Assembly (NCBI GenBank): GCA_903825575.1
Contig: CAIKAW010000020.1
Location: 1-32,216, forward strand
Direction: 5' to 3'
Length of the DNA stretch: 32,216 nt
Origin: an uncultured bacterium
Lineage (GTDB): Bacteria; Actinomycetota; Actinomycetes; S36-B12; CAIKAW01
Shown here: positions 1 to 32,216 of the stretch, one piece after another
Layout of the letters: every line of letters begins with the position of its first letter
Position numbering within the stretch: position 1 is the first letter of the stretch
Notes under the pieces: generated by a model
The model's database searches: none
What the model saw: only the letters and a program-made list of their open reading frames with translations
What the model was told of the DNA's origin: nothing
Translations under genes and position numbers: made by a program

Positions 1-105
1 AACCGGCCAGTAGGGCCGGGCGCAGGCCGGGCTGAATTCGAATCGGCACACGCCATAGTTACAAATTGCCGTGAGAGAACCCTGAGAAACCGCTAGCGGT
101 CTGGC
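1..105. other. Region downstream of purH with two small hairpins
   Basis: No gene is visible here. A 12-base perfect palindrome, ACCGCTAGCGGT (89-100), lies just past the purH stop and in the minus direction is followed by TTTCTC. A second inverted repeat, CCGGCC-N5-GGCCGG (3-19), lies near the window edge. Either could help end the purH transcript, but the stems are short and there is no clean T-run, so this is a weak terminator candidate only. Confidence 0.25.
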
Positions 106-1662
106 CTAGTGGAAGAAATGCCGGGCACCAGTGAAGTACATCGTGATGCCCGCTGCCTGGGCGGCCGAGATGACTTCGGAGTCGCGCATCGATCCGCCGG
201 GTTGAACCACGGCCGTAACCCCCGCCGCAATCAGCACCTCAAGCCCGTCGGCGAAAGGAAAGAAGGCATCCGAGGCGGCGACACTACCGAGGGCTCGTTC
301 AACTCCAGCTCGCGTCACCGCCAGCCGGGCCGAATCCACTCGATTCACCTGACCCATGCCAACGCCTACCGCAGCGCCTCCGCGGGCGAGCAAGATCGCA
401 TTGCTCTTCACCGACCGGCAGGCGCGCCAGGCAAATGCCAAGTCAGCAAGCACGGCTGCATTAGCGGGCAGCCCGGCTACCAGTTCCCAACTGGACACAT
501 CATCGCCGCGCGCACTGACCCGGTCCATCGTCTGCATGAGCAGTCCGCCACTGATCGGGCGCGCCTCCACCGAATCCCCGGCCGGGACAGCCTGGGCCTG
601 CAGCACACGAAGGTTAGGTTTGGTCGCGAAGACCGCAAGTGCGGCAGGTGTGTATCCAGGTGCCACAACAACTTCGGTAAATACTTCCGAGATCTGCGCG
701 GCAGTGGTTTCATCCACCTCACGGTTGGCAGCCACAACACCGCCGAAAGCGCTAACTGGGTCAGTGGCTAGCGCACGCCGATGCGCCTCGGCCAAGTCAG
801 CGCCTATTGCGATGCCGCAGGGATTGGCATGCTTGATGATGGCGACGGCAGGGTCAGCAAAATCACAGGCGGCACGACGAGCCGCGTCGGAGTCGATGTA
901 GTTGTTGTAAGACATCTCTTTGCCCTGCAACTGAACAGCGCCACCGAGTCCGCCGCCGCCGCCCGCTGGCACGTACAACGCTGCCGCCTGATGCGGATTC
1001 TCGCCATAGCGCAACTGATCCCGTCGCACCCAAGTGGCGCCAACCCACTTGGGGAACCCTTCAGCCCGAGGCGCAACGCTCGCGCCAAGCCAAGAGGCCA
1101 CCGTGACGTCGTAGTCGGCCGTGTGTACGAAGGCGTCGGCCGCTAACTGTTGGCGCTCGGCGAGAGTGAACCCACCCTGTGACAATGCCGCCACGATCGA
1201 TTCGTAGCGCACGGGCGATACCACCACGGCCACATTCGCGTGGTTCTTCGCGGCAGCGCGTACCATCGTTGGTCCGCCGATATCGATCTGCTCAACGCAT
1301 TCATCGGTCGTCGCGCCGGACGCCACCGTCTCGGCAAACGGATAGAGGTTCACAACGACTAGTTCGAAAGGCGCGATCCCTAAGCCACCAAGTTGATCAC
1401 GGTGAGAGTCCAAGCGAAGATCAGCAAGAATTCCCGCGTGCACCTTCGGATGCAACGTCTTGACCCGTCCATCTAGGCACTCAGGAAATCCGGTGAGATC
1501 AGAAACTTGGGTGACGGGGACACCTGCCGCCGAAATGTGCGCAGCCGTGGATCCGGTAGAGACAATCTCCACTCCGGCCTGGTTCAGAGCGGTTGCCAAC
1601 TCAACCAAACCGGTCTTGTCGTAGACCGAGACCAAGGCACGCCTAATCTGAATCTGCGTCAC
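106..1662 (-). CDS. purH: Bifunctional AICAR formyltransferase / IMP cyclohydrolase
   Basis: PurH catalyses the last two steps of de novo IMP synthesis: it formylates AICAR with 10-formyl-THF, then closes the ring to IMP. At 518 aa it has the usual full length. The N-terminal cyclohydrolase (MGS-like) domain shows [12 protein letters not shown] at residues 66-77 and NLYPF at 105-109. The transformylase part has RYGENPHQ at 218-225 and the catalytic K277-H278 pair in IIKHANPCG. The GTG start overlaps the purN stop by four bases (GTGA), which indicates translational coupling, and an AGGTGAG-like ribosome site lies inside the end of purN. The order purN-purH is typical of actinobacteria. No defect is seen. 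Confidence 0.97.
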
Positions 1663-2285
1663 GGGACGCTCACCTTTCGTTCGTCAATCGTCCAACCGAA
1701 GCTAGCTAATCTGGCCACCTGCTCAACCAGAAGTGCGCGCTCGGCTTGCTTGATGCGTTCGTGCAGCGATGGTTCGTCATCATCTAGGTGCACCGCCACG
1801 GGAACTTGCGACAAGATTGGACCGTCGTCTACCCCGGCGCCAACGAAGATCAGCGAAGCCCCGGTGACTGCGACGCCATATGCCAAGGCATCCGCCACCG
1901 CGTTGGCTCCCGGAAACGCAGGCAACAGCGCCGGGTGCGAATTGATCGTGCGACCACCGAACCGCGCAAGGAACTGCGACCCAACTAGACGCATGAATCC
2001 GGCCAATACCACTAGGTCGGGTTCGTACTCGGCCACCTTCTCCGCTAGGGCAGCGTCCCATTGAATGCGAGTCGGGAACTCCCCCGGTGCGACCACGAAT
2101 TGCTGCACGCCCGCACTTTTCGCCCGCGCCAACGCCTGGGCCAACGCCGTGTCCGAACCAACTGCAACAACTTCGGCCGGATAGTTCGAATTCACGGCGT
2201 CCAAGAGCGCCTGCAATAGCGTGCCAGACCCAGACGCCAGTACAACTACTCGCGCTGGCGCAACCGGTCGAGCGACGAAGGACAA
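1659..2285 (-). CDS. purN: Phosphoribosylglycinamide formyltransferase (GART)
   Basis: PurN transfers a formyl group from 10-formyl-THF to GAR in purine synthesis. The N-terminal [15 protein letters not shown] stretch is the family's substrate-binding start. The catalytic triad is visible as N115 and H117 (INSHPALLP) and D153 (VDDGP), matching E. coli N106/H108/D144. I chose the TTG at 2285 (208 aa, normal length): AGGGGAG lies five bases upstream of it, it leaves only about ten residues before the first beta strand, and a longer reading from GTG at 2360 would have to start inside a perfect 15-bp hairpin. There is no ATG or GTG near the expected N-terminus. It is coupled to purH by a 4-base overlap. 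Confidence 0.94.
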
Positions 2286-2320
2286 CGGCTCCCCTGAGTT
2301 CGGTGGGAAGCCCGAGTCTA
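2286..2320 (-). promoter_or_regulatory. Candidate purN-purH promoter -10 and ribosome site
   Basis: Between the hairpin at 2327-2360 and purN, the minus strand carries TAGACT (plus coordinates 2315-2320), a good actinobacterial TANNNT -10 box. It would start transcripts near 2308 and leave a leader of about 23 nt with AGGGGAG before the TTG start. The -35 position falls in the hairpin and does not match TTGACA. The assignment rests on the -10 and the layout only. Confidence 0.35.
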
Positions 2321-2326
2321 ACGAGA

Positions 2327-2360
2327 GTGGGAGGGCGGTGGTTGCCCACCGCCCTCCCAC
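2327..2360 (-). terminator. Perfect 15-bp hairpin after the first RDD gene
   Basis: GTGGGAGGGCGGTGG (2327-2341) and its exact reverse complement (2346-2360) enclose the 4-base loop TTGC. The hairpin begins 15 bases past the stop of the RDD gene and sits just ahead of purN. There is no U-tract on either strand, as is common for actinobacterial terminators. It most likely separates RDD transcription from purN-purH. An attenuator for purN-purH is the alternative. Confidence 0.75.
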
Positions 2361-2375
2361 GAAAACTGCGCTTGC

Positions 2376-3038
2376 TTAACTCTTGGGCTTAGCCACAACC
2401 ACGGTTCCGACGATCTTGTCGGCGAATGTTTGCCGCTTTGCGTCCCAGATCGGCCACAGATATCCGATCAGGCAAAACCCGTCCAAAATGTGTGCCAATA
2501 GCCGGGCGAACTGCATGCCCGCGCCCAGTGGAGCCATCGTGGACTCCTTCAGACACTGAGTCCCCACGACCTGCTTGCCAATCGACTGACCAGTCTTGCC
2601 TTGGCGCAGCACTATGTTCCAAATCGTCACAGCGACGCCGATTAACCAGAAGAGCCAGTAGATGACGCCGCCGCCAGTGGTCGAAACCATCCCGCTTGGG
2701 GCAATCACGGCCCGAGGTCCGTCGATGACTGAACCAATTCCGAAGAAGACACCGGAGACGACACCGTCGACTAAGTACGAGACAACCCGCAGGCCCCAAT
2801 TCGTGTACGCCGAGGACGGCATTCCCATTGTCGGAAACCCGACTGAAGGCATGTTCCCGTACTGCGGAGCTCCGTATTGAGCGGCAGGGAAGGCTGGCGG
2901 TGGGGGCGGATACGCCGCGGGAGGCGGCGGGTAAGCCGCAGCCGGCGGTGGTGGTGGTGGCATGGATCCCGGCGGCGGCATGGCTCCGGGCGGCGGCATC
3001 TCACCCGGTGTAGGCACTTCCGGCGTCTGGTCGGACAT
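2376..3038 (-). CDS. RDD-family membrane protein with proline-rich N-terminus (first of two)
   Basis: This is a 220 aa protein. Residues 1-65 are a soluble, low-complexity Pro/Gly/Met/Ala tail (P-rich runs and MPPPG repeats). It is followed by an RDD domain: R and D in LRVVSYLVDG, two or three hydrophobic helices (one near FFGIGSVIDG, one in IYWLFWLIGVAVTIW), and the late D in the IWDAKRQTFADKIVGT segment. RDD domains are multi-pass membrane modules, and some act in ion transport, but no function can be assigned here. The ATG start has AAGGAGG upstream. It is preceded by another RDD gene 53 bases away on the same strand, and by the DUF6350 gene, so the three probably form one membrane-protein unit. 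From memory, Mycobacterium has a Pro-rich membrane protein at this place. Confidence 0.85.
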   Translation of the reverse strand: MSDQTPEVPTPGEMPPPGAMPPPGSMPPPPPPAAAYPPPPAAYPPPPPAFPAAQYGAPQYGNMPSVGFPTMGMPSSAYTNWGLRVVSYLVDGVVSGVFFGIGSVIDGPRAVIAPSGMVSTTGGGVIYWLFWLIGVAVTIWNIVLRQGKTGQSIGKQVVGTQCLKESTMAPLGAGMQFARLLAHILDGFCLIGYLWPIWDAKRQTFADKIVGTVVVAKPKS

Positions 3039-3091
3039 TTCCCCTCCTTCGGCTCAGGTGAGCCAGATCAGCGGCAGCCGCCGCGCTCGCG

Positions 3092-3757
3092 TCATCCGAC
3101 TTGGATGACGAGGTCCTTCGCTACCTTGTCGTGCCAGCCTTGCATTCGTTTGTCGGCGTCCCATAAGAACGACAGGTACACAACAAGTTGGAGCACGCTG
3201 CACACCATGTTCGCGGCAGTCGGAATTAGCCAGCGAAGAAAAGACGGGCCCCAACCAATCACCTGACCAGTTTGCTCGTTGACGATCTTGATGTGCAAGA
3301 GCAGTTTTCCAGGGGTACCGCCCTTAATCGCAACAAAGGCCACCTCGTACAACACTCCGAAAATGATCAAAGCGCCAATCGCAGCAAGCACAAACAACCC
3401 GCTGAGCCCGGCGAAGAAGCCGCTATATGAATCGTTTCCATTAGAACTTGCCGCTCCCATTCCAAAAAGCGGTACGAGAGCCATCAGAAACAACGCCCCG
3501 ACGACAACGACCATGATGATCGAATCGATCAGCCGAGCACCGAACCGTTGACCTGCGGTGGCTAGTCGCACCCAACCAAGACCCGGCACGAACACCTGAC
3601 CAGGTGGGGCGGCGTGCACTGGAGGAGCAGGCAGCGCCGGAAACCCTGCGGACGGGTAACTGGGGGTGGGGGCGCCATAGTTCATACCGCCATAAGAGCC
3701 CCCGTATGGCGGCGGAACGGGTGGGAAGGGCGCCGGCTGATCGGGCGAATCGCTCAC
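3092..3757 (-). CDS. RDD-family membrane protein with Pro/Tyr/Gly-rich N-terminus (second of two)
   Basis: This is a 221 aa protein with the same design as its downstream neighbour. A disordered N-terminal tail of about 60 residues (PPYGGSYGG-type repeats) precedes the RDD domain. The domain has R and D in FGARLIDS, hydrophobic helices in IIMVVVVGALFLMALVPL and GLFVLAAIGALIIFGVLY, a GGTPGKLLL signature, and the final D in WDADKRMQGWHDKVAKD. The start is GTG with AGGAG six bases upstream. An ATG two bases earlier is in another frame and stops at once. The tandem arrangement suggests a duplication or a heteromeric pair. No substrate or function can be named from sequence. Confidence 0.85.
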   Translation of the reverse strand: MSDSPDQPAPFPPVPPPYGGSYGGMNYGAPTPSYPSAGFPALPAPPVHAAPPGQVFVPGLGWVRLATAGQRFGARLIDSIIMVVVVGALFLMALVPLFGMGAASSNGNDSYSGFFAGLSGLFVLAAIGALIIFGVLYEVAFVAIKGGTPGKLLLHIKIVNEQTGQVIGWGPSFLRWLIPTAANMVCSVLQLVVYLSFLWDADKRMQGWHDKVAKDLVIQVG

Positions 3758-3810
3758 ATCGGTCTCCTAGTTACTGCAAAGCATGTCAGTTCGATTCGCT
3801 AGCTACCCGC

Positions 3811-4992
3811 TCAACGAGCGAAATGGCGCTCAACGAATGAAGCCAAGGCACCCAGTCCGAGGCCAATCAGGACGAGTCCTGCCGTAGCGGCTCCCACTGC
3901 AACCCCATCGGGGCCCATTTGCGCGAGCCGCCCAGCCCCTAGAGAGCCCGCAGACTCGGAGGTAAGGGCTGCCACGGCGATTCCGACGACCGCAGCAACG
4001 GCAAGGCTGTCGGCCAACAACTTGGCCAAATCGCTAATGCCCGCAGACCGGCGGCGCCACGCTACGAGCACTCCGCCGGCTATCGGAAATGCCAGCAGTA
4101 GTGGTGCCCAAGCGGATTGGTGCGCGGGAATTGCGGCCAGCAACGGGAAGTTTGGCAAGGCTCCAACGACATGGCCCAAGGGCGAAACTAAAGTGCCCGA
4201 GCCGACCATGAATCCCGGGCCCGCGAAGTAGGCGACCAGCCAGAGCAACGCGTCGGGCAGGTAGGCCAAGCCCAGCAGCACAAGCAACAACCCGCCCGCC
4301 CCTTGCGCACCTAGGGCCCGGGTAGCCGCAATCACTTGGGCAGCGTGGGTAGCCAAGACAATCGATATGACAGCCGCTGCCGAACCAAACAGGAAGACGA
4401 GAATCACTGCGCTTTCGTGCAGTAGCGGACGTACTGCGCCGGGGATCCGTTGTATCAATTGCGGCCACAATCCGGCGGCCCGCAGCACGCCGAAGCCGAC
4501 CGCAATGATGGCTACAAAGAATGCACCCGCAAAGCCCTGTGCCGGAGCGGCAGCGCCAACCTGAGTTCGAGTTACTCCGGCTAGCAACGCAGCTAGCGCG
4601 CCATAGGCGACTGCGATTCCAACAGCTAGCAGCGCGCCGGGTCCTAGTTCGTTCACACCCGTAGCGCCGGCAGCCCAACGGCCAATCCGGTATCCAAGGA
4701 CTCCCGGTAGCGCTACTAGACCTAGGGGCAAGAGTGAAACTGCACCGATGGGCAGTTGTACCGGAACATGCTGACAGGCAAGCCAAACCTGTGCGGCCGC
4801 CCGCAACGCCTGAGAAGTGCTGGTGCCCAGATGTGTGCTTGTGGCCCAGCCAATCAATACAACCGTCCCGACCAGCGTGATTCCCAGCAGGAAATACCAG
4901 CCCGCCGCCAGCAAGACTGCCGCTGGGACCGAGTGCTCTGCGGGCTCAGGAACCGCGGCAAGCCTGCGGCGAGTCCCAGAAACCTGTGTCAT
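3811..4992 (-). CDS. DUF6350 / PerM-like polytopic membrane protein
   Basis: This 393 aa protein is almost entirely hydrophobic after about 25 residues, with roughly nine or ten predicted membrane helices rich in Ala, Leu, Gly and Val. No enzymatic motif is visible. Its place between sucD and purN is the place of Rv0955 (perM) in M. tuberculosis, a DUF6350 protein reported to support cell division under stress. I infer orthology from synteny and topology. I chose the ATG at 4992. The open frame runs on to 5178 but would overlap the end of sucD, and its extra 62 residues are Arg/Cys/Trp-rich and look non-coding. The short inverted repeat CGCTC-N3-GAGCG at its stop (3809-3821) is a weak terminator candidate. 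Confidence 0.82.
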   Translation of the reverse strand: MTQVSGTRRRLAAVPEPAEHSVPAAVLLAAGWYFLLGITLVGTVVLIGWATSTHLGTSTSQALRAAAQVWLACQHVPVQLPIGAVSLLPLGLVALPGVLGYRIGRWAAGATGVNELGPGALLAVGIAVAYGALAALLAGVTRTQVGAAAPAQGFAGAFFVAIIAVGFGVLRAAGLWPQLIQRIPGAVRPLLHESAVILVFLFGSAAAVISIVLATHAAQVIAATRALGAQGAGGLLLVLLGLAYLPDALLWLVAYFAGPGFMVGSGTLVSPLGHVVGALPNFPLLAAIPAHQSAWAPLLLAFPIAGGVLVAWRRRSAGISDLAKLLADSLAVAAVVGIAVAALTSESAGSLGAGRLAQMGPDGVAVGAATAGLVLIGLGLGALASFVERHFAR

Positions 4993-5044
4993 GTTCCTAG
5001 ATTCGCAGTCGGAGGTGCGCCGCGGCGGCGCGCCACGCCCAGCG

Positions 5045-5914
5045 TCAGCCGCCCACCAGTTCGCGCAGCAGCGCCGCAGTAGCACTTGGGGTGCGTCCAA
5101 CTCTGACTCCAGCTGCTTCGAGGGCTTCGGCCTTGGCCGCCGCCGTGCCGCTTGAGCCCGAGACGATTGCACCCGCATGGCCCATGGTCTTGCCTTCTGG
5201 CGCCGTGAAACCCGCTACGTAGCCCACGACTGGTTTGCTGACATTGGCAGCGATGAAAGCGGCGGCGCGTTCCTCGGCATCGCCACCGATCTCGCCGATC
5301 ATCACAATCGCCTGGGTATCTGGATCGGCTTCAAACGCCGCTAGCGCATCGATGTGGGTGGTGCCGATGATGGGGTCTCCGCCAATCCCGATCGCCGTCG
5401 TAAAACCGATATCGCGAAGTTCATACATCATCTGGTAGGTCAGAGTCCCGGACTTTGACACCAGTCCGATCCGCCCGGGCTTGGCAATGTCGGCGGGAAT
5501 GATGCCGGCGTTGGACTGTCCAGGGCTGATGATTCCCGGGCAGTTAGGTCCGATGATTCGGGTGGTGCCGGCGTTCACCGCATACTGGAAGAACGCTGCT
5601 GTGTCGTGGATCGGAATTCCTTCGGTAATCACGACACACAAAGGCATAGCTGCATCGACTGCTTCCAGGACCGCTGCCTTGGCGAATCTTGGTGGCACGA
5701 AGACGACCGAGACGTTGGCTCCGGTTGCTTCCATTGCATCGCCTACTGAGTCGAAGATCGGAATCCCATCGACATCGAGACCGGCTTTGCCCGGTGTGAC
5801 ACCGGCGACAACCTTTGAGCCGGCAGCAACCATCAGACGAGTGTGTTTGGTACCTTCCGAACCCGTCATTCCTTGCACCAGCAGGCGGCTATCAGAATTC
5901 AGGAAGATCGACAT
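5045..5914 (-). CDS. sucD: Succinyl-CoA ligase, alpha subunit
   Basis: SucD is the CoA-binding, phosphohistidine-carrying subunit of succinyl-CoA synthetase (succinyl-CoA + NDP + Pi to succinate + NTP + CoA). At 289 aa it is normal in length. It has the N-terminal CoA-binding Rossmann domain ([14 protein letters not shown]), the [11 protein letters not shown] loop near residue 122, and the active-site H246 in GHAGAI, the same number as in the E. coli enzyme. The ATG start has GAGGAA upstream. It follows sucC by 12 bases and is clearly co-transcribed with it. Confidence 0.97.
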
Positions 5915-5926
5915 GTGGTCAGTTCC

Positions 5927-7105
5927 TCACTTCGCCTGCGACGCAAGCTCGGCGACTCGCCGGGCTGCACTATCCATCGTGTCTGCCATTTCAACAATCG
6001 AAAGTCCGCTTTCAGCGAGGATGCGACGGCCTTCAACCGCATTGTTGCCATCGATGCGGGCCACGATTGGCTTAGTCACTGGCTCACCACGTTCGGCCAG
6101 CATCGCGATTGCCTGAACAATCCCATCGGCCACCGCGTCACAAGATGTGATGCCACCGAAAACGTTGACCAGCACTGCCTTGACCTCAGGATCATTAAGG
6201 ACGATGTCTAGCCCGTTGGCCATGACCTGCGCCGACGCTCCACCACCAATGTCCAAGAAGTTCGCCGGGCGAACACCACCGAATTCCTCACCGGCGTAAG
6301 CAACAACATCCAAGGTGCTCATCACTAGTCCGGCACCGTTGCCGATGATCCCGACCTCGCCGGAAAGCTTGACGTAGTTCAGGTCCAACTCCTTCGCGCG
6401 AAGTTCAATCGCGTCAGTCTCATCGCGGTCTAAGAAGTCGGCGTGCGACGCGTGGCGGTAGTTCGCGTTGTCATCAAGTGAGACCTTGCCGTCGAGGGCG
6501 ACAATTCGACCATCAGGGGTGCGAACCAAAGGATTGACCTCGACAAGTGTCGCGTCCTCTTGCACTAACACTTGCCACAGTTGCTGGAGCACCAACTCGA
6601 TCTGGTCGCGCACTTCAACCGGGAAGTTCGCGGCAGCGGCAATCTCCGCCGCTTTCGCCGCACTCACGCCCTCGAGCGCGTCGACTTGGATCCGGGCCAA
6701 AGCTTCGGGCTTGGTGGCCGCGACTTCCTCAATGTCCATGCCGCCTTCAAAACTGGCCATGGCAAGGAAAGTGCGGTTCGCCCGGTCGAGCAGGAACGAG
6801 ACGTAGTACTCCTCGGCAATGTCCGAAGCTTCGGTTACCAAGACTCGGCGCACAATGTGACCCTTGATGTCCAAGCCAAGAATTGCCTCAGCTTTGGCGA
6901 AAGCATCATCGGGATCGGTGGCTAGCTTCACACCGCCTGCTTTGCCCCGGCCACCAGCCTTTACTTGGGCTTTCACAACAACCGCAGTACCAATCTTGCG
7001 GGCGGCCTGACGGGCCAACTCAGGGGTAGTGCATACCTCACCGGCGATAACCGGGACCCCATGCTTACCGAATAGGTGCTTTGCCTGGTACTCGTAGAGA
7101 TCCAC
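5927..7105 (-). CDS. sucC: Succinyl-CoA ligase, beta subunit
   Basis: SucC is the ATP-grasp, nucleotide-binding subunit of succinyl-CoA synthetase. The protein begins in the usual way with [18 protein letters not shown] and has the Gly-rich [12 protein letters not shown] nucleotide-binding segment near residues 45-60. Near the C-terminus it has the [16 protein letters not shown] loop that meets the phosphohistidine of SucD. I prefer the GTG at 7105 (392 aa) to the TTG five codons upstream. It puts Met exactly where the family starts and has GGTGGG before it, while the TTG has no ribosome site. It is the first gene of sucC-sucD and follows the B12-subunit gene by 81 bases. Confidence 0.96.
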
Positions 7106-7186
7106 TGACCCACCATCCAAGCGAACTTCGACCGATGCGGTCAGCCTAGTTGGCGCGCTGTTTGCTTTGCCGTGTGGGTGTGGCGC

Positions 7187-7588
7187 TCAGCCGCGTGGCA
7201 CCACGGTCGCCGTTACCCAGTCACAGATGTCCTGCATTCGCGCACCGGGATGAAAGATCTTGGCCACGCCAACGGCTGTGAGTTGCGCCACATCAGCTTC
7301 TGGGACGATCCCGCCACCGAACACAAGTACATCGTTTGCACCCTGTTCGTGGAGTAGGCGCATTACTTCCGGGAACAACGTCAGGTGCGCCCCAGACAGA
7401 ATCGAAAGACCAATGACATCGGCGTCCTCTTGGATCGCGGTGGCAACAATCTGCTCTGGCGTCTGGTGCAGGCCGGTGTAGATGACCTCGAAGCCGGCAT
7501 CGCGCAAGGCACGCGCCACGACCTTGGCTCCGCGGTCATGTCCATCAAGGCCAGGCTTGGCGACGACGATTCGGATCGGACGACTCAT
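7187..7588 (-). CDS. Stand-alone B12-binding domain protein, methylmalonyl-CoA mutase C-domain type
   Basis: This 133 aa protein corresponds to just the cobalamin-binding C-terminal domain of acyl-CoA mutases. It has the DxHxxG motif D15-G-H17-D-R-G20, whose His is the lower cobalt ligand, then SGAH and [11 protein letters not shown], and ends with a [10 protein letters not shown] segment typical of methylmalonyl-CoA mutase. No TIM-barrel catalytic domain is present, so it presumably pairs with a separate catalytic subunit encoded elsewhere. The ATG at 7588 has GGAGG five bases upstream; the TTG directly before it is less likely. It lies between pcrA and sucC on the same strand, and mutase product succinyl-CoA is the substrate of SucCD. 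Confidence 0.9.
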
Positions 7589-7645
7589 CAATACCTCCGA
7601 CGTCAGGGTACCGAGTGGGCCTCACCTTCGCTGCAACGCCCGCGG

Positions 7646-9943
7646 CTACAGCTTCTCGACCGGCGCGTAGCGCAGCAACAGTCGCTTAACACCTTCGGTT
7701 CCGAAATCGATGCTCGCCTCCGCGTGGTCGCCGCTGCCGGCCACAGTCACAACCGTCCCTAGCCCGAACTTTTCGTGCGTGACCCGCTCTCCGACAGCCA
7801 GTACAACAGTCGGATGATTCCCGGGGCCACTTGGTCGTCCGCGACTAGCTGCCGCCGACAGGGAGGGGGCCGAACCGAACCCTCCGCTGGACGGCGGGAA
7901 ACTCTGCGGTGCTTCGCGCTTCCAATGGAGCAAGTCGGAAGGTAACTCATCCAAGAATCGCGACGCTGGGTTGTACGTCGGCGCACCCCAAGCTGACCGA
8001 ACGACCGACCGCGAGACGTAAAGCCGTTCGCGGGCCCGCGTGATACCGACATAGGCCAACCGTCGTTCCTCTTCTAACTCGGTCGGGTCGCCCATGGATC
8101 GCTGGTGAGGAAATACACCATCCTCCATGCCAGTAAGGAACACGACCGGAAACTCAAGACCCTTGGCCGTGTGCAACGTCATTAGCGTCACGACTCCGCC
8201 ATGTGCGTCCGCGTCAGGTATCTCATCGGAATCGGCCACCAGTGACACTCGTTCTAGGAAGTCACCCAATGTTCCGTCTGGGGTGTCTGCCTCAAATTCT
8301 CGGGCTACAGATTCGAGTTCGGCCAGATTCTCGACCCGCGGCTCATCCTGCGGGTCCGTGCTGACCTGCAACTCACGCAGGTAGCCGCTCTGTTCGAGAG
8401 CCGCCTGCAGAATCGTTCCAGGCCCGGAACCTGCCTCGACGAGGGTTCGCAAGTCGGTCAACAACTTCGTGAAAGTCTGGATTGAACTTAGCGATCTGGT
8501 AGCCAGCAAAGTGATTTCGCTGGCTCGCTCCAGCGCCGCCCCAAACGAGATTCGCTCCCGCTCGGCAAAATCCGTGACCCAGGCCTCTGCGCGATCACCG
8601 ATACCTCGACGCGGAATGTTGAGGATCCGGCGCATCGAAACATCGTCAGACGGGTTTACCAACACCCGCAGGTATGCAATCGCGTCGCGAACTTCGCGTC
8701 GCTCGTAGAACCGAACCCCGCCCACAACTCGGTATGGCAGACCTACGCGAATGAAGACTTCTTCCAACGATCGCGACTGGGCATTGGTCCGGTAGAACAC
8801 AGCGACGCCCGAGGGCGGCAGCGAATCCTCGTCGTGCAGTCGATCGATCTCGTTGGCAACGAACGATGCTTCATCATGTTCATCGTCAGCGACATATCCG
8901 ACGATCCGCTCACCGGGGCCGGCATCGGTCCAGAGTCGCTTGGGGCGACGATCAGAGTTGCGCGCGATAACTGCATTCGCAGCATCCAGAATCGTTTGTG
9001 TCGAACGGTAGTTCTGCTCCAGCACGATCGTGCTGGCATCGGGGTAGTCACGCTCGAACTCCACGATGTTACGAATAGTCGCGCCGCGGAATGCATAGAT
9101 GCTTTGGTCGGCATCGCCGACGACACACAGTTCTGCCGGTGTAACACCGTCAGCCCCACGGCCAACGAGCTCACGAACCAATTCGTACTGAGCCAAGTTG
9201 GTGTCCTGATACTCGTCGACCAGAACATGTCGAAATTTGCGGTGGTAGTGCTCAGCCACGTCCGGATACAACTGCAACAGCACAACAACATTTGAGATCA
9301 GGTCGTCGAAATCCATGGCGTTGGCGCGTAGCAGTCGGCTCTGATAGTCGCGGTACACGCCAGCCAATATCTGCTCAATTGGATTGGCTGCTCGGGCCGC
9401 GAACGTCTCGTGATCGACAAGTTCGTTCTTCAATCCGCTAATGAGATGAGCGAAGGCACGCGGATTGTGACGCTTGGGGTCAAGGTCCTGCGCACGCATC
9501 ACCAATGTGATCAGCCGCAGCGAATCTCCGGAGTCGTAAATAGAGAACGACGACGCGTAGCCGAGCCGGGTTGCTTCGCGCCGCAGGATCCGAACGCAAG
9601 ACGAGTGGAACGTAGATACCCACATAGTCCGAGCCCGGGGCCCCACTAACTCCTCGACCCGTGAACGCATCTCGCCGGCGGCCTTGTTCGTGAATGTGAT
9701 GGCCAGAATCTCGCCGGGGCGCACTCCTCGCTCAGCGATCAGGTGGGCAACCCGACGAGTCAGCACCCGAGTCTTACCTGAGCCCGCTCCTGCCACGATC
9801 AACAGCGGCCCACCGGTGTGCTCAACCGCCGCCCGCTGCGAGGGATTCAGATCATCAAGCAGGTCGGCCACCCCGAACCCGCTGCCCTGCCCCGGAGCAG
9901 CCGGCCATTCCGGCAAGTCGAAACCTTCAAAGGGGAGGGACAC
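7646..9943 (-). CDS. pcrA: ATP-dependent DNA helicase PcrA/UvrD (SF1A)
   Basis: This is a 765 aa 3'-5' helicase used in nucleotide-excision repair and in removing proteins from DNA. All SF1A motifs are present in order: Q motif LNPSQRAAV (32-40), Walker A AGAGSGKT (51-58), motif II DEYQDTN, motif III GDADQSIYAFRGA, motif IV EQNYRST, motif V TLHTAKGLEFPVVF and motif VI YVGITRARERLYVS. The last 50 residues form the Tudor-like tail (GERVTHEKFGLGTVV) by which PcrA contacts RNA polymerase. The GTG start lacks a convincing ribosome site; a TAGACT box six bases upstream suggests a leaderless mRNA. M. tuberculosis uvrD1 sits in the same place beside sucC. Confidence 0.96.
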   Translation of the reverse strand: MSLPFEGFDLPEWPAAPGQGSGFGVADLLDDLNPSQRAAVEHTGGPLLIVAGAGSGKTRVLTRRVAHLIAERGVRPGEILAITFTNKAAGEMRSRVEELVGPRARTMWVSTFHSSCVRILRREATRLGYASSFSIYDSGDSLRLITLVMRAQDLDPKRHNPRAFAHLISGLKNELVDHETFAARAANPIEQILAGVYRDYQSRLLRANAMDFDDLISNVVVLLQLYPDVAEHYHRKFRHVLVDEYQDTNLAQYELVRELVGRGADGVTPAELCVVGDADQSIYAFRGATIRNIVEFERDYPDASTIVLEQNYRSTQTILDAANAVIARNSDRRPKRLWTDAGPGERIVGYVADDEHDEASFVANEIDRLHDEDSLPPSGVAVFYRTNAQSRSLEEVFIRVGLPYRVVGGVRFYERREVRDAIAYLRVLVNPSDDVSMRRILNIPRRGIGDRAEAWVTDFAERERISFGAALERASEITLLATRSLSSIQTFTKLLTDLRTLVEAGSGPGTILQAALEQSGYLRELQVSTDPQDEPRVENLAELESVAREFEADTPDGTLGDFLERVSLVADSDEIPDADAHGGVVTLMTLHTAKGLEFPVVFLTGMEDGVFPHQRSMGDPTELEEERRLAYVGITRARERLYVSRSVVRSAWGAPTYNPASRFLDELPSDLLHWKREAPQSFPPSSGGFGSAPSLSAAASRGRPSGPGNHPTVVLAVGERVTHEKFGLGTVVTVAGSGDHAEASIDFGTEGVKRLLLRYAPVEKL

Positions 9944-9949
9944 CTGCTG

Positions 9950-9955
9950 AGTCTA
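9950..9955 (-). promoter_or_regulatory. Candidate -10 box for leaderless pcrA mRNA
   Basis: On the minus strand TAGACT is followed by CAGCAG and then the pcrA GTG. A -10 six bases from the start codon would place the transcription start on the GTG itself. No -35 match is visible. The inference rests on spacing and on the absence of a Shine-Dalgarno sequence. Confidence 0.35.
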
Positions 9956-10032
9956 CGGAGGCGTCCGACAATGCCCGACTCCTGCTCAGTCAGCGGCCAC
10001 GTAGCATGGCCCGGCCGACCTAGGGAGGATCC

Positions 10033-10752
10033 GTGCTCGAAGATTCAGCCGTCGAACGAGTGCTCGTGGTGTCCGCACACCCCGACGATGTCGACTTCGG
10101 CGCGGCCGGGACCGTCGCTACCTGGACCGATGCAGGGATCGTCGTGACCTACGCCATCATCACCGACGGTGGCGCCGGCGGCAGCGACCCCGACGTTCCG
10201 CGCGAGCAAATGCCAACAATCCGCCGGGCCGAGCAGTTGGCCGCTGGCGCCGCAGTTGGCGTCACCGATGTTCGGTTCCTGGGGTATGTCGACGGAGAGC
10301 TGGAGGTAAGCCATGAATTGCGTCGCGACATCTCGCGAGTAATTCGCCAGGTCCGCCCCCAGCGGATGTTGATCCAGTCCCCCGAACGCAACTGGCAGCG
10401 GATTCAGGCTTCACATCCGGACCACCTCGCGGCCGGCGAAGCGGCGCTGCAGGCGATCTACCCTGACGCCCGAAACCCATTTGCGCATACCTCGCTGCTG
10501 ACCGACGAGGGCTTGGAACCGTGGTCGGTACAAGAGGTTTGGGTCCAGGCCTCGCCGATCCAAGACCATTTCGTCGACGTAACAGCGCAGTTCGATCGCA
10601 AGATCGCGGCCCTCCGGGCCCACCACTCACAGACAGCCGGGATGGCCGACCTGCCAGGCTTCATCCGAGGCTGGCTGACCAGGAATGCGGAGGCCGCCGG
10701 TTGGCCCGAAGGTCGGCTGGCCGAAGCCTTCCGGGTGATTGCAACCGCCTAA
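10033..10752 (+). CDS. PIG-L / LmbE family zinc deacetylase
   Basis: This is a 239 aa single-domain hydrolase of the family that removes acetyl groups from N-acetylglucosamine conjugates (MshB in mycothiol, BshB in bacillithiol and LmbE relatives). Zinc ligands are visible: the early AHPDDVDFGAAGT motif (H16, D19) and S127-H128-P-D-H131. The protein is shorter than typical MshB, so I do not call it mshB; the substrate is unknown. The start is GTG, preceded by GGGAGG four to five bases upstream. The gene stands alone on the plus strand, divergent from pcrA and convergent with guaA, with only 45 bases between the stops and no clear terminator there. Confidence 0.87.
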   Translation: MLEDSAVERVLVVSAHPDDVDFGAAGTVATWTDAGIVVTYAIITDGGAGGSDPDVPREQMPTIRRAEQLAAGAAVGVTDVRFLGYVDGELEVSHELRRDISRVIRQVRPQRMLIQSPERNWQRIQASHPDHLAAGEAALQAIYPDARNPFAHTSLLTDEGLEPWSVQEVWVQASPIQDHFVDVTAQFDRKIAALRAHHSQTAGMADLPGFIRGWLTRNAEAAGWPEGRLAEAFRVIATA

Positions 10753-10797
10753 GGCGTCGGCATGGACATTTACTTCGTCGATGACGTGATCAGGTAG

Positions 10798-12348
10798 CTA
10801 TTCCCATTCGATAGTGCCGGGCGGTTTGCTCGTGACGTCTAGGACGACACGGTTAACTGCCCGCACTTCGTTTGTGATCCGAGTGGAGATGCGTTCGATC
10901 ACTTCATAGGGCAAGCGGGACCAGTCGGCTGTCATCGCGTCCTCGCTTGATACCGGCCGCAGCACGATCGGATGGCCGTAGCTGCGACCGTCGCCCTGCA
11001 CTCCAACACTGCGGACGTCTGCAAGCAGGACCACCGGGAACTGCCAGACATCGCGGTCTAGTCCGGATGCGGTTAGTTCAGCACGAGCGATTGCATCGGC
11101 AGCCCGCAGAATCTCAAGTCGTTCGCCGTCCACCGCGCCGACAATGCGGATTGCCAGACCTGGCCCTGGGAATGGGTGGCGCCAGACGATCTCAGCGGGA
11201 AGTCCGAGCTCGGCGCCGACCTGACGCACCTCGTCCTTGAACAATGCGCGCAATGGCTCAACGAGTTTGAACTTCATGTCCTCGGGTAAGCCGCCCACAT
11301 TGTGGTGACTCTTAATGTTCGCGGTTCCTGTGCCACCGCCGCTTTCAACCACATCGGGATACAGCGTTCCCTGAACAAGAAACTCGACGTCGTGCCCGGC
11401 AACGACTTCGCGCGCTGCATCTTCGAAGACGCGGATGAACTCCCGGCCGATGATCTTGCGCTTCTGCTCTGGATCTATGACGCCGGCGAGGGCATTGAGG
11501 AACCGTTCGGACGCATCAACCACGACTAGGCGCACCCCAGTTGCGGCAACGAAGTCGCGCTCGACCTGCTCCGCTTCGCCCGCACGCAGAAGTCCATGGT
11601 CGACGAAGACGCACGTGAGTTGATCCCCAATGGCTCGCTGCACCAACGCCGCAGCCACCGCCGAATCAACGCCGCCGGAGAGTCCGCAAAGCACTTGGCC
11701 AGTGCCGACAGTGGCGCGAATAGCCGCGACCTGGTCTTCGACGATCGAGCTCGCTGTCCAGTTCGGTTCGATTCCGGCGACGTCGTAAAGGAAGTGCTCC
11801 AGCACGCGCTGCCCGTACTCACTATGCAGAACTTCCGGGTGGAACTGCACGCCGCAGCTGCGCAGGTCAGCGTTCTCGAACGCAGCCACCGCGGCTCCCG
11901 GAGACGTCGCAGAGACCGCAAAACCTTCGGGCGCGCGCGTGACCGAATCGCCGTGTGACATCCAAACCATCTGCTCGGCTGGGAGTCCGGCAAATAGCGC
12001 CCCGGGATTGGACACGGTCAAGGTGGTCCGGCCGAACTCGGACAATCCTGTCTGTGCAACCTCACCCCCGAGCCCTTGCGCGAGGAGTTGGAAGCCGTAA
12101 CAGATTCCGAAGGTCGGGACTCCGGTCCTGAACAACGAAGGATCGACCGAAGGCGCGCCTTCGGCGTACACACTGGCCGGGCCGCCTGAAAGCACAATCG
12201 CAGTCGGGTTTCGGGCGAGCATGTCGGCAACCGGCATCGTGTGCGGCACGACCTCGGAGTAGACGTTCGCCTCGCGAATCCGCCGCGCGATCAGTTGCGC
12301 GTACTGCGCCCCAAAGTCGATGACCAGTACGGGTCTTACGTCAGACAC
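10798..12348 (-). CDS. guaA: GMP synthase (glutamine-hydrolysing)
   Basis: GuaA converts XMP to GMP with ATP and glutamine. At 516 aa it is standard in length. The class I glutamine amidotransferase domain has the nucleophile C83 in [11 protein letters not shown] and H170/E172 in [14 protein letters not shown]. The ATP-pyrophosphatase domain follows with the PP-loop SGGVDS at 224-229, and the C-terminal dimerisation domain ends in the usual KPPGTIEWE. The GTG start has GGAAGG seven bases upstream. It is the last gene of the guaB-guaB3-oxidoreductase-guaA series and may also have its own promoter in the 50-base gap before it. Confidence 0.97.
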
Positions 12349-12373
12349 GCGATGGCCTTCCAGCAGGAGTCGG

Positions 12374-12386
12374 TAACCAGATCCTA
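12374..12386 (-). promoter_or_regulatory. Candidate internal -10 box before guaA
   Basis: The minus strand of the 50-base gap between the oxidoreductase and guaA has TAGGAT (12381-12386). It could start transcripts near 12374 with a leader of about 26 nt. No -35 hexamer matches at 16-18 bases, so this is a weak prediction. Confidence 0.25.
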
Positions 12387-12398
12387 ACTAGTCCCCGC

Positions 12399-14111
12399 TC
12401 ATGCACCGTGGCTCGGCAGCGGCAAACGCAGTGCTCCAGGAGCGGTTGCCGGCACGACCGGGCGCAGCGGGACCACCGGGTCAATGCGGACGTAGGCACT
12501 ACCAAGTTCCGGGCGGGGGTCGACATCACCAACATTGGGCCAAAAGGCGACCGCCCGTTCGGCCTGGGCCGTGATCGTCAAGGACGGGTTCACTCCCAGA
12601 TTTGCCGTGACCGCAGCACCATCAAGCACATGCAGACCGTCATGACCGAAAACTCGCTGATACGGATCGACCACTCCGCGCTCGGGGTCGGCACCGATCA
12701 CGGCACCGCCGACGAAGTGCGCCGTCATGGGCGCGCCAATCAGATCACCAGCGCTACCCATTGCCTCGCCATCAATCCGCTCGGCCAGACGTCGGGCAAA
12801 CTCGTTTGCCACTGGAATCCAGGTCGGGTTAGGTTCGCCCTCGCCGTGGCCGCTGGTCAACTTCCAGCGTCCGAAGCGCGTTCGTTTCGAAGAGACGGTG
12901 ACCGAATTGTCAACGTCCTGCATTACGAGCGCGATGATCGTGCGCTCAGACCAGCCGCTCACATTCAGCGAACGTAGTGCCGCCTTGGGGTCGGCTGCCA
13001 TCGCCTTCAACCAGGTGCGCCACCTTGGGACACCGGGCTCCTCATCGGTGAGCAAGGTACCGAGCAGTCCCATCATGTTGCTGCCCTTGCCATACCGCAC
13101 CGGTTCAATGTGTGTGTGTGGCTCGGGGTGAAAGCTCGACGTAATGGCCACACCTTGGGTGTAGTCGACGCTGCGATCGTTGGAGACCGCGCCCACCAGC
13201 GACTCGGAATTCGTACGAGAGAGCCGGCCCAATGCAGAGGACAGATTCGTCAGGTGACCATCGTCGCGCATGCGATGGAGCAGTCGCTGCGTGTTGTAGG
13301 CGCCAGCGGCGAACACCACATGAGACGCGGTAAACGTGCGCCGCGGTTGTGAGTTCCCAGGGCCGGTTCGGTGGAAATCGACGGCGTAACGTGCGCCAGC
13401 GGCATTCGCAGCTAACGGGCGTACGACGTCGACGGTAGACATTGGAAAGACTCGGGCTCCTGCCGACTCGGCCAGACCTAGGTAGTTGGTCGGCAACGTG
13501 TTCTTCGCGTTGTGGCGGCAACCGGTCATGCATTCACCGCACTCGGTGCACCCGCGACGACTCGGGCCGACACCGCCAAAGAATGGATCCGGCGACTCCA
13601 CTCCCGGGCCGACCCCAAAGAAAACGCCAACCGGAGTGCGGTGATAGGTCTGGCCTACGCCCATGTCTTCGGCAATCGCCCGGACGTGATCGTCGGCGGT
13701 GGTGGTTGACGGTTGTTCCACGGCGCCGAGCATGCGTTGGGCTTGGTCGTAATACGGCGCAAGTTCAGCGGACCAGTCGGTGATGTCGGCCCACTGCCGG
13801 TCAGCAAAGAATGCGGGCGGCGGAACATAGAGCGTATTGGCGTACACCAACGACCCGCCACCGACGCCAGCGCCGCAAAGCACAACCGTGTCAGGCAGGA
13901 TATGGATGCGCTGGATGCCATAGCAACCGATAGCTGGAGCGAACAAGAAATCCTTTGCCTGCCAAGAAGTCTTGGGCAATGTTTCAGCGGTGAACCTTCG
14001 GCCGGCCTCGAGCACCGCAACGCGGTAGCCCTTTTCGGTCAGCCGAAGTGCTGCAACCGACCCGCCAAAACCTGAACCGACAACCACCACATCGAAGTCT
14101 GGTTGGTCCAT
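12399..14111 (-). CDS. GMC-family FAD oxidoreductase, ChoD-like
   Basis: This 570 aa protein has an N-terminal FAD-binding fold (VVVGSGFGGSVAALRL, Gly motif 12-17, then LEAGRRF). Its C-terminal GMC signature includes HFVGGAVIGAD and NLGVNPSLTITAQAERA. It resembles M. tuberculosis ChoD, annotated as cholesterol oxidase, in length and in gene position next to guaB3. A Cys-rich insert, C188-x2-C191-x2-C194-x3-C198 (CTECGECMTGC), looks like a 4Fe-4S ferredoxin motif; this insert is, as I recall, shared by this subfamily. The true substrate is unknown, and sterol oxidation is only one option. The ATG start has GAGGAG five bases upstream. The gene begins 14 bases after guaB3, inside the guanine-nucleotide operon. 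There is no secretion signal. Confidence 0.88.
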   Translation of the reverse strand: MDQPDFDVVVVGSGFGGSVAALRLTEKGYRVAVLEAGRRFTAETLPKTSWQAKDFLFAPAIGCYGIQRIHILPDTVVLCGAGVGGGSLVYANTLYVPPPAFFADRQWADITDWSAELAPYYDQAQRMLGAVEQPSTTTADDHVRAIAEDMGVGQTYHRTPVGVFFGVGPGVESPDPFFGGVGPSRRGCTECGECMTGCRHNAKNTLPTNYLGLAESAGARVFPMSTVDVVRPLAANAAGARYAVDFHRTGPGNSQPRRTFTASHVVFAAGAYNTQRLLHRMRDDGHLTNLSSALGRLSRTNSESLVGAVSNDRSVDYTQGVAITSSFHPEPHTHIEPVRYGKGSNMMGLLGTLLTDEEPGVPRWRTWLKAMAADPKAALRSLNVSGWSERTIIALVMQDVDNSVTVSSKRTRFGRWKLTSGHGEGEPNPTWIPVANEFARRLAERIDGEAMGSAGDLIGAPMTAHFVGGAVIGADPERGVVDPYQRVFGHDGLHVLDGAAVTANLGVNPSLTITAQAERAVAFWPNVGDVDPRPELGSAYVRIDPVVPLRPVVPATAPGALRLPLPSHGA

Positions 14112-14125
14112 GCCAACTCCTCGTG

Positions 14126-16815
<2,690 letters not shown>

Positions 16816-16847
16816 TTACCGGGCGCCCAGTTGTTGGCCAGCCCCGC

Positions 16848-17459
16848 TCAGCGCAGGAAACCCCAGCGGAAGCCGAGGGCAACCGCTTGCGCCCGATCTG
16901 CCGCCTGAAGCTTGCGAAACAGTCGACGGGCATGAGTCTTGACTGTGTCTTCGGAAAGGTAGAGCTCACGGCCGATCTCGGCGTTGCTACAGCCGCGACT
17001 CATTCCGTCAAGAACTTGCCGCTCCCGATCAGTCAACGGCGGCGGTGGTCCAAGTCCAGCCATGCTCTTGCCATTCGAGCTTGCGCGTTCGGGGGCAAGT
17101 AGCGCGGTAAGTGTGGCAGCAACTTCTTCGGCCGCGGCATTCTTGGCTAGGTAACCCCTCGCTCCGTGGCCAACTGCCCGAGCCACGCCATCGTGATCCT
17201 CGCCCTGAGTCAGCATGACCACCAGAGAGTCGGGGTGAGACCCAGAAAGGCGTCGAACTGTTTCGATCCCGCCAATACCGGGCATCCGGACGTCAAGCAG
17301 GACCAGGTCGGGCCGTTCCAAGGGGAAGCGAGCCAGCACTTCTTCACCGCTTCCGGCGGCGCTGACCCGCGCTACTCCCGGTACTCCGGCGACAGCACGG
17401 CGCAGAGTCTCACGTGCCAAAGGCGCGTCGTCACAAACCAAAATGGTCCACCCGTTCAT
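16848..17459 (-). CDS. bldM: BldM-type orphan response regulator (REC + LuxR HTH)
   Basis: This is a 203 aa NarL/FixJ-type regulator, the same length as Streptomyces BldM. The receiver domain (1-118) keeps the full phosphorylation pocket: D10, D11, D56, T84 and K106. A Pro/Gly-rich linker leads to a LuxR-type HTH (140-203: LTDRERQVLDGMSRG, then SEDTVKTHARRLFRKL) and the BldM-like tail ALGFRWGFLR. The ATG at 17459 has GAGG upstream; a GTG two codons earlier is less well placed. No histidine kinase is encoded nearby. In Streptomyces bldM lies beside whiD and guaB, and here it is beside guaB and three genes from the whiD-type gene. It presumably binds DNA as a dimer and controls growth-phase or developmental genes. 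Confidence 0.88.
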   Translation of the reverse strand: MNGWTILVCDDAPLARETLRRAVAGVPGVARVSAAGSGEEVLARFPLERPDLVLLDVRMPGIGGIETVRRLSGSHPDSLVVMLTQGEDHDGVARAVGHGARGYLAKNAAAEEVAATLTALLAPERASSNGKSMAGLGPPPPLTDRERQVLDGMSRGCSNAEIGRELYLSEDTVKTHARRLFRKLQAADRAQAVALGFRWGFLR

Positions 17460-17493
17460 GCTCACCGCCTCGGCCCATTGTCTGATCTCACTG

Positions 17494-17510
17494 ACCTGTC
17501 TTCGGCAGGT
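17494..17510. other. Small hairpin upstream of bldM
   Basis: The inverted repeat ACCTG-N7-CAGGT sits in the 58-base gap between the TPR gene stop and bldM. The stem is short and lacks a T-run on the minus strand. It could be a weak terminator or an operator; I cannot separate these. Confidence 0.2.
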
Positions 17511-17523
17511 TTGCTTGCCTCCT

Positions 17524-18450
17524 TCAGTCCCGAACTGGTGCGACTATTTGCGAGCCTAGAAGGTCGGCCACGTCAGGGCGGGCCAGCCAGTCCCACCGGA
17601 GCTCCTCGGGCAGGTCCGCCGTCAACCGCTCCACAACAGATTTAGCTGAGGCGAGCTGGCGTGAGGACTCGCCCGGATCTGTTTGCGCCAACAATCGCCC
17701 GAGGAGCGCGCGCGCTGGCCAAACGACAGGCAGTGCCCCCACATTTTCGGCCAACCGACCGGCCCGACGAAGCGCGACCGTAGCTGTTTGGACATCGCCT
17801 TCCAGAACGTGCGATACGCCCACAAACAGCAGACTCTTCGCCACGTGGCGGGGCGCTCCGGATTGTTCGGCCAGCTTTACGGCCGCCGTTGCAAATCCCA
17901 GGGCCTCACCGGCCCGGCCCTGCCAGATACCTAGTTCCGCTCGAGTCCAGTCACGACGGACGCGTTGGCGCCACCAGTCCGGCCGCGCCGCTGCCAACTC
18001 TGACGCAAGCTCTAACTGCTCGGTTGCCGCCGGTGGATCACCGAGACCAATCGCGTCGGAGGCAAGTCCCAGTCTGGCGTCAAAAACTGCCGCGGCGACC
18101 CCAAATGAGAGTCCCAACGCTTCCTCGTCCAACGAGCGGGCTAACTGGTGTTGGCCCAGCGCCCGGTAGGCCGCAGCACTGGCAGCGGCTGCTAAGGAGG
18201 CATAACGGTGGGGTTCGACGGCATCGACCACCATCGCCCGCAAGGTTGCAAACACCTCAAGCCCGGCGGCGAATCTACCCACGGCCGTGTGACAAGCGCC
18301 AAGTAGCCACGTTGCGGACGCGGCTTCGGCGGGGTGACCGGTTGCGTGCGCAAGTTCAATTGCCTGTTCCAGGGTGGCAACTCCGGACGCGGGGCTGCCA
18401 CGAAAAGCGGCTCGTTCGCCGGCCGCGAGTAAGCCGGCCAGATCCTCCAC
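17524..18450 (-). CDS. Uncharacterised TPR-like helical-repeat protein
   Basis: This 308 aa, Ala/Leu-rich, entirely helical-looking protein has no signal peptide or membrane segment. Successive antiparallel helix pairs of about 34-40 residues (for example GVATLEQAIELAHATGHPAEA, read as helix A, then ATWLLGACHTAVGRFAAGLEVF as helix B) look like degenerate tetratricopeptide repeats. They resemble the sensor arms of MalT/LAL-type regulators, but no ATPase or DNA-binding domain is present. I do not recognise a named family. The GTG start has AGGAG seven bases upstream. It lies between a MerR-B12 regulator (55 bases before) and bldM (58 bases after) on the same strand, so a scaffold or partner role in that regulatory unit is an inference from context. 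Confidence 0.75.
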   Translation of the reverse strand: MEDLAGLLAAGERAAFRGSPASGVATLEQAIELAHATGHPAEAASATWLLGACHTAVGRFAAGLEVFATLRAMVVDAVEPHRYASLAAAASAAAYRALGQHQLARSLDEEALGLSFGVAAAVFDARLGLASDAIGLGDPPAATEQLELASELAAARPDWWRQRVRRDWTRAELGIWQGRAGEALGFATAAVKLAEQSGAPRHVAKSLLFVGVSHVLEGDVQTATVALRRAGRLAENVGALPVVWPARALLGRLLAQTDPGESSRQLASAKSVVERLTADLPEELRWDWLARPDVADLLGSQIVAPVRD

Positions 18451-18465
18451 GCATCGACTCCTGTC

Positions 18466-18488
18466 CTTGACTACTCAGGCTAGTCAAG
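18466..18488. promoter_or_regulatory. Perfect inverted repeat between the MerR-B12 and TPR genes
   Basis: CTTGACTA-N7-TAGTCAAG is a perfect 8-bp inverted repeat centred in the 55-base gap. On the minus strand its right half can serve as a TAGTCA -10, with TTGCGT 16 bases upstream, so it may be an operator over a weak promoter for the TPR gene. A terminator for the MerR gene is the alternative; no T-run follows. Confidence 0.45.
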
Positions 18489-18505
18489 CACGCAAGTTAG
18501 ACGAA

Positions 18506-19393
18506 TTAGTCGGCCGCCCACGCCGCCAATTGGGTGACCGCCTGCCCGAGAGATTCAAACTTGGCCCACCCTGCTGGCGGCGATGTACTCCAGCCCGGTC
18601 CGCCAATTGCCCAACGTGGCGCCGGGCGAATCGTGCTTATAGCGCTCAGGTCTACCGCATTGTGAATTGATGACCACAGAATCACTGCCCGCGGACCGGT
18701 GCGGCGCACAGCCAACATCAACGAATCAAACGGCACTCGTGCCCCCAAGAACCGGGTGCCCACCCCTAGCTCGGCTAGGGCGGCCGCAATGGCCTCCAGC
18801 GGCAGGGTGTGCTGCTCGTTCGGCGCCGAGGCCAAAAGGATCGGCCGATCATTCAAGTGCTTAGTAGCTGCATAAGTTGTCCGCGAGAATGCGGCCGATA
18901 CGACCTCGGAGAGCGCGTGCTCGGTGTCCACTCCCAACCCGCTTCGACTCCAGGTATCCCCGAAGGCAGCCATCGTGGGCAGGAGCAGGTCGTCCCAAGT
19001 CCAGACAACGCCGTTTGCTTCGATCGCCTCTGAAATCAACTCGGCCGCGGCCCTGACGTCGAGGGCCAAACTCGATGCCTTTAACCCTTGGACCATCGCC
19101 GCGGTAGCAGCGCGGTCAGGGAGTCCAGCTGGCGGCGCCGGAGGTTGCGGGGGTTGGGTGGTCGGCGCCGGTGCCGCCAGCACTGCCGCGGCAGCATCGC
19201 GAGGTGTGAATCCGGTGCGCACCAGCCGCTGCATGTGCTCGAGCCGAGCAAGATCGCCAGCGCTATAACGGCGGTGGGTCCCCTCCCGATGTTCGGATGG
19301 CCCCAAGCCATACCGGTGATCCCAGGTTCGCAGCGTCGCTGGTGCCACCCCTAACCGGCGTGCCACCAAAGCCACAGATAACCCCTGATCCAT
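18506..19393 (-). CDS. MerR-family regulator with B12-binding photoreceptor-like domain (CarH/LitR type)
   Basis: This is a 295 aa regulator. Residues 4-60 form a MerR winged helix (VARRLGVAPATLRTWDHRYG, then HRRYSAGDLARL). A Pro/Ala-rich linker (70-93) leads to a helical bundle and a Rossmann-like cobalamin domain. The photoreceptor signature Wx9EH is exact (W148, E158, H159), and the lower-ligand motif ExH is E193-Q-H195, 36 residues after H159 (35 in Thermus CarH). The residue after the Trp, which is the light-state His ligand in CarH, is S149. By family knowledge, AdoCbl-bound tetramers repress in the dark and fall apart in light. I chose the ATG at 19393; GTG codons at 19423 and 19429 are possible. 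It is divergent from whiB and upstream of the TPR gene and bldM. Confidence 0.87.
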   Translation of the reverse strand: MDQGLSVALVARRLGVAPATLRTWDHRYGLGPSEHREGTHRRYSAGDLARLEHMQRLVRTGFTPRDAAAAVLAAPAPTTQPPQPPAPPAGLPDRAATAAMVQGLKASSLALDVRAAAELISEAIEANGVVWTWDDLLLPTMAAFGDTWSRSGLGVDTEHALSEVVSAAFSRTTYAATKHLNDRPILLASAPNEQHTLPLEAIAAALAELGVGTRFLGARVPFDSLMLAVRRTGPRAVILWSSIHNAVDLSAISTIRPAPRWAIGGPGWSTSPPAGWAKFESLGQAVTQLAAWAAD

Positions 19394-19399
19394 GACTGA

Positions 19400-19405
19400 A
19401 TTGTC
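19400..19405 (-). promoter_or_regulatory. Candidate -10 for the MerR-B12 gene
   Basis: GACAAT on the minus strand lies six bases before the ATG at 19393, which has no ribosome site. This fits a leaderless start. The match to TATAAT is four of six and no -35 is evident. Confidence 0.25.
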
Positions 19406-19440
19406 TTGTGATTCCCCCCACACCGCCACTCGAAAGGCCG

Positions 19441-19477
19441 GTAGCTACTTGCATTGAGTCAGCTTTGGCGCGATACT
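19441..19477 (+). promoter_or_regulatory. whiB promoter with adjoining palindrome
   Basis: TTGCAT (19449-19454) and GATACT (19472-19477) are separated by exactly 17 bases, a sigma-70-type promoter. Transcripts would begin near 19484 and give a leader of about 29 nt with GGAGG. The perfect palindrome GTAGCTAC (19441-19448) abuts the -35, where a regulator could bind, and it is also the upstream region of the divergent MerR-B12 gene. Confidence 0.5.
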
Positions 19478-19512
19478 CTGAACAATGTTTGAAACGATTG
19501 ACGGAGGAAACC

Positions 19513-19797
19513 ATGGCTGACGTCACCCGGCTCCCGGGCCCACTGGCTGACTGGTGGGATTGGCAGATTTCAGCTGCCTGCCGCGGGCTCGATTCCTCGG
19601 TCTTCTTCCACCCCGAGGGTGAACGCGGCCCAGCGCGAAGGCGTCGGGCCAGCGCAGCCAAGGAGATCTGCTCAACCTGCCCGGTCCAGGCTGCCTGCGC
19701 CGCGCATGCACTTAAAGTCCGCGAGCCCTACGGGATCTGGGGCGGACTAGCTGAAGAGGACCGCGATGCCGTCGCCGCCGGGCGCCGCAGCGCGTGA
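19513..19797 (+). CDS. WhiB-family Fe-S transcription factor (WhiD/WhiB3 type)
   Basis: This is a 94 aa Wbl protein. Four Cys ligands for a 4Fe-4S cluster are visible at C23, C53, C56 and C62 (C-x29-C-x2-C-x5-C). They are followed by the G-I-W-G-G turn (74-78) and an Arg-ending basic tail for DNA or sigma-factor contact. Such proteins sense O2/NO and act with the primary sigma factor. The ATG at 19513 is chosen for its strong GGAGGAAACC ribosome site; the open frame upstream to 19408 crosses the promoter. Its position next to groEL1 and close to bldM matches whiB3 of M. tuberculosis and whiD of Streptomyces, which supports that subfamily, but subfamily identity needs a tree. It stands alone on the plus strand. 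Confidence 0.92.
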   Translation: MADVTRLPGPLADWWDWQISAACRGLDSSVFFHPEGERGPARRRRASAAKEICSTCPVQAACAAHALKVREPYGIWGGLAEEDRDAVAAGRRSA

Positions 19798-19820
19798 GGG
19801 CTAACTAGACGAACGAACAA

Positions 19821-19862
19821 AGCAAAAGGGCCCGCCCCCCATGGGGGTCGGGCCCTTTTGCT
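19821..19862. terminator. Bidirectional terminator between whiB and groEL1
   Basis: AGCAAAAGGGCCCG (19821-19834) pairs perfectly with 19849-19862, and the C-run and G-run inside extend the stem. Both flanks of the stem are A/T tracts (AAAA and TTTT), so it can end transcripts from whiB on the plus strand and from groEL1 on the minus strand, which converge here. This is the clearest terminator in the window. Confidence 0.88.
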
Positions 19863-19888
19863 ACCGGCTATTGGCCGGCAACTAATTC

Positions 19889-21580
<1,692 letters not shown>

Positions 21581-21588
21581 CTATCAGC

Positions 21589-21888
21589 TCACTTCTCGAC
21601 GATTGCGAGCACGTCGCGCGCCGAGAGGATGAGGTATTCCTGGCCGTTGTACTTCACTTCGGTGCCGCCGTACTTCGAGTAGACGACAACGTCGCCCTCG
21701 TTGATGTCCAGCGGTACGCGCTTAGAACCACTCTCATCGAACCGACCCGGACCAACCGCGATGACCTTGCCCTCTTGCGGCTTTTCCTTGGCGGTGTCCG
21801 GGATTACAAGTCCGGACGCCGTCGTCTGTTCGGCGTCGAGCGGCTGCACGAGGATCCGGTCCTCGAGCGGCTTAATGGAGACCGACAC
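21589..21888 (-). CDS. groES: Co-chaperonin GroES
   Basis: This is the 99 aa, 10-kDa co-chaperonin that caps GroEL. The sequence has the usual [23 protein letters not shown] mobile-loop region (about 5-30), the VVAVGPG-type roof segment (here [13 protein letters not shown]), and the [24 protein letters not shown] core. The start is GTG with GGGGGAGG seven bases upstream. It is the first gene of the groES-groEL1 operon under two CIRCE operators, so heat-shock control through HrcA is expected. hrcA itself is not in the window. Confidence 0.97.
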
Positions 21889-21979
21889 GGTCTGACCTCC
21901 CCCTTGCGGGATGTCGAGCGTTAGTGGGTTTCAGCGGGCCTTCCGGTCGTCGTCGCAGGTGCCGACCGGGGGTCCACCG

Positions 21980-22006
21980 TTGGCACACTCACGGGGAGAG
22001 TGCCAG
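21980..22006. promoter_or_regulatory. CIRCE operator, start-site proximal
   Basis: TTGGCACAC-N9-GAGTGCCAG matches the CIRCE consensus TTAGCACTC-N9-GAGTGCTAA at seven of nine positions in each arm, with the exact 9-base spacer. It covers the predicted transcription start of groES, so bound HrcA would block initiation. Confidence 0.8.
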
Positions 22007-22011
22007 CCCCA

Positions 22012-22040
22012 ACCCTACGGAGGCGTTAGCACTCCGTCAA
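22012..22040 (-). promoter_or_regulatory. groES-groEL1 promoter
   Basis: On the minus strand TTGACG (22035-22040) and TAGGGT (22012-22017) are exactly 17 bases apart. The -35 lies wholly inside the spacer of the distal CIRCE, and the start point (near 22005) falls at the edge of the proximal CIRCE. The leader is about 117 nt. Confidence 0.75.
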
Positions 22041-22052
22041 CCTGAGTGCCAG
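22026..22052. promoter_or_regulatory. CIRCE operator, distal
   Basis: TTAGCACTC-N9-GAGTGCCAG has a perfect left arm and seven of nine in the right arm against the CIRCE consensus, with the exact 9-base spacer. Its spacer carries the -35 of the groES promoter on the minus strand. It also lies 39 bases upstream of the divergent methyltransferase gene, so HrcA could affect that gene too. Confidence 0.88.
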
Positions 22053-22078
22053 CCAGCCCACGCCCCCAGCCTCGGCGC

Positions 22079-22084
22079 TAGCGT
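22079..22084 (+). promoter_or_regulatory. Candidate -10 box for leaderless methyltransferase mRNA
   Basis: TAGCGT lies six bases before the GTG at 22091, which lacks a ribosome site. This geometry would start the mRNA at the GTG. There is no recognisable -35. Confidence 0.3.
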
Positions 22085-22090
22085 TGGCGG

Positions 22091-23329
22091 GTGCCTTGGC
22101 AACCGAGCGAACTTCCTGACCCGGATCTGCTCGCCCTGGCCTTGGCCGCTTGGCTGGACGCGGTCGCCGCCGCCGAGCGAGGCGGGGGAACACTGGACCC
22201 ACTCAAGGTCAGCGCCAACGTGCGTCGGCAGCGCCCTGAGGCCTCCCCCGCCGCCTTAGCCGCGGCCCTGACACAAGCCCGTTTGCGCGTACGTGCCCGA
22301 GACCGGCTCGGCAGCCAGGCCGATCAGTTTCTTTTCACGGCAACCGGGCTCGAACAGGCCACTCGCCCGCAGGTAGCTCACCGTCGAGCCCGTCGACTCC
22401 AAGCCGCTGGCATCGAACACATCGTCGACGCAGGTGCGGGGTTGGGATTTGACGCGATCGAATTTGCAAGGGCAGGCATGCGCGTGGACGCCGTAGAAAT
22501 TGACCCTGCCACCGCTGACTTACTTGCAGCCAACGTTAGAGCCTGCGGTGTGGACCACCTAGTGCGCGTAGTAGTAGCTGATGTCCGTGACCTGAAACTA
22601 GGCCCCGCCGATGCCTGCTTCGCCGATCCCGCCAGACGCAGCGGCGATCGACGACTAAAAGACCCCGAATCTTGGTCCCCGCCCTGGTCTTGGCTGTGCG
22701 CGCTTGGCCAACTGACCCCTCGACTAGTAGCCAAAGTCGCCCCCGGAATCGATCACGACCTCGCCCCCGCTGGTTGCGAAACCGTTTGGACATCGGTAAA
22801 TGGCCAACTCGTCGAAGCAGCCGTTTGGTGGCCCGGGCTTGCGCGCGCAAATCGCCGCGCAGCGGTCGTGATTCGATCTGATAGTGCCGTGGAAGTGCTC
22901 AGCAGGACGGACTCGGTGGCGCCAGCGGCCGGCCCCGCAGGGCAATGGCTACTCGAGCCAGACGACGCCATCCTGCGTGCGGGACTGGTCGATGAGGTCG
23001 TGAATCGCGTATCCGGACGGCTCCTTGACCACCGCACTGCGTACGTAACCACCGATGCAGATCCAGGACCCGCGCTAGATATTGCGCGGGCTTGGCCGAT
23101 CCTTACTAGCCTGCCGTTCAGCATCGCCTCGCTTCGCCGCGAACTAGCTGCTCGTGACATTGGGCGGGTAGTGGTAAAGAAACGAGCATTTGCGGCGGAC
23201 CCAGACGATGTCTTACGACAACTCAAACTGCCGGGAGACGGTGGTAGCGGGGTCGTCTTTCTAACGCGGGTTGGAAGTGCGCCGATCGCGTTAGTGTGCG
23301 GCAATGAAGTTCGGCCAACGTCCGAATAG
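22091..23329 (+). CDS. Class I SAM methyltransferase with THUMP-like C-terminal domain
   Basis: This is a 412 aa protein. An Ala/Leu-rich helical N-terminal region (1-105) precedes a Rossmann methyltransferase core with motif I VDAGAGLGFDA (112-122), motif II VEIDP (135-139) and an F-A-D-P-A-R-R segment (177-183) at the motif IV position. The last 80 residues (LPFSIASLRRELAARDIGRVVVKKRAF, read in parts) resemble the THUMP-like domain found in an actinobacterial group of putative RNA methyltransferases. The substrate is not known; RNA is an inference from the THUMP-like part. The start is GTG without a clear ribosome site. It is divergent from groES, with the CIRCE operators between them, and convergent with tsaD (18 bases between stops). 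Confidence 0.85.
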   Translation: MPWQPSELPDPDLLALALAAWLDAVAAAERGGGTLDPLKVSANVRRQRPEASPAALAAALTQARLRVRARDRLGSQADQFLFTATGLEQATRPQVAHRRARRLQAAGIEHIVDAGAGLGFDAIEFARAGMRVDAVEIDPATADLLAANVRACGVDHLVRVVVADVRDLKLGPADACFADPARRSGDRRLKDPESWSPPWSWLCALGQLTPRLVAKVAPGIDHDLAPAGCETVWTSVNGQLVEAAVWWPGLARANRRAAVVIRSDSAVEVLSRTDSVAPAAGPAGQWLLEPDDAILRAGLVDEVVNRVSGRLLDHRTAYVTTDADPGPALDIARAWPILTSLPFSIASLRRELAARDIGRVVVKKRAFAADPDDVLRQLKLPGDGGSGVVFLTRVGSAPIALVCGNEVRPTSE

Positions 23330-23347
23330 ATCAGAAATGACTTACCG

Positions 23348-24403
23348 CTATGCGCTTGTTACAAGAACTTCTGTAATCGGCAGCGAAGAATCCGCGCCGA
23401 AACCAAGGTCCACGCCTGGCCGGCCACGGCTCATGCACTCAGACCCAAGAGCTGCCACCATCGCACCGTTGTCAGTGCACAGTCCTGGCCGCGGAATCCG
23501 CAACCGAATGCCTGCAGCGGCGCATCGCTGGTCGGCCACTTCACGTAGCCTTGAATTTGCAGCGACTCCGCCGCCAATCACCAAATGATCAACACCTCGT
23601 TCCTTGCACGCGAGAATCGCCTTGCGCATAAGGACATCCACCACCGCCTCCTGAAACGAAGCAGCCACGTCCGGAATGGAAATAGTTTCGCCTGCCGCTG
23701 TGCGAGCTTCAACCCAGCGGGCAACTGCAGTCTTGAGTCCGGAGAACGACACGTCGTAGCGGTGCCGTTGCATGTCCTGCGAAGACGTTAAGCCGCGCGG
23801 AAAAGCGATAGCACTGGCGTCTCCCGATTTGGCCGAAAGGTCGATGTACGGACCTCCTGGGAACGGCAGTCCAAGCAGCCGCGCCACCTTGTCGAAAGCT
23901 TCGCCAGCCGCGTCATCGATCGTCGCACCGAGGGCTTCTATGTCGCCGGTGATATCGGAAACCTGAAGCAGGCTCGAGTGGCCTCCGGACACCAGGAGCG
24001 CCAACGTCGGTTCAGGCAATGGACCATGTTCGAGTTGATCTACCGCAACATGTGCTGCCAGATGATTCACACCGAAAATCGGGATCCCAAGTCCGAGTGC
24101 AAGGGACTTGGCGGCCCCAACTCCGACAAGCAGCGCCCCGGTCAGCCCAGGCCCAGCGGTTACCGCAATTGCATCAATATCGCCGAGCCGGACTTCGGCG
24201 GTAGCCAACGCCCGTTCCAGAGTTGGCAACATGGCTTCAAGGTGCGCACGGCTTGCCACTTCAGGAACAACTCCGCCGAAACGCGCGTGTTCTTCGACGC
24301 TCGATGCCACCGCGTCCGCGAGCAACGTACTCCCGCGCACGATTCCGATTCCGGTCTCATCACACGATGTTTCGATCCCCAGAACCAAGGGCTCGCTGGT
24401 CAT
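23348..24403 (-). CDS. tsaD: tRNA t6A37 threonylcarbamoyltransferase TsaD
   Basis: TsaD (formerly Gcp/Kae1/YgjD) moves the threonylcarbamoyl group from TC-AMP to A37 of ANN-decoding tRNAs, in complex with TsaB and TsaE. At 351 aa it is of usual size. The ASKHA fold begins with [15 protein letters not shown], the metal-binding H114-x3-H118 is in NHLAAH, and VSGGHS and the [10 protein letters not shown] segment follow. The ATG overlaps the rimI stop as ATGA. It is the last gene of the tsaE-tsaB-rimI-tsaD run. Confidence 0.97.
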
Positions 24404-24864
24404 GAATCATCACCTCGCCGCATCACATGTGCGTCGAAGCCGGGTCCGTAGTAATCGCGTCGGACCGATATGCGTTCAAAATCAAACTGCTTGTAGAACC
24501 TCTGGGCTCGTTCGTTTTCGGCCGCCACTTCAAGAAACACTCGCGGACAGCCTCGTCGCTCAACCTCGGCAAGCAAGTCAGCGAATAATTGCCGCCCGAT
24601 CCCGTTGCCTTGCTGTTCCGGATCGACTGCCAGGGTTTGAACATCGGCGTCGCCACCCGGTACCGCGTATAGCCCTACGTATCCGAAAATCCCAGTTGGT
24701 GATTCGGCCACTTCATACCAACGGGTACTCGGCACCCCTGCCAGTTCGGACCAGAATTGTTCAACACTCCATGGGTCACGCGGAAATAGCCGCACCTCAA
24801 GGGCCGACGCGGCCCCAATATCCGACCAATGCAGCGGGCGCATATTGATGACGTTTGTATTCAC
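24400..24864 (-). CDS. rimI: Ribosomal protein S18 N-acetyltransferase RimI (GNAT)
   Basis: This is a 154 aa GNAT acetyltransferase that acetylates the N-terminus of ribosomal protein S18 and, in actinobacteria, possibly other N-termini. The acetyl-CoA loop is [14 protein letters not shown] (the Q/R-x-x-G-x-G/A motif), followed by [21 protein letters not shown], which carries the usual N and Y of the family. The GTG at 24864 overlaps the tsaB stop as GTGA; an ATG seven codons later (24843) has no ribosome site. Its position between tsaB and tsaD is conserved in actinobacteria. Confidence 0.94.
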
Positions 24865-25508
24865 TGGGTCACCGGCTTACGTGGCCCAGGAACAGCAACG
24901 TCTGGGGGACGCAAGTACAGCGGCGTTGGTGCCAACCGCTCCCACTCGGTGCCGACTAGGCCCGCTAACGCTTCGCAAGTTGCGGCCGATGGTTCGATCC
25001 CGCGAGGAAAGAACGGCGCATAGATGACCGACCCGGGCCCTGCAACTGGAAGTTCACCGATCAGTTCGGCGACGGCCGCTGGGATTCCAACCGCCGGTTC
25101 GGAAGTCCGTCGACCATCGGCGGTATAAGTGGCCCAGTAAACCTCTTTGCGGCGGGCATCGGCTGCTACAACGAAAGCCGGCGGCGGGTTCGCGCCATGC
25201 GCTACCGACCACGCAACTATGTCGAGCGAACAGAATCCGAATACGGGAGCCTCAACCGCGCGACCGAAAGCCAGCGCAGCCATCACTCCCACCCGCAACC
25301 CCGTGAAAGGGCCAGGGCCTACGCCGCAGGCGACCGAATCGACATCGATGGCAAGAGCGTCGGCTTCGACAAGCGCTTGGGCGATCAACACTGCAACGAC
25401 TCTTTCGTGCCCACCACTAACTCCACTCGCAAGCGCAGCCCTGACTCCGGATTCATCGCACAGCACCACCAAGGTGGTAGCCGAACTGGTATCTATGGCA
25501 AGGAGCAC
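24861..25508 (-). CDS. tsaB: tRNA t6A biosynthesis scaffold TsaB
   Basis: TsaB is the inactive ASKHA paralogue that forms the platform for TsaD and TsaE in t6A synthesis. It is 215 aa with the start LLAIDTSSATTLVVL and the diagnostic GVGPGPFTGLRVGVMAALAFG segment near residues 61-81. The second half is more variable, as usual. The start is GTG; it lacks a Shine-Dalgarno sequence but has TAGGCT seven bases upstream, a possible internal leaderless start. It lies 18 bases after tsaE and overlaps rimI by four bases. Confidence 0.95.
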   Translation of the reverse strand: MLLAIDTSSATTLVVLCDESGVRAALASGVSGGHERVVAVLIAQALVEADALAIDVDSVACGVGPGPFTGLRVGVMAALAFGRAVEAPVFGFCSLDIVAWSVAHGANPPPAFVVAADARRKEVYWATYTADGRRTSEPAVGIPAAVAELIGELPVAGPGSVIYAPFFPRGIEPSAATCEALAGLVGTEWERLAPTPLYLRPPDVAVPGPRKPVTQ

Positions 25509-25526
25509 GAGTGGAAGCCTAGGCGC

Positions 25527-26009
25527 TCAGCGATTGCGGCCAAGTGCGGCAAGGTCGACTTTGCTCCAACGTTCTCCCAAGCCCTCGAGCGTCACGGTGC
25601 GGGTTTCGTCCGAATCGCCCAGCCCCCGATCAATCCGCACTTCGAGTCGGTCTGTGCTGAATTGCTCGACTTTGCCTTCACCCCACTCAACGACCATCAC
25701 GGAATCAGGCAGTGAGGCGTCCAGATCAAGGTCATCAACTTCTGCCAAACCACCAAGTCGATAGGCGTCAACGTGAATCAAGGCTGGCCCCTGCTTCAAA
25801 GACGGATGCACTCGCGCGATGACGAATGTCGGACTCGTGACCGGGCCCCGCACTCCAAGTCCGACCCCAATTCCCTGCGTCAAAGTGGTCTTGCCCGCGC
25901 CCAATGGCCCCGACAGCACAAGCAAATCTCCGGCGCGCAACATTTCGGCGAGACCCTGACCGATTCGTAACAGTTGTTCTGCCGACTCGCAACGGATCAC
26001 GATTGCCAC
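25527..26009 (-). CDS. tsaE: tRNA t6A biosynthesis ATPase TsaE
   Basis: TsaE is a small P-loop ATPase that regulates turnover of the TsaB-TsaD complex. It is 160 aa, with Walker A GPLGAGKTT (34-42, K40), the TSPTF switch-like segment after RGPVTSPTFVIARVH, a DAYRL motif, and the Walker B-like VMVVEWGEG. The GTG start is five bases after the stop of the alpha/beta hydrolase gene and has no ribosome site of its own, so translation is probably coupled. Confidence 0.95.
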   Translation of the reverse strand: MAIVIRCESAEQLLRIGQGLAEMLRAGDLLVLSGPLGAGKTTLTQGIGVGLGVRGPVTSPTFVIARVHPSLKQGPALIHVDAYRLGGLAEVDDLDLDASLPDSVMVVEWGEGKVEQFSTDRLEVRIDRGLGDSDETRTVTLEGLGERWSKVDLAALGRNR

Positions 26010-26014
26010 GACTG

Positions 26015-27097
26015 CTACAGCCCGGTCGTATCGGCATGTAAGTTGCGGCGCACTCGCGCCGCTAGATCTCTGATACGCCGATCCACTTCGACATAACGTT
26101 CGAGCATAATCAAATGTCCGGTGTCCGGGATAACGTCAAACTCCGCGCCCGGCACTGAGCGCACTATCAACTCGCTATGTGACGGCGGCGTCAGTCGATC
26201 GGATTCGCCGACCATGACCAAGGTCTCAACTTTGTGCAACGTCGCAAGTGCTGCTTCCGTGTCATGTAGGTCCAAAGCCGGGAGCAGCTCGGCAATCACG
26301 TCCAAGGGCGTCGACATGATCATCCGCGCGACGAATTCGGTTACCTCGTCCGGAACATTCGAACCGAATGAATACTGGCGTGTGACCAAAAAGGCCAGGT
26401 CGCTCGCGCGCTCCCAGCCAGCGGTGATCGTCGCTCCCGTGCGGGCCAGACCGCGTGCCACAGTCGGAGCGACGCGCCTGATAGCCCGGCCCGGAGCTCC
26501 AGGCAGTGCCAACGGAACATCCGCGAGCCCCCCAGCGCTCGTAGCAAGTAACGCAACTCCGTGGATTCGGCCGCCGAATAGTTCTGGCCGCTGAGCCGCC
26601 AGTTCCATAATCGTCATGCCGCCCATCGAGTGGCCAACAAGAATGATCGGAGCATCTGTCGGCACGACGTCAAGTACCCGCTCGAGATCACCGGCCAAAG
26701 TCCGCATGTTCGAGTCCTCCGCAAGCCCATAGCCTGAACGTCCATGGCCGCGTTGGTCCCAAAACACCAAACGCCCAAGTTCGCGCAAGTCACGACGCTG
26801 GAAGTGCCACGAATCTGAAGTCAAGGCATAGCCGTGACAGAACACGAGGGTTAGCGCGGTCGACGTCGAGCTCGACTCATCTATGTCGACGTAGATTGGG
26901 GTGCCGTCCGAAGCAACTACTTCGATCTCGCGCCCGTGAAGTGACCCATAGGGCTCGTCCGTTGCGAATTCCCGCCGTCTGACCCGGCCAGCAACAAAGT
27001 TCTCCGCGGCAAGTCCAGCAGCAGCGCCTACTGCGAGTATCGCTACTGCACCACCGGCGAGACCGGCGATGCGACCGGGCGGATTGAAGCGCGCCAT
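26015..27097 (-). CDS. Alpha/beta hydrolase with N-terminal membrane anchor
   Basis: This is a 360 aa hydrolase. Residues 10-32 (IAGLAGGAVAILAVGAAAGL) form one hydrophobic helix, probably an anchor or uncleaved signal, followed by Arg-rich residues. The catalytic domain has the oxyanion segment FCHGYALTSDSW, the nucleophile elbow GHSMGG, an acid in VGESDRLTPP and the final His in PDTGHL. The substrate is unknown; lipases, esterases and haloperoxidase-like enzymes share this pattern. It sits between alr (three bases after its stop) and tsaE (five bases before), a placement that recurs in Streptomyces as I recall, so cell-envelope work is possible but unproved. The ATG start has AGGCGGA upstream, inside the alr end. 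Confidence 0.88.
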   Translation of the reverse strand: MARFNPPGRIAGLAGGAVAILAVGAAAGLAAENFVAGRVRRREFATDEPYGSLHGREIEVVASDGTPIYVDIDESSSTSTALTLVFCHGYALTSDSWHFQRRDLRELGRLVFWDQRGHGRSGYGLAEDSNMRTLAGDLERVLDVVPTDAPIILVGHSMGGMTIMELAAQRPELFGGRIHGVALLATSAGGLADVPLALPGAPGRAIRRVAPTVARGLARTGATITAGWERASDLAFLVTRQYSFGSNVPDEVTEFVARMIMSTPLDVIAELLPALDLHDTEAALATLHKVETLVMVGESDRLTPPSHSELIVRSVPGAEFDVIPDTGHLIMLERYVEVDRRIRDLAARVRRNLHADTTGL

Positions 27098-27100
27098 CTG

Positions 27101-28243
27101 CTATCCGCCTACGAACACCCTGGGCACACGCGGCCCGATTCGCGTGACGATTTCATAGTTAATAGTGCCGCAAACTGCGGCCCAATCTTCGGCCGTCGGT
27201 TCACCGCGATCCGCTCGCCCGAAAACGATAACCTCCGTGCCATCAGCGACCGGCTCGGACCCAAGGTCGATCACTACTTGGTCCATGCAGACCCGACCAG
27301 TGATCGTCCGCCGCTGACCGCCAACGAGCAGTGGTCCTACGTTTCCGGCTGCCCGCGGAATCCCGTCGGCGTACCCCAGCGGCAATAACCCCAAGTGGGT
27401 GGGCGAAGCGGTGGTCGCAATATGGCCGTATGACACCCCAGTGCCAGCGGGGACGTGTTTAACCAGAATCAACTTTCCCGCCAATGTCATCACCGGCACC
27501 AGCCCGATCTCGGCCGCAATCCCAACTTCAGGACCAGGCGATAGTCCGTATACCCCGACGCCGATGCGCACCATGTCGAAGTGGGTATCAGCCCGAGTGA
27601 TGGTTGCCGCCGTGTTTGCCAGATGGCGCACCTCTGGGTGCAATCCACGGCGCTCAGCCAAGTCCAGCGCGTCTCGAAATCTTTCCAGCGCCAGATCGAT
27701 TGTCGGATGCCGCGGCTGATCTGCGTATGCGAGGTGAGACCAAATACCGACAACTTCAATCGCACCGGTTGCGGACAAGCCCGCGGCTCGATCAACGAAT
27801 GCCGGCCAATCTGCCGGTGTGGCTCCGTTGCGAGCCAACCCAGTGTCGATCTTCAGATGCACGCGCGCAACGCGGCCTACTTCCAGAGCCGCCGCGGCAA
27901 TTTCATCCAAAATGCCAACCGACGCAGCCGAAAGATCAATGTCGGCCTCGATCGCGGCCCGCCAAGGTTCGCCGACCCCTACCAGCCACGCCAACAGCCG
28001 GCCCGAAACGCCAGCCTTGCGCAATTCAAACGCTTCAGTTAGCAGCGCGACACCGAGCCACTGGGCACCCGCCTGTTGGGCAGCCACCGCACATCCAACG
28101 AGACCATGGCCATAGGCGTCGGCTTTTACCACCGCCAGCGCTTGGGCCGTGGGTGCAAGCCCGCGAAGGAGTTCCACGTTGTGCCTCAGCGCCGCCAGGT
28201 CGATCCTGGCTTCAGCTGGAAGTGCTACCGAATGTGATGTCAA
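27101..28243 (-). CDS. alr: Alanine racemase
   Basis: Alr is the PLP enzyme that makes D-alanine for peptidoglycan. It is 380 aa, with the PLP lysine K40 in VVKADAYGHG, the second catalytic base Y272 in GVSYGHIA, and the fold-type III barrel and C-terminal beta domain (GRVCMDQVVIDLG) intact. The TTG start at 28243 is supported by GAAGAA upstream and by the distance to K40, which is standard. It precedes the hydrolase by three bases and follows nnrE/nnrD by 37 bases. Confidence 0.96.
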   Translation of the reverse strand: MTSHSVALPAEARIDLAALRHNVELLRGLAPTAQALAVVKADAYGHGLVGCAVAAQQAGAQWLGVALLTEAFELRKAGVSGRLLAWLVGVGEPWRAAIEADIDLSAASVGILDEIAAAALEVGRVARVHLKIDTGLARNGATPADWPAFVDRAAGLSATGAIEVVGIWSHLAYADQPRHPTIDLALERFRDALDLAERRGLHPEVRHLANTAATITRADTHFDMVRIGVGVYGLSPGPEVGIAAEIGLVPVMTLAGKLILVKHVPAGTGVSYGHIATTASPTHLGLLPLGYADGIPRAAGNVGPLLVGGQRRTITGRVCMDQVVIDLGSEPVADGTEVIVFGRADRGEPTAEDWAAVCGTINYEIVTRIGPRVPRVFVGG

Positions 28244-28280
28244 CGAGATCTTCTTCCGTGGCCGCGAATCAAATCGAGGT

Positions 28281-29804
28281 TCAGCCTACGGGCAGCCCGG
28301 CGCCAGCAAGCGCCCGCGGCAGCGCGGCGAGCACATCCGATGCCGTAACTGGACCGGTCCCCGATTCAAGTTCCGATTGGCCGCCAGCCCCCAGGCTGGC
28401 TGCGCGCCCTGCTAATCCATGGACCCAGGCGGCAGCCGCTGCCAGTTCTGTTGCTCGAGCTGCACTGAGCGACCCGGCAGCCACAGCATGTGCCAGCGCC
28501 GAACCAAGTAGGCCCGCAAGGACGTCACCAGTTCCAGCAGTCGCCAGCGCCGAACTGCCCGAACGCACGACGTAGCCAGCGGCGCCGTCCGGCGGTGCAA
28601 CCAACGTCGTCGGCCCCTTAGCAAGTACGACGCAACGCAGTTCCTCAGCTACCCGACGCACCAGCGTCAACCGGTCATGACTTGGTGCCAATGTCAGCGG
28701 CCCGATCAACCGATCTAGTTCCCGATCGTGCGGAGTAAGAATCGTCAATGCTGTGCGGCTGCGAAGCAGTTCAAGTAACTCGGACGATCCCGATAGCAGC
28801 GTTAGCGCATCGGCGTCGATGACGATTGGTTCCGGTGCCGTTAGCACCGAGTGGAATTGCTCGCCTGCCAACGAGTCCGTGCCTAATCCTGGGCCAACTA
28901 TCCAAGCCTGTACTCGCCCTGGGACTGCTACCACTTCGGGCCAGCGGGCCTGTACCTGTTCGGCTGCAGCACCGGCGTAGCGCACGTAGCCGGCACCGCC
29001 GAGCCGTGCCGCTCCGGTAGCAAGAACTGCAGCACCCGGGTAGGCCCCAGAACCGGCGACGACGCCGACAACCCCACGCGAGTACTTGTCGCTGGTGGAC
29101 GGCGAACTTGCGAACCAGCGCGCAGCTTCTGGCGGTCCGACCGAACGCCACGACGCCGGCTCGTCCCAGTTCCCAGCCAGACCAATGTCGATCACTTCGA
29201 CAACACCAGCTAACTCTGCCGCCGGCCAAAGAACGTGTGCTGGCTTTCGGGCACCGAACGTGACCGTCACATTTGCTCGGAAGACCGCCGCCGGATCGGG
29301 GATTTCTCCGGTATCCGCTAGCACTCCGCTCGGCAAATCAACCGCCACGCGCAGTCCACCGCCCGCCACCGCCGCATTGGCAAGAACAGCCGCCTCAGGT
29401 GTCAGCGGTCCATGGTTTCCAAGCCCAACAATTCCGTCAATTACTAAGTCAGCCGCAAGCAATAGTCCGGTAGCTGCCTCCGCAGTAACAAACCGACCAC
29501 CTGCCGCCAGAAGGGCAGTTGTTCCACCATCGTGCGTTTCTCCAGAGCCGACGGAAACCGCGTTAGTGCGAGCGCCGCGCCGGGCAAGTACAGCGCCGGC
29601 GTAAAGCGCATCTGCACCGTTATTGCCCGAACCCACAAGGAGCACGACTTGCGCCCCGTAGACACCACCGCTAGATCGCAGCAGACGAGCACACGTCGCC
29701 GCCAAGCCTGCCGAGGCGCGCGCCATGAGCTCACCTTCGGGCAACCGTGCAAGCAGTTTGTCCTCTGCCGAGCGCACTTCGGCCGCAAAACGAATCTCGG
29801 TCAT
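28281..29804 (-). CDS. nnrD: Bifunctional NAD(P)HX epimerase / ADP-dependent dehydratase
   Basis: This enzyme repairs hydrated NADH/NADPH. The N-terminal half (1-215) is the NnrE epimerase, with GSGNNGAD at 58-65 and DLPSG at 156-160. The C-terminal half (225-507) is the NnrD dehydratase of the ribokinase type, with GSGAYPGAAVLA, LTPHDREL and the nucleotide/catalytic G424-T-G-D427-V-L-A-G loop. The 507 aa length is normal for the fused form. The ATG overlaps the acpS stop as ATGA. The order glmS-acpS-nnr-alr is usual in actinobacteria. Confidence 0.95.
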   Translation of the reverse strand: MTEIRFAAEVRSAEDKLLARLPEGELMARASAGLAATCARLLRSSGGVYGAQVVLLVGSGNNGADALYAGAVLARRGARTNAVSVGSGETHDGGTTALLAAGGRFVTAEAATGLLLAADLVIDGIVGLGNHGPLTPEAAVLANAAVAGGGLRVAVDLPSGVLADTGEIPDPAAVFRANVTVTFGARKPAHVLWPAAELAGVVEVIDIGLAGNWDEPASWRSVGPPEAARWFASSPSTSDKYSRGVVGVVAGSGAYPGAAVLATGAARLGGAGYVRYAGAAAEQVQARWPEVVAVPGRVQAWIVGPGLGTDSLAGEQFHSVLTAPEPIVIDADALTLLSGSSELLELLRSRTALTILTPHDRELDRLIGPLTLAPSHDRLTLVRRVAEELRCVVLAKGPTTLVAPPDGAAGYVVRSGSSALATAGTGDVLAGLLGSALAHAVAAGSLSAARATELAAAAAWVHGLAGRAASLGAGGQSELESGTGPVTASDVLAALPRALAGAGLPVG

Positions 29805-30181
29805 ACCAGCCCCCTCCCCTCGGCAACAACCATCGCCACCGCGGCACCTCCATCATGACTGAGCGAGACGTGCCAAGAATCGATGCCCAATCCAGCTGCG
29901 GTCGCGGCCACTGCGCCGATAAGTACCAACGTCGGCCGTCCTGAGTCGGCCTGAAGAACTTCAACCTCGTGCCACGAAAGTCCCGCTGGCGCTCCCAGTG
30001 CCTTCGCGACAGCTTCTTTCGCTGCGAATCGGGCGGCAAGTGAATTCGCCGGTCGCAACCTTCCATCGGGCCCGGCTGACTCACCAGGCAGGAACAGACG
30101 ATCCACGATCGCGGGCATGCGCTCGATCGTCTCGGCAAACCTAGAGACATTCACCATGTCAATCCCGATGCCGATAATCAA
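29801..30181 (-). CDS. acpS: Holo-[acyl-carrier-protein] synthase
   Basis: AcpS moves 4'-phosphopantetheine from CoA to a Ser of apo-ACP. At 126 aa it is the typical small trimeric form. The N-terminal GIGIDMVNVSRF has the Mg-binding Asp, and ARFAAKEAVAKALG carries the Glu/Lys of the active site. The start is TTG with GGAG seven bases upstream. It begins 12 bases after glmS and overlaps nnrD by four bases. Confidence 0.95.
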   Translation of the reverse strand: MIIGIGIDMVNVSRFAETIERMPAIVDRLFLPGESAGPDGRLRPANSLAARFAAKEAVAKALGAPAGLSWHEVEVLQADSGRPTLVLIGAVAATAAGLGIDSWHVSLSHDGGAAVAMVVAEGRGLV

Positions 30182-30193
30182 GACTGGGCTCCG

Positions 30194-32041
30194 CTACTCG
30201 ACTGTGACACTCTTGGCAAGGTTGCGCGGCTGATCCACGTCGTGTCCCTTTGCAGTGGCCAACTCACAGGCCAGTACTTGCAGCGGAATCGTTGCTACCA
30301 AAGGCTGCAACAACGTCGGACACACGGGAACACGAATCAGGTGGTCCGCCCACGCCTCGACGGATTCATCGCCTTCTTCAGCGATAACGATTGTGAGTGC
30401 ACCTCTGGCTCTAACTTCCTGAATGTTAGAAACGATCTTGTCGTGGATCACGCTGCGGCCCAATGGCGACGGCACGATCACGACGACCGGAGTTCCTGGT
30501 TCAAGCAACGCGATCGGTCCATGCTTCAACTCGCCGGCAGCGAAACCCTCGGCATGCATGTACGCAAGTTCCTTAAGTTTCAACGCACCTTCCAGCGCAA
30601 CCGGGAAACCGACGTGACGGCCAATGAACAGCACCGACGTTGCGTCCTTGAGCTGGCGGGCAAGTTCGCGTACCGGTTCGACAGTGTCGAGCACAATGTC
30701 GACCTTTCGGGGCATGTCGGCCAGTTCGCGAATAATCGCGCGCACCTCGTCGCCAAACTTGTCGCCTCGTACCTGTGCGAGGTAAAGGCCGACCAAGTAG
30801 ACGGCGACAACCTGCGTTGTGAATGCCTTAGTCGACGCAACCGCAACCTCAGGTCCGGCGTGCGTGTACAACACTGCGTCGCTCTCGCGAGGAATCGTCG
30901 AGCCGTTTGTGTTGCAGATTGCCAATACGCGCGCACCCTGTTCGCGGGCGTAACGAACGGCCATCAACGTGTCCATCGTTTCCCCGGACTGCGAAATGGC
31001 GATGACGAGTGTGCGACGGCCAAGGATCGGATCGCGGTAGCGGAATTCGCTGGCTAGTTCTACTTCGCAAGGAATCCGAGTCCAGTGTTCAATTGCATAC
31101 TTAGCAATCATGCCGGCGTGATAGGCCGTACCGCAGGCCGTGATTACGACCTTGTCTATATCGCGCAGTGCTTCTTCCGGCAGCCCGAGGTCGAGGCGCA
31201 ATTCGCCATTTGGGCCAATTCGTCCGAGCAGGGTGTCTGCCACTGCCTTGGGCTGCTCGGCAATCTCCTTGAGCATGAACAGGTCGTATCCACCCTTCTC
31301 GGCGGCTGAAGCATCCCAATCAACCCGGAACGCCCGCACCTCTACGGGATTCCCGGCAAAGTCCGTCACGAGCACCGAGTCAGCGCGCAACTCGATCACC
31401 TGATCCTGACCAAGTTCGAGAGCATCGCGTGTGTACTCAATGAACGCGGCCACATCCGAAGCCATGAACATCTCGCCATCACCAACCCCCACAACTAGGG
31501 GTGAGTTACGTCGAGCGCCAACCACAAGATCTGGGGAGCGAGAGTCGATTGCTACCAGCGTAAACGCGCCTTCGAGACGGGCGCACACTGCGCGCATAGC
31601 GTCCGCGAGACTGCCGCCGGCACGTTCGACCGCTTCCTCCAACAGGTGCGCGGCGACCTCGGTGTCGGTGTCCGAATCCAACGAATGCCCGCCGGCCGAA
31701 AGCTCGGCCCGCAATTCGGCGAAGTTCTCGATGATGCCGTTGTGGATCACGGCTATCCGGCCACTGCAGTCCACGTGCGGATGCGCATTCGCGTCGTTTG
31801 GAACGCCATGCGTGGCCCAGCGCGTGTGCCCAATCCCGGTGGTGCTTTCCGGCAACGGTTCAGCGCCAAGCAGGCTCTCAAGGTTGACCAACTTGCCCGC
31901 GCGCTTTCGGGTCACGAGCACCGAATCGGAGACGACTGCGACACCAGCCGAGTCATATCCGCGGTACTCCAACCGACGCAAGCCCGAGACAACTACCTCT
32001 AAGGCTTGCTTTGCCCCCACATATCCCACGATTCCGCACAT
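30194..32041 (-). CDS. glmS: Glutamine-fructose-6-phosphate aminotransferase (isomerising)
   Basis: GlmS makes glucosamine-6-phosphate for UDP-GlcNAc, peptidoglycan and mycothiol. It is 615 aa. The N-terminal Ntn glutaminase begins MCGIVGYVG with the nucleophile Cys2 (exposed after Met removal), followed by RRLEYRGYDSAG and GHTRWATHG. Two SIS sugar-isomerase domains follow (TACGTAYHAG, ISQSGETMDTL, FIGRHVG), and the tail ends PRNLAKSVTVE as usual. No glmS ribozyme-like leader exists; only 31 bases separate it from the preceding gene. It lacks a ribosome site and has a TACGCT box seven bases upstream, so a leaderless mRNA is possible. Confidence 0.97.
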   Translation of the reverse strand: MCGIVGYVGAKQALEVVVSGLRRLEYRGYDSAGVAVVSDSVLVTRKRAGKLVNLESLLGAEPLPESTTGIGHTRWATHGVPNDANAHPHVDCSGRIAVIHNGIIENFAELRAELSAGGHSLDSDTDTEVAAHLLEEAVERAGGSLADAMRAVCARLEGAFTLVAIDSRSPDLVVGARRNSPLVVGVGDGEMFMASDVAAFIEYTRDALELGQDQVIELRADSVLVTDFAGNPVEVRAFRVDWDASAAEKGGYDLFMLKEIAEQPKAVADTLLGRIGPNGELRLDLGLPEEALRDIDKVVITACGTAYHAGMIAKYAIEHWTRIPCEVELASEFRYRDPILGRRTLVIAISQSGETMDTLMAVRYAREQGARVLAICNTNGSTIPRESDAVLYTHAGPEVAVASTKAFTTQVVAVYLVGLYLAQVRGDKFGDEVRAIIRELADMPRKVDIVLDTVEPVRELARQLKDATSVLFIGRHVGFPVALEGALKLKELAYMHAEGFAAGELKHGPIALLEPGTPVVVIVPSPLGRSVIHDKIVSNIQEVRARGALTIVIAEEGDESVEAWADHLIRVPVCPTLLQPLVATIPLQVLACELATAKGHDVDQPRNLAKSVTVE

Positions 32042-32048
32042 GGGTTTG

Positions 32049-32076
32049 AGCGTACCCGGCCCAAGGATCCAGTCAG
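32049..32076 (-). promoter_or_regulatory. Candidate glmS promoter giving a leaderless mRNA
   Basis: CTGACT (32071-32076) and TACGCT (32049-32054) on the minus strand are 16 bases apart, and the -10 is seven bases from the ATG. The -35 overlaps the stop codon of the upstream gene. Confidence 0.4.
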
Positions 32077-32216
32077 GCCCGGTCCTTGCCCTTCGCGCGA
32101 CTGACTTTGCCCGAACCCAGCGACGAAAGGTCAGCTAGGAAGCCAACGGCCACGAGCGCCCAGCCAAAACCCGAAACATGTGTACTCGGAGACCAGACCG
32201 CGACCCAGGCAAGTGC
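32073..32216 (-). CDS. C-terminal end of a small membrane protein (partial)
   Basis: An open frame enters from the right edge and ends with TGA at 32073-32075. The visible 47 residues comprise one Trp-rich hydrophobic stretch (ALAWVAVWSP), a second hydrophobic segment (GFGWALVAVGFLADL) and a Lys/Arg-rich cytoplasmic-looking tail (GKVSRAKGKDRA). This pattern fits the end of a polytopic membrane protein. The start lies outside the window, and the family cannot be named from this piece. It is 31 bases upstream of glmS on the same strand. Confidence 0.6.
   Translation of the reverse strand, partial: ALAWVAVWSPSTHVSGFGWALVAVGFLADLSSLGSGKVSRAKGKDRA

Follow-up and report, generated by a model that had tools for sequence, protein, structure and literature searches.

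A conserved stand-alone TPR protein beside bldM, a candidate receptor or adaptor in an actinobacterial regulatory cluster

In Mycobacterium tuberculosis, the binding-peak data published for PhoP and GlnR list Rv3415c as the neighbour of whiB3 (Rv3416) (PMC4038636, PMC4950008), Rv3414c is given as sigD (PMC6265350, PMC10865790), and WhiB3 is referred to as the orthologue of WhiD (PMC4255298). In Streptomyces, BldM is described as an orphan, phosphorylation-independent response regulator, which works with its phosphorylation site removed (PMC4125116); if its activity needs no phosphorylation, something else must set it. A 2022 paper presents the control of ShbA activity as previously unknown and describes ShbA as reading its own promoter in vitro (PMC9205884). 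The tetratricopeptide-repeat (TPR) protein RapF is reported to block the response regulator ComA by binding its DNA-binding domain (PMC3246441), and the CarH-type B12 photoreceptors are characterized by a Wx9EH motif and by D/E-x-H-x2-G/P as part of the B12 motif (PMC9304148).

The window analysed here, a stretch of 32,216 nucleotides from an uncultured member of the Actinomycetes (contig CAIKAW010000020.1), contains a gene for a TPR protein between two transcription regulators (Table 1). Going by the locus numbers of sigD (Rv3414c), Rv3415c and whiB3 (Rv3416), it belongs by position to the Rv3415c family, a name which rests on the place of the gene in M. tuberculosis. Here it is proposed, tentatively, that the protein is a groove-binding TPR receptor or adaptor, which may tune a neighbouring regulator of an old actinobacterial regulatory cluster. 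In the open-licence literature, nothing was found joining bldM, whiB and tetratricopeptide, nor Nanopelagicales and bldM, nor anything on MSMEG_1598, a presumed locus number.

The TPR protein, its fold and its gene cluster

The TPR gene has a GTG start and encodes 308 amino acids. The Pfam family TPR_12 scores 35.6 bits (cut-off 30.1) over three stretches of the protein and TPR_MalT stays below threshold (23.2 bits, cut-off 45); besides TPR families, nothing in Pfam passed its cut-off, including any helix-turn-helix (HTH) domain. No NCBIfam model matched up to E 1, so that it has no named family there. The AlphaFold2 model, computed from 51 sequences (window and 50 relatives), has a mean pLDDT of 95.7 and a pTM of 0.92, with 16 helices in a solenoid and a short C-terminal cap. 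The TPR_12 match and these tandem helix-turn-helix pairs place it among the TPR proteins, as the preliminary description had supposed from 308 residues of repeats with no other domain. The relative from Mycolicibacterium xanthum (pLDDT 94.3, 27 sequences) is predicted to have the same kind of fold, with an extended stretch in place of the second helix of the first pair. Conservation of the minus-strand protein argued against a chance origin of the frame and against the overlapping plus-strand open reading frames at 17166-17645 and 17889-18470.

With the model as query, the best Foldseek E-values belonged to eukaryotic LGN, and Rap was reached at 7.5e-5. Structural alignment against 965 chains ranked human APC5 and APPBP2 first (Z 25.1), and the bacterial matches included MalT domain III (1hz4; Z 23.9, 3.7 A over 281 residues, 13% identity), phi3T Rap (Z 22.9), NprR (19.5) and AimR (19.1); bacterial entries were mainly regulators, though all are TPR folds. 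In PDB sequence searches, the single sequence reached a best E of 0.052 and the profile found MamA (6e-4) and NprR (5dbk, 0.0035), in neither case a close relative. The model and its structural matches disfavour an enzyme or an unrelated fold. The TPR assignment is supported.

The likeness to the repeat arm of MalT/LAL regulators that was first suggested holds for the fold and does not hold as a unique resemblance, with APC5, APPBP2 and Rap similarly close. Since TPR folds match one another widely, the fold supports a receptor- or scaffold-type TPR protein and does not single out MalT. A split LAL/MalT regulator, in which the protein would be the detached sensor arm of a separate ATPase and HTH protein, is very improbable: the domain III match, the sub-threshold TPR_MalT score and the many weak profile hits in open frames of about 1000 amino acids or more, probably LAL-like, speak for it, but other TPR folds match as well as MalT does, and no partner ATPase turned up among the genes looked at. 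The family is as yet uncharacterised and can be seen as a variation on known TPR regulators.

Table 1. Features of the window around the TPR gene. The names guaB2, guaB3, groEL and groES are presumed.
Feature	Position	Strand	Basis and remarks
guaB3 (IMP dehydrogenase family)	14126..15241	-	ORF, synteny; 4-base overlap with guaB2
guaB2 (IMP dehydrogenase)	15238..16761	-	ORF, synteny; 86 bases downstream of bldM
BldM-type response regulator (receiver and LuxR/GerE HTH)	16848..17465	-	Pfam; homology; position in relatives
TPR gene, stand-alone protein	17524..18450	-	ORF, Pfam TPR_12, AlphaFold2 model, relatives
MerR regulator, CarH-like B12-binding region	18506..19393	-	Pfam MerR_1, B12-binding_2; B12 motifs; ORF 18506-19429, ATG at 19393 chosen as start
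WhiB-family gene, divergent, in WhiB3 place	19513..19797	+	Pfam Whib 84.6 bits; synteny; start 19513 chosen
groEL, upstream edge of conserved cluster	19889..21514	-	ORF, synteny
groES	21589..21888	-	ORF, synteny

The merR gene precedes the TPR gene at a distance of 55 bases, and the BldM-type gene, with homologues at 47-76% identity and a name taken from homology and position rather than from a family model, follows it after 58 bases. Together with the distance to guaB2, the spacings of 55, 58 and 86 bases are operon-like, and from them merR, the TPR gene, bldM and guaB2 would be co-transcribed. A terminator scan of the cluster found no terminator-like site between the genes, but the total of such sites did not exceed that in shuffled sequences, and a promoter scan found none.

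The two flanking regulators are as first described, with a receiver and GerE HTH on one side and a MerR HTH with a B12-binding helical domain on the other. In the MerR protein, PF02310, the Rossmann part of B12 binding, is below its cut-off. The NCBIfam CarH model scores 81.3 bits, far below its cut-off of 400, so the protein is classed by sequence as CarH-like and not as CarH. Across 36 relatives and the window, the Wx9EH motif is kept at W148 (37/37), E158 (36/37) and H159 (37/37), and the ExHxxP lower-ligand motif at E193 (36/37), H195 (36/37) and P198 (35/37). The protein fits CarH in Wx9EH and D/E-x-H-x2-G/P, a comparison which covers these parts of the B12 motif. It is possibly a sensor of B12 or of light that heads the bldM operon.

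Spread of the family and its neighbourhood

Relatives of the TPR protein were aligned from 21 other genomes at 28-54% identity, with matches in 28 genomes, its own included, in the search of 60 relatives. The resulting 22-row profile matched 135 of 394 genomes of the class, and a stand-alone copy is present in 91 of the 394, the window's own included; the other 44 matching genomes, among them G028 and some of the presumed Streptomyces (f24), were not counted as holders, their hits being weak and mostly in long open frames. In the phylum sample, 34 of 198 genomes matched, some weakly and some being class members already counted. The best 80 of 231 relatives in a named scan include Actinomycetes, Nanopelagicales and Frankiales bins, Saccharothrix algeriensis, Nocardia sp. 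NRRL S-836 and many Mycobacterium, Mycolicibacterium and Mycobacteroides. Members read as mycobacterial (f9) matched at E 4e-12 to 2e-51 with a profile holding no mycobacterial row, and they carry the same invariant residues as the window protein. By profile and invariants, as well as by its place in the groE-whiB-guaB cluster, the window protein falls in the whiB3-sigD TPR family (Rv3415c group). In one f9 genome (G375, locus L248), the TPR gene matches in two separate pieces and is maybe frameshifted.

The neighbourhood was compared in 100 flanked loci from other genomes (90 further profile holders and 10 from relatives, up to about 8 kb per side), leaving out G048, where the TPR gene is split over two contigs. 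groE or guaB genes lie beside the TPR gene in all 100, guaB2 in 88 and groEL in 79, several loci being cut by contig ends. Of the cluster genes that were looked for, the first to follow the TPR gene is a same-strand bldM in 56 loci, at up to 320 bases in 47 of them and at 724-1200 bases in nine. In 31 loci it is a SigD/ShbA-type sigma gene, never more than 320 bases away, in five it is guaB2 and in four an inverted bldM; the remaining four have none before the contig end. A next searched-for gene was thus found in 96 loci, and in 91 of these it is bldM or a sigma gene. Upstream, the nearest searched-for gene is that of MerR in 38 loci, WhiB in 37 and GroEL in 21. The fullest gene order, GroES, GroEL, WhiB, MerR, TPR, BldM, ShbA, guaB2 and guaB3, was found in Saccharothrix (L148) and Nocardia sp. 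NRRL S-836 (L118). Fusions of the TPR protein to BldM or sigma, judged through gene distances in the 100 loci (smallest 66 bases), were not seen. In f24, bldM was found in 39 genomes and the profile search gave no stand-alone TPR family member; in one example (G076:C1:5305907-5307663), bldM lies about 620 bases before shbA.

In the mycobacterial type, a sigma gene follows the TPR gene in 44 of 46 named loci (L107-L154 without L118 and L148), and no BldM or MerR hit exceeds 60 bits in any of them. Similarly, all 34 f9 loci are without a BldM or MerR hit, and 31 of them have the sigma gene; in one mycobacterial copy (L061), the adjoining sigma protein scores 318.6 bits on the NCBIfam ShbA model (cut-off 209). 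The simplest reading of these gene orders is one ancestral cluster, from which mycobacteria would have lost BldM and MerR and most of the window's order would have lost the sigma gene.

Five loci read across the stretch, two from the window's order and three mycobacterial, have the TPR gene without BldM or SigD and with the frame intact; G081 is a sixth such holder, but on a short contig. The two of the window's order keep TPR, MerR and WhiB. In the three f9 loci without a SigD hit (L232, L236, L245), the TPR frames are open (266-278 amino acids); a stop inside the profile match was flagged in two of these three genomes, yet the frames are open in all. L232 has another gene between the TPR gene and guaB2. 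The mycobacterial loci L120 and L132, without a sigma hit, also keep an open TPR frame.

The constancy of guaB2 and groEL as neighbours raises another reading, in which the protein would have no part in transcription and would be a general helper of the local metabolic or folding genes (GroEL, IMP dehydrogenase). Those two proteins occur in almost all genomes, unlike the TPR gene with its 91 of 394 class genomes, and both the position of bldM or a sigma gene next to it in 91 of 96 loci and the regulators that dominate its bacterial fold matches, though all TPR folds, speak against such a role, which is considered distinctly improbable.

Inside the class, then, the neighbourhood is non-random, as expected from the preliminary description, which had named neighbourhood conservation as a check; outside it, different neighbours stand beside the gene in the small number of loci read, and this change counts against a fixed TPR-BldM link. 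In another class (f57, loci L155-L158), the TPR relative has a phosphomannomutase gene on one side and, on the other, a short gene that adjoins a DUF3499 gene, Pfam having been run on the genes of L158 and the other three matched to it by eye. In L156, there is a WhiB hit about 7.3 kb from the TPR relative. In the f71 locus L159 (7038-9769), groEL is about 3.1 kb from the relative, which is directly followed by a gene for a SpoIIE-type phosphatase. The search for the cluster genes also covered L160 and L166.

A conserved groove and its candidate partners

Twelve positions are invariant in 29 of 29 members, a choice from 74 loci including four mycobacterial members and four from other classes: W48, G58, R96, G128, D132, R161, R165, W168, E172, A183, H202 and K205. 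Nine of them, each an Arg, Lys, His, Asp, Glu or Trp, lie on A helices; in TPR proteins it is these helices that usually line the concave face, or groove. Conservation averages 2.67 bits on helices A3-A7 vs 2.02 bits on B2-B6 (p 2e-5), and of the 38 positions kept in both BldM-type and mycobacterial rows, 21 are on A3-A7 and six on B2-B6. Positions kept in BldM-type rows only are mainly on A1, A2, A6, B6 and loops. A natural reading, short of a demonstration, would be one shared ligand together with lineage-specific contacts. A groove common to the BldM and SigD lineages argues that its ligand is neither BldM nor SigD.

In the proposed mechanism, the A-helix groove would bind one conserved ligand, likeliest a negatively charged peptide or protein tail, and the loaded or empty TPR arm would contact an adjacent transcription regulator and change its activity. 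The likeliest target would be BldM, an orphan response regulator, in the window's lineage; in mycobacteria it would be SigD, or a factor common to both lineages. The mode may be akin to that of RapF on ComA, with no claim of membership among Rap proteins. The TPR fold, the cluster position, the invariant groove set and the likeness to the regulatory MalT domain III, Rap, NprR and AimR speak for a receptor or adaptor.

Co-occurrence was scored at E 1e-30 for ShbA/SigD and E 1e-40 for BldM. A BldM or ShbA/SigD-like match is present in 85 of 91 TPR holders vs 111 of 303 other genomes, counts which are uncorrected for kinship and may include sigma paralogues. BldM is present in 54 of 57 TPR holders outside f9. 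In the window's order, it is present in 16 of 18 holders vs none of 21 listed non-holders (20 genomes listed and G028). Against BldM tuning, 63 of 117 BldM-positive genomes are without the TPR gene, 39 of them f24, the five loci described above have it without BldM or SigD, and four have bldM inverted. Additionally, the nine loci with a gap of 724-1200 bases to bldM leave room for another gene. The inverted copies are in L169, L252, L255 and L257, where the two genes can therefore share no transcript.

Since the 34 f9 loci are without BldM and MerR and two loci of the window's order are without BldM, contact with them is not the general function; on these gene contents, neither BldM nor MerR can be the only partner across the family, while within the lineage of the window the protein may still be linked to BldM.

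Correlated divergence was compared as partial correlations. Given GroEL (n=21), TPR-MerR reached 0.81, TPR-BldM 0.65 (0/2000 permutations) and TPR-WhiB 0.41; given GroEL and guaB2 (n=37), TPR-BldM was 0.26 (48/2000 permutations). In 29 mycobacterial loci, TPR-sigma was 0.40 given guaB2, and TPR-WhiB was -0.13. Fast genes follow the distances between species more closely, which makes such evidence weak, and the permutations leave shared ancestry in; the correlations are hints only.

The strongest of these correlations would fit a relay in which, within the lineage of the window, the TPR arm passes or tunes a B12 or light signal from MerR to the operon. MerR is also the nearest searched-for gene upstream in 38 of the 100 loci and keeps its B12-binding motifs. 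However, TPR and MerR both evolve fast, which inflates their correlation, and MerR is in none of the 34 f9 loci and absent from 28 of the 66 others, some of which end at a contig edge. Such a relay is regarded as quite unlikely.

A partner common to all lineages could instead be the divergent WhiB3/WhiD, or the surface of sigma/RNA polymerase used by WhiB proteins, with the TPR protein as a WhiB cofactor and the nearness of BldM or SigD a matter of cluster inheritance. WhiB lies beside the TPR gene in all 34 f9 loci, including the three without SigD, and is kept in the two BldM-less loci of the window's order; by contrast, 22 of 50 non-f9 loci have no WhiB hit within a complete groE-guaB interval, though WhiB may lie elsewhere, and the divergence correlation of TPR and WhiB is weaker. 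On balance a WhiB cofactor appears rather unlikely.

The groove-binding receptor or adaptor acting on a neighbouring regulator thus stays the preferred, if tentative, reading. A bolder form of it, which is speculative and held to be fairly unlikely, would make a single ancestral TPR receptor with an invariant ligand groove the input of signals that has so far been missing from the whiB3/whiD-bldM-shbA/sigD node, reporting the same metabolite or peptide state to SigD/WhiB3 in mycobacteria and to the orphan BldM in the others, and standing behind a CarH-like B12 light sensor in the window's lineage.

Comparison with known regulatory systems

The TPR protein shares with MalT/LAL regulators a MalT-like TPR superhelix, itself shared by other TPR folds, and it differs from them in missing the TPR_MalT gathering score and in having neither an N-terminal STAND ATPase nor a C-terminal LuxR HTH in the same chain. 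Rap, NprR and AimR (RRNPP) have a comparable TPR receptor fold (Z 18-23); however, identity is 7-13% and Pfam found no HTH on the TPR protein such as precedes the repeats in PlcR and NprR. Where Rap has a 3-helix bundle ahead of its repeats, the alignments of the protein start at residue 97 of phi3T Rap but at residue 7 of RapF.

The mycobacterial gene between whiB3 and sigD is like that of the window in profile family, invariant residues, kind of fold and cluster. It differs in having no bldM or merR beside it, and in an N-terminal pair and a C-terminal cap unlike those of the window protein. The neighbour of the window gene corresponds to the orphan BldM of Streptomyces; the presumed Streptomyces genomes differ in having BldM without the stand-alone TPR family member in the search. 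In 91 of the 96 loci with a next searched-for gene, none of the genes looked for lies nearer to bldM or shbA/sigD than the TPR gene, which is also present in the 34 sampled f9 genomes. Its product is a possible unrecognised receptor or adaptor feeding growth and stress regulators.
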